Of a stretch of DNA of 64,000 nucleotides, positions 1-64,000 are shown in pieces. The position numbers and the translations under genes are program-made. The notes beneath the pieces are model-generated. The model worked only from the letters and a program-made list of their open reading frames with translations, ran no database searches and was not told the DNA's origin. The first letter of the stretch is position 1. Each line of letters starts with the position of its first letter. The DNA is from Paludibacter sp. (GTDB taxonomy: Bacteria; Bacteroidota; Bacteroidia; Bacteroidales; Paludibacteraceae): positions 1 through 64,000 of the forward strand of contig JAQTTH010000013.1 in assembly GCA_028710895.1 (NCBI GenBank), given 5' to 3'.

Positions 1-114
1 ATATTAGGCATTTCACTGTTCGACAAATCGCCAATTGGTGAACTCTTTTTTAATACGAATAGAAATGATGTCAAAGAACTTCCGTCAGATCAACTGACTA
101 TTAAATTTTTTTAG
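1..114 (+). CDS. C-terminal end of an unidentified gene (partial)
   Basis: The first frame is open from the window edge to a TAG stop at 112-114 and gives 37 residues ending in LTIKFF. It is too short to recognise. In Bacteroidota an RND pump is usually preceded by a membrane-fusion or TolC-type gene, but this tail does not look diagnostic of either. The open frame could also be chance in AT-rich DNA. About 100 bp of AT-rich spacer separates it from the pump gene. Confidence 0.3.
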   Translation: MLGISLFDKSPIGELFFNTNRNDVKELPSDQLTIKFF

Positions 115-214
115 TGGACACTAATGAAGTAAGATATCTCTTCAATATTCACGAGCTTGGATTTGAGAGATTTAAAGGAATTAATTGTGAATTATTAATT
201 ATTAATTAAAGATT

Positions 215-3200
215 ATGAGTTTATACGAAAGTTCGGTGAGAAAACCGGTAATGACCTCGATTATTTTTATTGCGGTGGTTATCCTGGGTCTTATCTCATA
301 TTATAAATTGCCGATTGATTTGATGCCCAAGATAGAATCCAGCACCATTATGGTGATGACTACCTACGAGGGTGCCAGTGCTTCGGATGTGGAAACAAAT
401 GTGACACGCCCTTTGGAGAGTTCACTCAGCACAGTTTCGAATTTGAAGAATATCAATTCTACTTCGAAAGAAAACCGTTCAATTATTACGCTGGAATTTG
501 ATTATGGACTGGATTTGAATGTTTTGACGAATGATATTCGAAACAAATTGGATTTGGTGAAATCTTATATGCCAGCCGGTGCCGGTAACCCGATTATCTT
601 CAAATTGAGTACCGATATGATTCCGGTAATCATGATTTCGGCCACAGCTAATCAGAGTTTGCCTGCGTTGTACAAAATTTTGGATACCAAGGTCTCAAAT
701 CCTTTGGCGCGAATTAACGGGGTCGGTTCTGTATCAATCAGTGGGGCACCACAGCGCGAAATACAGGTTTATATTGATCCGGTAAAGATGGAAGCATTTC
801 ATCTTACTATCGAAAGCCTTGCGCAGTCTATCCGAATGGAAAATTTGAATACGCCTGCCGGGTCGATGGACGTGGGTAGCGATACATACGCTTTACGGGT
901 ACAGGGAGAATTTAAAGATCCAAAAGAGATAAATAATATCATTGTAGGCAACTATGCTGGAAAAACAATCAGAATGTCTGATGTGGCCGTTATTAATGAT
1001 AAACTGGAAGAACGGGCACAGGAAAGTTACACTAACGGTTTGCAGGGAGCTTCGATAATCGTTCAGAAGCAGCCGGGATCGAATACAGTTCAGATTGCCC
1101 GTGAAATTCAAAAAATGCTTCCCGAAATTCAGAAGGGTTTACCTTCGGATATAAAGTTGAGCGTAATTAATGACTCATCGGATAATATTGTTCGTACAAT
1201 CAACAGTTTGGCAGAAACAGTAATTTATGCCTTGTTGTTTGTAATGATTGTAGTACTGTTCTTCCTCGGTCGATGGAGGGCAACTGTGATTATTATCCTG
1301 ACAATTCCAATATCGTTAATATCTGCTTTTATTTACTTAAATATTACTGGCGGCACACTGAATATTATTTCGCTGAGTTCGCTGTCGCTTGCAATCGGGT
1401 TAGTGGTGGACGATGCCATTGTGGTGCTTGAGAATATCACTACGCATATTGAACGTGGTAGTCGCCCCAAAACCGCTGCTGTAAATGGTACCAATGAGGT
1501 TGGGCTTTCAATTATTGCTTCTACGCTCACTATTATTGCTGTGTTCCTTCCATTAACAATGGTGTCGGGAATGGCAGGGGTTATGTTCTCGCAACTTGGT
1601 TGGATGGTAACAATTATTATTACCGTATCCATGATATGTGCTTTGACACTGACTCCTATGTTGGCTTCACAATTATTGCGGCTTGACCCTAAACGAAGCA
1701 AAGGTTTTAATAAAGTTTATGGACCAATTGAAAACTTCCTGGATAAATTAGATGAAAAGTATGCAACATTGGTAAATTGGGCAGTTCGTCATAAAATAAG
1801 GATATTGTTATTTGCTACAGCGTTTTTCATTGCCAGTTTGATTCCAATTATTGTTGGGTGGGTAGGTACCGAGAACTTTCCGGCTCAGGATAGTGGTTTT
1901 GTGTCAGGAAGTATCGAAATGCCCATCGGTACCCGAATGGAAATTACCAGAGATGTATGTCAGAGACTTAATGATCAATGGAAAAAGAAGTATCCAGAGA
2001 TTGACATGATAAACTATAATGTTGGTCAGGCAAGCAGTAAAAATATATTTGGTTCATTGTTTTCTAAGAATTCAAGTAATATTGGTACCTTCTCCATTCG
2101 TTTGGTGAGTTTGAATAAACGTAAACGGTCTAGTTTTGCTTTGACTGATAGCATACGTCATGACATAAGTCTTTTGCCTGAAATTCGTAAATCAGCGATT
2201 AAAGAAGGTGGTGGAATGAGCATGATGGGTGGTCAGTCAACTATAGATGTAGAAGTATATGGATACGATTTTGCGCAAACCGATAAAGTCGCAGCTGAAT
2301 TACTCAAAAGGATTCCGAATATCAAAGGTTTGGTTAATACAACTGTGAGTCGTGAGGACTATACACCCGAATATCAGGTCGATTTTGACCGGGAAAAATT
2401 GGCACTGAACGGATTGAATGTTGCAACAGCCTCTAACTATTTGAGCAATCGAATAAATGGTATTACGGCATCACTTTTCCGTGAGGATGGTGAGGAATAT
2501 TCAATTGTAGTGGCTTACGACCTTAAATATCGTCAATCGATTCAGGATGTTGAAAATATTTTGATTTACAACTCGCAGGGACAAGCCGTTCGGGTAAAAG
2601 ACCTTGGTAAAGTTGTAGAACGATTTACACCACCAACCATTGAGCGAAAAAATCGTCAGCGTATCATTACCGTGTCGTCTACAGTTTCAGGTACGACGCT
2701 CGATGTGGCCGTTGCAAGTATTAATAAGGAGCTTGCTCAAATAGATATACCTTCGGATGTGACAACTAAAATTGCAGGGTCGTTTAAGGATCAGCAGGAA
2801 TCGTTTTCAGACCTTGGGATGTTGCTTGGCATCATTATTCTGTTAGTGTTTGTAGTTATGGCTTCTCAGTTCGAGTCGATTACCTATCCGTTTATTATTA
2901 TGTTCTCCGTTCCATTTGGCATTTCGGGGGTTGTATTGGCTTTGTGGTTGACCGGTTCTACTTTCAACGTTATGACCTTTGTAGGTGTAATTATGCTTGT
3001 GGGTATTGTGGTGAAGAATGGTATTGTGATGGTGGATTATATCAACCTGAACCGTGAACGTGGTAATGGTATTATTCGTGCGGTTGTTACAGGTGGTAAA
3101 TCTCGTCTGCGCCCGGTATTGATGACCAGTTTGACTGCTATTCTTGGTATGTTGCCATTGGCAATGAGCCATGGACAAGGTGCTGAAATGTGGAAGCCCA

Positions 3201-3352
3201 TGGCCGTGACCGTAATTGGAGGTTTAACTGTTTCAACTATGTTGACTTTGGTTGTTGTTCCTGTTATGTATACGCTTTTTGCTGCCAGCGGTGTGAAACG
3301 TAAGCACAGAAAGAATAAAAAAGCAGCACTACAAAAAGAATTAGGAGAATAA
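215..3352 (+). CDS. RND-family (AcrB/HAE1-type) efflux pump, inner-membrane subunit
   Basis: A 1045-residue proton-driven exporter of the inner membrane that normally works with a periplasmic adaptor and an outer-membrane TolC channel. The N-terminus has the usual first helix followed by the porter-domain start (LPIDLMPKIE). The proton-relay aspartate pair lies in transmembrane helix 4 (LVVDDAIVVLEN, about residues 395-406). The matching lysine lies in helix 10 (IVVKNGIVMVDY, about 930). Full length for the family. The substrate (drug, bile salt or lipid) cannot be read from sequence. A small PG0541-type gene follows about 40 bp downstream, as in other Bacteroidales pumps. The adaptor and TolC genes are not visible and may lie to the left of the window. 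Confidence 0.93.
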   Translation: MSLYESSVRKPVMTSIIFIAVVILGLISYYKLPIDLMPKIESSTIMVMTTYEGASASDVETNVTRPLESSLSTVSNLKNINSTSKENRSIITLEFDYGLDLNVLTNDIRNKLDLVKSYMPAGAGNPIIFKLSTDMIPVIMISATANQSLPALYKILDTKVSNPLARINGVGSVSISGAPQREIQVYIDPVKMEAFHLTIESLAQSIRMENLNTPAGSMDVGSDTYALRVQGEFKDPKEINNIIVGNYAGKTIRMSDVAVINDKLEERAQESYTNGLQGASIIVQKQPGSNTVQIAREIQKMLPEIQKGLPSDIKLSVINDSSDNIVRTINSLAETVIYALLFVMIVVLFFLGRWRATVIIILTIPISLISAFIYLNITGGTLNIISLSSLSLAIGLVVDDAIVVLENITTHIERGSRPKTAAVNGTNEVGLSIIASTLTIIAVFLPLTMVSGMAGVMFSQLGWMVTIIITVSMICALTLTPMLASQLLRLDPKRSKGFNKVYGPIENFLDKLDEKYATLVNWAVRHKIRILLFATAFFIASLIPIIVGWVGTENFPAQDSGFVSGSIEMPIGTRMEITRDVCQRLNDQWKKKYPEIDMINYNVGQASSKNIFGSLFSKNSSNIGTFSIRLVSLNKRKRSSFALTDSIRHDISLLPEIRKSAIKEGGGMSMMGGQSTIDVEVYGYDFAQTDKVAAELLKRIPNIKGLVNTTVSREDYTPEYQVDFDREKLALNGLNVATASNYLSNRINGITASLFREDGEEYSIVVAYDLKYRQSIQDVENILIYNSQGQAVRVKDLGKVVERFTPPTIERKNRQRIITVSSTVSGTTLDVAVASINKELAQIDIPSDVTTKIAGSFKDQQESFSDLGMLLGIIILLVFVVMASQFESITYPFIIMFSVPFGISGVVLALWLTGSTFNVMTFVGVIMLVGIVVKNGIVMVDYINLNRERGNGIIRAVVTGGKSRLRPVLMTSLTAILGMLPLAMSHGQGAEMWKPMAVTVIGGLTVSTMLTLVVVPVMYTLFAASGVKRKHRKNKKAALQKELGE

Positions 3353-3389
3353 TAAGTTTGGATACAATTAATATTAAAATTTGAGTAAG

Positions 3390-3683
3390 ATGAAATCAAT
3401 ATTTATATCATTCGATCAGGCTTATTATGATCAAGTTCAGACTATTCTGACATTAAATCACGTACGTGGATTTAGTGGCTGGGAATCAGTTATAGGCCGT
3501 GGAAGCAAAACCGGTGAGCCACATTTTGGAACACATGCCTGGCCATCGTTGAATACAGCAATTATTACTATTGTTGACGATGAGAAAGTAAAACCAATTC
3601 TGGAACAATTACGCGAACTAGATGGTACCTCGGAACGTATGGGAATTCGTGCATTTGTTTGGAATATTGAAGATGGAATGTAG
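3390..3683 (+). CDS. PG0541-type small transporter-associated protein
   Basis: A 97-residue soluble protein beginning MKSIFISFDQAYYDQV. It resembles the PG0541 family, small alpha/beta proteins of PII/CutA-like size found directly behind RND pump genes in Bacteroidales. The role in transport is unknown; modulation of the pump by contact is a guess. I chose ATG 3390 rather than the in-frame TTG at 3381 because it is the first ATG and gives the conserved N-terminus. It is probably cotranscribed with the pump and is followed by a strong terminator at 3735-3772. Confidence 0.8.
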   Translation: MKSIFISFDQAYYDQVQTILTLNHVRGFSGWESVIGRGSKTGEPHFGTHAWPSLNTAIITIVDDEKVKPILEQLRELDGTSERMGIRAFVWNIEDGM

Positions 3684-3734
3684 ATTCCGTTGTTCTCATT
3701 AATAAATTTTCGTTTTTTCGTTTCATTTTGATTG

Positions 3735-3772
3735 AAATGCGTTTATCGGTAAAACGATAAACGCATTTTTTT
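3735..3772 (+). terminator. Rho-independent terminator of the RND operon
   Basis: A perfect 14-bp stem (3735-3748 with 3755-3768) with a 6-nt loop, followed by a run of T. It lies about 50 bp after the PG0541-type stop codon. Confidence 0.9.
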
Positions 3773-4314
3773 GTGAGTTTCTGATGTGTTCTTTTTGTTT
3801 GACTATGCATTGAAATATCGAGTTTTTTGAAGAAAGTGGCAATGTGTTAATGCTTTTTATGGACTTTTTTGTCGAATATTGATTAAGTCTTGTCGAACTT
3901 AGTACAATCAACATCTACGATGGTGGCAATAGAAAAGATTCAAGTGTAAATAAAATATAAATAAATGAAGTTTATATTTAAAATATGTCAAAAATAGGTA
4001 CTTGTATTAACTGTTGTTTGATTGAACAATCTTCGAGAACATTAAACTTCAATATTAATTCTAAAATTAGTAGTAATTATTATAGTCGATTTAATTTCTT
4101 TCTTGTTCATAATTCTACATAATCCGTTCAGGTGTGTAAGATTTGTTTTATAAAATCCAATTCAATAATTAGTTTGAATCCATTATAATCCCGCTGTTAT
4201 TGATTTTTTGAATTTTGAGTTTGAAATTAGAAATTTCAAGAATTGTAATTTATGCTACAATTCCAAAACAAGTGCCACAATTTGCTGCACAATAGTTAGT
4301 TATGGATAAGTGCG
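3773..4314. other. Gene-free AT-rich interval
   Basis: About 540 bp with no convincing reading frame, tRNA-like fold or repeat on either strand. It separates the pump operon terminator from the micro-gene cluster and may hold its upstream control region. Confidence 0.5.
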
Positions 4315-4322
4315 TATATTTG
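4315..4322 (+). promoter_or_regulatory. Candidate -7 box for the micro-gene cluster
   Basis: TATATTTG matches the Bacteroidota -7 consensus TAnnTTTG and lies about 60 bp before the first micro-gene. The -33 element is weak (a TTAG rather than TTTG about 19 bp upstream), so this is a prediction only. Confidence 0.45.
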
Positions 4323-4383
4323 TAATGTCAACAACAGACAAATAAACTCAACAATATTATTCATATTCTAAATACTTACAATT

Positions 4384-4482
4384 ATGGGAACTTCAAAAAT
4401 TGAATCATTGGTAAAAACAGCTTCGATAATTTTTTCAAGCTATATGTTTGTTCTGGCTATTATGATAGTTGTATTGAAATAA
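4384..4482 (+). CDS. Tandem hydrophobic micro-protein 1 (32 aa)
   Basis: A 33-codon frame: ATG, a short polar start with two lysines (MGTSKIESLVK), then the shared core TASIIFSSYM and a hydrophobic tail ending in lysine. One transmembrane helix is likely (about residues 13-31). It is the most diverged of three tandem copies at the N-terminus but has exactly the same length (99 nt). The core matches copies 2 and 3 in protein while the DNA differs at third codon positions, which supports translation. No known family recognised. Possible classes are a small stress-membrane protein or a type I toxin-like peptide. Confidence 0.7.
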   Translation: MGTSKIESLVKTASIIFSSYMFVLAIMIVVLK

Positions 4483-4525
4483 ATAGTTATACAGGTAAAT
4501 AATTATACTCTAAAAATATAATATT

Positions 4526-4624
4526 ATGAAAACTCTAAACTTAGTTTCATTCGTGAAAACAGCTTCAATTATTTTTTCAAGCTACATGTTGGTTCTAACT
4601 ATTATGATAGTCGTATTAAATTAG
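4526..4624 (+). CDS. Tandem hydrophobic micro-protein 2 (32 aa)
   Basis: The second 99-nt copy, 142 bp downstream of the first in start-to-start distance. It begins MKTLNLVSFVK and continues with the invariant TASIIFSSYM, then a run of Leu, Ile and Val ending in Asn. A single membrane helix is predicted. The ATG is preceded by ATAATATT, as in copy 3. The first 35 nt are identical to copy 3, pointing to recent duplication. Against copies 1 and 3, codons of the core change only synonymously (TCA/TCG, ATT/ATA, TAC/TAT). Function unknown. Confidence 0.75.
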   Translation: MKTLNLVSFVKTASIIFSSYMLVLTIMIVVLN

Positions 4625-4668
4625 ACAATCAGATTTGTAATTAAATGACACCTTTAAAACATAATATT

Positions 4669-4767
4669 ATGAAAACTCTAAACTTAGTTTCATTCGTGAA
4701 AACTGCTTCGATAATTTTTTCGAGCTATATGTTAGTTTTAGTTGCAATGATAATTTTTATCCACTGA
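4669..4767 (+). CDS. Tandem hydrophobic micro-protein 3 (32 aa)
   Basis: The third copy, 143 bp after the second, again 99 nt. The N-terminus (MKTLNLVSFVK) is identical to copy 2, the TASIIFSSYM core is conserved, and the hydrophobic tail differs and ends FIH. The cluster closes with a strong hairpin terminator at 4795-4831, so the three genes probably share one transcript. The 43-44 nt spacers and repeated upstream sequence indicate tandem duplication of a unit containing the ribosome-binding region. Confidence 0.75.
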   Translation: MKTLNLVSFVKTASIIFSSYMLVLVAMIIFIH

Positions 4768-4794
4768 AATTATTAGTCAAAAAATATATATTGC

Positions 4795-4832
4795 AAAAAA
4801 CCGCCACAACTTTTGAGTTGCGGCGGTTTTTG
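4795..4832. terminator. Bidirectional terminator between the micro-genes and ettA
   Basis: An A-run, a 10-bp stem with one mismatch (CCGCCACAAC with GTTGCGGCGG), a 6-nt loop and a T-run. A-run and T-run flank it on both sides, so it can end the plus-strand micro-gene transcript and the minus-strand ettA transcript. Confidence 0.88.
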
Positions 4833-4854
4833 CATCATTTAAATTAGTTGATAA

Positions 4855-6525
4855 TTATACAATCAATTTCTTATAACGAATTCGTTTCGGTCCTTCGTCG
4901 CCCAAGCGCATCTTTTTGTTTTCTTCGTATTCGGAGTATGAACCTTCGAACACAAATACCTCCGAGTTGCCTTCGAATGCAATAATGTGTGTACAGATAC
5001 GATCGAGGAACCAGCGGTCGTGAGAAATAACCACAGCACAACCCGCAAAAGCCTCTAATCCTTCTTCCAATGCCCGCAACGTGTTTACATCAATATCATT
5101 CGTTGGCTCATCGAGTAACAGAACATTAGCCTCCGATTTCAATGTAAGTGCCAAATGCAATCTGTTACGTTCACCTCCCGAAAGTACACCGCAAAGTTTT
5201 TCCTGATCGCCACCTGCAAAATTGAAGCGTGATAAGTAGGCACGGGCATTGATTTCCTTTCCACCTACGCGGATAAAATCTGTACCGCCGGAGATTACCT
5301 GGTAAACCGTTTTTTCAGGATCAATATCAGCGTGACTTTGATCAACGTATCCGATTTTTACTGTTTCACCTACTTCGAAAGTACCTTTGTCGGCTTTTTC
5401 CAATTCCATCATCATGCGGAAGAGCGTTGTTTTACCGGCACCATTTGGTCCGATAATTCCAACAATACCGTTTGGAGGAAGCATAAAGTTGAGGTTGTCG
5501 AAAAGTAGCTTATCGCCAAAAGCTTTCGAAACATCGATAGCTTCCACCACTTTATTTCCCAATCGAGGTCCGTTGGGGATAAAAAGTTCGAGCTTTTCTT
5601 CTTTTTCGCGTTGGTCTTCGTTTATGAGCTTATCATAAGCTTCCAAACGGGCCTTTCCTTTGGCGTGACGGGCTTTTGGTGCCATGCGCACCCATTCGAG
5701 CTCACGTTCAAGGGTTTTACGACGCTTGCTGGCTGATTTTTCTTCCATTGCCATCCGATTTGTTTTTTGCTCTAACCACGAAGTGTAGTTTCCTTTCCAT
5801 GGAATACCTTCACCGCGGTCGAGCTCCAGAATCCAACCCGAAACATTGTCGAGGAAGTAGCGGTCGTGGGTAATAGCAATAACGGTTCCTGCATATTGTT
5901 GCAGATAATGCTCCAACCATTCTACCGATTCGGCATCGAGGTGGTTGGTAGGCTCATCGAGCAACAGAATATCGGGTTGACGAAGCAATAGTCGGCACAA
6001 AGCCACACGGCGACGCTCACCTCCCGAAAGAGTTTCTATTTTCCATTCTTCGGGTGGGCAGCGAAGTGCATCCATGGCACGTTCCAGTTTGTTGTCGAGG
6101 TTCCATGCATCAGCATGGTCAAGCAATTCCTGCAATTCACCCTGGCGGGCAATTAGTTTATCAAAATCGGCATCGGGATCGGCAAATTGTTCGTTTATTT
6201 TATCGTACTCGGCTATCATATCTACAATTTCCTGCACGCCTTCCTGCACAATTTCCTTTACGGTTTTAGTCGGATCCAGCTTTGGATCTTGCTCCAGATA
6301 ACCCACGGAGTATCCGGGTGAGAAAACTACTTCGCCATCGAAGCTTTTTTCTACTCCGGCAATAATTTTCAACAGGGTTGATTTACCCGAGCCGTTCAAC
6401 CCGATAATACCAATTTTAGCTCCGTAGAAAAACGAAAGGTAAATGTTGTTTAATACTTTTTTTTGTGGAGGAAAAGTCTTGCTGACTCCCACCATCGAGA
6501 AAATAACTTTTTTATCGTCGGCCAT
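4855..6525 (-). CDS. ettA: EttA-type ABC-F ATPase (energy-dependent translational throttle)
   Basis: A 556-residue cytosolic protein, matching the usual EttA length of about 555. It has two ABC domains: Walker A GLNGSGKST then LSGGERRRVAL in the first half, and GPNGAGKTT then LSGGERNRLHL in the second. A helical arm is inserted in domain 1 after YLEQDP, as in EttA. No membrane segments. In the family it binds the ribosomal E site and gates entry into elongation according to ATP/ADP. A minus-strand TATCTTTG box lies at 6565-6572, 40 bp upstream of the start. A second, different ABC-F gene is at 47079-48713. Confidence 0.93.
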   Translation of the reverse strand: MADDKKVIFSMVGVSKTFPPQKKVLNNIYLSFFYGAKIGIIGLNGSGKSTLLKIIAGVEKSFDGEVVFSPGYSVGYLEQDPKLDPTKTVKEIVQEGVQEIVDMIAEYDKINEQFADPDADFDKLIARQGELQELLDHADAWNLDNKLERAMDALRCPPEEWKIETLSGGERRRVALCRLLLRQPDILLLDEPTNHLDAESVEWLEHYLQQYAGTVIAITHDRYFLDNVSGWILELDRGEGIPWKGNYTSWLEQKTNRMAMEEKSASKRRKTLERELEWVRMAPKARHAKGKARLEAYDKLINEDQREKEEKLELFIPNGPRLGNKVVEAIDVSKAFGDKLLFDNLNFMLPPNGIVGIIGPNGAGKTTLFRMMMELEKADKGTFEVGETVKIGYVDQSHADIDPEKTVYQVISGGTDFIRVGGKEINARAYLSRFNFAGGDQEKLCGVLSGGERNRLHLALTLKSEANVLLLDEPTNDIDVNTLRALEEGLEAFAGCAVVISHDRWFLDRICTHIIAFEGNSEVFVFEGSYSEYEENKKMRLGDEGPKRIRYKKLIV

Positions 6526-6564
6526 TTTTGTTGGTTGATTTGGTTATTCGTTTAATAGGGAGTG

Positions 6565-6572
6565 CAAAGATA
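6565..6572 (-). promoter_or_regulatory. -7 box of the ettA promoter
   Basis: On the minus strand this reads TATCTTTG, a perfect match to TAnnTTTG, about 40 bp before the ettA start codon. The -33 region is only a partial match. Confidence 0.6.
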
Positions 6573-6788
6573 CAAAGAAATGGGGAATTTGGAAATGGGG
6601 AATTTTATCCATTTGATGCCAGCTAAAGCAGATTACAATCATTAATTTAATATTGTAGTTATATTTATGGGATGGGCAATGAAGATGATGATTTATCGGC
6701 TTTAGTTGTCTTGTTTTAGCTTTGATGATACTAAAGATTTGCAAACAAAGATGGCAATACTTTATGTAAGTGCCGACCCTATGCTTAT

Positions 6789-7454
6789 TTATTTGTTTGT
6801 ACCAAACAAGTATCCCACTGAAATCCCAATAACACGATTTTGTTTTATCACGTCGTCAGGGTGTATATTATATGTGTTATAATAAGAAGTATATGTAGCA
6901 GGAGTATGATATAAATTAGCCAATCCTAATCCAAACTGAGCAGAAATCTGAAAATGACTAACTTCAACACCAAGTCCGAAGTTTAATCCATAATCTAAAG
7001 AATTCATGCTCCTGTTTTCACTTGAAAAATCAATAGGGTAATAGGTGGTGTTATCTGTTCTACCTTTACCATCTACTACTAAACCAATGTAAGGACCGGC
7101 AAATCCAAACAGTTTAACCGATTGAACATTGTATTTGTACAATACGTTAACTGGAATCTCAATATTTCGTGTGATGTACTGATCGCTAACATCTGCAATA
7201 TTAAAATTAGAACCTTTTGTTGAAAATAAAATACCCGGTTGTAGAAAGAGATTATTTTTTAATGTGATTTCTGAAATAAGCCCAACATTATACCCTGTTA
7301 ATAGTATCTGATTCCCGGATCCATTCTGAGACTCCATATACGTGGACAAATTTAAGCCAGCCTTTGCGCCAATCTTAATTTGAGCTTGTGCGAAACTGAA
7401 ACTTATGGCAAAAATAAATGATACTGCCAATAAAACTTTTTGAGTTATTCTCAT
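6789..7454 (-). CDS. Outer-membrane beta-barrel protein (PorT-like)
   Basis: A 221-residue protein with a clear signal peptide (cleavage near AQAQ, about residue 25). What follows fits an eight-strand barrel: alternating hydrophobic strands, IKIGAKAGLNLSTY near the N-terminus, and a final strand ending VGYLFGTNK. Proteins of this shape are abundant in Bacteroidota and are called PorT or porin-family barrels; the molecular role is not defined by sequence. It is a single gene with its own transcription, and the DUF6261 terminator at 7513-7552 lies just upstream. Confidence 0.75.
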   Translation of the reverse strand: MRITQKVLLAVSFIFAISFSFAQAQIKIGAKAGLNLSTYMESQNGSGNQILLTGYNVGLISEITLKNNLFLQPGILFSTKGSNFNIADVSDQYITRNIEIPVNVLYKYNVQSVKLFGFAGPYIGLVVDGKGRTDNTTYYPIDFSSENRSMNSLDYGLNFGLGVEVSHFQISAQFGLGLANLYHTPATYTSYYNTYNIHPDDVIKQNRVIGISVGYLFGTNK

Positions 7455-7512
7455 TGTGTTTTTTTTTAAGAATAGTCATTTGGGAAAATCCTGATTGTTT
7501 TTTAAGTGTTTA

Positions 7513-7552
7513 TAAAAAAAATCCCGGAGCGCAGCCCTCAAGCCACGCTCCG
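7513..7552 (-). terminator. Terminator of the first DUF6261 gene
   Basis: Read on the minus strand, a GC-rich stem (CGGAGCG with CGCTCCG) with a 14-nt loop is followed by a run of eight T. It starts 12 bp after the DUF6261 stop. Confidence 0.85.
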
Positions 7553-7564
7553 CGAATGTATTTA

Positions 7565-8299
7565 TTATTTTGCGGGTGTGTTGTCGGACGGAGCATCTTT
7601 ACCACCTTCGAGTGCATGATATTTTTTGCGGAACTCGTCCAGCTTGTTGAACAGTGCTGTTATAGTATCGTTTGGAGTGTAGTTGTAGGCTTGCTCCAAG
7701 GCTGTACAAAACTGAATGTAGGCAGTTACAGCATCGGGTTTCACGGTGCTTGCTGATAAGTCGCGTTCGGAATATTCGTTGTTACGATTGTTGTAAATAT
7801 CGTTTAACTCAGTGTTTTTCGACTCCAGCTTGTCGAATACTCCATCGATATCCAATGTTTGCGCAGCTGCAATCAGGGCCGGGCTTGCTTTGTATTTCAC
7901 TATCATATCGGCCACTGTTCCGGTTTCGATATTGATAGGTTGAGATGCCACTCCTTTATATGGAGCCAAATAAAGTTGCATGATACTGGCAGCCGATTTT
8001 TTGTTGTCGTCGCTACTTTTCAGATACGAGCCACTCACGCGGAAAATCTCACCTAAGAAATTGTCACGTTCACCGTCGAGAGTTTTTACAGCGGGACTAA
8101 GGGCGCTCTTCTGGCTTTTGTTCATACTTTGTCCAAGCATTTGATTCGCAAGTTCGAGCTGTGATAGTGCCACTGCGGAAATTGGTCCCAAATTGCTAAC
8201 CAACGGTTTGGCTAACTCAATTGTTGATTTATTCAACGAAAAAAGACCGGAAATTGTCAGTAAATTGACATAAAGCGGAGAAAATGAAACGTAATTCAT
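7565..8299 (-). CDS. DUF6261 family protein (copy A)
   Basis: A 244-residue, largely alpha-helical soluble protein without signal peptide, recognised as DUF6261-like. It ends in a long helix and a charged tail (FRKKYHALEGGKDAPSDN). I took ATG 8299 (MNYVSFSPLY) as start; the frame extends three codons further to a TTG. A second member is at 27280-28038; both end with a Y(N/D)-TP element and a helix carrying K-x-L residues. Function unknown. It sits directly downstream of five 41-bp palindromic repeats (8384-8580), and the second DUF6261 gene is placed the same way behind a different 41-bp array. Confidence 0.75.
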   Translation of the reverse strand: MNYVSFSPLYVNLLTISGLFSLNKSTIELAKPLVSNLGPISAVALSQLELANQMLGQSMNKSQKSALSPAVKTLDGERDNFLGEIFRVSGSYLKSSDDNKKSAASIMQLYLAPYKGVASQPINIETGTVADMIVKYKASPALIAAAQTLDIDGVFDKLESKNTELNDIYNNRNNEYSERDLSASTVKPDAVTAYIQFCTALEQAYNYTPNDTITALFNKLDEFRKKYHALEGGKDAPSDNTPAK

Positions 8300-8383
8300 G
8301 ATAAACAAATTTTTAAATTGATATTAGAGAATTGATTTATTATAAAACTTTGATATTCTATTGGTTTTGTGGTCATAAATGGT

Positions 8384-8580
8384 TCTATAATTTATAGAAA
8401 CTTAAACTGAGTGTCATTCATGTCTCTCTAATTTATAGAAGCCTAAACGGAGCATCATTCATGTCTCTATAATTTATAGAAGCTTAAACGGAGCATCATT
8501 CATGTCTGTATAATTTATAGAAGCTTAAACTGAGTATCATTCTATATTCTATAAATTATAGAGCTTACTTTGGAGCATTT
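8384..8580. repeat. Array A: five 41-bp units with a 15-bp palindromic core
   Basis: Five direct units at exactly 41-bp spacing. The ATAGA landmark ends at about 8398, 8439, 8480, 8521 and 8562. The core TCTATAATTTATAGA is a palindrome apart from its centre base; unit 5 carries the complementary centre, and units 2 and 4 each have small changes in the left arm. Between cores lies a conserved stretch containing CTTAAACGGAGCATC. No variable spacers, so not a CRISPR. The array lies between the terminator of the preceding gene and the DUF6261 start, about 85 bp before the start codon. Confidence 0.92.
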
Positions 8581-8670
8581 TTACAAAGTTAACGCGTCAA
8601 AAATAAGAATAATTTTAATAACTTCCAAGCAATTCGACTAAATATTTTAAGTGAATCACAAATTTAGTTG

Positions 8671-8706
8671 CATCAAAAAAGCCTGACGTTTGATTGTCAG
8701 GCTTTT
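8671..8706 (-). terminator. Terminator of the NTF2-like gene
   Basis: Stem AAAAGCCTGAC (8677-8687) with GTCAGGCTTTT (8696-8706), loop of 8 nt. On the minus strand it is followed by a T-run. It isolates array A from upstream transcription. Confidence 0.88.
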
Positions 8707-8742
8707 GTTAAGTTTAGTTGTCGTGTTGAGCATTAAATTTTC

Positions 8743-9186
8743 TTAATCCCACACATATTTCCAACTTCCGTTTTTTTGTTTTTTCCATACGGTGTGAAAT
8801 ATGCCCGTGAATTCTTGGGTCGTACCGTCGACTTGTTTGAACTTCCAAAGGTATTTTCCGTAGGTGTAGGCCAATGTTCCGTCGTTGGAAACCTGAATGA
8901 AATCGGGTGTCCAGTTTACGGTAGCGTTGCTGTAGTTTTTCAGTGCGTAAAAATGCCGGATACACTCTTTGCCATAAATAAGTGAGTCGTTTGCCCGTTT
9001 TATTACTGCCATACTATCGGCAAAGTAGTAGAATGCTTCAGTAATACCTTTGTCGTGAGCCATTTTCTCGAAAGCTTTTTCGGTTGAAGCTACCTGTTGT
9101 TTCCAGGTTTCGCAGCTTGCAGGCTGTTGCCCGGAAACAACCATAATGCACGATAAGTAAATAAAAATAAATTTAAGTTTTTTCAT
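8743..9186 (-). CDS. Secreted NTF2-like (DUF4440/SnoaL-type) protein
   Basis: 147 residues with a signal peptide (MKKLKFIFIYLSCIMVVSG, then QQPASCE). The rest fits the small cone-shaped NTF2 fold, here of the YybH/DUF4440 kind: an N-terminal helix EKAFEKMAHDKGITEAFYYF, then strands with WTPDFIQVSNDGTLAYTYGKY and a C-terminal FHTVWKKQKNGSWKYVWD. Proteins of this group bind small ligands or act as accessory enzymes; no catalytic residue set is evident here. The end WKYVWD is typical of a complete domain, so the gene is intact. The 83-residue frame overlapping it in another phase is a shadow. Confidence 0.7.
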   Translation of the reverse strand: MKKLKFIFIYLSCIMVVSGQQPASCETWKQQVASTEKAFEKMAHDKGITEAFYYFADSMAVIKRANDSLIYGKECIRHFYALKNYSNATVNWTPDFIQVSNDGTLAYTYGKYLWKFKQVDGTTQEFTGIFHTVWKKQKNGSWKYVWD

Positions 9187-9202
9187 ACAGTATTTTTGTG
9201 TA

Positions 9203-9589
9203 TTAATGAGTGAAAATATTAAAAGGAGTCTGATGAAAAGTAATAAAAAATGATAAGTATAATCCAGAAAGAGATATGATTACTGATGAAATGAATGCCA
9301 GAATATAAAAAACTATTGGCAATATAACTATCTTTTTCTTGAAATAGTTATATTGCCAATAAAGAAGGCAAGGGACTAAAACTAATGCAGAGGTGAAGTG
9401 GCCGAAATAGAGTATAAATACGTTTTCGAAATCAGCTTGTTTAATAAGGATAATAATTCCAAAGATTATCGTAATTCCAGTTGCAATTAGTATACGTCCA
9501 GTATGGACATTCGGAGAGTTTGAAACTTTTAATAAAGTTAGTATAAAAATAAATAAACATATCAATGGATAAACTATAAATGTTATCAT
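9203..9589 (-). CDS. Small integral membrane protein, unknown
   Basis: 128 residues with about four hydrophobic segments (residues 2-18, 30-47, 55-75, and 88-115), starting MITFIVYPLICLFIFILTLL and ending in FNIFTH. No family recognised. Its ATG overlaps the TGA of the upstream phytoene synthase-like gene by 4 bp, so the two are translationally coupled. This raises the possibility that it has some part in carotenoid membrane chemistry, but that is inference from position only. Confidence 0.6.
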   Translation of the reverse strand: MITFIVYPLICLFIFILTLLKVSNSPNVHTGRILIATGITIIFGIIILIKQADFENVFILYFGHFTSALVLVPCLLYWQYNYFKKKIVILPIVFYILAFISSVIISLSGLYLSFFITFHQTPFNIFTH

Positions 9590-10515
9590 CTTGTTTGTGT
9601 TTTTTCAAATTCCACCATCACCTTACGTACCCGTTCTTTAATTTCTGCGGGTGTTGGTTTGAGTTCTTCGGTAGTGAATGTTCCGTTATCGATATCAATG
9701 CGTTCGAAAACCATCATGTAGAGAGCAAAAATTATTTCGAGGCTTAATTGCCCGCGAGGTTCGAGCATCGGTTTTATTTGTTCCTTCATGTCCCATGTTT
9801 TTTGGCGATACTCGTCGGCAACGGTGTACAGTTCCCTAACCATTTCGCGGAAACCGCTTGTAATTTCGGCACCCTCAGCCATGGCAAGTAGATTGACACG
9901 GTTAAGCCCGTGTTTTTCCATTAAATCTTCGGGGAAATAATTCAGATTATGGGTGTGGTCTTTTACAAAGTCTCGGATTATATGCACCAAATAACTGAAC
10001 ACGGCGCAGGGAGTGGCGGCTTGCTTTACGTCGAATGCAGGAACGATGTATTCAGCATTCACTTTGGTGAGCCCGCACAGATGCACAAAAATAGAAGCCG
10101 GTGCCACCGAAGCTCCTGCGGCATAATCCAGAAAAGCGGGCAGGGTAGGGAAGCCGTCGTTGTAAATGTCGTACACCATCGATTTGGCAAATGCTTCGAG
10201 CGGCCATGCCGGAACTTTAAACCGATGGATTGTTTCCAATAACTCAGCCGGGGCGGGGTTGTTCTCTTTTGTTGTCAGAATAGTGTTTATCCAATTGGTT
10301 ACGTTGGCTTCGAGAGCCACTTGTTCTGTGGGCTCAATAACGGTGTGCTCCGATTTGTAATTATCAATCAAATCGTCGATGGCACGCATAAACCGATAGC
10401 ATGTTTTGGCTGCTTCGTATTTCTCCTTTTCCCAAAAGTGCGCAGCTATAAGGATATTGGGGTGATCAACTATTTTATCGAAGTCGATAGAGCGAAAAAT
10501 TAATTCATAATTCAT
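9586..10515 (-). CDS. crtB: Phytoene/squalene synthase family protein
   Basis: About 309 residues of the trans-isoprenyl diphosphate condensing family, which joins two prenyl diphosphates head to head. Two Asp-rich motifs are visible: MRAIDDLIDNY (about residue 45) and HIIRDFVKDHTHNLNYFP (about 185). The first is DDLID and the second RDFVKD, as in phytoene and squalene synthases. Start chosen at ATG 10515 (MNYELIF), three codons inside the longest frame. The neighbour upstream is a phytoene desaturase, so a carotenoid product is most likely; C30 versus C40 cannot be told from sequence. dxs, in the same direction, lies 3.4 kb upstream. Confidence 0.82.
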   Translation of the reverse strand: MNYELIFRSIDFDKIVDHPNILIAAHFWEKEKYEAAKTCYRFMRAIDDLIDNYKSEHTVIEPTEQVALEANVTNWINTILTTKENNPAPAELLETIHRFKVPAWPLEAFAKSMVYDIYNDGFPTLPAFLDYAAGASVAPASIFVHLCGLTKVNAEYIVPAFDVKQAATPCAVFSYLVHIIRDFVKDHTHNLNYFPEDLMEKHGLNRVNLLAMAEGAEITSGFREMVRELYTVADEYRQKTWDMKEQIKPMLEPRGQLSLEIIFALYMMVFERIDIDNGTFTTEELKPTPAEIKERVRKVMVEFEKTQTR

Positions 10516-10685
10516 AATGCACAATTCATAATTTGAAAAATTGGAGTTCGTATAAATTATATGACAAATAGAGAAATTAATTCATAATTCATAGTGCACA
10601 ATTCATAATTGGGAGTTAGCGTAAATTATAAGACATATCGGTTTTTAATCCCTTTAATTATGCATTATGCATTATGCATTGTGAA
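10497..10685. repeat. AT-rich AATTCATAATTC-type intergenic repeats, two direct copies
   Basis: Two copies of a segment about 70 bp long (beginning near 10498 and 10575) share TTAATTCATAATTCATA, GCACAATTCATAATT and a GGAGTT-CGTAAATTATA-like tail. They are followed by inverted ATTATGCATTATGCATT motifs up to 10690. The first copy runs into the synthase start codon. Related motifs occur at 184-212, 18105-18150 and 48719-48755, all just before a gene start. Confidence 0.75.
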
Positions 10686-12176
10686 TTATCTATTATGCAT
10701 TTTCATTATTCTTTCGCTCGTCAGTTTTGCCGATAACAAAACCAACGGTATTCCATTTCCGGGGTGTGTACTTCCGCCGGTAAAATAGAGGTTCTTATAT
10801 TTTCTGTGGCGGTTGTGCGGGCGGAAATAACCCATTTGGAAAATGGTATGACTCAAACTCCCAAAAACGGAACCGCGGGTTACGTTACAATAACTCTCGA
10901 ATGTTTTGGGCGTGAAGCAAAGTTCAAATTTTATATGTTCCTCAATATTTGTCATGCCTGCTTCTTTCAATCTGCGAATGACCGATTCGCGTGCCGATTG
11001 CTTCAACGCCTGCCAGTCTTGGTCGTATTTTTCGTCAATATGCCCAACCGGAATTATCACCGACAGGGTATCTTCATTCAGGGGAGCCGCCGATTTATCG
11101 GTCCGCACGGGCGCATGTACGTAGAAACTCGGATTGTTTGAGAGTGATTTTTCGTTGAAAATCTTATCCATTCCTTCTTTGTAAGGCTCGTTCAGGAAAA
11201 TGCTGTGATGATCCAGTTGCTCATACACTTTATCCATGCCCCAATGAAAAACAATGGCCGAGCAGGAGTATTCTTTGTTTTTGAGTCGGGTAATCATGCG
11301 GCTTTTCGGCAAAAGTTCGTTGTAAATGTACGGTAAATCGGCATTGGAAATAACCACATCGGCATCAACGTTTTTCCCACTTTCCAATTCTATTCCGGTT
11401 GTTTTGTTTCCTTTGGTCACAATTCGTTTTACCGGTTTTTTAAAATGAAATTTTACACCCAGTTCCAATGCAGTTTCCTGAAGTTTTTCTACCACCCTAT
11501 ACATGCCACCTTGCGGAAACAGTGCTCCTTCGGCAATTTCGGCACCCGGCAGCATGGAGAAAAAGGCGGGTTGACGATATGGATTTTGACCCACGTAAAT
11601 GTTTTGGAACGTAAATGCCTTTTGCAGCCGGTGATCCCGAAAAAAGCGTTGAATATAATCGGTATGTTTTATCCATGTTTTGAGGCGGATAAGTAACCGT
11701 ACACTTTTCAGGTTGATAAACTGGAAAATATGGTAGAAATTCCGACCCAATAAATCGTTCATCGACATGTCGAAAAACTCATAGCCTTCTTTTATATACT
11801 TTTCGTATTGGGCATTGCTTCCGGGCTCGATAGCTTCCAGTTGCGTTTTCATTCTATCCGGGTTGCGTGTAAAAGCGAAATCTGTATTATCACCGAAAAA
11901 TAATTTGTAGACAGGTTCCAGCGATGTTGTTTCAAGCTCCTTATCCATATCCATTCCCAATGCTGAGAATACCTGCCTGTAAAGCGATGGCATAAGCAAA
12001 ATGGTTGCACCTAAATCGAACCGGTGACCATCCTGCTGCATTTGTCCGCATCGGCCACCGGGATTGGCATTTTTTTCATACACCTCCACTGCAAATCCCT
12101 TTTGTGCCAGAAAAACGGCAGTGGCTATTCCACCAACACCTGCACCAATAACAACGGCTTTCTTTTTTGCCTCCAT
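10686..12176 (-). CDS. crtI: Phytoene desaturase family FAD enzyme
   Basis: A 496-residue flavoprotein of the CrtI family, which desaturates (or isomerises/oxidises) carotenoid precursors using FAD. The N-terminal dinucleotide-binding motif VVIGAGVGGIATAVFLAQKG is at residues 7-26, followed by PGGRCG. The C-terminal FAD-contact region FTGGSTHPGNGIP is near residue 465. I chose ATG 12176 (MEAKKKAVV): the longer frame adds 22 residues that would start upstream of a minus-strand TATATTTG box at 12199-12206. It pairs with the phytoene/squalene synthase gene about 170 bp downstream; the repeats at 10497-10685 lie between them. Confidence 0.87.
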   Translation of the reverse strand: MEAKKKAVVIGAGVGGIATAVFLAQKGFAVEVYEKNANPGGRCGQMQQDGHRFDLGATILLMPSLYRQVFSALGMDMDKELETTSLEPVYKLFFGDNTDFAFTRNPDRMKTQLEAIEPGSNAQYEKYIKEGYEFFDMSMNDLLGRNFYHIFQFINLKSVRLLIRLKTWIKHTDYIQRFFRDHRLQKAFTFQNIYVGQNPYRQPAFFSMLPGAEIAEGALFPQGGMYRVVEKLQETALELGVKFHFKKPVKRIVTKGNKTTGIELESGKNVDADVVISNADLPYIYNELLPKSRMITRLKNKEYSCSAIVFHWGMDKVYEQLDHHSIFLNEPYKEGMDKIFNEKSLSNNPSFYVHAPVRTDKSAAPLNEDTLSVIIPVGHIDEKYDQDWQALKQSARESVIRRLKEAGMTNIEEHIKFELCFTPKTFESYCNVTRGSVFGSLSHTIFQMGYFRPHNRHRKYKNLYFTGGSTHPGNGIPLVLLSAKLTSERIMKMHNR

Positions 12177-12198
12177 GAACGACTGAATTTTTATTGTG

Positions 12199-12206
12199 CA
12201 AATATA
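12199..12206 (-). promoter_or_regulatory. -7 box of the crtI promoter
   Basis: The minus strand reads TATATTTG about 23 bp before the crtI start codon at 12176. It helps choose that start, because the longest frame would begin upstream of the expected transcription start. Confidence 0.5.
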
Positions 12207-12243
12207 CAAAGAAAGCTGAAAATGTGAAAAAGATGTGGGCAAT

Positions 12244-12278
12244 AAAAAAACCGTAGGAATGAATTTTCTACGGTTTGT
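12244..12278 (-). terminator. Terminator after the 12312-12899 gene
   Basis: A 9-bp stem, AAACCGTAG (12248-12256) with CTACGGTTT (12268-12276), loop of 11 nt, followed on the minus strand by seven T. Confidence 0.85.
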
Positions 12279-12311
12279 AATTAAGAGTTGAAATTAGCCG
12301 GGTTGAAATAG

Positions 12312-12899
12312 TTATTTGTTATGTTCTTTCAACCAGTTATTATAGTCATAAGCTATTTTGATAATATCTTTTCGTTTATATGTTTCGTTTAGAATCTTCG
12401 TGCTTAACTCTTCGTCGTCGCTAAAGAAATCGCTGACTTTAAATTTAAATGGAAAGAAATTGTTTAGTGGTACCAAAATATATTGTCCATTTGGTTTCTC
12501 AAGCATTAATTGGTTTTCAGATCCGCTACCCATTTGTGTTGTCAGAAATCGTTTGTACAAATAAACTCCAAGTTTATCATTCGAAATTAGTTGAACAAAT
12601 ACCCAACCGTCTTTAAGTTCTTTGGGGAGATAATAGGTGCTATCCAATGCGAAAAACTTTACTTCTTGAGGATTATAAGCTTTCTTACTGAAGTCGGTTG
12701 GATTGACGTAAACAAGTATCTGATAGTTTTTCTCACAATTATTAAACTCAAATGGTCCATTTAATGTGTCACCATTATTCAGAATAGCAAAGCCGAGTTT
12801 GTATTGTACATTTAAAAACTTGTCGAGTTTTTTCTGCGAGTACGTATTAATGCTTATAAATAAAATGCTGCATATCAAATAAAAGAATCGCATTTTCAT
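12312..12899 (-). CDS. Secreted hypothetical protein
   Basis: 195 residues with a signal peptide (MKMRFFYLICSILFISINTYS, then QKK). The mature part holds the Bacteroidota-typical phrase GFAILNNGDTLNGPFEF, then beta-rich sequence and a charged C-terminus (YDYNNWLKEHNK). Such DTL-G proteins are secreted or periplasmic and of unknown role. It is a stand-alone gene with its own terminator at 12244-12278. No catalytic motif visible. Confidence 0.65.
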   Translation of the reverse strand: MKMRFFYLICSILFISINTYSQKKLDKFLNVQYKLGFAILNNGDTLNGPFEFNNCEKNYQILVYVNPTDFSKKAYNPQEVKFFALDSTYYLPKELKDGWVFVQLISNDKLGVYLYKRFLTTQMGSGSENQLMLEKPNGQYILVPLNNFFPFKFKVSDFFSDDEELSTKILNETYKRKDIIKIAYDYNNWLKEHNK

Positions 12900-12970
12900 G
12901 ATAGTAGATTTTAAAATTGAATGTAAAAATAATACAATTTCAGTTTAATATCATCAAGGAAGGGATAATT

Positions 12971-13852
12971 TTATTGGCCAAAGGGTTTTTGATTGCTGCA
13001 ATTGATATTTTCACCCGGTGAGACATGAAAATATTGACAGAAGTATTGATAATACTCGTAACGATAGGCTGTTTTTTCAAGATCTTTGCCGAGCCCACAT
13101 TCCACGCCACCATTTATCACATTCACTGTGGCACCAAAACCAGGTATGCGCCCTTTTTGTAAATCGTTGGGTGTAGGTTTCCAGTTTCCAACCATGATAT
13201 CATGACAGGATGGTTTTGGAAATTGCGGGGTCATCCAAAACCAGATGGCCGATGCAAATGATAGCACGGCATCCTTTGCCAACCATTCGGGATGCTGAAG
13301 CAATGAATCTTTTGAGCCAAACCATGCTTCGCTGAATTGACCATAGTTGTAATTCCAGCTTAGTTGCTTGGGACCTCTGCCAAAATAGTTTTTACCCGGT
13401 ACAGGTGGATAGTTTTTCTTGGTAATATCAGCATAGTTATTAATCAAACTATCCTGTTTCTCTTCAACAAAGTAAAGTCCCCACTTGAAATAGCCTCCGG
13501 GAGCTTCAGCCCAACCACCACTCGTTTCCTGAGCAATGTTGGCTAAAAAAGCAGCCAGTTCACGTTTTTGAGTTGTTATATCACCTTTCAAAAACTCAGG
13601 AAATGCTCTGGTAGCTGCCATGAATGCTTTGAATGAATAAAAATCGGCAGTTCTTTTCCTTCCCTTTTGTAATTTGAATCCATGACGGTTTGGAAACAGT
13701 TCACTCCATTTAGCTTCATTTAAGAAACTTGTGAGTGAAGTTTTGGCGTGGCTATTTACAGCCTTCTGAATAGGTGTTTTGGTTGTAGTAGTTGGTTGCG
13801 GACAAGCATTGAGAGATAGTATCAGCATCAATGCAATTAATACGGTTTTCAT
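12971..13852 (-). CDS. Glycoside hydrolase family 19 (chitinase-like) lipoprotein
   Basis: 293 residues. The N-terminus is a lipoprotein signal with lipobox LNAC (Cys 17), so the enzyme is probably anchored to a membrane facing the periplasm or surface. GH19 signatures are present: LANIAQETSGGW with the first catalytic Glu (about residue 112), a second acidic pair YFVEEKQD about 20 residues later, and YFGRGPKQLSWNYNYG. Family members cut chitin or peptidoglycan-like glycans by inversion. C-terminal part (FGATVNVINGGVECG) also conserved. No carbohydrate-binding module seen. Substrate not fixed: chitin or cell-wall glycan. Confidence 0.85.
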   Translation of the reverse strand: MKTVLIALMLILSLNACPQPTTTTKTPIQKAVNSHAKTSLTSFLNEAKWSELFPNRHGFKLQKGRKRTADFYSFKAFMAATRAFPEFLKGDITTQKRELAAFLANIAQETSGGWAEAPGGYFKWGLYFVEEKQDSLINNYADITKKNYPPVPGKNYFGRGPKQLSWNYNYGQFSEAWFGSKDSLLQHPEWLAKDAVLSFASAIWFWMTPQFPKPSCHDIMVGNWKPTPNDLQKGRIPGFGATVNVINGGVECGLGKDLEKTAYRYEYYQYFCQYFHVSPGENINCSNQKPFGQ

Positions 13853-13862
13853 TGGATGATAT

Positions 13863-13902
13863 AAAATTATCAGTAACCTGAAAATCCACGTTACTGATAA
13901 TT
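13863..13902 (-). terminator. Terminator of dxs
   Basis: A 13-bp perfect stem (13865-13877 with 13890-13902) with a 12-nt loop, 4 bp after the dxs stop, followed on the minus strand by TTTTATAT. Confidence 0.75.
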
Positions 13903-13905
13903 GCG

Positions 13906-15846
13906 TTATAATGCAGTTTTTTCAAACTGAATACTTTTTATTTTTTCAAGCCAACTTTCGATACTTTGAGCAATTCCTTCGGCATCGAGTCCCAGCATAT
14001 GCATCAACTCTTCGGGGGTACCGTGCTCAATAAAACTATCGGGCATACCGAGTCGTTTTACCTGATTAGTATAGCCATTGTCTGAAATGAACTCCAATAT
14101 AGCACTACCAAATCCGCCCTGAATAACTCCTTCTTCAAGCGTAATAATGTGTTTGAAGTTTTTGGCAACTTGATGCATCATTTCCTGGTCGAGTGGTTTT
14201 AAAAAGCGCAAATCGTAATGGGCTATCGAAATGTGATGTTCTTTTTCAACTAATTCAATGGCTTTTGCCGTACTGTTGGCAATGGTTCCCAAAGTCAGAA
14301 TGGCCAAATCTTTACCATCCTTCAATTTTTCACCTTTTCCAATTTCCAATGCTTTCATTGGTTGTTTCCAATCAATAATATAGCCTTTTCCACGTGGATA
14401 TCGAATTACAAATGGTCCCATATTGGGCAATTGAGCTGTATAAAGCAGGTTACGAAGCTCAACTTCGTTTCGGGGTGCCGAAACTTTCATATTTGGGATG
14501 CAGCGCATGTAAGTGAGGTCGAACAATCCGTGATGAGTTGCACCATCCGAACCAACCACACCTGCCCTGTCCAGACAAAAAATTACATTCAGTTCCTGTA
14601 AGGCAACATCATGAATAACATTGTCATAAGCCCGTTGCATAAACGAAGAATAGATATTGCAAAACGGAATCATACCTTCTTTGGCCATTCCGGCAGAGAA
14701 AGTAACAGCATGTCCTTCAGCAATTCCCACGTCAAAAACGCGTTCTGGTAATTCCTTTTGCATGATATTGATGGAACAACCCGAAGGCATAGCAGGAGTA
14801 ATTGCCACTATCTTTTCGTTTTTCAATGCCAGTTCCAACACTGTTTCACCGAACACATCCTGAAACAGAGGTGGAGTAGGAGCATCGTTATTCGCTTTGT
14901 TGCGTTCGCCGGTTTCCACATTGAATTTGCCGGGTGCATGCCATTCAGTAGCCGATTTTTCAGCCGGTTCGTAGCCTTTTCCTTTCGTAGTGATGCAATG
15001 AAGTACTTTTGGACCTTTGAAATCTTTAATTTCGGATAAAATACGAACTAATCCATCTATATCATGCCCGTCGATAGGTCCGAAGTAGCGGATATTAAGT
15101 CCTTCGAATATATTGTGTTGCCTTGTAAGGGCTGCTTTAAGGGTGTTGTTTAAGCTGATTATGCGATTTTTTTTCGATTCGTTGATAATTCCAAGTCCTT
15201 TAAGCATTCGATAAGCGCGATAACGGACTTTGTTGTAAGTCCTCGAAGTGGTGATATCTACGAGGTATTGAGTAAAACCACCTTTAATCGGATCGATAGC
15301 CATTTGATTGTCGTTTAGTACAATCAACAGGTTATTTTTATCCATCGACGTGTTATTCAAGCCTTCGAAGGCCAATCCACCTGTCATGGCTCCGTCACCA
15401 ATCACAGCAACTACCTGTCTGTCGGGTTCTTCTTTTAATAAAGATGCTACAGCCATTCCCAAACCAGCTGAAATAGATGTTGAAGAGTGTCCGACTCCAA
15501 AAGCGTCATATTCACTTTCTTTTGGTGTTGGAAATCCACATAAGCCCTTAAATTGTCTGTTTGTATGAAATTGGTCGCGACGACCTGTAAGAATTTTATG
15601 TCCGTAAGCCTGGTGGCCTACATCCCAAACAATGCGGTCGTAAGGAGTATTGAAAACGTAATGCAGCGCTACAGTCAACTCTACTACGCCCAAACTGGAT
15701 CCAAGGTGTCCGGGATTTTTTGAAACCTCATCGATAATAAATTGTCTAAGCTCATCGCAAACTGCTGGAAGGTTACTTTTGCTAATTGCTTTTAAATCAA
15801 TGGGTGAATTTATATTGTTGATATATTGATAGGTTTTGTTTTCCAT
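13906..15846 (-). CDS. dxs: 1-deoxy-D-xylulose-5-phosphate synthase
   Basis: A 646-residue thiamine-diphosphate enzyme that condenses pyruvate and glyceraldehyde-3-phosphate, the first step of the MEP isoprenoid pathway. Visible motifs: [18 protein letters not shown] near the N-terminus, the ThDP motif [16 protein letters not shown] (about residues 150-165), [15 protein letters not shown], and YPRGKGY. Length is normal for the family. It feeds the same precursor pool used by the phytoene synthase and desaturase genes 3-6 kb away on the same strand, but a separate terminator shows it is not in their operon. A minus-strand TATTTTTG box lies at 15867-15874. Confidence 0.95.
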
Positions 15847-16051
15847 GGTATTCTCAAAATAGCTTGCAAAAATAATACAAATTTGTGGTCATTACTCTTT
15901 TTTTGCAGGTTATGTTTGTTGTAAATTTGTTTTTTATATAACGTATTTGAGTTGAAATTGCTCATTTTGCAATGAAATCTGATTTATTCAAATAAAACAA
16001 GCCACATTCCTTACGAATTGAACAAATATAACATTTTTTTCTTCCAAACTA

Positions 16052-16082
16052 TTTGACGATTCAATTTCTTGCCTTATCTTTG
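16052..16082 (+). promoter_or_regulatory. Promoter of the ilv operon
   Basis: A textbook Bacteroidota promoter: TTTG at 16052-16055, 19-bp spacer, TATCTTTG at 16075-16082. Transcription would start near 16089, about 12 nt before the leader-peptide ATG. Confidence 0.85.
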
Positions 16083-16100
16083 CAGCCAAAATAATAGAAA

Positions 16101-16169
16101 ATGAATTCTCAACGCATTTATACAGTCCTCGTGCTCGTGGTGCTTCTTTTGGTCCAAAGTCAGAAGTGA
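16101..16169 (+). CDS. Leader peptide of the ilv operon (22 aa)
   Basis: ATG to TGA, 22 codons, with the run VLVLVVLLLV at residues 9-18: 11 of 22 residues are Ile, Val or Leu, the end products of the pathway whose genes follow. It starts about 12 nt after the predicted transcription start and ends 36 nt before a strong terminator, which lies ahead of ilvD. This is the arrangement of a transcription attenuator: ribosome stalling at Val/Leu codons when the charged tRNAs are scarce would allow read-through. Not a functional protein in itself. It is too short to be picked up by ordinary gene finders. Confidence 0.85.
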   Translation: MNSQRIYTVLVLVVLLLVQSQK

Positions 16170-16242
16170 GATGGTTACGTTGTATAATATGTATGTGAAC
16201 ATATAAAAAAACCTTTCTCACCATAACGGAGAAAGGTTTTTT
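16166..16242 (+). promoter_or_regulatory. ilv attenuator: competing antiterminator and terminator
   Basis: Terminator: CCTTTCTC (16212-16219) pairs with GAGAAAGG (16229-16236), loop of 9 nt, flanked by an A-run and TTTTTT. Antiterminator: GTGAGATGGTT (16166-16176), which overlaps the leader stop codon, can pair with AACCTTTCTCAC (16210-16221) through 10 bp and a small internal loop, and that uses the left arm of the terminator. A ribosome finishing the leader would cover the first segment and let the terminator form; a ribosome stalled in the Val/Leu run would leave it free. A TTATACA/TGTATAA pairing (16118-16124 with 16181-16187) is a further candidate. Confidence 0.8.
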
Positions 16243-16275
16243 ATTTAATCAGCCATTGGCAATAAAACAAAAAAT

Positions 16276-18108
16276 ATGAAAAAAGAATTACGTAGTGCAA
16301 CCAGCACGGGCGGACGCAGAATGGCCGGAGCGCGTTCATTATGGCGTGCAAACGGGATGACGGATAATCAAATGGGAAAACCCATTATCGCCATCGTAAA
16401 TTCATTTACCCAGTTTGTACCAGGACATGCACATTTGCACGAAATTGGTCAGAAGGTAAAAGCTGAAATAGAAAAACTGGGCTGTTTTGCAGCCGAATTT
16501 AATACCATTGCGATTGATGATGGTATTGCCATGGGTCACGACGGCATGTTGTATTCACTTCCATCGCGCGATTTAATTGCCGATAGTGTTGAGTACATGG
16601 TTAACGCCCACAAAGCAGATGCTATGGTTTGTATCAGTAACTGCGATAAAATTACGCCGGGTATGCTTATGGCTGCCATGCGATTGAATATCCCATGTGT
16701 TTTTGTTTCGGGGGGTCCAATGGAAGCCGGCGAATTAGATGGAAAACATCTTGATTTAGTGGATGCTATGGTTCAATCGGCTGACGAAAGCGTTTCGGAT
16801 GAGCAGGTAACAAAAATTGAAAATGCAGCTTGCCCAACTTGCGGTTCTTGCTCAGGTATGTTCACGGCTAACTCCATGAACTGTTTGAACGAAGCAATTG
16901 GATTGGCTTTGCCGGGCAATGGAACTATTGTGGCGACACATTCAAATCGTACTCAACTTTTTATCGATGCTGCAAAACTTATTGTTGATAATGCTTACAA
17001 ATATTATTTCGAAGGCGATCAAACTGTTTTACCACGCTCTATAGCAACCCGCGAGGCATTCCTGAATGCTATGACGCTTGATATTGCCATGGGTGGTTCT
17101 ACTAATACAGTTCTACATATTCTGGCAATTGCCCATGAAGCTGAAGTTGAATTGACAATGGATGACATGGATAAACTTTCGCGTGTTACTCCTTGTTTAT
17201 GTAAAGTTGCTCCAAACTCTCAGAAGTATCACATTCAGGATGTAAATCGTGCAGGTGGAATTTTGAGTATCTTGTCAGAATTGAGTAAGGGTGGTTTAGT
17301 TAATAAGTCGGTTTATCGTGTTGATGGACTGACATTGGGCGAAGCCATTGAAAAATATGATATTACGGCTCCGACAGTTATTGCCAAAGCCATTGAAATT
17401 TATAAAAGTGCTCCCGCACACCGTTTTAATCTGGTTTTGGGGTCTCAAAGTGTTCAATATCCTGAATTGGATGGCGACCGAGTCGGTGGTTGTATCCGCA
17501 GTGTGGAACATGCCTACACAAAAGATGGTGGATTAGGAATCCTGAAAGGGAACATTGCACAGGATGGATGCGTTATTAAAACCGCAGGTGTTGACGAAAG
17601 CATTTGGAAGTTCAGCGGACCTGCCAAAGTGTTTACATCTCAAGATACAGCTTGTACCGGAATTCTGAGTGGAAAAGTGGTTGCAGGCGATGTAGTGGTG
17701 ATTACACACGAAGGTCCAAAAGGAGGTCCGGGAATGCAGGAAATGCTTTATCCAACTTCGTATATTAAATCGAAACATCTTGGTGCAGCGTGTGCATTGA
17801 TAACTGATGGCCGTTTCTCCGGTGGAACATCCGGCTTATCTATTGGACACATTTCTCCGGAAGCTGCTTCGGGTGGAAACATTGGATTGATTGAAGATGG
17901 TGATATCATTGAAATTGATATTCCAAATCGTACAATTAATGTGAAACTAAGCGATGAAGTTTTATTGCAACGCCGTCAGGTTGAAGAGGCCCGTGGCAAA
18001 GATGCATTTAAACCAAAAGATCGCAACAGAATTGTCTCAAAAGCCCTGAGAGCTTATGCAAGCATGGTAAGTTCTGCCGACAAAGGTGCTGTGAGAATGA
18101 TAGATTGA
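16276..18108 (+). CDS. ilvD: Dihydroxy-acid dehydratase
   Basis: A 610-residue iron-sulfur enzyme that dehydrates 2,3-dihydroxy-isovalerate and -methylvalerate to the keto acids of valine and isoleucine. Cluster and Mg ligands are visible: [10 protein letters not shown] (about residues 115-125) and [17 protein letters not shown] (about 185-200). C-terminal [14 protein letters not shown] and [21 protein letters not shown] are the usual active-site loops. First structural gene of the ilv operon, 34 bp after the attenuator terminator. Full length. Confidence 0.96.
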
Positions 18109-18211
18109 TAATTAATAATTGACAATTGATAATTAATAGTTAGTAGTTGACGAAGTTCACCAATAATTTTAAAAGTTTACTCGTTTACTATTTACTTGTC
18201 TACTGAATATT

Positions 18212-19909
18212 ATGGAAAACAAAAAAATAACAGGTGCTCATGCATTTATGCAGGCACTGGTAGCCGAGGGGGTTGATACCATTTTTGGCTATCCGGGTGG
18301 TGCAATTATGCCCGTTTTCGATGCGCTATATGATTACGATAAAAATATAAATCACATTCTAACCCGTCACGAACAAGGTGCAACACATGCTGCACAAGGT
18401 TATGCACGTGTTTCGGGAAAAGTTGGTGTTGCTTTGGTAACTTCGGGTCCCGCTGCAACAAATGCTGTAACAGGTATTGCTGATGCCATGCTCGATAGTA
18501 CGCCTATGGTAGTTATTACCGGTCAGGTTGGTGCTGCTTTGTTGGGAACCGATGCATTTCAGGAAATTGATGTGGTAGGTATTACCCAACCAATTACGAA
18601 ATGGGCCTATCAAATTCGCCGTCCTGAAGATATTGCCTGGGCTGTAGCTCGTGCTTTTTATATTGCACGCAGCGGTCGTCCCGGACCGGTAGTGTTGGAT
18701 TTTGCTAAAAATGCACAGATTCAGGAAGTTGAATTCGATTATAAACCATGCACGTTTATTCGTAGTTACATTCCGATTCCGGAAGTTCAGCCAACTCAGA
18801 TTGAAGCAGCTGCTGCATTGATTAATGGTGCTAAAAAACCATTTGCATTGGTTGGGCAGGGTGTTATTCTGGCAAATGCTGAAGCTGAATTGAAAGCATT
18901 TTTGGAAAAAGCGGATATTCCCGCTGCCTGGACTCTATTGGGTGCTTCGGCGATGTCGTATGATTTCCCATTAAACAAAGGATTTTTAGGAATGCATGGG
19001 AACGTAGCGCCTAACATGAAAACAAACGAATGTGACGTGCTTATTGCCATTGGTATGCGTTTCGATGACCGTGTAACCGGTGATTTGAAAACCTACGCAA
19101 AACAGGCTAAAGTAATACATTTAGACATTGATGCTGCCGAAATAAATAAAAACGTGATTGCTGATGCACCGGTCTTGGGATCAGCAAAAGATACTTTGCC
19201 GGCATTGACAGCTAAGGTGAATGAAGCAAAACATACGGAATGGATTGCCTCTTTTGAAGAATACCAGAAACAGGAATTTGAAAAAGTAATACAACGTGAA
19301 GTACATCCCGAGTCAGGTGAAATAACCATGGGTGAAGTAATTCATAAAATATCAGAAGCTACCGATAATAAAGCGGTGCTTGTAACTGATGTTGGTCAGA
19401 ACCAAATGATGGCTGCACGTTATTTCAATTATACCGAAACCCGAAGTGTAGTAACTTCCGGTGGTTTGGGAACAATGGGATTTGGTATCCCGGCTGCTAT
19501 GGGAGCTAAAATGGGAGCACCCGAACGTACAGTTTGTATGTTTAGCGGTGACGGTGGTTTTCAAATGACGATTCAGGAATTGGGAACCATTATGCAGGAG
19601 CAAATTGGTGTAAAAATGATTATCTTGAATAATCACTTCCTCGGCATGGTGCGCCAGTGGCAGGAAATGTTCTTCGAAGAACGTTACTCATTTACCGAAA
19701 TGGTTAATCCAGATTTTATTGCTATTGCAAAAGCCTATCGTATTGATGGAACTGAAGTTCATAAACGTGAGGAGCTGGATGCAGCCATTGCAGATATGTT
19801 GAAAGACGACAAACCTTATTTGTTGGTTGTAAATGTTGAGAAAAAAGGCATGGTATTCCCTATGGTTCCAGCCGGTGCTTGTGTTACTAACATTTTATTG
19901 GGAGACTAA
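18212..19909 (+). CDS. ilvB: Acetolactate synthase, catalytic subunit
   Basis: A 565-residue ThDP/FAD enzyme making 2-acetolactate or 2-aceto-2-hydroxybutyrate. The conserved glutamate that activates ThDP is in RHEQGATHAAQGYAR (about residue 51). The ThDP motif begins FSGDGGFQMT (about 445) and ends with LNNHFLGMVRQWQ. Only 3 bp separate it from the regulatory subunit gene. An AT-rich 100-bp spacer with TAATTGACAATTGATAATT repeats separates it from ilvD. Together with ilvN it forms the feedback-controlled holoenzyme. Confidence 0.95.
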   Translation: MENKKITGAHAFMQALVAEGVDTIFGYPGGAIMPVFDALYDYDKNINHILTRHEQGATHAAQGYARVSGKVGVALVTSGPAATNAVTGIADAMLDSTPMVVITGQVGAALLGTDAFQEIDVVGITQPITKWAYQIRRPEDIAWAVARAFYIARSGRPGPVVLDFAKNAQIQEVEFDYKPCTFIRSYIPIPEVQPTQIEAAAALINGAKKPFALVGQGVILANAEAELKAFLEKADIPAAWTLLGASAMSYDFPLNKGFLGMHGNVAPNMKTNECDVLIAIGMRFDDRVTGDLKTYAKQAKVIHLDIDAAEINKNVIADAPVLGSAKDTLPALTAKVNEAKHTEWIASFEEYQKQEFEKVIQREVHPESGEITMGEVIHKISEATDNKAVLVTDVGQNQMMAARYFNYTETRSVVTSGGLGTMGFGIPAAMGAKMGAPERTVCMFSGDGGFQMTIQELGTIMQEQIGVKMIILNNHFLGMVRQWQEMFFEERYSFTEMVNPDFIAIAKAYRIDGTEVHKREELDAAIADMLKDDKPYLLVVNVEKKGMVFPMVPAGACVTNILLGD

Positions 19910-19912
19910 ATC

Positions 19913-20458
19913 ATGGAAACTAAATTATATACCATTACCGTTTTTTCGGAAAATACCGTAGGTTTGTTGGGTCAGATAACCATCATATTCACACGTCGTG
20001 CAATCAATATCGAAACTCTTTCTGTTTCGCCTTCGGCTTTGAAAGGTATTCATAAATTTACTATTACGCTATATGCCACCGAAGATCTTGTTTCTAAAGT
20101 GGTTAAACAAATCGACAAACGGGTTGACATTCTGAAAGCATATTACAATACCGACGAAGATCTGGTATTTCAGGAAATTGCTTTGTATAAAGTAGCTACT
20201 GATAAATTGCTTGAGAAAGGTTCAATTGAAGATCTTATTCGCAAATACCATATTCGTATTTTGGAAATGAACAGCGATTTTGTGGTTTTACAAAAGGCCG
20301 GACATTATGCTGAAACGCAGAAAATGTTTGACGAACTGAGCGAATCAGTAGGTGTATTGCAATTTATACGTTCAGGGCGTGTGGCTATCACCCGCTCCAA
20401 AGTAGAACGATTGAGCGATATGCTTGATGCTATTCAGGATAAATACGGTGATAAATAA
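19913..20458 (+). CDS. ilvN: Acetolactate synthase, regulatory subunit
   Basis: A 181-residue small subunit. The N-terminal ACT domain is clear (LYTITVFSENTVGLLGQITIIF, residues 4-25, then RRAINIETLSVSPS), the site for valine feedback in the family. A C-terminal regulatory domain follows (HIRILEMNSDFVVLQKAG onward). Starts 3 bp after the ilvB stop, so translation is coupled. Length suits the long (IlvH-like) type of small subunit. Confidence 0.93.
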   Translation: METKLYTITVFSENTVGLLGQITIIFTRRAINIETLSVSPSALKGIHKFTITLYATEDLVSKVVKQIDKRVDILKAYYNTDEDLVFQEIALYKVATDKLLEKGSIEDLIRKYHIRILEMNSDFVVLQKAGHYAETQKMFDELSESVGVLQFIRSGRVAITRSKVERLSDMLDAIQDKYGDK

Positions 20459-20478
20459 TTATTGAAACTTCAGGGTTC

Positions 20479-21204
20479 ATGTCTCTAAAGAAAACGTACT
20501 CATTTCAAATTCAGCCACAGGATGTCGACTTTCAGTTTCGCGTCACTATGGCTGCTTTTGCGAATATATTGCTGACAACGGCCGGATATAATGCTGACGA
20601 TAATGGCTTTGGTTTACGCCGCCTGCACGAAATGAATTGTGCCTGGGTGTTGTCTCGCTTGGCTATTGAAATGACACGATTTCCGGAACAGTACGAAAAG
20701 ATTTCGGTTGAAACCTGGGTTGAAGAAGTGGGTCGGGCTAACACAACCCGTAACTTCTGTATTCGCGACGAGAAAGGCGAAATTATTGCAAATGCCTGCT
20801 CGTTTTGGGTGTTTTTCGATATGGAAACCCGTCGTGCAAAAGATCTGTTGACGTTGGAAGGAATTCATGACTTTGCCAACGGTGAGCCAGGTCTGATTGA
20901 AAAACCGATTAAGCTTGGCAGTGTTGACGAAGGCACTGACTATGATGGTTTCAAGGTGAAATATAGCGATATCGACATCAATGGACATGTGAGCAGTATG
21001 CGCTACATTCAATGGATTAGCGATTGTTTTTCGTTGAGTTGTTATCGAAAATGTGCAATAAGCCGCTTCGAAATCAACTATGTACAGGAAATGCTTTTTG
21101 ATGATTTTGTCGAAATCGTAGGGTGTGAACCTGAAAAAGGAGATTTCCGTTTCGAAATACGTAAAGACGACAAGGTTGCCTGTAGGGCAAGAGTCGTATT
21201 TTGA
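20479..21204 (+). CDS. Acyl-ACP thioesterase (double hot-dog)
   Basis: 241 residues of the acyl-ACP thioesterase family, which releases fatty acids from acyl carrier protein. Two hot-dog halves are visible: the first with LLTTAGYNADDNGFGLRRLHEMNCAWVLSRLAIEM, the second with KYSDIDINGHVSSMRYIQW, where D-N-H contribute to the active site. It lies 20 bp after ilvN in the ilv operon, a placement I recall from other Bacteroidales. A plausible link is branched-chain fatty acids made from Val/Leu/Ile-derived keto acids, but that is inference. Confidence 0.85.
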   Translation: MSLKKTYSFQIQPQDVDFQFRVTMAAFANILLTTAGYNADDNGFGLRRLHEMNCAWVLSRLAIEMTRFPEQYEKISVETWVEEVGRANTTRNFCIRDEKGEIIANACSFWVFFDMETRRAKDLLTLEGIHDFANGEPGLIEKPIKLGSVDEGTDYDGFKVKYSDIDINGHVSSMRYIQWISDCFSLSCYRKCAISRFEINYVQEMLFDDFVEIVGCEPEKGDFRFEIRKDDKVACRARVVF

Positions 21205-21208
21205 ATGC

Positions 21209-21246
21209 TAAACTCTCAAAGACTGCAAAGCACATTTGAGAGTTTA
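21209..21246 (+). promoter_or_regulatory. Intercistronic hairpin before ilvC
   Basis: A perfect 12-bp stem, TAAACTCTCAAA (21209-21220) with TTTGAGAGTTTA (21235-21246), loop of 14 nt, 5 bp after the thioesterase stop. There is no T-run, so it is more likely a processing or mRNA-stability element than a strong terminator. Confidence 0.6.
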
Positions 21247-21359
21247 AACAGTAAGAAAACTCATTTGGATACTACTTATTCCAAATGGTTTCAATAGAAA
21301 TAAACAAATAACTAATATAAACCAAATTGGTAACGCTCAACAAAATAAGATAATTATCG

Positions 21360-21367
21360 TATCTTTG
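21360..21367 (+). promoter_or_regulatory. -7 box of a separate ilvC promoter
   Basis: TATCTTTG, a perfect TAnnTTTG match, 26 bp before the ilvC start. No good TTTG at the proper -33 distance. It suggests ilvC can be transcribed apart from the attenuated upstream genes. Confidence 0.5.
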
Positions 21368-21393
21368 TAGGGTTTTAAAAATTAAAGAAGAAA

Positions 21394-22872
21394 ATGGCAA
21401 ATTATTTCAATTCACTACCTCACCGCCTGAAAGTTCAGGAACTTGGAAAATGTGATTTTATGCAAAGCAGCGAATTCGCTGATGGTGTTCAAAAGCTTAT
21501 TGGCAAGAAAATCGTAATCATTGGTTGCGGTGCTCAGGGTTTGGCTCAGGGTCAAAACATGCGCGACAGTGGTTTAGATGTATCTTACGCATTGCGTCAG
21601 GAAGCTATCGATAACAAACGTGCTTCGTATGTAAACGCTACCGAAAACGGCTTTAAAGTTGGTACTTTCGAAGAATTGATTCCTACAGCTGATTTGGTAT
21701 CTAACCTAGCTCCGGACAAACAACATACTTCAGTTGTAAATGCTGTTGTGCCTTTGATGAAACAAGGTGCTACTTTGTCTTATTCACACGGTTTCAATAT
21801 CGTTGAAGAAGGAACTCAAATCCGCAAGGACCTTACTGTTGTAATGATTGCTCCTAAATCGCCTGCTTCTGAAGTACGCGCTGAATACCTTCGTGGTTTC
21901 GGTGTTCCTACGCTTATCGCAGTTCACGCCGACAATAATCCTAACGGCGACGGATTGGAAATTGCTAAAGCATATTGCGTTGGTACAGGTGGTCACAAAG
22001 CCGGTGTATTGTTGTCTTCATTTGTTGCCGAAGTAAAATCAGATTTGATGGGCGAGCAAACTATCCTTTGTGGTTTGTTGCAAACTGGTTCTATTCTTTC
22101 TTTCAACAAAATGGTTGAAAAAGGAATCGATGCCGGTTATGCTTCTAAATTGGTTCAATATGGTTGGGAAGTTATCACCGAAGCATTGAAAATTGGTGGT
22201 ATCACTAACATGATGGATCGTTTGTCGAACCCTGCAAAAATTGCTGCTTTCAACATTTCAGAAGAATTGAAAGAAATTATGCGTCCGTTGTTTATCAAAC
22301 ACATGGATGATATTTTGTCAGGCGAATTTTCCCGTATCATGATGGAAGATTGGGCTGCTGGTGACAAAAACCTATTGTCATGGCGTGCTGCTACAGGCGA
22401 AACTGCATTCGAAAAAACGCCTGCTGGTGACGTTGAAATCTCAGAACAGGAATACTTCGATAACGCTACGTTGATGGTTGCTTTTGTAAAAGCAGGTGTT
22501 GAGTTAGCTTACGAAAGCATGACTTGCTCAGGTATCAAAAACGAATCGGCTTACTACGAGTCATTGCACGAAACTCCACTTATTGCTAACACCATTGCAC
22601 GTAAGAAATTGTTCGAAATGAACCGTGTAATTTCTGATACAGCTGAATACGGTTGCTACTTGTTCGATCACGCTTGTAAACCGCTTTTGGCTGATTTCAT
22701 GACCAAAGTTGATACAAACATTATCGGTAAAAACTTCAACACAGCTGCTAATGCACACGTTGATAACTTCGAATTGGTAAAAGTAAATGCTGCTATCCGT
22801 AACCACTCTATCGAAATTTGTGGAGCTGAATTGCGTGCTGCAATGACTGCCATGAAGAAAATTGTAGAATAA
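21394..22872 (+). CDS. ilvC: Ketol-acid reductoisomerase, class II (long form)
   Basis: A 492-residue NADPH- and Mg-dependent enzyme that isomerises and reduces acetolactate to dihydroxy-isovalerate. The long (E. coli-like) class II form is evident from length, against about 330 for class I. The nucleotide-binding loop [20 protein letters not shown] (residues 34-53) is followed by YALRQ. The C-terminal half contains the duplicated knotted helical domain. Last gene of the ilv cluster; codon use is markedly regular, as in a highly expressed gene. A palindrome and a strong terminator follow. Confidence 0.96.
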
Positions 22873-22881
22873 TATATTTGC

Positions 22882-22913
22882 TTGTAGAGGCGCAAGGCTT
22901 TGCGCCTCTACAA
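22882..22913. repeat. REP-like palindrome after ilvC
   Basis: A 14-bp perfect stem, TTGTAGAGGCGCAA with its complement, and a 4-nt loop. No T-run, and a separate terminator follows, so this looks like a mobile palindrome rather than a terminator. The outer half GTAGAG-CGCA matches the palindromes inside the transposase gene at 31108-31365. Confidence 0.75.
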
Positions 22914-22920
22914 TACAATA

Positions 22921-22965
22921 AAACGACAAGAGCTGCTTCCAACCGGAAGCAGCACTTGTCGTTTT
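22921..22965. terminator. Terminator of ilvC, bidirectional with the PAS gene
   Basis: A 20-bp stem with one A-A mismatch (22921-22940 with 22945-22964), loop AACC, then TTTTT. The left side begins with AAAA and the minus-strand PAS gene ends at 22990, so it can serve both directions. The stem contains CAAGAGCTG, also present in the terminator at 27226-27262. Confidence 0.88.
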
Positions 22966-22989
22966 TGAGTGAAATTGATTTTGTCTGAC

Positions 22990-24387
22990 TTATTTTTTTA
23001 TATTGTATTTGGGCTTTTCTCCAGATTTCATTAATAAACTATTTATTTCTTCTTTTAGCTCAATCATTTTGAGTTCCCGGTCGATAGCAATGTTATAATG
23101 CCATTGCAAATCAGCCAGTTTTTTTTCCAACTCTATTTCGTTATTTTTTCGTAAAGTGATATCAGTAACAAATCCTTCGTAGTAGAGCTTATTGCCTTTT
23201 TCGTCGCGAACTAATTTTCCATTTATTGAGACCCAAATTACAGTTTGATCTGTGCGTTTAAACTGACTCTCAAATTCTGATGGTGAGTTTAGTTCATCTA
23301 AAATTGTTGTATATCTGATCCGTTCATTTGGATCGACCCAAACATCGTGGCTGGAATCCACATGGCTTATGATTTCTTCAGGCGAAGCGTAGCCCAGCAG
23401 TTTGGCGAGTGCTTTGTTGCATTGTAGAAATTGACCATCCATTGAAGTCCGAAACATCCCTTCGATTGCATTGTCATAAATATTCCGGTATTTAGCTTCG
23501 CTGTTTTTCAATTCTTCTTCGGTCAGAATTCGTTCGGAAATATCGCGTACAACCCCCATTGTACCTGAAAACTCACCGGCTTGATTATAGATTATCTGAA
23601 CATTCAGCGATGACCAAAACGTTGTACCATCTTTTCTTTTACCCAAACCAGTAAAATCGAGTAACTTTCCTTTTTCGAACAACAGTGAAAGCATTCTATC
23701 CCGGTCATTAAGGTCTGCATATAAATTCACAGTCTGCATGCCAAGCATTTCATCAATGGAATTATATCCGAACATTGGTAATGCCGACGGACTTATTGTC
23801 GTGAGTTTTCCATCCTGATCAGATTCAAAAAATGCATCCTGAAGATTATTGAATATGCCTTGTAGCTTTTCGTTACTCACGGAGAGGTTTTCTTCGATAC
23901 GTCTTCGTTGAGTAATGTCCTTTCCGAATACAGAAATTCCAAAAATCTCATTATCTCTTTTGAGAAGATTGAAACTTAATTCAAGGATATGGTTTCCTGT
24001 AAATAGATGATATTCTTTTGTGAATGGTCCGTTTTTCAATACCTGAGTGTACATTTCTTTCCAGATACTCGTATACTTGTTGAGTGGATGAGAACCTATT
24101 TGGTTGTAACCATGTTTGACTTCTATGCCTGCCTCGTTAAGGAAAAAATCAGAGAATGCTTTATTGAAAGAGAGGAGTCCGAAGTTTTTTGAATCGACAG
24201 ACCATATTAAATCGGAAGTACTATCAACGATGTTATTAGTTAGAATTTTTGCCTCAATAAGTTCTTGTTCAACTAACTCATGCTTTGCAATATCATTATG
24301 ATATGAAGTTTTTAGCATATGATAGGATTTTTGTAATTCTGTGAAATCGGCTGTAAGTTCCTCTTTGGTTTTTTCCGGGTAATTCAT
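22990..24387 (-). CDS. Triple PAS-domain protein without a kinase
   Basis: 465 residues. After an N-terminal coiled region there are three PAS/PAC units (about 45-165, 175-290 and 300-415), with PAC-type motifs such as FGISVFGKDITQRRRIEENL, SGTMGVVRDISERI and YYEGFVTDITLRKNNEIEL. The C-terminus is a coiled coil with IELKEEINSLLMKSGEKPKY, a tail seen on PAS proteins that stop before a histidine kinase. No H-box, ATPase or GGDEF follows, so the protein is a sensor or adaptor lacking an output domain. No membrane segment or ligand-binding Cys/His set recognised. It has its own promoter (TATATTTG at 24470-24477). Confidence 0.83.
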   Translation of the reverse strand: MNYPEKTKEELTADFTELQKSYHMLKTSYHNDIAKHELVEQELIEAKILTNNIVDSTSDLIWSVDSKNFGLLSFNKAFSDFFLNEAGIEVKHGYNQIGSHPLNKYTSIWKEMYTQVLKNGPFTKEYHLFTGNHILELSFNLLKRDNEIFGISVFGKDITQRRRIEENLSVSNEKLQGIFNNLQDAFFESDQDGKLTTISPSALPMFGYNSIDEMLGMQTVNLYADLNDRDRMLSLLFEKGKLLDFTGLGKRKDGTTFWSSLNVQIIYNQAGEFSGTMGVVRDISERILTEEELKNSEAKYRNIYDNAIEGMFRTSMDGQFLQCNKALAKLLGYASPEEIISHVDSSHDVWVDPNERIRYTTILDELNSPSEFESQFKRTDQTVIWVSINGKLVRDEKGNKLYYEGFVTDITLRKNNEIELEKKLADLQWHYNIAIDRELKMIELKEEINSLLMKSGEKPKYNIKK

Positions 24388-24700
24388 TTAAATTTATGAG
24401 ATTGGTTAACAGATGCGTCTGTTTGAATAATTATGTAGGTATGGAATCAATTGTATTAGATTTGCGCTGCAAATATAGGTGTTTATTTCAGGGAAATTTC
24501 AAGGCTCAGATTCTTTTAGGTTAAAGCTTGTAGGTGTGTAGCGTGATTTTTATTAATTCATTTTGCTCATGTAGAATAATGTCAAAAACCTTATTCCAGT
24601 TGTCAAAACGAAGAGTAAAACCGTTTAAACCATTCGTAACTATGCAGGTCTAATCAAACGTTCTAATTAGTAAGTTCAATCCACAGAAAAACACATTTTT
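24388..24700. promoter_or_regulatory. Divergent intergenic region, PAS gene and pectate lyase
   Basis: 313 bp. For the minus strand a TATATTTG box is at 24470-24477 with a TTG about 22 bp further upstream, giving a 5' leader of about 75 nt for the PAS gene. No TAnnTTTG box is apparent for the plus-strand pectate lyase, so it may depend on an activator. No small gene or RNA fold was found. Confidence 0.5.
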
Positions 24701-25951
24701 ATGAAGAAACAACTATTGTTATTATCATTGATTTTTATTGTCGGTTTTGTGTCTGCACAACAACCTGCATTTCCGGGTGCCGACGGTTTTGGTAAAAAAG
24801 CCATTGGTGGCAGAGGCGGAGAAGTATATCACGTTACAAATTTGAATGACTCAGGTGTGGGTTCATTGCGCGATGCCGTTAGTCAGCCTAAACGTACTGT
24901 TGTATTTGATTTAAGCGGCGTTATCAAGCTCGAAAGTAAATTGCAGATTGCCTCTTTTATCACCATTGCCGGGCAAACAGCACCGGGCGATGGTATCGTC
25001 GTTTATGGAAATGGTGTTTCAATGACAGGTTCGAACGATGTAATTATTCGCTACATGCGTTTCAGAGGCAGTGTAAATATGGGCCGTGGTGTTTGTACAC
25101 TCGGGGCCGACAATGCACAGGATATAATTTTCGACCATGTATCGGTTGAGTGGGGCCGCTGGGATAACCTGCATATTAAAGAAAGCAACAATGTTACACT
25201 TCAATATTGCTTGATTGGCGAAGGGATTAATCCGCAAATGTTTGGGGCTTTGCTCGAAAACCCCACCAACCTGACCATTCACCACTGCTTGTGGGTAGAT
25301 AATCAAAGCCGTAACCCCAAAGCCAAGGCAGGGATTGAAATCATCAACAACGTGATTTATAACTGGGGAAGCAACGGGTTGGTTGGCGGACACTCGGCTG
25401 CCGACCATTTTCAGGATATAATCAATAACTATTTCATTGCCGGACCTAATTCGTCGAAAGCATTTATTGGCATGTTCACAGCTACCGATCATGTGTATCA
25501 ACGCGGAAATAAAGTGGATTTGAATAAGGATGCCAAACTTAATGGTATCTTAGCAACCGATTCCGATTTTATAAAAACAACTGCAACGCTCGTTAGCGGT
25601 GCTCAACGTTCAGCCTTGTCGGCAGCAAACATTGAAACTGCCGAAGCAGCTTATAAAACCGTAATAGCCGAGGCTGGCGCTTCGATACATCGCGACGAAA
25701 TTGATAACCGATTGATTGGTTACGTGAAATCGCTCGGCAAAACGGGTCAGGTTATCAAATCGGAAGCAGAGGTAGGAGGGCAGACAGCCATTAAAAGCGT
25801 AACTGCTCCCAGGGACACGGATGGCGACGGAATACCCGATGCATGGGAGAAAAAGCGCAAACTAAACCCCAACGATGCTGCCGACGGAAAATTGATTACT
25901 GCCAGTGGATACAGCAACCTGGAAGAATACGTAAATGACCTTGTAAAATAA
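24701..25951 (+). CDS. Secreted pectate lyase family protein (PL1-like)
   Basis: 416 residues with a signal peptide (cut near VSAQ, residue 19). The mature N-terminus AFPGADGFGKKAIGGRGGEVYHV and the right-handed beta-helix repeats (for example SNDVIIRYMRFR, NVTLQYCLIGEG, NLTIHHCLWVDNQSRNPK, IEIINNVIYNWG) fit the pectate lyase superfamily. The basic RNPK stretch may carry the catalytic Arg, by analogy. The tail DTDGDGIPDAWEKK is a calcium-binding thrombospondin-3-like motif common in Bacteroidota lyases. The start is the only ATG at the signal peptide. It is followed after 7 bp by an oligogalacturonate lyase, so the pair likely cleaves polygalacturonate and then its oligomers. Confidence 0.85.
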   Translation: MKKQLLLLSLIFIVGFVSAQQPAFPGADGFGKKAIGGRGGEVYHVTNLNDSGVGSLRDAVSQPKRTVVFDLSGVIKLESKLQIASFITIAGQTAPGDGIVVYGNGVSMTGSNDVIIRYMRFRGSVNMGRGVCTLGADNAQDIIFDHVSVEWGRWDNLHIKESNNVTLQYCLIGEGINPQMFGALLENPTNLTIHHCLWVDNQSRNPKAKAGIEIINNVIYNWGSNGLVGGHSAADHFQDIINNYFIAGPNSSKAFIGMFTATDHVYQRGNKVDLNKDAKLNGILATDSDFIKTTATLVSGAQRSALSAANIETAEAAYKTVIAEAGASIHRDEIDNRLIGYVKSLGKTGQVIKSEAEVGGQTAIKSVTAPRDTDGDGIPDAWEKKRKLNPNDAADGKLITASGYSNLEEYVNDLVK

Positions 25952-25958
25952 TAATCGT

Positions 25959-27203
25959 ATGAAAAAAGCAATTATAAATCTCAGTATTGTCGCAATAGCC
26001 GTACTTATTTCGGCCGCTTTGCCGGCACAGCAACTGCTGCAAACAGGAGGCAAGAAAATGCCTTTGATGTGGATTGATAAAGACACCCACCATAAAGTGA
26101 TTCGGCTAACACAGCGCGATGGCAACAGCGCGAGTTTCTATTTCCACAACAATCCGTTTGTTGCCGGACAGGGCAACGAAGGCGACCGCATGGTTTTTTA
26201 CGGAAACGATATGTATAAAAGCGACGGAGTGGGTATGCAGTTATTCACAGTGAATCTGTCCGATTTAAAAATTACCCAACTCACCGAAGGCAAAAGGATG
26301 AAACGGGGCGAAATTGTTGCTAAGAAGAATCACGAAGTGTACTATCAAATAAACGATTCCATTTTCAGTACCAATATGGATACGAAGCAAACGCAGTTGG
26401 TGTATGTGTTTCCGGCCGATTTTAAAGCAAGTATTACGTCGCTGAATGCCGACGAAACATTGCTGGGAGGAGCCTGGTCGACAACGGCTGAGAAAACTAT
26501 TTTGCGCGACAATCCGGCTAAGCACGACTACTTTAATAAGATATACGAAGCCAAATTGCCCCGCACCCTGTTCACAATCAACCTGAAAACAAAAGAGCTG
26601 ACAAAATTATTTACCGATACAGCCTGGCTCAACCATGTGCAGTTTTCGCCAACCGACCCTAAGTTGCTGATGTTTTGTCACGAAGGACCCTGGCAAAAAG
26701 TGGATCGTATCTGGACAATCAACATCGATACGAAAGAAATTAAGCTGATGCACAAGCGCACAATGGATAACGAAATTGCCGGTCACGAGTGGTTTAGCCC
26801 CGATGGTAAAACAATTTGGTACGACCTGCAGCTGCCCCGTGGCAAACGATTTCTTGTGTGTGGAACGGATGTAAATACGGGTGAAGAAACAAAATACGAG
26901 TTCGACCGCAATCAGTGGAGTGTGCATTATACCATCTCGCCCGACCAGAAGCTGTTTGCAGGCGATGGAGGCGATACCGTGTCGGTGGCCAATGCACGCG
27001 ATGGGAAATGGATAAACCTGTTTATTCCCGCCGGAAGTCGCTTCAACTACGAGCGCCTTGTGAACATGAAACACCATCAATACAAGCTGGAACCAAACGT
27101 ACATTTTTCGCCCGATCAGAAATGGATAATTTTCAGAGCCAATTTCGAAGGATTCGAAAGCGTGTATGCGGTGGAGATTGCCAAAACGGAAGTGAAGAAA
27201 TAA
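25959..27203 (+). CDS. Oligogalacturonate lyase-like protein (PL22)
   Basis: 414 residues with a signal peptide (cut near PAQQ, residue 24). The repeated blade sequences (for example FSPDGKTIWYDLQ, TISPDQKLFAGDGG, HFSPDQKWIIFRANFEG) fit the seven-bladed propeller of PL22, which splits unsaturated oligogalacturonides. HVQFSPTDPKLLMFCHEGPW and the YKLEPNVHFSP segment contain His residues typical of the metal site. It is cotranscribed with the lyase upstream (7-bp gap). Base composition is visibly more GC-rich than neighbouring genes. No SusC/SusD or sensor gene is present, so this is not a complete polysaccharide utilisation locus. Confidence 0.83.
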   Translation: MKKAIINLSIVAIAVLISAALPAQQLLQTGGKKMPLMWIDKDTHHKVIRLTQRDGNSASFYFHNNPFVAGQGNEGDRMVFYGNDMYKSDGVGMQLFTVNLSDLKITQLTEGKRMKRGEIVAKKNHEVYYQINDSIFSTNMDTKQTQLVYVFPADFKASITSLNADETLLGGAWSTTAEKTILRDNPAKHDYFNKIYEAKLPRTLFTINLKTKELTKLFTDTAWLNHVQFSPTDPKLLMFCHEGPWQKVDRIWTINIDTKEIKLMHKRTMDNEIAGHEWFSPDGKTIWYDLQLPRGKRFLVCGTDVNTGEETKYEFDRNQWSVHYTISPDQKLFAGDGGDTVSVANARDGKWINLFIPAGSRFNYERLVNMKHHQYKLEPNVHFSPDQKWIIFRANFEGFESVYAVEIAKTEVKK

Positions 27204-27225
27204 AAACTGCAATGAATTTAAAAGG

Positions 27226-27262
27226 CAAGAGCTGTTTCCGGGTGGGAACAGCTCTTGTTTCT
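27226..27262. terminator. Terminator between the lyase operon and DUF6261 copy B
   Basis: Stem CAAGAGCTGTTTCC (27226-27239) with GGAACAGCTCTTG (27245-27257), one bulged base, and T-rich sequence following. It is close in sequence to the ilvC terminator stem. Confidence 0.8.
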
Positions 27263-27279
27263 TTTAGGGCAAATTATTC

Positions 27280-28038
27280 TTATGCAACAGTTATCGGCGC
27301 TTCGGTATGTACCTCTTTCCCTGCATTGCGGCGGGTGGTGCGGGCTTTGAGCTGCGTTTTATAATTCGTAATCAGTTCGTTCAATTCGTTAGCCGGAGTC
27401 TGATAGTCGAGGGTATCGTATTCGGTACTGAAAATCTCAAATGTATCGAAAAAGGCTGTCAGGGCTTTATCTGTTTCAGCACGAATGGCAGTGGCATCAA
27501 CTGTTTCAACAGCCGAATCTTCGTGCGTACGTTGTAAGTATAGCGTAGCAAATAGCGTGTTTATGTCGCGCAAATGCTCAATTAAAATAGTCAGATTTAA
27601 TGCTGCTACGGCAGCTTTCACATCGGCACTCGCATCATAATCGGCCAACAGTTTATTAAACTTGTCGGTGTTGTCGTTGTAATTCGATTCGCCGATATCC
27701 TTCCCGTGCTTATTCAAAAAGCGGGTGAGAACCTCCACGTGTGGAGCAACACTCAACGACAATCTTCCAAAGGTTTTTACCTGCTCGGCAATGCCTTTGA
27801 TAAGTGTTTTACGCTCAGTGTTCAAATCGGCCAACTGGTTACTAATGGCGTTGCCCAATTCCTGTGCTTTGATATTGGCCAGGTCGGGCATAAATGCCGT
27901 AAGCCGCTCAAACGCTTTTTTCAGGTGTAACACTTCGGGTTGATACTTCAAAAAAATGGCTACAATCTGGCTCACGAACATACAATACTCGTTATTCCTC
28001 AGATGAGTCAATTTCAAACGGAAAATTGTGACTTTCAT
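27280..28038 (-). CDS. DUF6261 family protein (copy B)
   Basis: 252 residues, mostly amphipathic helices, no signal peptide, recognised as DUF6261-like. The N-terminus IFRLKLTHLRNNEYCMF is typical of the family; the C-terminus has LDYQTPANELNELITNYKTQLKARTTRR. It is distantly related to copy A at 7565-8299. A minus-strand TACTTTTG box at 28083-28090 would give a leader of about 38 nt. The 5 x 41-bp GC-rich array at 28238-28461 lies upstream of that promoter. Function unknown; DNA binding is possible but only a conjecture from the array. Confidence 0.75.
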   Translation of the reverse strand: MKVTIFRLKLTHLRNNEYCMFVSQIVAIFLKYQPEVLHLKKAFERLTAFMPDLANIKAQELGNAISNQLADLNTERKTLIKGIAEQVKTFGRLSLSVAPHVEVLTRFLNKHGKDIGESNYNDNTDKFNKLLADYDASADVKAAVAALNLTILIEHLRDINTLFATLYLQRTHEDSAVETVDATAIRAETDKALTAFFDTFEIFSTEYDTLDYQTPANELNELITNYKTQLKARTTRRNAGKEVHTEAPITVA

Positions 28039-28237
28039 AAACTTGTAATGTTTTATGTGTTAGTAATCGAAAATGATTAACACAAAAGTATAAACAATAT
28101 TTGAGAAATTAATACAAAATGTATAATTATTTTTATCACAATAGTAATTTTATTTGCATAAATAGAACGTTGTTAAGCTAAAAGTCCGATAGATAAAGGC
28201 TTTTGGCTGATACGTAAACTCAAAATTTTTTTTCAGG

Positions 28238-28461
28238 AAAGTCTCCGCCCCGGCCGAAAAGGCAAAATTAGTTGGAAGGGAGCTTCCGTCCCGGCCGAAA
28301 ACGTGCTTTTGTTTCAAAGGGAGCTTTCGCCCCGGCCGATTACGTGCTTTGGTTTCATTTCTTGCTTCCGTCCCGGCCGATTGCATGCTTTTATTTGATT
28401 TCATGCTTTCGTCCCGGCCGAAAGGGCAAATGTTATAAAGTGGTGCAATCGGCCGGGGCGG
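28238..28461. repeat. Array B: five 41-bp GC-rich units plus one inverted unit
   Basis: The core CCCGGCCGA recurs with CGGCCGA starting at 28251, 28292, 28333, 28374 and 28415, an exact 41-bp period. A final inverted core (TCGGCCGGGGCGG, 28449-28461) closes the array. Flanks TTTCG before and CGAAA after the core make an imperfect palindrome; the spacers vary but keep GTGCTTT or GGCAAA motifs. The core is GC-rich in an AT-rich setting. Short frames here (for example 28150-28404) are repeat artefacts. Confidence 0.92.
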
Positions 28462-28467
28462 TGGGAT

Positions 28468-28502
28468 AAAAAAACGGCTGAACCTGTTGGGAGGTTCAGC
28501 CG
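28468..28502 (-). terminator. Terminator of the ATPase/TOPRIM operon
   Basis: An 11-bp perfect stem, CGGCTGAACCT (28475-28485) with AGGTTCAGCCG (28492-28502), loop of 6 nt, followed on the minus strand by seven T. Confidence 0.9.
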
Positions 28503-28544
28503 GGGGGGATCGTTTTTCTTACAAAATTATAGTGTGAATTTTAA

Positions 28545-29216
28545 TCAGTCAAGTAGATTTAGCGTTCTAAATGCTTCTTTGATATTGTTTTTAAAATCTT
28601 GATAAGAACTTAAAACTTCTAACTTTTCTAAATCCAAGGCTTGACCAATTGGTAAATATAATTCTGAAATTGTTAAGTCTTTTCTACGCTTTTTTGTATA
28701 TCCCTCTCTTGCAATGCGTATTGCAGTTTCGATACACTCTTTGGGATTTGCAATTACCTCTGGATGACGGTTAATTTGTAATTCATTGTCACTTTTTTCA
28801 GTTCCAATTTCTCGTTTTAATAATTCTTTGTCTGCTAACATCCAAGCTTCGGTTTCTTGAATAGGAATTACAGCAACAACTATTTTACAAAAATTATTCT
28901 CATCTTTTGTTGCTAAGACATCCATTGCTGGCTTAATTCTATTTCGATAAGTATCTTCAAGTTTTTTATTGTCAGCATCTGAATGTATACAGAGTATCAT
29001 CATACCAAAACTATTAAAGCCCAATGATGATGCTTCTAATACCTTTTCAATAAAAGTACTTCCAGATGAAGTTTTTATTTCTTCAATTTCAAAAATGTCA
29101 ATATCGGTATTGCATTCAAATCTTATATCATCAAAAGTACGTTCTATTACACTTTTTAGAAATAATTGGTCGGTAGACCCTTCTCTCATTAAGCCTATGA
29201 AAATCTGCCGTGCCAT
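28545..29216 (-). CDS. TOPRIM-like (DUF4276-type) protein, partner of an AAA ATPase
   Basis: 223 residues. The N-terminal strand IFIGLMREGSTDQLFLKSVIE carries an E-G motif at residues 12-13, and ILCIHSDADNK (about 75-84) carries the D-x-D motif; together these suggest a TOPRIM-type metal site as in OLD-family nucleases and DUF4276/DUF4435 proteins. IPIQETEAWMLAD is also characteristic of that group. The ATG follows the ATPase stop after one base (TGA-A-ATG), so the two are coupled. Function is likely nuclease or effector in a defence-like module; this is inference from fold and partner. Confidence 0.7.
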   Translation of the reverse strand: MARQIFIGLMREGSTDQLFLKSVIERTFDDIRFECNTDIDIFEIEEIKTSSGSTFIEKVLEASSLGFNSFGMMILCIHSDADNKKLEDTYRNRIKPAMDVLATKDENNFCKIVVAVIPIQETEAWMLADKELLKREIGTEKSDNELQINRHPEVIANPKECIETAIRIAREGYTKKRRKDLTISELYLPIGQALDLEKLEVLSSYQDFKNNIKEAFRTLNLLD

Positions 29217-29217
29217 T

Positions 29218-30642
29218 TCATTTAAATTTATCGATTAATGTGTCAAAATCAGCTGTCTCTAAGTAATCTTTGACTTTTGCCTTTGCATATTTTCTCTTGT
29301 TTTCGAGTTCTTGTTCTGTAAATATACCACCAATTGTATCTTTCTCTTGATATCCAGAAAAAGGGTTGTCCATTGTTGTTACACTTAATTTTTGTTTTAT
29401 ACTATTTATTGTAGTCAATCTATTGACCATTTGTGATAAATGTATACTTACATTATTATCATTCATATATAATTCAAGAATATTTCCTACAAGTATTGGT
29501 GAGTGAGTATTTACAATTACCTGACGTAATGGAATGTCCAAGTCACTAAAATCTGTACATAAGTCTTTTAGTAGTTGTGCCATTGCTCCAATCCTAAATG
29601 GATGAATTCCATTTTCGGGTTCTTCAAAGCACAATAAGCCAGTATGCTTATTGTCATACTCTAGAATACACAGTGTTAATATTCTTAATGTTCCCTCAGA
29701 CAAAACTCTTGAGGAATATTCTTTTTTGTCCTTATCTTTAAGTTTGATTAAATATTGTTTATTTTCGGTATCGTCAATAACATCAACTTCTATGAAATTA
29801 GGCAAGAAAGTTTGCAATTTTCTAGATATTTCAACTAATGAGTAAAGATCTTCCTGTTTAATCCTATTTAAAACTGCTGCAAGGTTTTTTCCACTTTGAC
29901 TTAAAACATCTTCACCTGTATTTTTACTCGTTGGGTGTCTCAAATCTTCAGGGTTAAGTTCAAGAAATTTCCAGCTACGCATTTCTTCTCTGGCAGCCAA
30001 TACATGAGGAAAGTCTATAGTATCAAAACTACTCAATACAGTCCTAGTTGCATTTTTCAACGGGAAACGTCTTTTATTCCCTGTAGTTCCATCTTGGGGA
30101 ACTTGCACAGTTGGTATACCATTTTCCTCTTCAGTCTGAATATAAGGAATGCCTCTTTTTCCTGTTACTACTTTGGGTCTCCAATTTTCAATGTTATTTT
30201 TAGTTATTAATCTAATCCATTTATCTTCTTGATGTCTTAGATTCTCTAAACGTTCATAGGCAACTTCCAAATCTTCTATTCCAGTTGGATTTGTAAATCT
30301 TCTAATTTTAAGTTCATAGCGTAATCGAGTATATTTCAATGTAGCTTCATTACCCCATGCATCTTTAACCTTATAATTGACCAACATTTCTACAGCAAAA
30401 TCAATTTCTGAGGCATAAACATTTTCACCGTACAATGTGAATAGTTCCAAAAATTCCCCACGCTGTTCTTTGAAAGCCTTTTTAAGATTATCTGTGTCAG
30501 CCAAACGGCTTAATAACTTCAATGCATCAAATAAATTACTCTTACCCGATGCATTAGTTCCAGCAATCACAGTAAAAGGAGTAAATGCCATTTCAAAATC
30601 ATGAAATGATTTAAAACCATTTATTTTGATATAAGTAATCAT
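29218..30642 (-). CDS. AAA family ATPase (SMC/OLD-like)
   Basis: 474 residues beginning MITYIKINGFKSFHDFEMAF, as in RecF/SMC-like ATPases. Walker A GTNASGKS is at residues 28-35. The signature SEGTLRILTLCILEY, Walker B LLCFEEPENGIHP (about 335-348) and the switch NTHSPILVG are all intact, so it should hydrolyse ATP. The middle carries about 200 residues of helical and strand insert. It forms a two-gene operon with the TOPRIM-like gene that follows. Similar ATPase plus TOPRIM pairs (PARIS, OLD/Gabija-like) defend against phage. AT-rich codon use differs from the flanking core genes. Confidence 0.78.
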   Translation of the reverse strand: MITYIKINGFKSFHDFEMAFTPFTVIAGTNASGKSNLFDALKLLSRLADTDNLKKAFKEQRGEFLELFTLYGENVYASEIDFAVEMLVNYKVKDAWGNEATLKYTRLRYELKIRRFTNPTGIEDLEVAYERLENLRHQEDKWIRLITKNNIENWRPKVVTGKRGIPYIQTEEENGIPTVQVPQDGTTGNKRRFPLKNATRTVLSSFDTIDFPHVLAAREEMRSWKFLELNPEDLRHPTSKNTGEDVLSQSGKNLAAVLNRIKQEDLYSLVEISRKLQTFLPNFIEVDVIDDTENKQYLIKLKDKDKKEYSSRVLSEGTLRILTLCILEYDNKHTGLLCFEEPENGIHPFRIGAMAQLLKDLCTDFSDLDIPLRQVIVNTHSPILVGNILELYMNDNNVSIHLSQMVNRLTTINSIKQKLSVTTMDNPFSGYQEKDTIGGIFTEQELENKRKYAKAKVKDYLETADFDTLIDKFK

Positions 30643-30790
30643 AATTGTTTTGCTTTTTGTATGTTTGAGAAAGAATAGAGCTTTGATTATTTAAATAATT
30701 ATTATTTACAAAGATATGTATTTTATTTATCATTGAAAAACCAAATAGTTTTCGACAGATACAATATATCCAATTATCATGAATTATTTT

Positions 30791-30798
30791 TACATTTG
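30791..30798 (+). promoter_or_regulatory. -7 box of the transposase gene
   Basis: TACATTTG matches TAnnTTTG and lies 25 bp before the transposase start codon. No clear -33 element. Confidence 0.4.
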
Positions 30799-30822
30799 TA
30801 GCATTAATTAATCGGCTACACT

Positions 30823-31605
30823 ATGGCAGATAAATTTCAAAACAAATATAGGATTCATTCGGCACGTTGGCAGTCGTGGGATTACAGCAGTGAGGGGTTG
30901 TATTTTATTACAATCAACACCGTACAACATTGTTGTTTGTTTGGCAACATTGTGGATAAGGAAATGCATTTATCGGCATATGGCCGGATTGTAGCCGACG
31001 AATGGGACAAATCATTCGCAATCAGACAGGAATTATTTTGCGATGCATTCGTCATTATGCCCAATCATATCCATGCCATTTTACGCATCCAATTTCCCCC
31101 AACCATTGTAGAGCCGCACGGCCGTGCGGCTCTACGGGATACCTACGCCGATGTCAATACCTACGCCAATACCAATACCGATGTCAATACCGATGCCAAT
31201 GCAAACGTTGGGGTAGTTGAACGTTCCAATATTTCTGCAATCATTGTAGAGCCGCACGGCCGTGCGGCTGAAAACGATGGTGTGAATTCGTATTCAGAAC
31301 CGCACGGCCGTGCGGCTGAAAATGATGGTGTGAATTCGTATTCAGAGCCGCACAGTCGTGCGGCTCTACGAGGGGTTGATAATGGAATTGCATATCGCGA
31401 ACCAAAATCGATATCGTCGTTTGTTGCGGGGTTTAAATCGGCAGTCACGGCGCGAATCAATCAATTGCGAAACACGAAAGGACAAGCTGTGTGGCAGTCG
31501 CGCTTTCACGATCATGTTATTCGGGATTTTGAAGAATGTCGGCGTATTGGTGCATACATTGATTCGAATATCGAAAACTGGAAGGATGATCGCTATTATC
31601 AGTGA
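30823..31605 (+). CDS. REP-associated tyrosine transposase (Y1/HUH type) with palindromic insert
   Basis: 260 residues of the IS200-like RAYT family. The metal-binding His pair is in MPNHIHAIL (about residues 78-86). The C-terminal helix GAYIDSNIENW holds the likely catalytic Tyr (about 245), and VWQSRFHDHVIRD precedes it. Between about residues 92 and 190 is a long insert not needed for the fold. It contains four EPHGRAA-type peptides encoded by palindromes, a 16-residue unit repeated in tandem, and an Asn/Thr/Asp/Ala-rich stretch. Start at ATG 30823. RAYTs act on REP palindromes elsewhere in the genome; the frame is open, so it may be active. Confidence 0.85.
   Translation: MADKFQNKYRIHSARWQSWDYSSEGLYFITINTVQHCCLFGNIVDKEMHLSAYGRIVADEWDKSFAIRQELFCDAFVIMPNHIHAILRIQFPPTIVEPHGRAALRDTYADVNTYANTNTDVNTDANANVGVVERSNISAIIVEPHGRAAENDGVNSYSEPHGRAAENDGVNSYSEPHSRAALRGVDNGIAYREPKSISSFVAGFKSAVTARINQLRNTKGQAVWQSRFHDHVIRDFEECRRIGAYIDSNIENWKDDRYYQ
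31108..31369. repeat. REP-like palindromes within the transposase frame
   Basis: Copy 1 (31108-31135) is a perfect 28-bp palindrome with half-site GTAGAGCCGCACGG. Copies 2, 3 and 4 start near 31246, 31297 and 31345. Copies 2-4 are spaced 48 bp apart, a multiple of three, so each encodes EPHGRAA or EPHSRAA in frame. Copy 4 has two changes in the centre. The sequence 31140-31205 between copies 1 and 2 is built from short GATGTCAATACC-like repeats. Confidence 0.9.
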
Positions 31606-31656
31606 ATTTCTTATTTGTAGGTATTCTAAAGCATTTATTTCATTTTAGCTTATACA

Positions 31657-31700
31657 AAAACAGCCAATCGCATTTCTGCAATTGGCTGTTCTTATTTTTT
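31657..31700. terminator. Bidirectional terminator between the transposase and lrgB
   Basis: Stem AACAGCCAAT (31659-31668) with ATTGGCTGTT (31681-31690), loop of 12 nt, A-run before and T-rich sequence after. It suits minus-strand lrgB, which ends 20 bp away, and can also stop the transposase transcript. Confidence 0.85.
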
Positions 31701-31720
31701 CAAATCTATTTCTGTATGTA

Positions 31721-32431
31721 CTAAAACAACCTCTCAGCAAATGGTATCAGCAATGCCGTCATTATTCCCATAATGCCAATTGCCAGTCCGCTAATAGCCC
31801 CTTCGAGCGCACCCATTTCCATGGCGCGGGCTGTGCCGAGGGCATGCGAAGATGAGCCCATGGCCAGACCCTTGGCAATGCTGCTTTTAATGCCGATACG
31901 GCGAAGGATAATGGGACCAACCAATCCGCCAAAGATACCGCAGATAACAACAAAGGCTGCTGCGAGGGCAGGAGCACCGCCGTCTTTTTCGGCCAGACTG
32001 ATGGCGATGGGGGTTGTAACCGATTTGGTGGAAAGGGAAGCTACTAGTATTTTGTCGGCACCAAAAGCCCTGGCAATAAGCACAACGCTCAGAATCCCAA
32101 CAACACTTCCGACAAAAACGGCAGTGAGGATTGAAATGACATTGCCTTTTATGTTCTCAATTTGCTCGTAAAGCACATAACCCAATGCCACTACACTGGG
32201 GCCGAGCATAAAGTTGAGTATGCTTGTTTTCTCGTAAAACGTGTGATAATCGATGCCCGTAAAATTCAGAAAAGGAATAATGATCAGCATGGCAATGAGC
32301 AGGGGCTGTATCAGGCTAATTTTGGTGCGTTTGTAGAGGTAAACACCCAGCAGGAAAGTACCCATTACCAGAGCCAGCAAAAAGACTTCGGTAGTAATAA
32401 GTGGTCGGATTTGGTCCAGTAGATTATTCAT
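31721..32431 (-). CDS. lrgB: LrgB/CidB family membrane protein
   Basis: About 236 residues with many hydrophobic helices and the family's conserved region (LSTKSVTTPIAISLAEKDGG). LrgB works with LrgA in a holin/antiholin-like or metabolite (pyruvate/glycolate) transport system of the inner membrane. Start at ATG 32431 (MNNLLDQ), which overlaps the end of lrgA by 8 bp; the longer frame begins inside lrgA. Translational coupling with lrgA follows from that overlap. Confidence 0.88.
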   Translation of the reverse strand: MNNLLDQIRPLITTEVFLLALVMGTFLLGVYLYKRTKISLIQPLLIAMLIIIPFLNFTGIDYHTFYEKTSILNFMLGPSVVALGYVLYEQIENIKGNVISILTAVFVGSVVGILSVVLIARAFGADKILVASLSTKSVTTPIAISLAEKDGGAPALAAAFVVICGIFGGLVGPIILRRIGIKSSIAKGLAMGSSSHALGTARAMEMGALEGAISGLAIGIMGIMTALLIPFAERLF

Positions 32432-32786
32432 GATTGGTTTCTCCTTTCTTCCGGCGTTTTTCAAATCGTTCCTGTACGAGTGCCACCGTTACAAGGGTCA
32501 GAACTGTACTTATGGCAATGGCAAAGACGATGGCGATTAATGAATTAGATAACAAATCGCCGTAGGCCATTAACCCAACGGCTGCCGGCACAAAGAACAC
32601 GGCCATGTTTTTGGTAATAACAGTAGCTGCATCTTTTACGTATTCGGGTTTGAGAATTTTGAAGAACAGACTCAGAAACAACAGAATCATGCCCAGCACG
32701 CTTCCGGGAATGAAACCGTGCATAAGTAAACTGAGCATCTGACCCAGAAAATAGAAGAGCAATATGAAAAATGAGCCTTTTATCAT
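32424..32786 (-). CDS. lrgA: LrgA/CidA family membrane protein
   Basis: 120 residues, four hydrophobic helices, with the family phrase FIPGSVLGMILLFLSLF and ENK-like charged tail (RFEKRRKKGETNHE). Partner of LrgB. Neither cell lysis nor metabolite transport is settled for Bacteroidota members. First gene of the pair; the porin terminator (32803-32835) lies just upstream. Confidence 0.85.
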   Translation of the reverse strand: MIKGSFFILLFYFLGQMLSLLMHGFIPGSVLGMILLFLSLFFKILKPEYVKDAATVITKNMAVFFVPAAVGLMAYGDLLSNSLIAIVFAIAISTVLTLVTVALVQERFEKRRKKGETNHE

Positions 32787-32802
32787 GAACCTATTTGAAA
32801 AA

Positions 32803-32836
32803 ACAGAAGGCAGGCTTTGTCTACCTGCCTTCTTTG
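32803..32836 (-). terminator. Terminator of the porin-like gene
   Basis: Stem AGAAGGCAGG (32805-32814) with CCTGCCTTCT (32824-32833), loop of 9 nt, then a T-run on the minus strand, just after the porin stop at 32842. Confidence 0.82.
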
Positions 32837-32841
32837 TATAA

Positions 32842-34122
32842 TTAGAAAATATAGCTTACTGAAGCTAATATGCGGTTATTGCTAACTGTGTACCAACTAT
32901 CAGGAATTCCATCAGCTTTCAATTTGCCATAATCTGCTGTGTCGAAATTATACTCCACAGCGAATTTCAGATTTGGCAGGTTATAACTAACATGTGGCGC
33001 AATACGATACAATACATCCAACACCTGTTGGTTCAGATAAGTTGCATCTGTTTTCTTTAATGCGGGATTTAAAGTAGCGTCATCGTAGAACCCGTAACCG
33101 TAGGTTGTGAATTTTTTAGCTTTATTTACGGCAAGATTCTCGCTGGCTCCCAGATTTTGCGATACGCCCAGCAACAATCCAACCTGAAATTTAGTACCAT
33201 AAACGATATTAAACCAACCGTTCATGTTTTTGAAGTTCGTGTACGAAAGTACTGTTGTAGAGTCTTTAGCGTATTCGCTTACACCATAACCACCCAACAT
33301 AAGCTGATCGCTCAGGTTTTCGCCGTACGTAAGTTTTGCTTTTACCTGCAATTTATTTTTCACATATTGTGCATAAGCTGTTGCGCTTAACGACGATATG
33401 GTTGCCGGGTTCATTGCATCGGGTTTCAATGTTTTGAAATCGACACCTGCACCGGTTGTCCAGTGTGTGGTTTTGTTTTCCAAACCAACAAATAAATCAG
33501 GAGCAATTGCATTCTTCAGGTAGCAATTGCTTGTTCCTGAAGGTCCCTGCGAAGCATATTGCATTTCGTACAATGCTGCTGCGGTAACCGATAATGAATT
33601 TGTAAGGGTTTGTTTTAACCGAAGTTGCGGACTGCGGTTGAATGACTGAAAAGGCGCACCACCATTGGATGAAGGAGTTGAAGGAGCTACATTTCCAAAC
33701 AAGGGATGCCATGTTTGACCAAGCAGCAATTCTGTTTTATCCCAGTTTAGTTTGGCATAGGCCTGACGAATACGGAAAACATAGAAGTTCGCTCCAAAAC
33801 CGGCAAAGTCAGCCTCAATTTTGCCCGAAGATTTTGCTCCTAGAATGGGAGTACCGCTAATGTCTATGCCCAGGCGGGAGTTTACACTCAGCAACTCAGC
33901 CTGTCCTGTAGCGTTTATATCCTGTCCGGCTGCATTAGGAGATACAGGTTTTGGAAACAGCATGATAGCACCATCTACCAGTTCGACGTTTTGACGCGAA
34001 TTGTAAAAGAACTCGTTACCAACGTAACCGTAGAATTTCAAAGAAGTAGTGGTTGGCTCAACAGCCGATAGAGAAATTGATAAAGAAAGAAGTAAAAGTG
34101 TTAGTGAATTTTTAAAAGTCAT
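32842..34122 (-). CDS. Outer-membrane porin, DcaP-like
   Basis: 426 residues with a signal peptide (cut near LSAVEP). The body is long beta-barrel sequence with the DcaP-like features SLKFYGYVGNEFFYNSRQ, RIRQAYAKLNWDKTELLLGQTWHPLFG, and a final strand RILASVSYIF ending in Phe as usual for barrel proteins. It is likely a substrate channel for small organic molecules; the substrate is unknown. It is monocistronic: mntP lies 28 bp upstream on the same strand but separate transcription is not proven. Confidence 0.72.
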   Translation of the reverse strand: MTFKNSLTLLLLSLSISLSAVEPTTTSLKFYGYVGNEFFYNSRQNVELVDGAIMLFPKPVSPNAAGQDINATGQAELLSVNSRLGIDISGTPILGAKSSGKIEADFAGFGANFYVFRIRQAYAKLNWDKTELLLGQTWHPLFGNVAPSTPSSNGGAPFQSFNRSPQLRLKQTLTNSLSVTAAALYEMQYASQGPSGTSNCYLKNAIAPDLFVGLENKTTHWTTGAGVDFKTLKPDAMNPATISSLSATAYAQYVKNKLQVKAKLTYGENLSDQLMLGGYGVSEYAKDSTTVLSYTNFKNMNGWFNIVYGTKFQVGLLLGVSQNLGASENLAVNKAKKFTTYGYGFYDDATLNPALKKTDATYLNQQVLDVLYRIAPHVSYNLPNLKFAVEYNFDTADYGKLKADGIPDSWYTVSNNRILASVSYIF

Positions 34123-34149
34123 TTTAATTTATAATTTGTTGATTAGTAT

Positions 34150-34713
34150 TTAACTAATAAGGTGTTCGATAAGGATTTTGAGTCCGATACCGATTAATAT
34201 AATCCCGCCTATAGCCTCCACTTTCACGTGGAAACGTTTGCCGAAGTGAATGCCTATATACATTCCGATAAATGTAAAAAAGAAACTTATCAAACCGATT
34301 ATTGTAATGGCTATCCAGATTACTCCGGCGTAAGGAACAAATACAATTCCGGTAGCAAATGCATCGATGCTTGTGGCTAAAGCCAGGGGCAGGAGCGAGG
34401 CCCATTTAAACGGATTGGGTGTTGCACAATCAGGATCATGTGGTTGAAAGCCTTCGTAAAGCATTTTCCCGCCTATGGCAGCCAGTAACCCAAATGCCAC
34501 CCAGTGATCAAAACTTTGCATCTGATTAGCAAAGCTTGCACCAGCCAGATAGCCCAATAGTGGCATCACAGCCTGAAATACTCCGAAAAGCACTGCCATG
34601 CGAAGCGTATGCCAAAAGAAAAATTTCTTCGCGCAAATTCCCTTGCTGATGGAGACGGCAAAGCAATCCATTGCCAAACCAATACCAATAATGATGATTG
34701 AAACTTTATCCAT
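34150..34713 (-). CDS. mntP: MntP family manganese exporter
   Basis: About 187 residues with six membrane helices in two similar halves. The first half has GLAMDCFAVSISKG and the second LATSIDAFATGIVF, the paired D-A-F motifs of MntP. It exports Mn(II) from the cytosol in characterised members. Start chosen at ATG 34713 (MDKVSIIIIG); the 24-residue upstream extension is hydrophobic but lies in AT-rich spacer. No Mn riboswitch recognised in the short leader. Confidence 0.87.
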   Translation of the reverse strand: MDKVSIIIIGIGLAMDCFAVSISKGICAKKFFFWHTLRMAVLFGVFQAVMPLLGYLAGASFANQMQSFDHWVAFGLLAAIGGKMLYEGFQPHDPDCATPNPFKWASLLPLALATSIDAFATGIVFVPYAGVIWIAITIIGLISFFFTFIGMYIGIHFGKRFHVKVEAIGGIILIGIGLKILIEHLIS

Positions 34714-34728
34714 TTTTTGGAGTAAAAA

Positions 34729-34808
34729 GTAAGGAGTAAGAGGTAAGAAAAAAAGAAAAAGGTAAGGAATAAAATGATATAGCAAATTGCTTACCTTTTA
34801 CTCCTTAC
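34729..34808. repeat. Inverted repeat between mntP and tkt
   Basis: GTAAGGAGTAAGAGGTAAG (34729-34747) is complementary to 34790-34808 at 18 of 19 positions, with a 42-nt loop. GAGTAAG-type purine repeats such as these recur between Bacteroidota genes. It could end the tkt transcript weakly. Confidence 0.6.
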
Positions 34809-34824
34809 CTCTAATTTCTATTTT

Positions 34825-36846
34825 CTATAACATCGCTTTAACCTGATTATATACATTTTGACCGTTGAAGCCAAGTTTTTCGTCAAGTACTTTGAAAGGA
34901 GCCGAGAAACCGAATGATTCCAATCCCCAGATTTTTCCGTTAGCACCAACTAAACCAAGCAAGTTTACAGGGAGACCTGCAGTAAGACCAAAAATCTTAG
35001 CATTGCGAGGTAATACGCTTTCCTGGTATTCTGCCGATTGACTGCGGAATAAACCTTCGGATGGTACTGATACCAAACGGATTTTTACGCCATCAGCACG
35101 AAGCAATTTAGCTCCTTCGAATAAAGTAGAAACCTCAGAACCCGAAGCAACTAAAATAACATCAGGATTACCATCACATTCAACAATATAACCACCTTTT
35201 TGAGCTTGTTCAGCTTCTTCTTTGCGGCTTGAAACAGCAGGAAGATCGGCAATATTCTGACGGGAAAGAATCAACGCTGTTGGAGTTGAAGTGTTTTCCA
35301 TAGCCATTTTCCATGCTACAGTACATTCTTCCACATCAGCAGGGCGAAGAACCAACATAGAGTTATGTCCTTTGTGGTTTTTCAATTTTTCCATCAAACG
35401 GATTTGAGCTTCTTGTTCAACAGGTTCGTGAGTTGGTCCATCTTCACCTACACGGAATGCGTCGTGTGTCCAGATAAACTTAACCGGTTGTTCCATCAAA
35501 GCGGCCATACGAACAGCTGGTTTCATATAGTCGGAGAAAACAAAGAAAGTAGCACAAGCCGGAATAACACCACCGTGTAAGCTCATACCGATACTTACAC
35601 AAGCCATTGTCAACTCAGCCACACCTGCCTGAAGGAATGAACCACTGAAATCACCTTTTGTAAATGCTTTGGTATTTTTCAGGAAGCCATCTGTTTTATC
35701 AGAGTTTGATAAGTCGGCACTTGCAACCACCATGTTTTCAACTTGTTTTGCCAATTCACCTAACACAGTTGCCGAAGCAGCGCGTGTAGCCTGACCCGGT
35801 TTTTGAGCCACTGCATCCCAGTTCATGTTTGTTTTTCCTGAGAAGAAGAAGTCAAGTTTAGCTGCCAATTCAGGGTTTGCTTTTGCCCATTCAGCTTTTG
35901 CAGCTTGTTTAGCAGCAGCAATAACAGCCAATTCTTCAGCACGTTTTGCATACAACGCTACTGTTTCAGGGAATAATACAAATGCATTTTGTGGATCACC
36001 ACCCAATACTTTGATACTTTCGTCGTAAGAAGCACCGCATTCGCTCAATGGCATACCGTGAGTAGCACATTGGTTTTCGAAGCTTGAACCATCGGCTTTG
36101 CGGGCACCTTTACCCATAATTGTTTTACCGATAATCAAGGTTGGTTTAGCCGACTCCGCTTTTGCTTCAGTCAAAGCAGCACGAATTTGCTCTACATCAC
36201 CACCATTAATTTCAATTACTTTCCAACCCCAGGCCAAATATTTTTGAGCAGTGTTCTCTGTAGTTACATCTTTTGTTTCCGTAGAAAGTTGGATATCGTT
36301 TGAATCGTAGAACATAATCAGGTTATCCAATCCCAAGTGACCGGCCATACGACCTGCTCCTTGAGAAATTTCTTCCTGAATACCACCGTCAGAGATATAA
36401 GCGTAGATAGTTTGGCTCATTACTTCACCAAAACGAGCTTTCAAAAATTTAGCAGCGATAGCAGCACCAACAGCATAAGTATGACCTTGTCCAAGAGGAC
36501 CGGATGTGTTTTCAACACCACGCATAATGTCTACTTCAGGGTGACCCGGAGTTGGGCTATCCCATTGACGGAACTGTGCCAGTTCTTCCATTGTATATTT
36601 GCCTGTACAAGCCAATACTGAGTAAAGCATTGGTGACATGTGGCCCGGATCAAGGAACATACGGTCGCGACCTTCCCATTTGGGATTTTTTGGATCATAT
36701 TCCAAAAACTCAGAGTAAAGAACGTTGATAAAGTCAGCTCCACCCATGGCACCACCCGGGTGACCTGATTTTGCTTTTTCGACTGCCGATGCAGCAAGGA
36801 TACGGATATTATCCGCTGCACGATTTAAAGTTTGAATCGAATTCAT
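34825..36846 (-). CDS. tkt: Transketolase
   Basis: A 673-residue ThDP enzyme of the pentose phosphate pathway. ThDP- and substrate-binding motifs are present: GHPGGAMGGADF (residues 28-39), SDGGIQEEISQGAGRMAGHL, and GEDGPTHEPVEQ with the conserved Glu/His region (about 470). ENTSGPLGQGHTYAVG is also standard. Full length. An AT-rich leader of about 45 bp separates it from the DUF6048 gene upstream, so an operon is uncertain. Confidence 0.96.
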   Translation of the reverse strand: MNSIQTLNRAADNIRILAASAVEKAKSGHPGGAMGGADFINVLYSEFLEYDPKNPKWEGRDRMFLDPGHMSPMLYSVLACTGKYTMEELAQFRQWDSPTPGHPEVDIMRGVENTSGPLGQGHTYAVGAAIAAKFLKARFGEVMSQTIYAYISDGGIQEEISQGAGRMAGHLGLDNLIMFYDSNDIQLSTETKDVTTENTAQKYLAWGWKVIEINGGDVEQIRAALTEAKAESAKPTLIIGKTIMGKGARKADGSSFENQCATHGMPLSECGASYDESIKVLGGDPQNAFVLFPETVALYAKRAEELAVIAAAKQAAKAEWAKANPELAAKLDFFFSGKTNMNWDAVAQKPGQATRAASATVLGELAKQVENMVVASADLSNSDKTDGFLKNTKAFTKGDFSGSFLQAGVAELTMACVSIGMSLHGGVIPACATFFVFSDYMKPAVRMAALMEQPVKFIWTHDAFRVGEDGPTHEPVEQEAQIRLMEKLKNHKGHNSMLVLRPADVEECTVAWKMAMENTSTPTALILSRQNIADLPAVSSRKEEAEQAQKGGYIVECDGNPDVILVASGSEVSTLFEGAKLLRADGVKIRLVSVPSEGLFRSQSAEYQESVLPRNAKIFGLTAGLPVNLLGLVGANGKIWGLESFGFSAPFKVLDEKLGFNGQNVYNQVKAML

Positions 36847-36892
36847 ACGTAGATTGTTTTGTTTATAATTGGTTTTTTGTTTTTTTTCTTGA

Positions 36893-37594
36893 TTAAAAGT
36901 GATATCCTATCACATAATTTATTGCCCAGTTGGAGTTGCCTGAATTTATACCAAATCCCGGAATGTACCATGGATTTGGACCTCCGATATTATCTTTACT
37001 TAAGAGGTTTTTATTTCGGACACTCCAGCCCATGAAAATATTCTTTGCTATTTCAACTCTCACCCCAGCTACTATTTCAAACCACATTTTGGTTGTTGCA
37101 ATATTGTTGTACGGAACAGCCTCTGTGCCACCCCAATAATTATCAGTGATAACAACATTGGTAATACTATACCGGAAATTCGACATTCCTAATCTTAAAC
37201 CGGCCTGAAACATATTGTTCGTTGGTTTAGAGTCTTTTTTCTTTTTTTGCAAATTGAAATCTACCCCCAGGCGTCCAAATAATGCATTGGTGTTGAAGCC
37301 AATATTTTCGTTTGATATTTTATTGGCTCCTGCATATCCCAGTTCAAAAATAGGATAGTATTTATGTAACAGATCAACCTGAATAGCACCTTCGTACGAA
37401 TACGTTGCAGCTTTTGCAAACAATGGGCTAGCGAGCGATACAATGTCGGCATACACAGTTGCACCGTTATACAGATTGACCTTTACAGTATCCGTTTTTT
37501 GTTCAATATGTTGTCCTCGCTTCTGAGCCTGAATGGGAAGAATAACCAGGCATAGAAAAAGGCTAATTGTATATTTTGATATTTTCTTTAGCAC
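36893..37594 (-). CDS. DUF6048 family outer-membrane protein
   Basis: 233 residues, signal peptide (MLKKISKYTISLFLCLVILPIQAQ), then beta-barrel-like sequence: YEGAIQVDLLHKYYPIFELGYAGANK, WFEIVAGVRVEIAKNIFMGWSVR and last strand NYVIGYHF ending in Phe. Recognised as DUF6048, unknown role. The start appears to be GTG (37592-37594); it lies 32 bp inside the 3' end of the DUF6452 gene, so the two are coupled. No alternative ATG gives a signal peptide. Confidence 0.75.
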   Translation of the reverse strand: MLKKISKYTISLFLCLVILPIQAQKRGQHIEQKTDTVKVNLYNGATVYADIVSLASPLFAKAATYSYEGAIQVDLLHKYYPIFELGYAGANKISNENIGFNTNALFGRLGVDFNLQKKKKDSKPTNNMFQAGLRLGMSNFRYSITNVVITDNYWGGTEAVPYNNIATTKMWFEIVAGVRVEIAKNIFMGWSVRNKNLLSKDNIGGPNPWYIPGFGINSGNSNWAINYVIGYHF

Positions 37595-38048
37595 TGGTTG
37601 AAGTATTTACATCGTGAACTGAAATTCGAACTGAATCTATAAAATGATTGGTTGATATAACTGTATCGATTGAATGGGTAACCAAACAACCACATTCAAG
37701 CGAAAGATAGGCGTTATAGTTTGTATGAAGTATCTTGACTGTGTCAACTATTTCATTGAACCTGACACGGAAGTCGGATTCGTTTGTAATTTTATTTAAT
37801 GGGAATAAGATTGTACTTTTCTTTTTGTAATCTGTGATTGAATCTACACCAAATCCCTGAACAGAAATACTATCCGGACTTAATAAAGTTGTAGTCCTGA
37901 TTTTTGTTGTTGGATTATAGCTTACTGTATAAATTCCAGCTGTTGTACGTATATACCTGTCTTTTCTGCATTGTTCATCATTGGAGCATGAACTGGTGAA
38001 GATCAGACTGAAAAGTAAGATTATATTTACGAGATGTTTATTAGTCAT
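37563..38048 (-). CDS. DUF6452 family lipoprotein
   Basis: 161 residues. The N-terminus is a lipoprotein signal ending in SSCSN (Cys about 21), so the mature protein is lipid-anchored. The mature sequence DEQCRKDRYIRTTAGIYTVSY and LSLECGCLVTHSIDTV fit DUF6452. It overlaps the DUF6048 barrel gene by 32 bp; the pairing is conserved in Bacteroidales as far as I recall. A role in envelope assembly is a guess. Confidence 0.72.
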   Translation of the reverse strand: MTNKHLVNIILLFSLIFTSSCSNDEQCRKDRYIRTTAGIYTVSYNPTTKIRTTTLLSPDSISVQGFGVDSITDYKKKSTILFPLNKITNESDFRVRFNEIVDTVKILHTNYNAYLSLECGCLVTHSIDTVISTNHFIDSVRISVHDVNTSTSAKENIKIYN

Positions 38049-38062
38049 ACATTTGAATTTCC

Positions 38063-38581
38063 CTATAAAAAAGCTCTCACTTCGTCTTTCAGTTTTTTAA
38101 TGGTAAGTTCTGTGGGTGTATTATCAGTATTGACATATACTTGTATAATCAGTTCAGCCAGCGAAGAAGCGGGTTCTGTTGGATTGCATTTTACAGAACA
38201 ACTATTTACTAATTGAATAAGGCTTTCCTGCGTTCCGGCAATTGCACTCCAAACTTCGTCGCTTACATAAATTTGTTGCGATAAATTATGGTTGAATTCC
38301 TGACGAATACTGGCCAATAGCTCCGTATGGAGCTGCAGATTTGTCATTTCTGGTTTTGCAACATTCAGAATTAATTTATGAGGTATCGTACGTTCTAAAA
38401 CCAAAATAAGTCGCTCATAAGCCCGTAAACGGATAGGAGTAATAGTCGATAAATTATTTCTGCGTAATTCAAAGTTCCGACGTTTCTCTTCGTTGCGAAG
38501 TAGCTTGTCTATCATGAGATAAGCAGTTAAAAGTACAAGTAATGCAGGTAATACTATTTTTAGAATTTCAAGCGTTCCCAT
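38063..38581 (-). CDS. Membrane-anchored conserved protein, unknown
   Basis: 172 residues: one N-terminal transmembrane helix (ILKIVLPALLVLLTAYLMI, residues 5-23) and a cytosolic helical part with LRAYERLILVLERTIPHKLILNV and EFNHNLSQQIYVSDEVW. It resembles a Bacteroidota family I know only as a DUF (possibly DUF7935). It ends 14 bp before the DUF6452 start and is probably in that operon. No enzymatic motif. Confidence 0.62.
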   Translation of the reverse strand: MGTLEILKIVLPALLVLLTAYLMIDKLLRNEEKRRNFELRRNNLSTITPIRLRAYERLILVLERTIPHKLILNVAKPEMTNLQLHTELLASIRQEFNHNLSQQIYVSDEVWSAIAGTQESLIQLVNSCSVKCNPTEPASSLAELIIQVYVNTDNTPTELTIKKLKDEVRAFL

Positions 38582-38633
38582 AGGTTTTAAATGAATTTTG
38601 ATGATTTAATTCTCAAAATAGATTCTACTGATT

Positions 38634-39584
38634 TCAGATTTCCTTTTCAATTTGATAGTTATTTCGCTCGGTTGAATTACGGGCTACAATTTCGCCCACA
38701 AAACCAGCCAGAAACATTTGAGTTCCGAGCAACATGGCTAACATGGAAAGGTAAAAGTAAGGACTATCTGTCACTAACGGTGCTTTTACATGTTCGAATA
38801 GAGCCACAACCTTGTTTGCACCAACAGCTACAACAGCCAGAAATCCAAGAATAAACATCAAAGTACCATACAAACCGAAGAAATGCATTGGTTTTTTGCC
38901 AAACTTAGACAAAAACCAAAGCGTCATTAAGTCCAGATAACCGTTTACAAAGCGATTCAAACCAAATTTTGTTTCGCCAAATTCACGTTTTCTGTGTTCA
39001 ACAACCTTTTCGCCGATACTTGTAAATCCTGCATTTTTTGCCAGATAAGGTATGTAGCGGTGCATTTCGCCGTATACCTCAATGTTTTTTACAACTTCGA
39101 TGCGGTAAGCTTTCAAACCACAGTTCATATCGTGAAGTTTTAATCCCGTAACCTTACGGGCAGTCGCATTATAAACTTTCGAAGGTATGTTTTTCGTTAG
39201 TTTCGAGTCGTAGCGTTTTTTCTTCCAACCTGAAACTAAATCGTAGTTGTCGTTTTTGATCATTGCAAACAATTCAGGAATTTCATCCGGACTGTCCTGC
39301 AAATCAGCATCCATTGTTATCACAACGTCACCTTTTGCTGCCCGAAAACCGCAATACAAAGCAGGCGATTTGCCATAATTGTGTCGGAATTTTATTCCCC
39401 TCACATTTGCTGACTGTTTTTGAAGTAATTCCACAACATCCCATGAGCTGTCTGTACTGCCATCGTTTATGAAAATAACTTCATACGTGAATTTATTGGC
39501 AGTCATTACACGCTCAATCCATTCAAAAAGTTTTGGAAGTGATTCTTCTTCGTTGTACAATGGTACGATTATCGAAATATCCAT
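38634..39584 (-). CDS. Family 2 glycosyltransferase with membrane tail
   Basis: 316 residues. GT-A domain at the N-terminus: VPLYNEEESLPKLFEWIE, FINDGSTDSSWDVV, and the metal-binding D-x-D in TMDADLQDSPDEIPEL (about residues 90-105). Two hydrophobic helices near 230-295 anchor it to the inner membrane, as in undecaprenyl-phosphate glycosyltransferases (ArnC/GtrB/DPM type). Its job is probably loading a sugar on a polyprenol phosphate. A second GT2 of DPM type is at 62068-62808. Confidence 0.85.
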   Translation of the reverse strand: MDISIIVPLYNEEESLPKLFEWIERVMTANKFTYEVIFINDGSTDSSWDVVELLQKQSANVRGIKFRHNYGKSPALYCGFRAAKGDVVITMDADLQDSPDEIPELFAMIKNDNYDLVSGWKKKRYDSKLTKNIPSKVYNATARKVTGLKLHDMNCGLKAYRIEVVKNIEVYGEMHRYIPYLAKNAGFTSIGEKVVEHRKREFGETKFGLNRFVNGYLDLMTLWFLSKFGKKPMHFFGLYGTLMFILGFLAVVAVGANKVVALFEHVKAPLVTDSPYFYLSMLAMLLGTQMFLAGFVGEIVARNSTERNNYQIEKEI

Positions 39585-39641
39585 ATTGTAAGTTGCTATG
39601 TTCTAGATGTGAATATTGTGGTTAACGGTGAGTGTAAAGTT

Positions 39642-40148
39642 TTATTCTTCAAATATACTTTTTTCTTTTTTGATAAATCCAGCCAGTATTAAACCCCAAA
39701 AACCACCACTAATGATACTCATGAATACATTCAATGAGGCATATGGCAGAGGTTTATAAATAGCTTGAAAGGCTTCATAGGTTTTATCATCAATTGGGTA
39801 TTTAAAGCCATCATACATTTTCATAAGAGCATCAAGAGTTAAATCAAGAAAGAACTTATCAATAAAGTTTGTATAGATAAAAATAACTATTGAGGATACG
39901 ATTGATGCAAAGAAATAAATCAGAAATACATACCTGAATACCTGACCATATTTCATGATTCCACCATATTCCGTTTCGCGGAAATGGATTGCCATTCTGT
40001 ATAATACAAAAATTATGGAGATAGAAACAAACAACGAAAGTGAAGCTATTGCACCGTTCTTTTGAGCCGATAAAATGAATTTTAGCGATAATAACAATCC
40101 AACAAAATGAAAGTTATGTAAGGCCGACTTCGTAATATTTCGTTGCAT
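39642..40148 (-). CDS. DUF4199 family membrane protein
   Basis: 168 residues with four hydrophobic segments and the DUF4199 pattern (MAIHFRETEYGGIMKYGQVFRYVFLIYFFASIVSS). Start chosen at ATG 40148 (MQRNITK), because a minus-strand TACTTTTG promoter box at 40174-40181 lies downstream of the longest-frame start. In many Bacteroidota this family gene sits next to a GT2 gene as here; function unknown. Confidence 0.75.
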   Translation of the reverse strand: MQRNITKSALHNFHFVGLLLSLKFILSAQKNGAIASLSLFVSISIIFVLYRMAIHFRETEYGGIMKYGQVFRYVFLIYFFASIVSSIVIFIYTNFIDKFFLDLTLDALMKMYDGFKYPIDDKTYEAFQAIYKPLPYASLNVFMSIISGGFWGLILAGFIKKEKSIFEE

Positions 40149-40277
40149 AATGACATTTTTAATTTTGACAGCACAAAAGTACAAAAAAAGTGCTAAACCC
40201 GAAAAGAAAATTCAAGATAGACGATAGTCTTTTTTTCGTGATAATAAATGAATTAGCATAAATATCAAAAACTAAAT

Positions 40278-40325
40278 AAAAAAAGCAGATTACTTGATTT
40301 TGGAAAATCGGTAATCTGCTTTTAG
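40278..40325 (-). terminator. Terminator of trxB
   Basis: A 13-bp stem, AAAAGCAGATTAC (40281-40293) with its complement at 40311-40323; the loop itself can pair (GATTTT with AAAATC). It is followed by a T-run on the minus strand and starts 20 bp after the trxB stop. Confidence 0.9.
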
Positions 40326-40343
40326 CTATATAAATTATATTTT

Positions 40344-41285
40344 TTACAATCCTTTTTCAGAAAGGTATCTTTCCGCTTCAATGGCTGCCTGACAGCCGCT
40401 ACCGGCTGCTGTAATAGCCTGACGGTAATGTGGGTCGGCAACATCACCGGAAGCAAATACACCCTCAACATTGGTTCTTGGCGATCCGGCAATCGTTTTA
40501 ATATAACCAACTTCATCAGTTTCAATCCATGGTTTGAAAATACCCGAGTTAGGTTTGTGACCAATTGCAAGGAAAAATCCATCGATGTCGATATGAACCT
40601 GTTCTTCGTCAGTTTGTCCGCGGCGTTTTACCAGATTTGCACCCTGAACAACTCCTTCGCCTGTCAAACCTATTGTTTCGTGCTCAAAAAGAATTTCAAT
40701 TTTAGGATTTGCAAACACACGTTCCTGCATAATTTTTGAAGCACGTAGGGCTGGTTTACGCACAATCAGATATACTTTGCTTGCTAAACCTGCCAAATAA
40801 GTTGCTTCTTCACAAGCTGTGTCGCCACCACCTACAACAGCTACTACCAGTTTGCGATAAAAGAATCCATCGCAGGTTGCACAAGCTGAAACACCCGAAC
40901 CGGCATATTTTTGCTCGTCGGGCAATCCAAGGTATTGTGCTGTGGCACCGGTAGAGATAATAATTGTTTCGGCTTCAATCGTTTTTTCGCCATCGATTGT
41001 TACTTTGTACGGAGCAGCACTTAAATCGGTTGCTGTAGCCATCCCAAAACGGATATCGGCACCGAAGCGCTCGGCCTGTTTCCGTAGATCTTCCATCAAT
41101 TCCGGTCCGGTAATTCCTTCGGGATAGCCCGGGAAGTTTTCCACTTCGTTAGTTGTTGTCAGTTGTCCTCCGGGTTGCATGCCTTCGTACAAAACAGGTG
41201 ATAAGTTAGCGCGTGAAGCATAAATGGCAGCTGTGTATCCTGCCGGTCCTGAGCCTATTATAAGGCAACGTACTTTTTCGTTCAT
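40344..41285 (-). CDS. trxB: Thioredoxin reductase
   Basis: A 313-residue NADPH/FAD enzyme that reduces thioredoxin. FAD site GSGPAGYTAAIYASRA at the N-terminus (residues 11-26), redox pair CATC at about 136-139 in SACATCDGFF, NADPH site VVGGGDTACEEATYL. C-terminal EGVFASGDVADPHYRQAITAAGSGCQAA completes the FAD site. Last gene of the ftsK-lolA-trxB cluster, though about 130 bp of spacer separates it from lolA. Confidence 0.95.
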   Translation of the reverse strand: MNEKVRCLIIGSGPAGYTAAIYASRANLSPVLYEGMQPGGQLTTTNEVENFPGYPEGITGPELMEDLRKQAERFGADIRFGMATATDLSAAPYKVTIDGEKTIEAETIIISTGATAQYLGLPDEQKYAGSGVSACATCDGFFYRKLVVAVVGGGDTACEEATYLAGLASKVYLIVRKPALRASKIMQERVFANPKIEILFEHETIGLTGEGVVQGANLVKRRGQTDEEQVHIDIDGFFLAIGHKPNSGIFKPWIETDEVGYIKTIAGSPRTNVEGVFASGDVADPHYRQAITAAGSGCQAAIEAERYLSEKGL

Positions 41286-41417
41286 ATTTTGGTGTTTATT
41301 TTTCTTGAAATTTTATTCGATTCAAACTTGTTTAAGAGCATATCAGACAAACAATATCAATGCTGAAAGGTTTTCTGTTTGTCTAAGAATCGAAGTCTAT
41401 AGTGTTATTCATAAAAT

Positions 41418-42053
41418 CTATCGCAAGTCATTTACAATAACTCCCTTGTATCGACTTTGATTAAACACAAAGGTATTATCCGATACTTTCACTCCTTTTT
41501 GAAAATTAGTTAGCTTAAGAAGAGTGCTGCTACCATTTTTGTTGTTAAGCTTGATTGAAACCAAATTTCCGGTACTTTTGTTTACCTGAACTTCTATTTT
41601 GGAAATGTTTTTATCTTTCAATTTAGGAATCATGTCTATGCAATAATCGGTAGCCGATTTTATAGTCGAAAATTTGATTGAACATCTTGATTTAAAGCCT
41701 GAAAGTATGGCCATTGGATTTGTTTCAGCAAGTTCTTTTTCTGTGGGTTCTGTTATCGAAACTTCATTACTTTGAGCAACATACGACCATTGTGTTTTAC
41801 CATCAAACCAGGCTTTCAAGGCCTCCATTTCCAATACAAACCTGTTTCCTTTGAGTGTGAAAGTTCCTGATGCAGATTGCGAGTTTGATTTATCGTTTGT
41901 GACCAATCTGAAATTAGTTTTTATGGCATTTGTTTTAGCTTCGGCTAATAAATCAGTGATTATTTTCTCAGCCTGAGCATTATTTTGCGCTCCTATGAAT
42001 GGAACGGACAAGAAAATGAATGCTAACGAATAGATTATTTTTTTTAAAGACAT
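41418..42053 (-). CDS. lolA: LolA-like outer-membrane lipoprotein carrier
   Basis: 211 residues with a signal peptide (IYSLAFIFLSVPFIGAQ). The mature part is a beta-sheet with FTLKGNRFVLEMEALKAWFDGKTQWSYV, which resembles the LolA half-barrel that carries lipoproteins across the periplasm. It lies 19 bp downstream of ftsK, a pairing common in Bacteroidota. Assignment as LolA is by fold-like features and context; another LolA-like role is possible. Confidence 0.78.
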   Translation of the reverse strand: MSLKKIIYSLAFIFLSVPFIGAQNNAQAEKIITDLLAEAKTNAIKTNFRLVTNDKSNSQSASGTFTLKGNRFVLEMEALKAWFDGKTQWSYVAQSNEVSITEPTEKELAETNPMAILSGFKSRCSIKFSTIKSATDYCIDMIPKLKDKNISKIEVQVNKSTGNLVSIKLNNKNGSSTLLKLTNFQKGVKVSDNTFVFNQSRYKGVIVNDLR

Positions 42054-42072
42054 GGCTTTTTGAGTTTTGAGA

Positions 42073-44640
42073 TTATAAATGTTTCAGAATTTGTTCCAAA
42101 TGGAAGCTATCCACTACCAACACCTGACGGGCTTTACTGCCTTCAAAAGGTCCAATAATTCCTGCTACTTCCAACTGGTCAACAATGCGTCCGGCGCGGT
42201 TGTAGCCAATGGAGAATTTACGCTGAATGAGTGATGTTGATCCTTGCTGATTGGCAACAATCAAATGAGCTGCTTCTTCGAAAAGCGGATCACGTTTTGT
42301 CATGTCGATGGAACTTGCATCAATGCCTTCGCTTTCAGCCCCAATGAATTCAGGTAAATAAAACGCCGTTGGGTATGCTTGTTGTTCACGGATATGATGC
42401 ACAATGTTTTCCACTTCTGGTGTGTCAACAAAGGCACATTGAACACGAGTCAGGTCATTTCCCTGCGAGAAAAGCATATCACCACGACCAACCAGTTGAT
42501 TAGCTCCCGGTGAATCGAGAATGGTTCGTGAGTCAATCATAGACGAAACACGGAACGCAACACGTGCCGGGAAGTTTGCTTTAATAACACCCGTAATAAT
42601 GTTTACCGACGGACGTTGTGTAGCAATAATCATGTGAATTCCCACTGCACGGGCCAGCTGAGCAATGCGGGCAATTGGCATTTCCACTTCTTTACCGGCA
42701 GTCATAATCAGGTCGCCAAACTCATCAACAATAACCACAATGTAAGGCAAGAAACGGTGTCCTTTTTCCGGATTCAGATGACGAATGGTGAACTTTTCAT
42801 TATATTCTTTGATGTTACGGACATGCGCTTTTTTGAGCAAATCGTACCGGTCGTCCATTTCCTTACACAGCGAATTCAACGTTTCAACGACCTTGCTGGT
42901 ATCCGTAATGATGGCATCTTCTCCATCGGGTAATTTGGCCAGAAAGTGTTTTTCAATATCAGCATAAATATTGAATTCCACCTTTTTAGGATCGACCAAA
43001 ACGAGTTTCAGTTGCGATGGATGTTTTTTATAGAGTAATGAAGTGATAATTGCATTTAACCCAACTGATTTACCCTGACCGGTAGCACCTGCAACGAGCA
43101 AGTGAGGCATTTTGGCTAAATCTACCATGAAAATATCGTTGGTAATCGTTCGCCCAAAAGCAACAGGAAGTTCAAATTTCGATTCCTGGAATTTTTTGGA
43201 AGCAATAATTGAATGCATTGAAACCACTTGGGGATCGCTGTTTGGAACTTCGATACCAATTGTTCCTTTACCCGGAATTGGAGCAATAATACGAATGCCG
43301 GTTGCAGCAAGACTTAGCATGATGTCATATTCCAGGTTACGAATTTTGGAAATACGTATACCGGCTTTAGGAACAATTTCATACAACGTAATTGTTGGAC
43401 CGACCGTGGCTTTTATATTATCAATTTCAATGCCGAAATTTTGCAATATGTTGATAATCTTATTTTTATTGGCGTTTTGCTCCACCATATCAATTTGCGT
43501 GTCGTTATCGGTGCCGTAGACCTTTAGCAAATCGAGAGTGGGAGGGTTGTAGTGCGATAAATCCAATGTCGGATCATATTTACCTAATTTTGTAACGTTG
43601 TAAATCGGATCTTCGTTATTGTCGTCAGTTAATCCTGAATCGTCGGCATCAACAGCTTTGTTTTCGTCACTTAGTTCAGCTTGTTCAATTTCAAACGGAA
43701 CATCGTTATTGTCAGGTTGCTCTGGTTCCTGTATTTCAAGTTCCGGTGTTTCAATTATCAACTCATCTTCTTCATCGTCAAAGTTCACTTTAGTAACCCA
43801 ATCTTCCGGGATTATCTCGGTGCCAACTGCTACTGTAGCTTCAAATGGTTCATTATCAATAGAGAAATCGGGTTCAGTTTCAGCTTTTGCTAATTTATCC
43901 TTGCGTGTGAAAAGACCTTTCAAAAATGGAATTGTGGCTTTTGATGAAATTATGAAATAAGCGAGGAATGTACCAATTAACGCCATGAAAGTTCCGGGAT
44001 TTCCAATATAGGACATTATCCATGCACTCACATTATCACCATGCATTCCACCGGGTGAGAAGAAAAACAAATCTTTGTATGAAGGCATGAAGGCGTAAAA
44101 AACATGCAATGCGTAACCAAGTGTGATGGACACCCATATCAACCAAAAAGCCGTATGAAAAAATGCTTTCCAAAGGGTTGTTACCCGAACTTTGATAAAT
44201 CTTAGCCCAATAACCATTCCCAGGTAAAGAAAAACAAATGAAGAAATTCCAAACCAGCGGTTGATGAATGTTTCGGCAAGGATGGCTCCTGTAACCGATG
44301 CCCAGTTTTGAATATCAGTGCGCATTTGTTGTAATTCATGCCAGGATAGGTCCATTTTGCTTTGATCGGCTGCTCCTGTAAAGAAGTATGAAACAAAAGA
44401 TACGAACAAAAATATAACCCCAATGAATACGGCAATCCCCAAAATGATTCGGGTTCTTTCATCCGTGATGAAATTTTTTAGTTTCACACCGAACCCTGGT
44501 TCGTTGTTTGTTGTTATGTGATTTTGCTTCTTTGAATCAAGCCTTGGTTCTGGCTTCTGTTCTGGCTTGGGTATGTTCTTTATTGGTTTCTTAGGTGCCA
44601 TGTGTGTAAATGGAGTTATTTGCTTTGCAATATCAAACAT
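42073..44640 (-). CDS. ftsK: DNA translocase FtsK/SpoIIIE
   Basis: 855 residues. Four membrane helices lie at about 70-240, followed by an acidic linker (about 260-360, rich in E, D and P), then the motor: DNLEYD-type beta domain, Walker A GATGQGKSVGLNAII (about residue 520), Walker B VIVDEFGDLIM, and the C-terminal winged-helix gamma domain (LIQRKFSIGYNRAGRIVDQLE) that reads chromosomal polar sequences. It pumps chromosome DNA at the division septum. The start may be MFDIAK at 44640 or MAPKKP at 44601; a TATTTTTG box at 44696-44703 (minus strand) fits both. Confidence 0.93.
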   Translation of the reverse strand: MFDIAKQITPFTHMAPKKPIKNIPKPEQKPEPRLDSKKQNHITTNNEPGFGVKLKNFITDERTRIILGIAVFIGVIFLFVSFVSYFFTGAADQSKMDLSWHELQQMRTDIQNWASVTGAILAETFINRWFGISSFVFLYLGMVIGLRFIKVRVTTLWKAFFHTAFWLIWVSITLGYALHVFYAFMPSYKDLFFFSPGGMHGDNVSAWIMSYIGNPGTFMALIGTFLAYFIISSKATIPFLKGLFTRKDKLAKAETEPDFSIDNEPFEATVAVGTEIIPEDWVTKVNFDDEEDELIIETPELEIQEPEQPDNNDVPFEIEQAELSDENKAVDADDSGLTDDNNEDPIYNVTKLGKYDPTLDLSHYNPPTLDLLKVYGTDNDTQIDMVEQNANKNKIINILQNFGIEIDNIKATVGPTITLYEIVPKAGIRISKIRNLEYDIMLSLAATGIRIIAPIPGKGTIGIEVPNSDPQVVSMHSIIASKKFQESKFELPVAFGRTITNDIFMVDLAKMPHLLVAGATGQGKSVGLNAIITSLLYKKHPSQLKLVLVDPKKVEFNIYADIEKHFLAKLPDGEDAIITDTSKVVETLNSLCKEMDDRYDLLKKAHVRNIKEYNEKFTIRHLNPEKGHRFLPYIVVIVDEFGDLIMTAGKEVEMPIARIAQLARAVGIHMIIATQRPSVNIITGVIKANFPARVAFRVSSMIDSRTILDSPGANQLVGRGDMLFSQGNDLTRVQCAFVDTPEVENIVHHIREQQAYPTAFYLPEFIGAESEGIDASSIDMTKRDPLFEEAAHLIVANQQGSTSLIQRKFSIGYNRAGRIVDQLEVAGIIGPFEGSKARQVLVVDSFHLEQILKHL

Positions 44641-44853
44641 TTGCTATTCACTTTAGCGCATAAGCTCACCAAATGTATGATATTAATTTAAAATACAAAA
44701 ATAGTAAAAAGGAGCGCGCGGATTACATCTTTTCTTATAAATTTGCATAAAAATGATTTAAGAATAGAATGAAGCATATATGAATCATGAAACTTTAATT
44801 TTAGAAAGTAAATATCATGAATCATATATTGAAGCACATAATTTAAAGGATAA

Positions 44854-45498
44854 ATGACTACAAAACAACGTTATAAATTTATTATCGATTGGTTTAATGC
44901 AAATGTACCCATTGCTGAAACTGAGTTGCATTATTCCGATCCGTTTGGATTGCTTGTGGCGGTTATTTTATCCGCACAATGCACTGATAAGCGCGTGAAT
45001 ATGACAACCCCACGCTTGTTGGCCGATTTTCCAACTGCTGAAGTTATGGCTGAATCGAGTCCTGAAGTTGTATTTGAATATATTCGTTCAATTTCATATC
45101 CAAATAACAAGGCAAAGCATTTGGTGGGTATGGCGCAAAAACTTATGTCTGATTTTGGAGGTATTGTTCCTGATGATATTGATAAGCTTCAGACCTTGCC
45201 TGGCGTTGGACGCAAAACAGCCAATGTTATTGCATCTGTTGTTTTTGATAAACCAGCTATGGCTGTGGATACGCATGTTTTTCGGGTTTCTGAACGGTTG
45301 GGACTGACCACTAATTCTAAGAACCCGTTGCAAACAGAACTCGAACTTGTAAAACATATTCCTGATGAGTTAATTCCAAAAGCCCATCATTGGATAATAT
45401 TACATGGTCGATACGTTTGTCTTGCCCGTAATCCAAAATGTAGTGAATGTGGTCTGACTGAATGGTGTAGGTATTATTCTAATAAGAACCAGAAATAA
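44854..45498 (+). CDS. nth: Endonuclease III
   Basis: 214-residue base-excision glycosylase/AP lyase. Helix-hairpin-helix LQTLPGVGRKTANVIASVVF carries the catalytic Lys; the catalytic Asp is in MAVDTHVFRVSERLGL. Four cysteines C189-X6-C196-X2-C199-X5-C205 bind the [4Fe-4S] cluster, all present. Full length. Divergent from ftsK across a 213-bp AT-rich gap with near-palindromic ATGAATCAT motifs. Confidence 0.95.
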   Translation: MTTKQRYKFIIDWFNANVPIAETELHYSDPFGLLVAVILSAQCTDKRVNMTTPRLLADFPTAEVMAESSPEVVFEYIRSISYPNNKAKHLVGMAQKLMSDFGGIVPDDIDKLQTLPGVGRKTANVIASVVFDKPAMAVDTHVFRVSERLGLTTNSKNPLQTELELVKHIPDELIPKAHHWIILHGRYVCLARNPKCSECGLTEWCRYYSNKNQK

Positions 45499-45507
45499 CT
45501 ATTTAAC

Positions 45508-45538
45508 TTTGCATTTAATTTATATCTTCGTATCTTTG
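45508..45538 (+). promoter_or_regulatory. Promoter of the zinc-ribbon membrane gene
   Basis: TTTG (45508-45511), 19-bp spacer, TATCTTTG (45531-45538): a full consensus promoter 10 bp after the nth stop, giving a 5' leader of about 30 nt. Confidence 0.82.
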
Positions 45539-45576
45539 CACACCTAATTTTTAAAAATAAAATAAATAATACAAAA

Positions 45577-46239
45577 ATGATAGATGAAGAATTAGTCAGA
45601 TGCCGTCCGTGCGGCTATGTAATGAAAGCAAGTGATTTGGGCGAAGGCGTTTGTCCTGCTTGTGGATTGCCTCATACAGTATTTGAACCTTACCGTGAAC
45701 GTGTTTCTGCAAATCGTCTCTTTATTTTGGGATTGGATATTCACCCAATTGCAATACACCTTTCGCAAACATTTGTGGCACTTGCTCCTTTGTTAATGAT
45801 ATTCCACTTAATTTTCCCTAATTTTCAGGAAACAATTGTTCATTCAGTGGTGACATTTTCTGTATGGGCATTGCCTATCTCGTTAGTTGCTTCCACCGTT
45901 TCGGGAATTATTGACGGTGTTACCCGTTTTAAAACGTTGCAAACTCCGATGTTAAAGTCGAAAATATATTTAAGTATTTTGATTTTAGCTACTTCAACTA
46001 CCGAACTTGTGCTCTTTGTGCCTGAAAATTATACATGGTATATTATATTGCTTAATTTGCTGTCACTTGGATTTGCTGTCAAACTTGGTTTGTTGGGAAA
46101 ACATCTTCTTGATGTAATCTTACCCGGAACGTATGTTCGCCGGAAGAAAAAACCAAAAACTCCCGATAAGGATGTTACAGAAGCTAAAAAGGCTGCAGCA
46201 GCTGCTGCAAGGGCACAAAAAGCTAATGAGGCTAAGTAA
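45577..46239 (+). CDS. Zinc-ribbon / rubredoxin-like membrane protein
   Basis: 220 residues. The N-terminus binds one metal ion through two Cys pairs (CRPCGYVMKASDLGEGVCPACG, i.e. C-x2-C and C-x2-C), like a rubredoxin or zinc ribbon. Four hydrophobic helices follow at about 55-185. The C-terminus is a Lys/Ala-rich tail, KKAAAAAARAQKANEAK. HPIAIHLSQTFVAL in helix 1 has the His pattern of DUF2231-type membrane proteins. An iron- or redox-linked role is possible but unproven. It has a full consensus promoter and its own terminator. Confidence 0.75.
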   Translation: MIDEELVRCRPCGYVMKASDLGEGVCPACGLPHTVFEPYRERVSANRLFILGLDIHPIAIHLSQTFVALAPLLMIFHLIFPNFQETIVHSVVTFSVWALPISLVASTVSGIIDGVTRFKTLQTPMLKSKIYLSILILATSTTELVLFVPENYTWYIILLNLLSLGFAVKLGLLGKHLLDVILPGTYVRRKKKPKTPDKDVTEAKKAAAAAARAQKANEAK

Positions 46240-46268
46240 ATAGAGCTGAATTAATCTTGAGAGATTAC

Positions 46269-46318
46269 AAAGATATCCCCGTTTTCGAAGATTCGAAAAC
46301 GGGGATATCTTTTTTTGA
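46269..46318 (+). terminator. Terminator of the zinc-ribbon gene
   Basis: A 21-bp perfect stem (46269-46289 with 46292-46312) with a very tight loop and a T-run. Confidence 0.92.
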
Positions 46319-46423
46319 TTATTTTTTTATTCAAAACCAATTGATACTCCACCTGAAATTTGTGAGAATGCTCGGCTAATTGGCCTATACTAGTTTTTGA
46401 GAGTAGGTATATTTTTTTTAAGA

Positions 46424-46780
46424 TTAATTTTCCTTTGATGTTTCTTCAATGAGGAGACTCTTATCTTCCCAGTCCATAAATAGTTTGTAAAATTGGATTG
46501 CTTTATCGATTATTTCATCCAATTCCGAATCTTCAACTAAGCTAAAATGAATAACCAGTAGATGTTTTTCGTTTTTGCCAAAGATGTTCTTATAGTTGAA
46601 TAACTTCATTTTTACATCGTGATTATCTATAATTGTATTTTCGTCAACAATTAAAAATTCAATTATTGTGCAACTTAAGATATGCTGTAATACATTGCGA
46701 CCTTCCAACGTATCACCAAGATGTGAACCCCCATCGAGGAATGCCCATTCGGGTAGTGTTAGCGTAAAATCATTTTCCAT
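46424..46780 (-). CDS. Hypothetical protein
   Basis: 118 residues, acidic, soluble, no signal peptide. Begins MENDFTLTLPEWAFLDGGSHLGDTLEGRNVLQHI and ends LIEETSKEN. No family recognised. The codon structure and full-length frame on AT-rich DNA make it a probable real gene. No neighbours in an operon; long spacer on both sides. Confidence 0.6.
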   Translation of the reverse strand: MENDFTLTLPEWAFLDGGSHLGDTLEGRNVLQHILSCTIIEFLIVDENTIIDNHDVKMKLFNYKNIFGKNEKHLLVIHFSLVEDSELDEIIDKAIQFYKLFMDWEDKSLLIEETSKEN

Positions 46781-47007
46781 AATACAAGTTCTGAGTATTA
46801 ATGTTATTTGATTATGAATGAGTTCGGGGATTATGAAATGTAGAAAATAGAAACTGAATTAATAATTTTCAAAGATAAATACAATTATTTAATTAACCTA
46901 ATTATTTCAATTTTTTTTTTTTGAAAACTTATGCTGCATGTTGATATGTTAATTGTTGGTTGGATACTGATAAATAACTGTTTGTTTGTCAGAAAATTAT
47001 AGAATTA

Positions 47008-47047
47008 AATATAACAAAGGGACAGATTCATGTCTGTCCCTTTGTTA
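47008..47047. terminator. Strong hairpin downstream of the ABC-F gene
   Basis: A 17-bp perfect stem (47008-47024 with 47031-47047) around TTCATG. It lies about 30 bp after the minus-strand ABC-F stop and could end that transcript, though the following T-run is short. The rest of the interval 46781-47078 holds only AT-rich sequence. Confidence 0.6.
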
Positions 47048-47078
47048 TAGCAATAATATGGATGTACTATCCAATCAA

Positions 47079-48713
47079 TTATTTTCGTTCTATTTCTCTC
47101 AAATTCTCAATTTTCTTTTTTTCGAGGAATCCATATATGTCTTCAAGGTGTTCGGTTACTTTTTGATTACCAAATTCATATACTTTTGTCACTAATCCAT
47201 CCAGAAAGTCACGGTCGTGTGAAACTACTATCAACGTTCCGTCAAAGTCAACAAGTGCTTGTTTCAGAATATCTTTGGTTTTCATATCCAGGTGATTGGT
47301 TGGCTCATCGAGAATGAGTAGATTCACGGGTTCAAGTAGTAACTTGATCATTGACAGACGTTGACGTTCGCCACCTGAAAGTACTTTTACTTTTTTGAAT
47401 GAGTTATCGCCACCAAACATAAATGCCCCAAGAATATTTTTTATGTTATTTCGAATATCGCCTACTGCTACATCGTCGATAGTTTGAAATACTGTAGAAT
47501 TTTCGTCGAGCAATGATGCCTGATTTTGTGCAAAGTAACCAATCTTTACATTATGCCCTAGGGTAAGTTTTCCCTCGTGTTCAATTTCCTTCATGATGGC
47601 TTTTACGAGGGTTGATTTTCCCTCACCATTTTTTCCCACAAAGGCAATTTTTTCGCCACGCTCTATCATAAAGTTGGCATTGGCAAAAATTCGTTTTGCT
47701 CCGTACATTTTTCCTACAGCTTCAGCTGTAACCGGATAGTTTCCTGAACGTGGAGATGGTGGAAATTTGAGTCGTAAGGCCGATGTATCTTCTTCGTCCA
47801 CTTCCAGTATCGGTAGTTTTTCAAGCATTTTTACACGCGATTGCACCTGAAGTGTTTTCGAATAAGTACCTTTGAAACGTTCGATAAACTCCATGTTTTC
47901 AGCAATCATCTTCTGTTGCTCATCAAATTGTTTTTGCTGTTGTTCACGTCGCTCTTTACGTAGTTCCAGGTAGTGGGAGTATTTTGCTTTATAGTCGTAA
48001 ATACGTCCCATTGTTACTTCAATAGTTCGGGTAGTTATATTGTCGACAAAAGCCCTGTCGTGTGATATAACAACCACAGCTTTGGCCGAATTTATAAGAA
48101 AATCTTCCAACCACTGTATAGACTCAATATCAAGATGGTTAGTTGGCTCATCCAGCAAAATAACATCCGGGCGTCTTAGTAGAATCTTTGCCAACTCAAT
48201 ACGCATTCGCCAGCCACCACTAAATTCCGAAGTATTTCGGGTGAAATCCTCACGAGTGAATCCGAGTCCAAGCAATGTTTTCTCAATGTCTGCATCGTAA
48301 TTTATTTCCTCGATACTGTAGAATTGTTCGCTCAAAGCCGAAACCTGCTCAATCAACTCCATATAGCTATCCGATTCATAGTCGGTTCTAGTTGTCAATT
48401 GCTCATTTAGCTCCTGAATCTTTTTCTCCATATCGTTTATCGAAGAAAAAGCCATCGCCGTTTCTTCAAATACGGTACGATTATCTTCCATTAAAAGGTG
48501 TTGCGGTAAATAGGCAACAATAGTTTCTTTCGGGTACGAAACAGAACCTTTAGAAGGTTCACGTGTACCTGCCAGAATTTTTAGAAGTGTTGACTTTCCG
48601 GCACCATTTTTACCCATCAGGGCTATGCGGTCTTTTTCATTTATCACAAATGAAATATCTGAAAAAAGAGTTTGTCCGCCAAATTCGACGGTTAAGGCAT
48701 CTACTGATAACAT
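47079..48713 (-). CDS. ABC-F family ATPase (second copy)
   Basis: 544-residue soluble ABC-F ATPase with two nucleotide-binding domains: Walker A GKNGAGKST then FSGGWRMRIELAKILL, and GKNGEGKST then LSGGERQRLSMIKLLL. The linker EYVKERREQQQKQFDEQQKM region is the ribosome-facing coiled arm. C-terminal tail is short, without the domain of Uup. It is a different subfamily from EttA (YkpA/YdiF-like by signature). Ribosome-associated translation factor or antibiotic protection are the known roles in the family; neither is specific here. Confidence 0.87.
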   Translation of the reverse strand: MLSVDALTVEFGGQTLFSDISFVINEKDRIALMGKNGAGKSTLLKILAGTREPSKGSVSYPKETIVAYLPQHLLMEDNRTVFEETAMAFSSINDMEKKIQELNEQLTTRTDYESDSYMELIEQVSALSEQFYSIEEINYDADIEKTLLGLGFTREDFTRNTSEFSGGWRMRIELAKILLRRPDVILLDEPTNHLDIESIQWLEDFLINSAKAVVVISHDRAFVDNITTRTIEVTMGRIYDYKAKYSHYLELRKERREQQQKQFDEQQKMIAENMEFIERFKGTYSKTLQVQSRVKMLEKLPILEVDEEDTSALRLKFPPSPRSGNYPVTAEAVGKMYGAKRIFANANFMIERGEKIAFVGKNGEGKSTLVKAIMKEIEHEGKLTLGHNVKIGYFAQNQASLLDENSTVFQTIDDVAVGDIRNNIKNILGAFMFGGDNSFKKVKVLSGGERQRLSMIKLLLEPVNLLILDEPTNHLDMKTKDILKQALVDFDGTLIVVSHDRDFLDGLVTKVYEFGNQKVTEHLEDIYGFLEKKKIENLREIERK

Positions 48714-48770
48714 TTTATATAATTAATAATGCATAATTGATAATTCGTAATTGGGAGTGCAAAAGTACAT

Positions 48771-48817
48771 AAAAAAACTTTCCGTCGGTGGCACGTATGT
48801 CATGGACGGAAAGTTTT
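48771..48817 (-). terminator. Terminator of the M6 protease gene
   Basis: A 13-bp stem, AAAACTTTCCGTC (48774-48786) with GACGGAAAGTTTT (48805-48817), loop of 18 nt, followed by seven T on the minus strand. Confidence 0.88.
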
Positions 48818-48835
48818 AATTTGATAAGAAGTAGT

Positions 48836-51673
48836 TTACAATGCTATTTTAGTGATTAATCTGTCGGATTTGAGTATATAAGCCTGATTTTTTGGCAAAT
48901 CAGATATATCAAATGTTGTGCTTTCGGGCGTAACAATTTTTACGCATTGACCCAGTAGGTTGTATACATACAGATTGAAAGTCAGATTTGGTAAATAAAT
49001 AGTGACATTCCCATCCTTAACTTTAGTTTGTAACTTTCTTTTAGATGGATATTCCAGTGTTTTAACATTGATAATGTTTGAAAAAGCTGTTATGTTCTCA
49101 TAATTTGCACTTTTATCACTTGCCCTGACTTTGTAAAAATAGTCAGTATTTGGAATTAAATTCGTCAGCGTGTCGAATGTATTGGTCATCCATTTTTCGT
49201 GGAGGTTGTAATTGAGCTGTTTTTTGAACCCGGCAGTAACGTCATCAAATGTAACATAGCCCAATCCTTTGGTATAAGTAAAACGGAAGCGTACATAATC
49301 CTGTGCTTCAGTAAATGAATAGTTTTTAATCCCATTTAATGAGCTTGTTACAGGTATACTATCAATTTTGGACCAAACATTTAGCTCATTCATTCCTTCT
49401 ACTTTGAATCCTCCATTGTTACCTGTTAATGATCGGATAAAGAACGACAAACTTGTAACCGGAAGTAAATACTTCTCTGTTTCAACATATTCCTTACTGT
49501 TTGTAAATTGTAGTGAAGGAGCCGAAGTTCCACTATAAACTGTAGAACTTGATGTTGTTGAGGCAGTTATAGTCCAGTCTGGTGATTCAACTAAACCTTT
49601 ATCAAATCCTTCAGACAATGTTGATTCACCATCTGAAATGTTATACACGGTTACATAGTATCCCGTTGCATCGAAAACGTTATTCCATTTTGCAACAAAA
49701 CTGGTGAAAGTAGTGTCGGTAGCAGCAACTGCTACTGGTGGCACTACGTAAACAGGACGTGTTGATGTTCCTGATAGTGCTGCATCAGCATAATCTGTAC
49801 CTGAAGTCAATACAAGTGTCTCTGTGTGAGTTGTTGAATAAGATGGTATTGTAGGGTTATATCTGATTTGAATATTGGTTACTGCTAAAGTAGAGTCGAT
49901 GCCAGGAGTTAACGTCAGAGTTTTTCCCCAAGTCGTATCGCTTGCTTTTTTCATTTCGAAGTGTGTACCTGTTGTAAATGAAACACTGATTGGCGCTTTT
50001 AATTTTGTTCCACTTACTGTGACAGTTTGTGCTGCAGAAGGTGTTCCCTGCACTGTTGCGAATGCTTGCAGACTTTGAGTTAAAAAAACATTTGAAGCAA
50101 AATGGAATGTGATTTTGCCTGCTGTTTCTTTGATATTTAAAAGTGGTTTGTGAATATTGATATTTCCACGAAGTGTTGGATTATAGGCTGTTACGCTACT
50201 TGTACCCGGAAAAGGATCACCAGATAATGTTGGGTCGATAGTTGTTGTTTCAGATACAGCAGATCCATCGGCTTCTACAATATCTACTCCCATAGCATTG
50301 GGATCATTGTTTGGTGTATTACCGGCCCAGGTAGAAGCATTATAATAAATATGTGTGATTAACATCCCATGACCAGGCAAATAGGCATCCCAACCTTTCT
50401 TTTGCCGATTGTCTAACATGAAAAATTCTACAGGAGAAGGGTTTGAACCGTTTAAATTATGGTTACCGTATTGTGAAATCAAATAAGCTTTATTGCTTGT
50501 TGTAAGAGTATCCAATGCATAATCACCGGCAGTTTTAAGTTCTGTGGGAACTAACCAATTGAGGAAAAAACGCTCATAGGACGAATATGCACAAGGTGTA
50601 CGTCCACTATTTAAATAAGGCCCATAGTCCATAATATCCCACAATGAAAGTGTATGATGTGTTGCACTGTTTGTTGCATACATATCATCTAATCCCAATA
50701 CGTGTCCGAATTCATGGCAAAATGTACCGATTCCACACATATTTGAACCACTAGAGCCTCTTAACTCGGATGTACAAGCGTATCCAAAAATTGAAACACC
50801 GCTAAACTTAGTACTGTAATTGTTTAATGACCATCGGTGAGGCCAAACACTATTGGCCGGACCACCTTCTGCCTCATTATAACCTGCATAATAAATAAAT
50901 ACATTATCTACCACACCGTTTTTGTCAGTATCGTATTGAGAAAAATCCACACCTGCAGCAGAGGCAGCAGCGCATGCATCTATAACCATTTGTTGTGGGC
51001 TAACATCGTTCCCATTGGCGTCATTAGCCCCATAAGATGCCATAGTACCCGGCAAATTGTATGGTCCAACAACATCAAATTCGGGACTAAATACTCCCAT
51101 TGAATTATCTTTGAAGTAATTGTTTGCCGAACCTGTTCCGCCGTTAGCACTGTATCCGTTTTGATTCAATAAACTAGTAAATGATGTTTTAGTATTTGGC
51201 GTTACAAAACTAAGATCGGAGAAGTTGACGAGGATGACGATTGATTTGGGACTTCCAATCAGGGGATAAGTCTTTTGTCCAATAGTTTTAAATACAGGTG
51301 AAGACATACGTTTCGATCTACTTGCCTGAATTTGAGCTGTAAAGTCAAGATTTGGAATTAGTTTGCTGATTGTACGTTTTTCTAAAGCCGAACGTTTTTC
51401 GATATTAGATGCTTTAATATTCGTACTTTTTAATTGGCCATTGCTATTCAGTTGAGCGTAGTTTAGTATTCCATCGGCATCCAGCACCAAAGCATAGCCA
51501 TCAAGAGTTGTTTTGTAATTAAAATACTCATCACCCCGCAAACGAACTTTTAAAACAGTGCCGTTGGATTGCGTAACCGTAATGGGATATGGTGAGGCAG
51601 GAATTGCGAATAATTGTGTAAAAGAAAATAATAACACAATCAGAAAGAGTATTTTAGCAGAGTCAGTCTTCAT
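48836..51673 (-). CDS. Secreted M6-family metalloprotease with T9SS sorting domain
   Basis: 945 residues from ATG 51673 (a TTG six bases further out also opens the frame). Signal peptide, then a propeptide region, then an M6 protease domain with the zinc motif HEFGHVLGLDD (about residue 320) and the downstream Met-turn-like DIMDYG. After about residue 520 come Ig-like and fibronectin-like domains, then a C-terminal segment (DGNVTIYLPNLTFNLYVYNLLGQCV, about 885-945) that fits a type A sorting domain. This predicts export to the cell surface by type IX secretion. Promoter box TATCTTTG at 51694-51701, 21 bp before the ATG. Confidence 0.88.
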   Translation of the reverse strand: MKTDSAKILFLIVLLFSFTQLFAIPASPYPITVTQSNGTVLKVRLRGDEYFNYKTTLDGYALVLDADGILNYAQLNSNGQLKSTNIKASNIEKRSALEKRTISKLIPNLDFTAQIQASRSKRMSSPVFKTIGQKTYPLIGSPKSIVILVNFSDLSFVTPNTKTSFTSLLNQNGYSANGGTGSANNYFKDNSMGVFSPEFDVVGPYNLPGTMASYGANDANGNDVSPQQMVIDACAAASAAGVDFSQYDTDKNGVVDNVFIYYAGYNEAEGGPANSVWPHRWSLNNYSTKFSGVSIFGYACTSELRGSSGSNMCGIGTFCHEFGHVLGLDDMYATNSATHHTLSLWDIMDYGPYLNSGRTPCAYSSYERFFLNWLVPTELKTAGDYALDTLTTSNKAYLISQYGNHNLNGSNPSPVEFFMLDNRQKKGWDAYLPGHGMLITHIYYNASTWAGNTPNNDPNAMGVDIVEADGSAVSETTTIDPTLSGDPFPGTSSVTAYNPTLRGNINIHKPLLNIKETAGKITFHFASNVFLTQSLQAFATVQGTPSAAQTVTVSGTKLKAPISVSFTTGTHFEMKKASDTTWGKTLTLTPGIDSTLAVTNIQIRYNPTIPSYSTTHTETLVLTSGTDYADAALSGTSTRPVYVVPPVAVAATDTTFTSFVAKWNNVFDATGYYVTVYNISDGESTLSEGFDKGLVESPDWTITASTTSSSTVYSGTSAPSLQFTNSKEYVETEKYLLPVTSLSFFIRSLTGNNGGFKVEGMNELNVWSKIDSIPVTSSLNGIKNYSFTEAQDYVRFRFTYTKGLGYVTFDDVTAGFKKQLNYNLHEKWMTNTFDTLTNLIPNTDYFYKVRASDKSANYENITAFSNIINVKTLEYPSKRKLQTKVKDGNVTIYLPNLTFNLYVYNLLGQCVKIVTPESTTFDISDLPKNQAYILKSDRLITKIAL

Positions 51674-51783
51674 AAGCAAATATTATAAGCCTACAAAGAT
51701 AAGAAAAAATCGTACGTAGAATTGAAAGTTAATAATTATGTAGTAAAAAATTGGACAAAAGTATGTATTTCATCAGCAGAACC

Positions 51784-52152
51784 CTATTTTTTAAAAATGA
51801 AATATACAGCTAAAACAAGAAAAGTAAATCCAATTACATGATTCCAGCGGAAAGTTTCGTTTTTAAATACCAGCAATGAGAAAGCCATAAATACCAAAAG
51901 CGTAATCACTTCCTGTATTACTTTTAATTGTAACAGACTAAATGGGCCACCATTTCCACTAAATCCGATGCGATTAGCAGGAACCTGAAAGAGGTATTCA
52001 AACAAAGCTATTCCCCAACTGATTAAAATAATTGCAATGAGCGGAAGCGTTTCAAACCACTTAAATTCACGCATTTTTAGATGACCATACCAGGCAAACG
52101 TCATAAATACGTTCGACACAATTAATAATCCAATTGTCAGCAATTCTTTCAT
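51784..52152 (-). CDS. DMT-like membrane protein (DUF486)
   Basis: 122 residues with four hydrophobic helices, recognised as DUF486, a small family related to drug/metabolite transporters. Conserved pattern: FEYLFQVPANRIGFSGN and FSLLQLKVIQEVITLLVF. Ends 22 bp after the ttcA stop; probably cotranscribed. Substrate unknown. Confidence 0.82.
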   Translation of the reverse strand: MKELLTIGLLIVSNVFMTFAWYGHLKMREFKWFETLPLIAIILISWGIALFEYLFQVPANRIGFSGNGGPFSLLQLKVIQEVITLLVFMAFSLLVFKNETFRWNHVIGFTFLVLAVYFIFKK

Positions 52153-52174
52153 GCGATGATCGTATTTTCTATAA

Positions 52175-52939
52175 TTAACCCTTAATTATTTTAGGCGTTT
52201 TCTTCGGTAAATAATCTGCCTTTATGTTTTCCATTGCTGCCCAAATACTTTGACGTACATCGGGATTCCATTTTTCCAGTTCGGTAATCAGATTTTTCGC
52301 ATCCCGTCGCGATGAATCTTTTTCATGTGGGCAGTTTTTTATTTGCTTCTGATACCCTCTGATTTGTTCCATTTCTTTCATTTCTTTTTCCGAAACCAAT
52401 GCCAATGGGCGAATAATTGTCATATCAAACTTATTCATTTTGAGTTTAGGAGGCATAGTCCCGAATGAACCCTGATACACCAGGTTGAGTAACAACGTTT
52501 CAGTAATATCGTCGAGATGATGTCCCAATGCAATTTTATTGCAACCAATTTTCTTCGCTATATCAAACAATGCTTTCCGACGATGCCATGAACACAGGAA
52601 GCAGGTTGATTTACGCGTGTCGGTAGTATCGTCAAAACGAGTTGTATGATGTACGAAAGGAATGCCGAATTTTTCACAGTGACTTTCTAAATAAGCTAAA
52701 TCCGATTGATAAGGAATGTTTTCGACTGATATATGAACTGCAGTAACTTTAAATCGGGGAACAAATATTTTCATTCGTTCGCCCAGCAATTCTACCAATG
52801 CTAATGAGTCTTTTCCTCCAGAAAGTCCGATAAGAATATGGTCGTCATTATCAATTAGCCGATAATCGGATATTGCTTTTTTGACTTTATTTTGAATGTT
52901 TAATAGTGTTTTTTTATCTGATTTGCTGAGTTCGTCCAT
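52175..52939 (-). CDS. ttcA: tRNA 2-thiocytidine synthetase TtcA-like
   Basis: About 254 residues of the PP-loop ATPase superfamily. ATP site GLSGGKDSLALVEL (about residues 37-50), followed by CFLC (about 110) and a later Cys (NCPHE, about 210) that would hold an iron-sulfur cluster, as in TtcA/TtuA. It makes 2-thiocytidine at position 32 of some tRNAs. Start at ATG 52939: the longer frame opens with TTG at 52966, which lies inside the likely promoter box TAATTTTG at 52964-52971. TtuA is an alternative. Confidence 0.85.
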   Translation of the reverse strand: MDELSKSDKKTLLNIQNKVKKAISDYRLIDNDDHILIGLSGGKDSLALVELLGERMKIFVPRFKVTAVHISVENIPYQSDLAYLESHCEKFGIPFVHHTTRFDDTTDTRKSTCFLCSWHRRKALFDIAKKIGCNKIALGHHLDDITETLLLNLVYQGSFGTMPPKLKMNKFDMTIIRPLALVSEKEMKEMEQIRGYQKQIKNCPHEKDSSRRDAKNLITELEKWNPDVRQSIWAAMENIKADYLPKKTPKIIKG

Positions 52940-53118
52940 GAGTGAATTTAGTTTATGGGATTGCAAAATTACTATAAAGAAGGTAATAATTCACGTGTGC
53001 TTACTATTGAATTTATATTTTAAACTTATTGGAATAATTTAAAGCCTTGTAATTATGGGTTTTATGCTGTTGTGTTACATTTCTATGGCAAAAAAATGAT
53101 ATTTTTTTATCTCAGATA

Positions 53119-53149
53119 TTTGCAAATTCTCAAAAACGCACTATCTTTG
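53119..53149 (+). promoter_or_regulatory. Promoter of the tRNA cluster
   Basis: TTTG (53119-53122), 19-bp spacer, TATCTTTG (53142-53149). Transcription would begin near 53156, about 50 nt before tRNA-Gly. Confidence 0.85.
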
Positions 53150-53206
53150 CACCGCAATTGCAGAATTGCTTATTGGTAAATAGATACTGATAAAAGAATA
53201 CATAAT

Positions 53207-53279
<73 letters not shown>

Positions 53280-53291
53280 CACCGAATGAAT

Positions 53292-53320
53292 AGCGAAACG
53301 TGCGTGTTTCGCTTTTTTTC
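53292..53320 (+). terminator. Hairpin between tRNA-Gly and tRNA-Leu
   Basis: AGCGAAAC (53292-53299) with GTTTCGCT (53306-53313), loop of 6 nt, then seven T. Its left arm resembles the 5' acceptor strand of tRNA-Gly. Confidence 0.75.
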
Positions 53321-53342
53321 TCTAAAAAAGTTTTTATTGATT

Positions 53343-53424
53343 GCCCAAATGGTGGAATTGGTAGACACGCATGTTTCAGGGACATGTGGCTTCGGCTGTG
53401 GGGGTTCGAGTCCCCCTTTGGGTA
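53343..53424 (+). tRNA. tRNA-Leu (CAG)
   Basis: 82 nt, class II with long variable arm. Acceptor GCCCAAA with TTTGGGT (one G-T pair), anticodon stem CATGT, loop TTCAGGG giving anticodon CAG, T arm GGGGG-TTCGAGT-CCCCC. CCA not encoded. Confidence 0.94.
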
Positions 53425-53506
53425 CTATTCAATTAATCAATTGTTTAATTCCCAGTTTTCAATTAATACATTGGTGATTGGAAATTGATTTATTGGAAAT
53501 TAAGTC

Positions 53507-53593
53507 GCGCAGGTGGTGGAATTGGTAGACATGCTACTTTGAGGGGGTAGTGCCGGTTACGGCGTGTGAGTTCGAGTCTCATCCTGCGTACCA
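53507..53593 (+). tRNA. tRNA-Leu (GAG)
   Basis: Acceptor GCGCAGG with CCTGCGT, discriminator A, and CCA encoded (53591-53593). Anticodon stem CTACT with GGTAG, loop TTGAGGG, anticodon GAG. Class II variable arm. The T arm is GTGAG-TTCGAGT-CTCAT. Confidence 0.93.
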
Positions 53594-53597
53594 ATAA

Positions 53598-53635
53598 AAA
53601 AAGAGTTTCTTCTGAAAAGGAGAAACTCTTTTTGC
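53598..53635. terminator. Terminator after the tRNA cluster
   Basis: A 13-bp perfect stem, AAAAAGAGTTTCT (53598-53610) with AGAAACTCTTTTT (53621-53633), loop of 10 nt. It serves the tRNA transcript and, read the other way, the CDF gene ending at 53656. Confidence 0.9.
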
Positions 53636-53655
53636 ATTAAGACCTTTGTTGTAGA

Positions 53656-54570
53656 TTAGCAGCATTTTTCCATGCAACAACCTTCGTTCGAAGTTTCAAA
53701 CTCAATGGTTGCGTGTTCAATTCCTTTGCCTTTCAATGATTCACGTATGGCGATTTTCAATTCGGCCAGCTTTTCCATCTCCAGCGAATTATTTAGCACG
53801 ACATGAACTGTCAGTACATTGTAAGTACCATCTACCGACCAAACATGCAAATCATGTACATTTTCAACACCCTCGAATTCTTGCAAATGTTTTGCAATGT
53901 CAGTAATGTCTACTTCGGCAGGAATTCCCTGTAAAATAATGCGGAGACTCTGTCGAATATTTTTGTAAACATTAAATAATACAAAACAAGCTATTCCTAC
54001 CGACATAATCGGGTCGAGAACCGGAACATTCCAAAAATGCATAACTACAGAACCAATCAGAATGGCCAACCATCCTAAAACATCTTCGAGCAAATGAAGT
54101 GAAACTACCCGTTCGTTAATGGAATTTCCTTTTTTCAATCGAAAAACGGCAGCACCATTTACCAACACTCCTACAATAGCCAACAGAAACATACCTTCTG
54201 TATTGGCCGCCTGTGGGTGAATAATTCGGGGAATGGCAACTGTCAGGATTAGAATGCTTCCTGTTACCAAAACGATGGAGTTTACAACAGCTCCGAGAAG
54301 CGAAAAACGTTTGTAACCGTAAGAGTAGGAGGTATCGCTGCCACGTTTGGCTACTTTCTGAAAATACCAGGCCAGCCCGAGCGAAAGGCAATCGCCCAAA
54401 TCGTGAATAGCATCGGAAATAATGGCGACACTGTTGGTAAAGAATCCACCTGCAATTTCAACGAGTGTAAAGAACAGGTTCAGGAAGAATGCTGTCTGAA
54501 TGTTTTTTACATCGCCGTGGTGATGATGATCGTGGTGGCTGTGACTATGATTGTGATGATCGTGTGACAT
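53656..54570 (-). CDS. Cation diffusion facilitator (zinc-type efflux)
   Basis: 304 residues. A His-rich start (MSHDHHNHSHSHHDHHHHGD) probably buffers Zn(II). Six membrane helices follow, with the D-x3-D/H-x3-D transport-site pattern in SDAIHDLGDCLSLGLAW (about residue 52). The C-terminal cytosolic domain ends with a Cys cluster (EGCCMEKCC). Exports Zn or related divalent metals as a dimer driven by protons. Which metal is not settled. Confidence 0.9.
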   Translation of the reverse strand: MSHDHHNHSHSHHDHHHHGDVKNIQTAFFLNLFFTLVEIAGGFFTNSVAIISDAIHDLGDCLSLGLAWYFQKVAKRGSDTSYSYGYKRFSLLGAVVNSIVLVTGSILILTVAIPRIIHPQAANTEGMFLLAIVGVLVNGAAVFRLKKGNSINERVVSLHLLEDVLGWLAILIGSVVMHFWNVPVLDPIMSVGIACFVLFNVYKNIRQSLRIILQGIPAEVDITDIAKHLQEFEGVENVHDLHVWSVDGTYNVLTVHVVLNNSLEMEKLAELKIAIRESLKGKGIEHATIEFETSNEGCCMEKCC

Positions 54571-54621
54571 GATTTGTGTTTTATGTATCGAACAAATTTG
54601 TATTGGAACTGTTCATGAAAA

Positions 54622-56400
54622 TTATTTAAACCACTTTTTTACATTGATATCATATCCTGCTCCCTGCATATAGTTATAGATGGCCAAATTAAGACCTTTA
54701 CCATAATAATCCAGGTCAATCTCGTTGGGTGTGCTGAATGGAATTTCATTGTTGGCGAAAGGGTTAGGCTCCAGTTGCAATGATACAGCACCCACACTTT
54801 CGGGATGTTGCCCCGATGGGCTGTGAATAGTCATAGCATACCGATGCCAGAAAGCAGATTGTAACCACCCGTTTTGGAATAAATTGCGAACGACTTCCAG
54901 CGAATCAATCGTCTCCTGAGCAGTTTCAGTTGGAAAACCATACATAAGGTAGGCATGAGTCAATATGCCTGCTTCGTTCAGGTTTTTCATGCTTTCGCTG
55001 GCAATTTCAATCGTAATTCCTTTATTTATTAGTTTTAGAACCCGTGCAGAGGCCACTTCCAGTCCACCCGAAACCGCTATGCAACCCGATTGAGCCAGCA
55101 GGTAGCACAGTTCCGGGGTAAATGCTTTTTCAAACCGAATATTGGTCCAATAGCTCACTATCAGTTTCCGTTTGAGAATTTCTTCTGCCAATTGATGCAA
55201 AATAGCCGGTGGCGCAGCTTCGTCTACAAAATGAAATCCTGTTTGTCCGGTCTGAGCCATCATTTCTTCCATTCGGTCAACCAGTAATTCCACTGGTGCT
55301 TTCTCGAATCGTTGTATGTAATCAAGTGCCCCATCGCAAAAAGCACAATTAGCCCAATAGCAACCATGAGCAAGGGTCATTTTGTTCCAACGTCCGTTAC
55401 TCCACAGGGCATGCATCGGGTTGGTGAGCTCTATCATGTTGAGATACCTGTTTTTGACGAGTCCATCGTAGTTTGGAGTGCCTGTTGCGGCAAACTTGAT
55501 GTTTTCGCGACTATCAAAATTGGCATGCACAATTTCGCCTTCCTTGTTGCAATAAAGTGTGCGAACCAATTCGCCACCCTGCAGGATACGTAACAATGGT
55601 AATTCACCATCGTCAAATGTAAGATAATCAACGTACTGAAAGAATCGTTTTTCGGTTATCTGACGCAATTCTGTATTCACATATCCACCACCCATTATGA
55701 TAGTGATGTTTAGATGTTCCTTGCGTAACCATTGCGCGCAGCGTAAGGCACTGTACAAATTACCCGGAAATGGTATGCTAAATCCAACGAAATCAGGTTG
55801 AAGTTCATTGATTTTTTTTGCAAAAATGTCAAGCATTAAATTGTCCGTAAATGAGCAGGGTTTCTCTAATTCTGCCTGCAGGGGGGCAAATTCAGGGAGG
55901 TAAATGCAGAGCGATTCAGCATAGCGGATAAGCTCAAAATGAGGATCAATATTTTGCTGAATAAACTCACACAAATCTTTCAGAAAGAGGGTACAAAGAT
56001 GGGTTGCTCGGTCGTGGTTACCAATCAAACCAAATCCCCATTCTAAATCTTCCTCAGATGGAAGTCTTTTGCTTGCAGGCCAAAAGTTGCGGTTGCTGAA
56101 TCGTTGAGCCAGTGAGCTATCTTCACCACTCAAAAACCGCATAACCGGTTCAATGGTTTTGAGATAGAAATCAGCTTGCTGGAGCATGATTCTGTGTGGC
56201 TTAGAAAGTTTTTTTTCTGAAGCCTGTTGAAAAATAATTTCCAGTTGTTGTTGCGTAAATAATGCCTGTATAAGCTCAATACTTAAATCCATTTGCCCGG
56301 CTTCTATGTTTTGAGAGCGCAGGAATCCCAATAAATTGCAAGTGGCGGGATAAGGTGTATTGAGTTGGGTTAGGGGAGGAGTTACGAGCAGAACTTTCAT
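54622..56400 (-). CDS. B12-binding-domain radical SAM protein
   Basis: 592 residues. The N-terminal half resembles a cobalamin-binding (B12) domain: VLLVTPPLTQLNTPYPA and, later, DFVGFSIPFPGNLYSALRCAQWLRK with IIMGGGYVN. The radical SAM core starts at about 345, where the cluster is HGCYWANCAFCD, i.e. C-x4-C-x2-C rather than the usual C-x3-C-x2-C. It is followed by FHFVDEAAPP and VSGGLEVASARVLKLINKG. Role probably methylation or radical rearrangement of an unidentified metabolite. Monocistronic, divergent from the AsmA-like gene; a minus-strand TAAGTTTG box is at 56418-56425. Confidence 0.82.
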   Translation of the reverse strand: MKVLLVTPPLTQLNTPYPATCNLLGFLRSQNIEAGQMDLSIELIQALFTQQQLEIIFQQASEKKLSKPHRIMLQQADFYLKTIEPVMRFLSGEDSSLAQRFSNRNFWPASKRLPSEEDLEWGFGLIGNHDRATHLCTLFLKDLCEFIQQNIDPHFELIRYAESLCIYLPEFAPLQAELEKPCSFTDNLMLDIFAKKINELQPDFVGFSIPFPGNLYSALRCAQWLRKEHLNITIIMGGGYVNTELRQITEKRFFQYVDYLTFDDGELPLLRILQGGELVRTLYCNKEGEIVHANFDSRENIKFAATGTPNYDGLVKNRYLNMIELTNPMHALWSNGRWNKMTLAHGCYWANCAFCDGALDYIQRFEKAPVELLVDRMEEMMAQTGQTGFHFVDEAAPPAILHQLAEEILKRKLIVSYWTNIRFEKAFTPELCYLLAQSGCIAVSGGLEVASARVLKLINKGITIEIASESMKNLNEAGILTHAYLMYGFPTETAQETIDSLEVVRNLFQNGWLQSAFWHRYAMTIHSPSGQHPESVGAVSLQLEPNPFANNEIPFSTPNEIDLDYYGKGLNLAIYNYMQGAGYDINVKKWFK

Positions 56401-56583
56401 TAAAGGTGTTTTTTTTGCAAACTTACAGAATTAATTTTGCAAAGCCGAAATAATCTCAATTTTTCCAACAAAATACCTGCATTGCCGTTAATATGTTGTA
56501 TTTTTGTGGTCACATAAAATGCTGATAGCGTGTAAACCCGTTTCAACATTCGCACTCAAACTTTTTATTATTTGAATAATCGT

Positions 56584-59277
56584 ATGAATAAAAAAGTAAA
56601 AAAAGGACTTATTATTGGTTCGTCGGTTTTTGTAGTGATTTTTGCGGCATTGCTGGTATTACCATATGCTTTTAGTGGAAAAATAACAAAGATTGCCAAA
56701 GATCAGATAAATGGCAAACTGAATGCCCGTGTTGATTTTGAAAGTGTGAATATCAGCTTTATTCGAAGTTTTCCAAATGTTTCGGTGAAACTGGAGAATT
56801 TTCGGATTGTAGGGATTAATGAGTTTTCAAAAGATACCTTGCTGGCAAGTGAGGATGTTGATTTGGTATTGAACCTGAGAAGTTTGTTTTCCGACACGGG
56901 CTACGAAGTAAAAAGATTGCAGTTTAATCACTCAAGCGTTTTTGCTCATGTGCTTCCAAATGGTAAAGCCAACTGGAGTATAATGAAAGAAGATTCAACT
57001 CAGGCTCCGGATACTTCGGCGATGAGCTTCAATCTGAAACTGAAAGACTTTGTCATTGAAAATGCCAATATTGTTTATTTGGATGAAGAAGGCAATAAAA
57101 AAGCCGTGATAAAAAATCTGAATCATCATACAACGGGTGATTTGACGGCTGACAGCTCCCTGTTGGTGACCAAATCAACACTTGACACACTTGATTTTTG
57201 GATGGATGGTGTGCAATATATTTCGAAAGCTGACGCAGAGTTGAATGCAGATATCGATGCTAACCTGAATAAGTTGATTTTTACATTTAGTAAGAATTCA
57301 TCGCGCATAAACGCTATACCGTTTTCATTTGCAGGTTGGTTTCAAATGCTTGATGATGGTTACGATATGGATTTGACACTGAATGCTGAAAAGGTCGATT
57401 TTAAAGCCATTTTGTCAATGATTCCCGCAATTTATGCCAATTCGTTTGAAGGTATGAAGGCAGGTGGAAAAGTGGATATGAGTGGATTTGTAAAGGGTAA
57501 AATGATTGGTGATTTTTATCCGGCTTTTGATTTTAAACTGACAGCAGTTGATGGCTGGTTTCAATATCCGAGTCTGCCAAAATCCTTACAAAACATTAAT
57601 GTGGCAGGTCGTATTACCAATCCCGGAAAAACGTTGGACGAAACTGTTATTGATATCTCTAAATTTTCATTTGTCATGGCCGGAAATCCATTTATGGCTC
57701 AAATGCGAATTGCAACACCTATGTCGGACCCCGATTTAATGCTTAAAGCTGTTGGGAAAATTGATTTGGGTCAGATAAAAGAGATTTATCCGTTGGAGGC
57801 CGATACCAAGCTGAATGGCTTGCTGGATATGAATCTGGATTTGGGTGGGCGTATGTCTTATTACGATAACAATCAATACGATAAATTTAAATTTGCCGGG
57901 AAGCTGAATATCAGTAATATGTTGGTTCAAATGAAGTCGCTTCCGCAGGCAGTTTCCATTTCCAAAGCCAATATGGTTTTCAATAACCGCTATGTTGATT
58001 TATCGACTTTGCAAATGAAAATTGGACGAAATGATTTGACAGCAACCGGAAAACTTGAAAATGTGGTGGCGTATGCTCTGCATGATAAATTACTGACAGG
58101 TACGCTTAATCTGCAATCGAATTATTTCAATGCGGGTGATTTTATGTCGGCCGATAAAGCACCTGCTACCGATAAAACTCCTGCTGCGAAAGCTGATACT
58201 TCCAAGATGAAGCTTATTACAATTCCGAAAAATGTGAATTTCACTATGCTTGCTGATTTCAAACAACTTGTGTATGAAAAAATGAATTTTACTGATGCTA
58301 AAGGTGTTTTGAAAGTTGCCAATGGCGATATGAAGATTCAGAATATGGGTGTTCAGGCCTTTGGTGGAAGCATGTTGATGAACGGTCTCTATAGCACAAG
58401 TGACCCTAAAAAGCCGAATGTGAACTTTGATTTCACCCTTACCGATGTAACGTTTACCGAGATATTTAAGCAGGTAGAAACATTGCAGAAAATGGTTCCG
58501 ATATTTCAAAAAGCAACCGGAAAGTTCTCAACGAAACTATCATTCAATTCTTTGTTGAAGAATGATATGATGCCCGATTTGGCCTCCATCATTGGCAATG
58601 GCTCATTCTCAACAAAATCGATTGGATTGACCAATGTGCCGGCTCTGACAACGCTTGTTTCGGTAGTTAATCACACAAAACTGACCTCGACCACGCTGAA
58701 AGATTTAGGCCTGTATTTTGATATCAAGGATGGAAAGATTAATACTAAACCATTTGATGTGACCATTGGTAACCTAAAAATGAATCTGGGTGGTTCCACC
58801 GGATTGGATAAAACGATTGCTTACACAGGAAAAGTACAATTGCCCAGCAACCTGAATTTGGGTCAGTTTTCTACCGTTGGATTTAAAATAGGTGGAACAT
58901 TTGCAAAGCCCAAGGTTGAAGTTGATTTGAAAAACACAATTACCACTGTTGTTGCCGATACAAAAGCAAAAGTTGTTACCGAGGCCAATAAAAAAATAGA
59001 TGCTGCCAAACCGCAAGCCATAAAAGCTGCACAGGATCAGGCCGATAAATTGAGGGCTGAAGCCAAAGCAGCAGGTGAAAGATTACTGGCTGAAGCCAAA
59101 GTTCAGGGCGATCAGTTGATTGCCAAAGCGGGTAATCCACTGACTAAAATGCTTGCACAGAAAGCGGCCCAGAAATTGTTGGACGAAGCTCAGAAGAAAG
59201 TAGATGATCTGAATGCTAAGGCCGATGTTCAGGCGAAGCAAATCATTCAAAAAGCGGCAGACAATGCCAAATTGTAA
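56584..59277 (+). CDS. AsmA-like envelope protein
   Basis: About 897 residues from ATG 56584 (a TTG at 56572 opens the longer frame). One N-terminal membrane anchor (GLIIGSSVFVVIFAALLVLPYAFSG), then a long beta-rich body of AsmA/TamB type (GKITKIAKDQINGKLNARVDFESVNISFIRSFPNVSVKLENF). The last 100 residues are an Ala/Lys/Gln-rich coiled coil with repeated AKAAGERLLAEAKVQGDQL. Such proteins bridge the periplasm and move phospholipids. The downstream TPR/propeller gene follows after 20 bp and is probably in the same operon. Confidence 0.85.
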   Translation: MNKKVKKGLIIGSSVFVVIFAALLVLPYAFSGKITKIAKDQINGKLNARVDFESVNISFIRSFPNVSVKLENFRIVGINEFSKDTLLASEDVDLVLNLRSLFSDTGYEVKRLQFNHSSVFAHVLPNGKANWSIMKEDSTQAPDTSAMSFNLKLKDFVIENANIVYLDEEGNKKAVIKNLNHHTTGDLTADSSLLVTKSTLDTLDFWMDGVQYISKADAELNADIDANLNKLIFTFSKNSSRINAIPFSFAGWFQMLDDGYDMDLTLNAEKVDFKAILSMIPAIYANSFEGMKAGGKVDMSGFVKGKMIGDFYPAFDFKLTAVDGWFQYPSLPKSLQNINVAGRITNPGKTLDETVIDISKFSFVMAGNPFMAQMRIATPMSDPDLMLKAVGKIDLGQIKEIYPLEADTKLNGLLDMNLDLGGRMSYYDNNQYDKFKFAGKLNISNMLVQMKSLPQAVSISKANMVFNNRYVDLSTLQMKIGRNDLTATGKLENVVAYALHDKLLTGTLNLQSNYFNAGDFMSADKAPATDKTPAAKADTSKMKLITIPKNVNFTMLADFKQLVYEKMNFTDAKGVLKVANGDMKIQNMGVQAFGGSMLMNGLYSTSDPKKPNVNFDFTLTDVTFTEIFKQVETLQKMVPIFQKATGKFSTKLSFNSLLKNDMMPDLASIIGNGSFSTKSIGLTNVPALTTLVSVVNHTKLTSTTLKDLGLYFDIKDGKINTKPFDVTIGNLKMNLGGSTGLDKTIAYTGKVQLPSNLNLGQFSTVGFKIGGTFAKPKVEVDLKNTITTVVADTKAKVVTEANKKIDAAKPQAIKAAQDQADKLRAEAKAAGERLLAEAKVQGDQLIAKAGNPLTKMLAQKAAQKLLDEAQKKVDDLNAKADVQAKQIIQKAADNAKL

Positions 59278-59297
59278 TTTATAACCAGTATTACCAG

Positions 59298-60698
59298 ATG
59301 AAATTTAAGTTGATTTTTCTTTCTCTATTTTTTACTCTTACTCTTTTTGCTGCTCAACGTTCGGGAGAAGGAGAAGCGTTTTTCAATAACAAACAATATG
59401 TAAAGGCACGCGAGGTGTACGAAGCATTGTTGAAGAAAAAACCGAATGATGCAACCTACAACTTTCGGTATGCACGGTGCTGTTACGAGTTGAAGGATGC
59501 CGAACCGGCAATTCAACATTTTGAAATGAGCGGAACTAAGTTTCCTCAACGTGATTTGTATTTGGGGGAATTGTATTACAATACTTATCGTTTCGACCAA
59601 TCGGTTATGGCATATCAGACCTATATTGCCACACTCGATTCTACGGATAAGAAACGCCCTGAATTTTTGCAGAAACTGAAACGTTCTGAAAATGCTGCCC
59701 GGCTGATAAATAAAGTGGAGGATATTGCTATTGTTGATAGCGTACAGGTAAATAAAAACGAATTCCTGCAATTTTATAAATTTAGTAGTGAATTGGGCTC
59801 TCTTAAACAGGAGCCTCTGAAAATAAGCTCCCGGCGCTCGACCGATAAAATGACTTACACAACTCAGAGACAGGACAGGGTATATTTTTCCGATTCCATT
59901 AAAGGAAGAATGGATATCTTTACTTCATTCAAACTGCTGGATACCTGGTCGAAACCAGTTTCGGTTTCAGATGTAATAAATACACATGCTAATGAGAATT
60001 ATCCTTTCTTGTTGTTGGATGGCGTAACATTGTATTTTGCATCTGATAATGAGAATTCTTTGGGAGGATATGACCTGTTCGTCACACGCTATACTCCATC
60101 AACCAACTCGTATTTGCCTCCCGAAAATATCGGATTTCCTTTTAACTCGCCGGCTAATGATTACATGATGGTTATTGACGAACAACATAAACTCGGCTGG
60201 TTTGCCACCGATCGCAATCAACCGGTCGGCAAAGTAGTTGTTTACACCTTTGTGCCGAATGTTTCAAAAACAATTATTCGCTCTGAAGATAATGATTTTA
60301 TTCGTCGGGCAGCACAACTGAAAGTATATCGTAAGGTTGCTGCTGCAGGTGGCGGGAACGAAGTTACACAACAGGGAAAAACGACCGATAAGGACAAACA
60401 AATTGAATTTATCGTAAACGACTCGGTTGTGTATTCTCATTTTAGTCAGTTTAAGAGTGAAGATGGTTCAAAGCACTGGTTGGAATTACAATCACTATCC
60501 GATGCCACTAAAAAAGCACAGGTGGAGCTGGCTGCCCAACGCAACAGGTATGAGTTAGCAGAGAATGATGGTGATAAAAAAAAGATAGCGGAGGCTATTC
60601 TTGATTTGGAATGGAGAATGCGCGAAATGCAAAAACAGGTTACTTCTAAATCAGTTCAGTTAAGGAATGATGAGTTGAAAACAATCAATAAGCCATAG
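59298..60698 (+). CDS. Secreted TPR and WD40-like (PD40) protein
   Basis: 466 residues. Signal peptide (LIFLSLFFTLTLFAAQ), then TPR-like helices (EAFFNNKQYVKAREVYEALLKKKPNDATYNFRYARCCYEL), then WD40-like propeller blades (DRVYFSDSIKGRMDIFTSFKL, LDGVTLYFASDNENSLGGYDLFV). The C-terminus is a coiled coil. No OmpA peptidoglycan-binding domain is present, which separates it from the T9SS PorE-type proteins. Envelope role assumed; operon with the AsmA-like gene. Confidence 0.8.
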   Translation: MKFKLIFLSLFFTLTLFAAQRSGEGEAFFNNKQYVKAREVYEALLKKKPNDATYNFRYARCCYELKDAEPAIQHFEMSGTKFPQRDLYLGELYYNTYRFDQSVMAYQTYIATLDSTDKKRPEFLQKLKRSENAARLINKVEDIAIVDSVQVNKNEFLQFYKFSSELGSLKQEPLKISSRRSTDKMTYTTQRQDRVYFSDSIKGRMDIFTSFKLLDTWSKPVSVSDVINTHANENYPFLLLDGVTLYFASDNENSLGGYDLFVTRYTPSTNSYLPPENIGFPFNSPANDYMMVIDEQHKLGWFATDRNQPVGKVVVYTFVPNVSKTIIRSEDNDFIRRAAQLKVYRKVAAAGGGNEVTQQGKTTDKDKQIEFIVNDSVVYSHFSQFKSEDGSKHWLELQSLSDATKKAQVELAAQRNRYELAENDGDKKKIAEAILDLEWRMREMQKQVTSKSVQLRNDELKTINKP

Positions 60699-61082
60699 AT
60701 ACCTTAAACTTGTGTAAAATCCAATCTTTTAACGCGATTGTCCCTGATATTTCCTGAACCATTTCAAATCCCGGTTTGTTCTAAAGTAAAGTTTAAAGAA
60801 GGAGGTAAAGTGTATATCACAGGAAATGTAAGTTTTAGAAATTGATTTTTTAATTTTTAAAAAAGGAGGTCGAATGGATAACCCACCATGGAATTTTTTG
60901 GAACTAAAATAGTTTGTCTCAGGTTTCCGGAGAATTAAAACCGGATTTGCACCTTCGCTTCAAAAGAACGTCTGCCAAATAAATCCTCTTTAGCAGGTTT
61001 GGACGAAAATGAATCAGACAAATGGCGTAGGTTCTCACTTGAAAAATGATTTTTATAAATAAATAATAATAATTTTCGTTAA
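60699..61082. other. Unexplained transcribed-looking interval
   Basis: About 385 bp between the TPR gene and a strong terminator. It holds two unusually strong AAGGAGG motifs, at 60799-60805 and 60863-60869, each 4-5 nt before a short frame: GTG 60810-60845 (11 aa) and ATG 60874-60912 (12 aa, MDNPPWNFLELK). Strong Shine-Dalgarno sites are rare in Bacteroidota. The part 60910-61060 is codon-like in several frames and contains local stems (for example CGT-CCAAA near 60969 with TTTGG-ACG near 60998). Possible readings: a 3' UTR, a structured RNA, or a decayed gene or insertion. Confidence 0.35.
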
Positions 61083-61120
61083 ACAAGCAGATAGGAAATA
61101 TTTCTATCTGCTTGTGTTTT
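61083..61120 (+). terminator. Terminator closing the 60.7-61.1 kb interval
   Basis: CAAGCAGATAG (61084-61094) with CTATCTGCTTG (61104-61114), further pairing in the loop, then GTTTTAATT. It lies almost 400 bp after the TPR stop, longer than for other genes in this window. Confidence 0.88.
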
Positions 61121-61220
61121 AATTGTATAGAAATTCGATTATAATCAGTTAACGTTATTTCGGATTATTTGTAGTCTTACTTTCGTTTTTAAAGTTAATT
61201 TTGTGGTCAATATATACAGT

Positions 61221-62024
61221 ATGGATAAATTACGTTTTCAGAGTTTTGGTAGTGGTAGTAGCGGTAATTGCTACTTTATAGGGAATGCATCGCAGGGAGT
61301 GTTGATTGATGCAGGACTTGGAGTGAGGTCGATTCGAAAGTATTTACGAAGCATAGGTCTTGATTTCGAAAATATCTGGGGCGTGTTTGTAACTCACGAC
61401 CATGCGGATCATATCAAAGCCGTCGGGCCACTAGGCGAAAAGCACCGTATTCCAATTTATGCCACCCGAAAAGTACACGAAGGAATCCAACGTAGTTACA
61501 GCGTTACTGAAAAACTATATTCGAGCAAAAAATACATCGAAAAAAACGAAACTGTTGAGCTGGGTGACTTTCGGATTACGTCATTTCCGGTATCCCACGA
61601 CTCGTACGATAGTGTGGGCTATACGATTGAATATAAAGAAAAAAGATTTACCTTTGCAACAGACCTTGGATTTGTGGGCGAAGAAGTGGGAGCGCATTTG
61701 ATGCAGGCTGATTACATGGTTCTTGAGGCAAATTACGATGAGCAAATGTTGCAGCGTGGACCCTATCCATTGCATTTGAAAAACCGGATTATTGCCCCAA
61801 CCGGTCATTTAAGTAACGACCAGGCAGGACGTTTTCTGGCCGAAAATTACAACGAACGGAATAAACACATTTTTTTGTGTCATTTGAGTAAAGAAAATAA
61901 TTTACCGGAACTGGCCTATACCACTATTCAGAACTACCTGGAGGAAAAAGCGGTGATTGTAGGTGAGCATGTACAATTAGTTACGTTGGATAGAATGAAT
62001 CCTTCGGAATTGTACATTTTTTAA
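61221..62024 (+). CDS. MBL-fold metallo-hydrolase (YycJ/WalJ-like)
   Basis: About 267 residues of the metallo-beta-lactamase fold. The zinc motif FVTHDHADHIKAVG (about residue 55-68) is H-x-H-x-D-H, and further ligands lie in FPVSHDSYDSVG and in the C-terminal CHLSKENN segment. YycJ-type proteins are thought to act in DNA or cell-wall maintenance. Start at ATG 61221 (MDKLRFQSFGSGSSGNCYFIG, typical of the family); GTG 61203 opens the frame but overlaps a likely promoter box TAATTTTG (61196-61203). Confidence 0.85.
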   Translation: MDKLRFQSFGSGSSGNCYFIGNASQGVLIDAGLGVRSIRKYLRSIGLDFENIWGVFVTHDHADHIKAVGPLGEKHRIPIYATRKVHEGIQRSYSVTEKLYSSKKYIEKNETVELGDFRITSFPVSHDSYDSVGYTIEYKEKRFTFATDLGFVGEEVGAHLMQADYMVLEANYDEQMLQRGPYPLHLKNRIIAPTGHLSNDQAGRFLAENYNERNKHIFLCHLSKENNLPELAYTTIQNYLEEKAVIVGEHVQLVTLDRMNPSELYIF

Positions 62025-62067
62025 TTCAAAACAGGTTATTACATTCAACTATAAACGATATACATTC

Positions 62068-62808
62068 ATGTCAAAAAACTTAGTCATTATTCCAACTTAC
62101 AACGAGAAGGAAAACATTGAGAACATAATTCGTGCGGTTTTTGATCAGCCAATCACTTATCACATTCTGATAATTGAAGATGGCTCGCCCGATGGAACGG
62201 CTACGATAGTAAAAAAACTGCAGACTGAGTTTGCCGACCGTTTGTTTATGGTGGAACGTAAAGGTAAGTTAGGACTTGGTACAGCGTATATTGCCGGATT
62301 TAAATGGGCATTGGAACGTTCTTATGAGTTTATTTTTGAAATGGATGCCGATTTCTCGCACGATCCGAAAGACCTGAACAGGTTGTACGATGCCTGTGCC
62401 AATCAGAGTGGGGATGTGGCCATCGGTTCGCGGTATGTAAGTGGAGTGAATGTCGTAAACTGGCCCATTGGACGTGTGTTGATGTCGTATTTTGCATCTA
62501 AATATGTTCGATTTGTGTTGGGAGTGAAAATTGCCGATACCACTGCCGGATTTAAATGTTACCGTCGTGAAGTTCTCGAAACCATTGAACTCGATAAGAT
62601 TCGCTTCAAAGGATATGCTTTTCAGGTAGAAATGAAATATACGGCGTACGAATGTGGATTTACACTCAAAGAAGTTCCTGTTATTTTTGTGAACCGCGAA
62701 TTAGGTACTTCAAAAATGAGTGGTGGGATTTTTGGTGAAGCGTTTTTTGGAGTTATTGAACTAAAAATCAATAGCTGGTTCCGCAAATTTCCACAAAAGA
62801 AAAAATGA
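62068..62808 (+). CDS. Polyprenol monophosphomannose synthase (GT2)
   Basis: 246-residue family 2 glycosyltransferase of the DPM1 type that transfers mannose from GDP-mannose to a polyprenol phosphate. Motifs: IPTYNEKENIENII, EDGSPDGTATIV (residues 37-48), and the metal-binding DADFSHDP (about 93). It lacks the C-terminal membrane helices of the other GT2, which fits the DPM1 type. It lies 44 bp after the MBL gene and 66 bp before pyrC; pairing of this gene with pyrC is common in Bacteroidales as far as I recall. Confidence 0.87.
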   Translation: MSKNLVIIPTYNEKENIENIIRAVFDQPITYHILIIEDGSPDGTATIVKKLQTEFADRLFMVERKGKLGLGTAYIAGFKWALERSYEFIFEMDADFSHDPKDLNRLYDACANQSGDVAIGSRYVSGVNVVNWPIGRVLMSYFASKYVRFVLGVKIADTTAGFKCYRREVLETIELDKIRFKGYAFQVEMKYTAYECGFTLKEVPVIFVNRELGTSKMSGGIFGEAFFGVIELKINSWFRKFPQKKK

Positions 62809-62874
62809 TATTCATTTGCCAAAGTGCTGATGAAGGATTTTGATGAAATTGGTAATTGATAAATTGAATGTTAT

Positions 62875-64000
62875 ATGAGCTTGCAAATTATACGAAATGC
62901 CACTGTCGTGAACGAGGGACGAACTTTTGTTGGTTCTGTGCTGATAGATGGTAATCAAATAAAGGCTGTTTACGAAGAAAATCAGCTTGTCGAAATTTCA
63001 GAATCACATACCGAAATTGATGCTACCGGATTACTTCTTTTTCCGGGTGTTATCGACGATCAGGTTCATTTTCGTGATCCGGGTCTGACGCATAAAGGTG
63101 ATATTTATTCTGAAAGTAAAGCAGCTGTTGCGGGAGGAATCACGTCGTACTTCGAGATGCCAAATACCAAACCGCAGGCTACAACCATTGATTTACTCGA
63201 AGATAAATATAAGGTTGCTTCCGAAAAATCATTTGCCAATTACTCATTCCTGATGGGAGTGACAAATGATAATATCGATGAACTGAAGAAGATAAACCCA
63301 CGCACGGTGGCCGGTCTGAAAATGTTTATGGGCTCGTCCACCGGCAATATGTTGGTTGATAACGCCACTACGCTGAATCGGGTTTTCTCCGAACTGCCAT
63401 TGCTGATTGTGACGCATTGCGAAGATGAAGCTACCATTCAGGCAAACATTCAACACTACAAGGCTTTGCTTGGCGAAGACATTCCGGTGGAATATCATCC
63501 GTTAATCCGGAATGCCGAAGCATGTTATAAATCATCATCTTTCGCTGTGGAGCTGGCAACCAAATACAATTCTCGCCTCCACGTTTTCCATTTGTCATCG
63601 GCTAAGGAAATGTCGTTGTTTTCTTCGGATATACCTTTGAGGGAAAAATGCATTACGGCAGAAGTTTGTGTGCACCATTTGTGGTTTAATGATACAGATT
63701 ATGCTAAATACGGAAACCGCATTAAATGGAATCCGGCTATCAAATCCGAATCGGACAGACAAGCTTTGATTGATGCTGTGAACTCCAATAAAATTGATGT
63801 GATTGCTACCGATCATGCACCGCATTTACTGTCCGAAAAAGAAGGCTCTTGCCTGAAAGCTGCTTCGGGTGGTCCGTTGGTGCAACATTCCTTAGTAGCT
63901 ATGTTACAATTGGTAAAACAAGGTGCTTTTACCCTTGAGAAAGTCATTGAAAAGATGTGTCATGCTCCGGCTGATTTGTTCCGCATCGAAAAACGAGGAT
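62875..64000 (+). CDS. pyrC: Dihydroorotase (N-terminal part, cut by the window edge)
   Basis: The frame is open from ATG 62875 to the window end (375 codons). It is the amidohydrolase that closes carbamoyl-aspartate to dihydroorotate in pyrimidine synthesis. Motifs: [20 protein letters not shown], the metal-bridging Lys in [23 protein letters not shown], and IATDHAPH. In the first metal motif Q stands where most dihydroorotases have His (DxHVHFR); I recall Q in Bacteroides-type enzymes. The last roughly 70 residues are outside the window. Confidence 0.9.

What the first reader, a model, noticed from the sequence alone, without database searches (positions are those of the whole stretch)
27280..28502. 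Second DUF6261 locus repeats the same architecture with an unrelated 41-bp sequence (array B)
Another DUF6261 gene, 20 kb away, is again preceded by a terminator and then five units at exactly 41 bp, this time built on the GC-rich CCCGGCCGA core with a final inverted unit. The two arrays share period, copy number, position and gene family but not sequence. Independent sequences with one architecture suggest a functional coupling of DUF6261 with phased repeat arrays: perhaps each protein matches its own palindrome.
Basis: partly seen in the sequence, partly recalled or inferred. Interest (0 to 1): 0.75.

Follow-up and report, generated by a model that had tools for sequence, protein, structure and literature searches.

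The report
Protein paired with private phased arrays
Bacteria of the Bacteroidota carry a family of small unstudied proteins whose genes usually sit beside a short row of near-identical DNA marks spaced about four turns of the helix apart, with a different mark for different proteins, which points to a new kind of protein-and-DNA-array system.

Summary
In detail: array B is five direct sites exactly 41 bp apart plus one inverted site, upstream of a DUF6261 gene; array A has the same layout with unrelated sequence. Of 89 DUF6261 genes, 58 have an array within 500 bp upstream (57 of 58 at 41/42 bp or double) and 7 more have one downstream; 12 of 20 genes from other genera have one upstream. In surveyed sequence of the same genome it is 5 of 6 DUF6261 genes against 15 of 796 other ORFs, 10 of those 15 beside 21-bp arrays. 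Of 246 adjacent site spacings, 230 are 41 or 42 bp.

Site sequence and spacing follow the protein's relatedness. Four of six cores tested have a second array elsewhere in the genome without a DUF6261 gene, two of them between convergent ORFs. G.T changes do not exceed A.C, so RNA hairpins are unlikely.

Best reading: DUF6261 proteins bind their own array on double-stranded DNA as architectural proteins. Binding is inferred, not shown. A second unnamed family pairs with 21-bp arrays.

The parts
27280..28038 (-). DUF6261 (PF19775) gene, 252 aa, predicted all-helical protein with a low-confidence C-terminal tail
   Evidence: Pfam E 1.8e-19; AlphaFold2 mean pLDDT 86, nine helices, no strands, residues 242-252 below 50
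28083..28090 (-). Promoter-like element TACTTTTG (TAnnTTTG), 52 bp before the start codon, between array and gene
   Evidence: L008 at -52; at -50 to -52 also in L007, L105, L106 and L110; the consensus itself is recalled, not from a call
28241..28421 (-). Array B: five direct units of 41 bp, gene-sense core TCGGCCGGGRCGRAA
28449..28461 (+). Sixth, inverted core of array B, dyad centre 40 bp from the fifth
   Evidence: inverted repeats I3, I4
28468..28502 (-). Terminator-like hairpin with T-run, first conserved element of the duplicated cassette
   Evidence: similarity of L007 and L008 begins here; present in the orphan copy in L133; similar hairpins by eye in L104 and L105
7565..8299 (-). DUF6261 gene of array A (244 aa)
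   Evidence: C15:7640-8089, 83 bits
8384..8562 (-). Array A: five dyads TCTATAAWTTATAGA (two with one mismatch), 41 bp apart

Best explanation
Each DUF6261 protein is a dedicated, sequence-specific binder of double-stranded DNA. It reads a dyad of about 13-19 bp: outer TT/AA positions common to many arrays, plus an inner palindrome private to that protein or its close kin. About five sites are placed four helical turns apart (41 or 42 bp, depending on the protein clade), so they lie on one face of the helix and an elongated helical protein can assemble over the array. The array lies beside the gene and often at one further chromosomal locus, so the most likely job is architectural: a nucleoprotein filament, or a bridge between the two arrays. 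It does not look like an ordinary promoter operator or an RNA. New copies arise when the terminator-array-gene cassette, or the array alone, is copied elsewhere; core and protein then diverge so that copies do not cross-react. Shown: architecture, enrichment, spacing, dyad symmetry, covariation, trans arrays, cassette copies. Inferred: binding, helical phasing as the reason for the spacing, filament or bridge, selection for orthogonality.
For: Enrichment: 58 of 89 genes upstream, 57 of 58 at 41/42 or double, plus 7 downstream at lag 42; 12 of 20 judged loci of other genera, all 12 at 41, 42 or 83; 5 of 6 versus 15 of 796 other ORFs. Spacing: 230 of 246 adjacent spacings at 41/42, 3 at 40/43 (56 arrays). 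Period follows protein: pairs 50-90% identical share period in 88%, against 50% in permutations, 0 of 5000 reaching it. Core follows protein: for pairs 30-50% identical, core z 3.1, linker z -0.3; 15 and 3148 of 5000 permutations reach the observed value. Dyad symmetry exceeds all 20 column shuffles in 36 of 70 arrays, 3.3 expected; the innermost pair is kept best, 91%. Trans arrays with the same core and period for 4 of 6 cores; for the L003 core 84% core but 26% linker identity between cis and trans consensus. Two trans arrays lie between convergent ORFs. Cassette duplication with differing cores.
Against: No binding data. No recognisable DNA-binding domain; Foldseek against the PDB gave nothing at E<=0.001, best 0.03. 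24 of 89 genes have no array at 41/42 on either side, and 8 of 20 in other genera have none upstream. Two of six cores (L007, L009) have no full trans array. For the L004 pair linkers are as similar as cores (0.91 and 0.89), so that copy is simply recent. For protein pairs 50-90% identical linkers also rise (z 7.5), so common descent explains part of the core likeness. The excess of compensatory stem changes (19 versus 9.3 in shuffles) would also fit a hairpin. 24 of 56 arrays have a promoter-like element before the first site, so many arrays may be transcribed. Residues 172-192, where L007 and L008 differ, are not unusually variable in the wider subfamily. The two largest protein clades (17 and 12 arrays) and one of 3 mix periods 41 and 42. 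The dyad axis was chosen on the data then described; the 20-shuffle null is the only guard.
Confidence: 0.6

Rival explanations
1. Autoregulatory operator cluster: DUF6261 is a transcription regulator and the array is an upstream operator or enhancer for its own gene and for a trans target.
For: 58 of 89 genes have the array upstream. Promoter-like elements at -50 to -52 sit between array and gene in five loci of the array-B subfamily.
Against: The promoter-like element is before the first site in 24 of 56 arrays and after the last in 12 of 56, so the geometry is not fixed. Seven genes have the array downstream instead. Trans arrays of array A and L003 lie between convergent ORFs.
Confidence: 0.2
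2. Selfish mobile module: arrays are recognition ends of a non-autonomous element, DUF6261 is its maintenance or mobilisation protein, and orphan arrays are its miniature copies (REP/RAYT-like logic).
For: Cassette copied from terminator to stop codon. Terminator and array alone copied to C24. Patchy distribution: 24 of 60 genomes (own and relatives) and 11 of 395 drawn over the phylum are over the cut-off.
Against: No recombinase domain found in the proteins scanned against Pfam, NCBIfam, PADLOC and PHROGs. Few copies. The L003 core is preserved while linkers fall to 26% identity, which dead copies would not show.
Confidence: 0.15
3. RNA system: the array is transcribed as a multi-hairpin RNA that DUF6261 binds.
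For: TAnnTTTG elements are commoner on the gene strand before the array (29 versus 6 on the other strand, 76 arrays). Compensatory stem changes 19 versus 9.3 in shuffles.
Against: Single changes to G.T (48) do not exceed those to A.C (57); over all cells G.T 50, A.C 81. 23 of 70 fitted dyads have only 0-2 central bases and the innermost pair is kept best, which a hairpin loop would not allow. Some downstream arrays (L084, L092) start right after a terminator-like hairpin, leaving no room for a promoter.
Confidence: 0.07

Closest known systems
Bacterial tandem repeats of constant size and variable sequence (Subirana and Messeguer; PMC8161180: abstract, introduction, section 4.1 and search passages seen; PMC6749651: passages seen)
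   Same: Short, mostly non-coding arrays of fixed unit length across unrelated sequences, several families per genome, no known function; the authors suggested a protein that needs a constant repeat size to polymerise on DNA
   Different: They report only 20-21 (20-23) and 52 nt; the text I saw names no partner protein. Here the unit is 41/42, the partner is DUF6261, many sites are dyads, and trans arrays share the core. The 21-bp arrays found here may be their 20-21 nt class
REP elements with RAYT transposases (PMC3733652, passages seen)
   Same: A gene with palindromic repeats beside it and further copies elsewhere
   Different: No transposase domain was detected; strict 41/42-bp spacing; few copies
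Plasmid iterons and partition-site arrays (recalled)
   Same: Regularly spaced repeats of a binding site next to the gene of the binder
   Different: No replication-initiator or partition family hit; several copies per genome, each with its own site
CRISPR or TIGR guide arrays (recalled)
   Same: Regularly spaced arrays with a dedicated protein gene
   Different: Here the core is the constant part within an array and linkers drift; no set of unrelated spacers is seen

Membership tests
PF19775 (DUF6261) | Score over the curated Pfam cut-off | tested here: met
   70.6 bits versus cut-off 27
Constant-size, variable-sequence tandem repeats (Subirana and Messeguer) | Same unit length in arrays of unrelated sequence | tested here: met
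   230 of 246 spacings at 41/42 in 56 arrays; most array sequences differ between loci
Constant-size, variable-sequence tandem repeats (Subirana and Messeguer) | Unit of 20-21 or 52 nt | tested here: not met
   Units are 41 or 42; the separate 21-bp arrays do meet it
REP/RAYT (REPtron) | Tyrosine transposase (HUH) gene as partner | tested here: not met
   No transposase family hit for the DUF6261 proteins scanned in Pfam, NCBIfam, PADLOC or PHROGs; all-helical model
REP/RAYT (REPtron) | Demonstrated mobility | not testable with these tools
   Two cassette copies and one array-only copy seen; events not dated
Iteron or partition systems | Replication-initiator or partition family protein | tested here: not met
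   No such hit
Iteron or partition systems | Repeated sites at a whole number of helical turns | tested here: met
   41/42 bp spacing, taking 10.4-10.5 bp per turn (recalled); resemblance, not membership
CRISPR or TIGR arrays | Unrelated spacers between constant repeats | tested here: not met
   Linkers within an array are related and drift; no unrelated spacer set seen by eye
Promoter operator cluster | Fixed geometry to a promoter | tested here: not met
   Promoter-like element before the array in 24 of 56 and after it in 12 of 56; two trans arrays between convergent ORFs

The most novel reading that the evidence does not exclude
A general class of bacterial array-reader systems: small helical proteins, each wedded to its own private dyad, repeated at a whole number of helical turns beside its gene and often at a second chromosomal site, with core and protein diverging so that many copies in one cell stay orthogonal. 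DUF6261 uses four turns; a second family in the same genome, with no detected likeness to it, uses two. The constant-size 20-21 and 52 nt arrays of many bacteria would then be the DNA halves of systems of this kind.
Probability: 0.5. Interest if true: 0.92.

Novelty: categorically new. Interest (0 to 1): 0.85.

Why it matters
Bacterial repeats of constant size but variable sequence have been described as enigmatic, with a DNA-polymerising protein only postulated (PMC8161180). This work names candidate partner families and supplies matched protein-site pairs, including a near-identical protein pair with different sites, so the question can be tested at the bench. If binding is confirmed it gives a set of mutually orthogonal DNA-binding proteins without any recognised DNA-binding fold, and a new chromosome-architecture or selfish-element system.

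Tried and rejected
RNA hairpin array: set aside as the main reading because G.T single changes (48) do not exceed A.C (57) and dyads often run to the centre. Promoter operator: geometry not fixed and two trans arrays between convergent ORFs. Terminator as a defining part: only 7 of 56. Strict rule 'one protein, one trans array': 4 of 6 cores only. Fold matches: none at E<=0.001; weak sequence matches only. Viral relatives: 72 pattern matches, none confirmed. Homology between DUF6261 and the 21-bp-array family: not seen (hhalign probability 3.5%). Hypervariable specificity region: residues 172-192 hold all six L007/L008 differences but are not unusually variable in the nine-sequence alignment. 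Paper searches for a published link: 'DUF6261' occurs in one held paper, on daptomycin resistance in Streptococcus (listing seen only); the listings showed nothing linking it to arrays.

Rows dropped: of the places listed, one over the cut-off (G004:C285, 27 bits) and one under it were not fetched. L101 (over the cut-off) and L015 (under it) were not found again by my own HMM. L001/L002 were left out as duplicates of L008/L007; of the 99 genes left, 10 with under 300 bp upstream are not in the 89. One of the 89 (L027) is from outside the genus; the rest are from it. In one search, 20 of 21 phylum-wide loci were judged (L122 had no hit; L115 and L121 look like fragments and count as misses). 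Loci duplicated by named records were left out from then on; of 83 arrays there, 13 had too few units and 70 were fitted, 64 used, 63 for spacing. In one search the four second-family genes in the survey were set aside from the 796. The other four downstream signals are at lags 40 (L022), 51, 20 and 98; L022, which also has an upstream array, holds a 40-bp repeat of about three copies there. In one search, 21 of 29 places in relatives were judged (three had no locus, five were short partial matches); a seventh partial copy in the own genome was not checked. The runs ended in errors and were completed. The display counted runs of N as matches in L022; counts do not use it.

Full report
OBSERVATION. 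The finding is real. The 252-aa gene at 27280-28038(-) matches PF19775 at E 1.8e-19. Upstream of it lie five direct sites exactly 41 bp apart (28241, 28282, 28323, 28364, 28405) and an inverted sixth at 28449-28461. A terminator-like hairpin at 28468-28502 bounds the array. Array A at 8384-8562 has five sites 41 bp apart and an unrelated sequence.

ENRICHMENT. The genome holds 12 DUF6261 genes over the Pfam cut-off. Among 60 genomes (own and relatives) 24 have matches, 23 of them in the own genus, counting the own genome. I scored self-matches at lags 20-119 in 500 bp upstream. Of 89 genes with at least 300 bp upstream, 58 reach a score of 25; the largest mean shuffle score was 14. Best lags are 41 (29 genes), 42 (19), 82 (5), 83 (3), 84 (1) and 87 (1). 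Gene bodies give 0 of 99. Downstream stretches give 11 of 96: seven at lag 42, all in genes without an upstream array, and four at lags 20, 40, 51 and 98. So 65 of 89 have an array of this kind on one side and 24 do not. In an even draw of 395 genomes over the phylum 11 have the family over the cut-off, and 12 of 20 loci judged outside the genus have an upstream array, all at 41, 42 or 83. As a control in the same genome, in 1.26 Mb surveyed, 5 of 6 DUF6261 genes against 15 of 796 other ORFs show such a lag upstream. Ten of the 15 also score 34 or more at lags 20-22, so they lie by 21-bp arrays. The other five are C14:147087, a 238-aa ORF with a 42-bp array that scores 33 at those lags; two ORFs that share one orphan array (C15:128520, C15:131618); C15:111424; and a marginal case at C22:329975.

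GRAMMAR. Adjacent site spacings in 56 arrays: 101 at 41, 129 at 42, 3 at 40 or 43, 13 others, out of 246. Upstream arrays mostly have five (20 of 56) or six (15 of 56) sites. Dyad symmetry exceeds all of 20 column shuffles in 36 of 70 arrays, 3.3 expected; in the other 34 it does not. Aligned on the dyad, consensus units favour T at -8/-7 (58%, 63%) and A at +7/+8 (67%, 66%), then C at +10 (52%); the interior differs. The axis was chosen by maximising symmetry on the same data, so these shared flanks need an independent check.

PROTEIN TRACKS SITE. Protein pairs 30-50% identical have more similar cores than permuted pairs (z 3.1; 15 of 5000 permutations reach it) but not more similar linkers (z -0.3; 3148 of 5000). 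At 50-90% both rise (z 9.3 and 7.5). Period follows protein too: clades of 8, 6, 5, 5 and 2 arrays have a single period each, while the two largest (17 and 12) and one of 3 are mixed. Pairs 50-90% identical share period in 88%, against 50% permuted (0 of 5000 reach it); at 30-50% it is 60% against 49% (93 of 5000).

A NATURAL EXPERIMENT. A second copy of the array-B cassette lies at C10 (L007). Similarity starts at the terminator and ends at the stop codon, with unrelated flanks. Proteins are 98% identical, yet the cores differ in concert while linkers remain alike. Of 28 nucleotide differences in 756, 16 fall in codons 171-197 (17 in the densest 81-nt window; 13 is the most in 5000 permutations), and all six amino-acid differences lie at residues 172-192. 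The model puts these at the end of one helix, a low-confidence loop and the next helix. This is suggestive only; the segment is not unusually variable in the wider group.

TRANS ARRAYS. Pattern searches of the own genome with six cores: array B recurs at C24:39021-39160 (four sites, 41 bp), L003 at C22:446806-446989 (five, 42 bp), array A at C14:277973-278151 (five, 41 bp), L004 at C15:131345-131482 (four, 41 bp); a few isolated single sites also turn up. L009 has no second array, and L007 has only one site, inside the C24 array. One search lists no DUF6261 gene at these places. Core versus linker identity between cis and trans consensus: A 0.89/0.50, B 0.89/0.73, L004 0.89/0.91, L003 0.84/0.26. 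The C24 array looks like a recent copy of terminator plus array without the gene; the L004 pair is recent too; the L003 pair shows a core kept while linkers have drifted to chance. Contexts by ORF: C22 and C14 arrays lie between convergent ORFs, C15:131284 between divergent ones, C24 between ORFs in one direction.

DNA OR RNA. In 64 arrays single changes yield 48 G.T and 57 A.C pairs; over all cells G.T 50 and A.C 81, so no wobble preference. Compensatory changes are 19 against 9.3 +/- 2.3 in within-array shuffles. The innermost pair is paired in 91% of cells, and 23 of 70 fitted dyads have 0-2 central bases. This fits double-stranded dyads better than hairpins. TAnnTTTG elements are commoner on the gene strand both before (29 versus 6) and after (22 versus 10) the array, so many arrays may be transcribed; the RNA reading is weakened, not closed.

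PROTEIN. AlphaFold2 from nine sequences: mean pLDDT 86, nine helices, pTM 0.63. Foldseek against the PDB: nothing at E<=0.001. Profile search of PDB sequences: best E 0.0028, to a Tet4 variant over 72 residues, no stretch passing on its own. No NCBIfam or PHROGs family; the only PADLOC row is JAB at E 0.031.

SECOND SYSTEM. The survey also turned up 13 clusters that list a lag of 21, some overlapping ORFs. A 228-aa family without a Pfam family over the cut-off (one copy carries a weak extra domain) has six copies found; all six have a 21/22-bp array within 1 kb upstream, none downstream. In relatives 17 of 21 homologues judged score 30 or more, at lags near multiples of 20-22 bp. hhalign does not link it to DUF6261.

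INTERPRETATION. Spacing that goes with the protein clade, a core that follows the protein, a core kept over linkers in trans, and dyad symmetry together point to a protein that reads its own phased array on DNA. The sites' independence from promoters argues for architecture rather than ordinary regulation. The mobile-module reading is compatible with part of the data and may describe how copies arise. Novelty: constant-size repeats are known and unexplained (PMC8161180: abstract, introduction, section 4.1, passages; PMC6749651: passages). I found no report of a partner protein or of a 41/42 class in the searches named in Tried and rejected; one key earlier paper could not be read.

Noticed in passing
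L149:3713-4033 (G000 C14:183713-184033) and C14:513335, C14:408281, C14:456626, C4:178593: Arrays of 21-bp units, each with its own sequence, upstream of an unnamed 228-aa family; 6 of 6 copies found and 17 of 21 homologues judged in relatives have such an array.
   Followed up: partly
L147:7087-8064 (G000 C14:147087-148064): A 238-aa ORF without a Pfam hit over the cut-off has a 42-bp array just upstream; it may be a diverged DUF6261 relative or a third family.
   Followed up: no
G000 C15:112342-112587 (in L168): An orphan 41-bp array with units such as CCTGCAGCGTGCAGG; by eye no DUF6261 array of this genome has that core.
   Followed up: no
window 30823-31605 (+): ORF with an MPNHIHAILR stretch resembling REP-associated tyrosine transposases (motif recalled; Pfam gave no hit) that overlaps a 48-bp repeat with a GC-rich palindrome.
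   Followed up: no
window 28545-30642 (-): DUF4276 gene next to an AAA_21 (AbiEii-like) ATPase gene directly upstream of the array-B cassette; possibly a defence pair (Pfam; the role is recalled).
   Followed up: no
window 4405-4737: A 143-bp tandem repeat, 2.3 copies, downstream of an ORF that looks like an ABC-F ATPase (the name is recalled).
   Followed up: no
L075, L084, L092 (downstream of the DUF6261 stop codon): In some DUF6261 clades the array follows the gene, starting right after a terminator-like hairpin, with lag 42.
   Followed up: partly
L022, 166-287 bp after the DUF6261 stop codon (gene sense): A 40-bp repeat of about three copies lies downstream of a gene that also has a 42-bp array upstream.
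   Followed up: no
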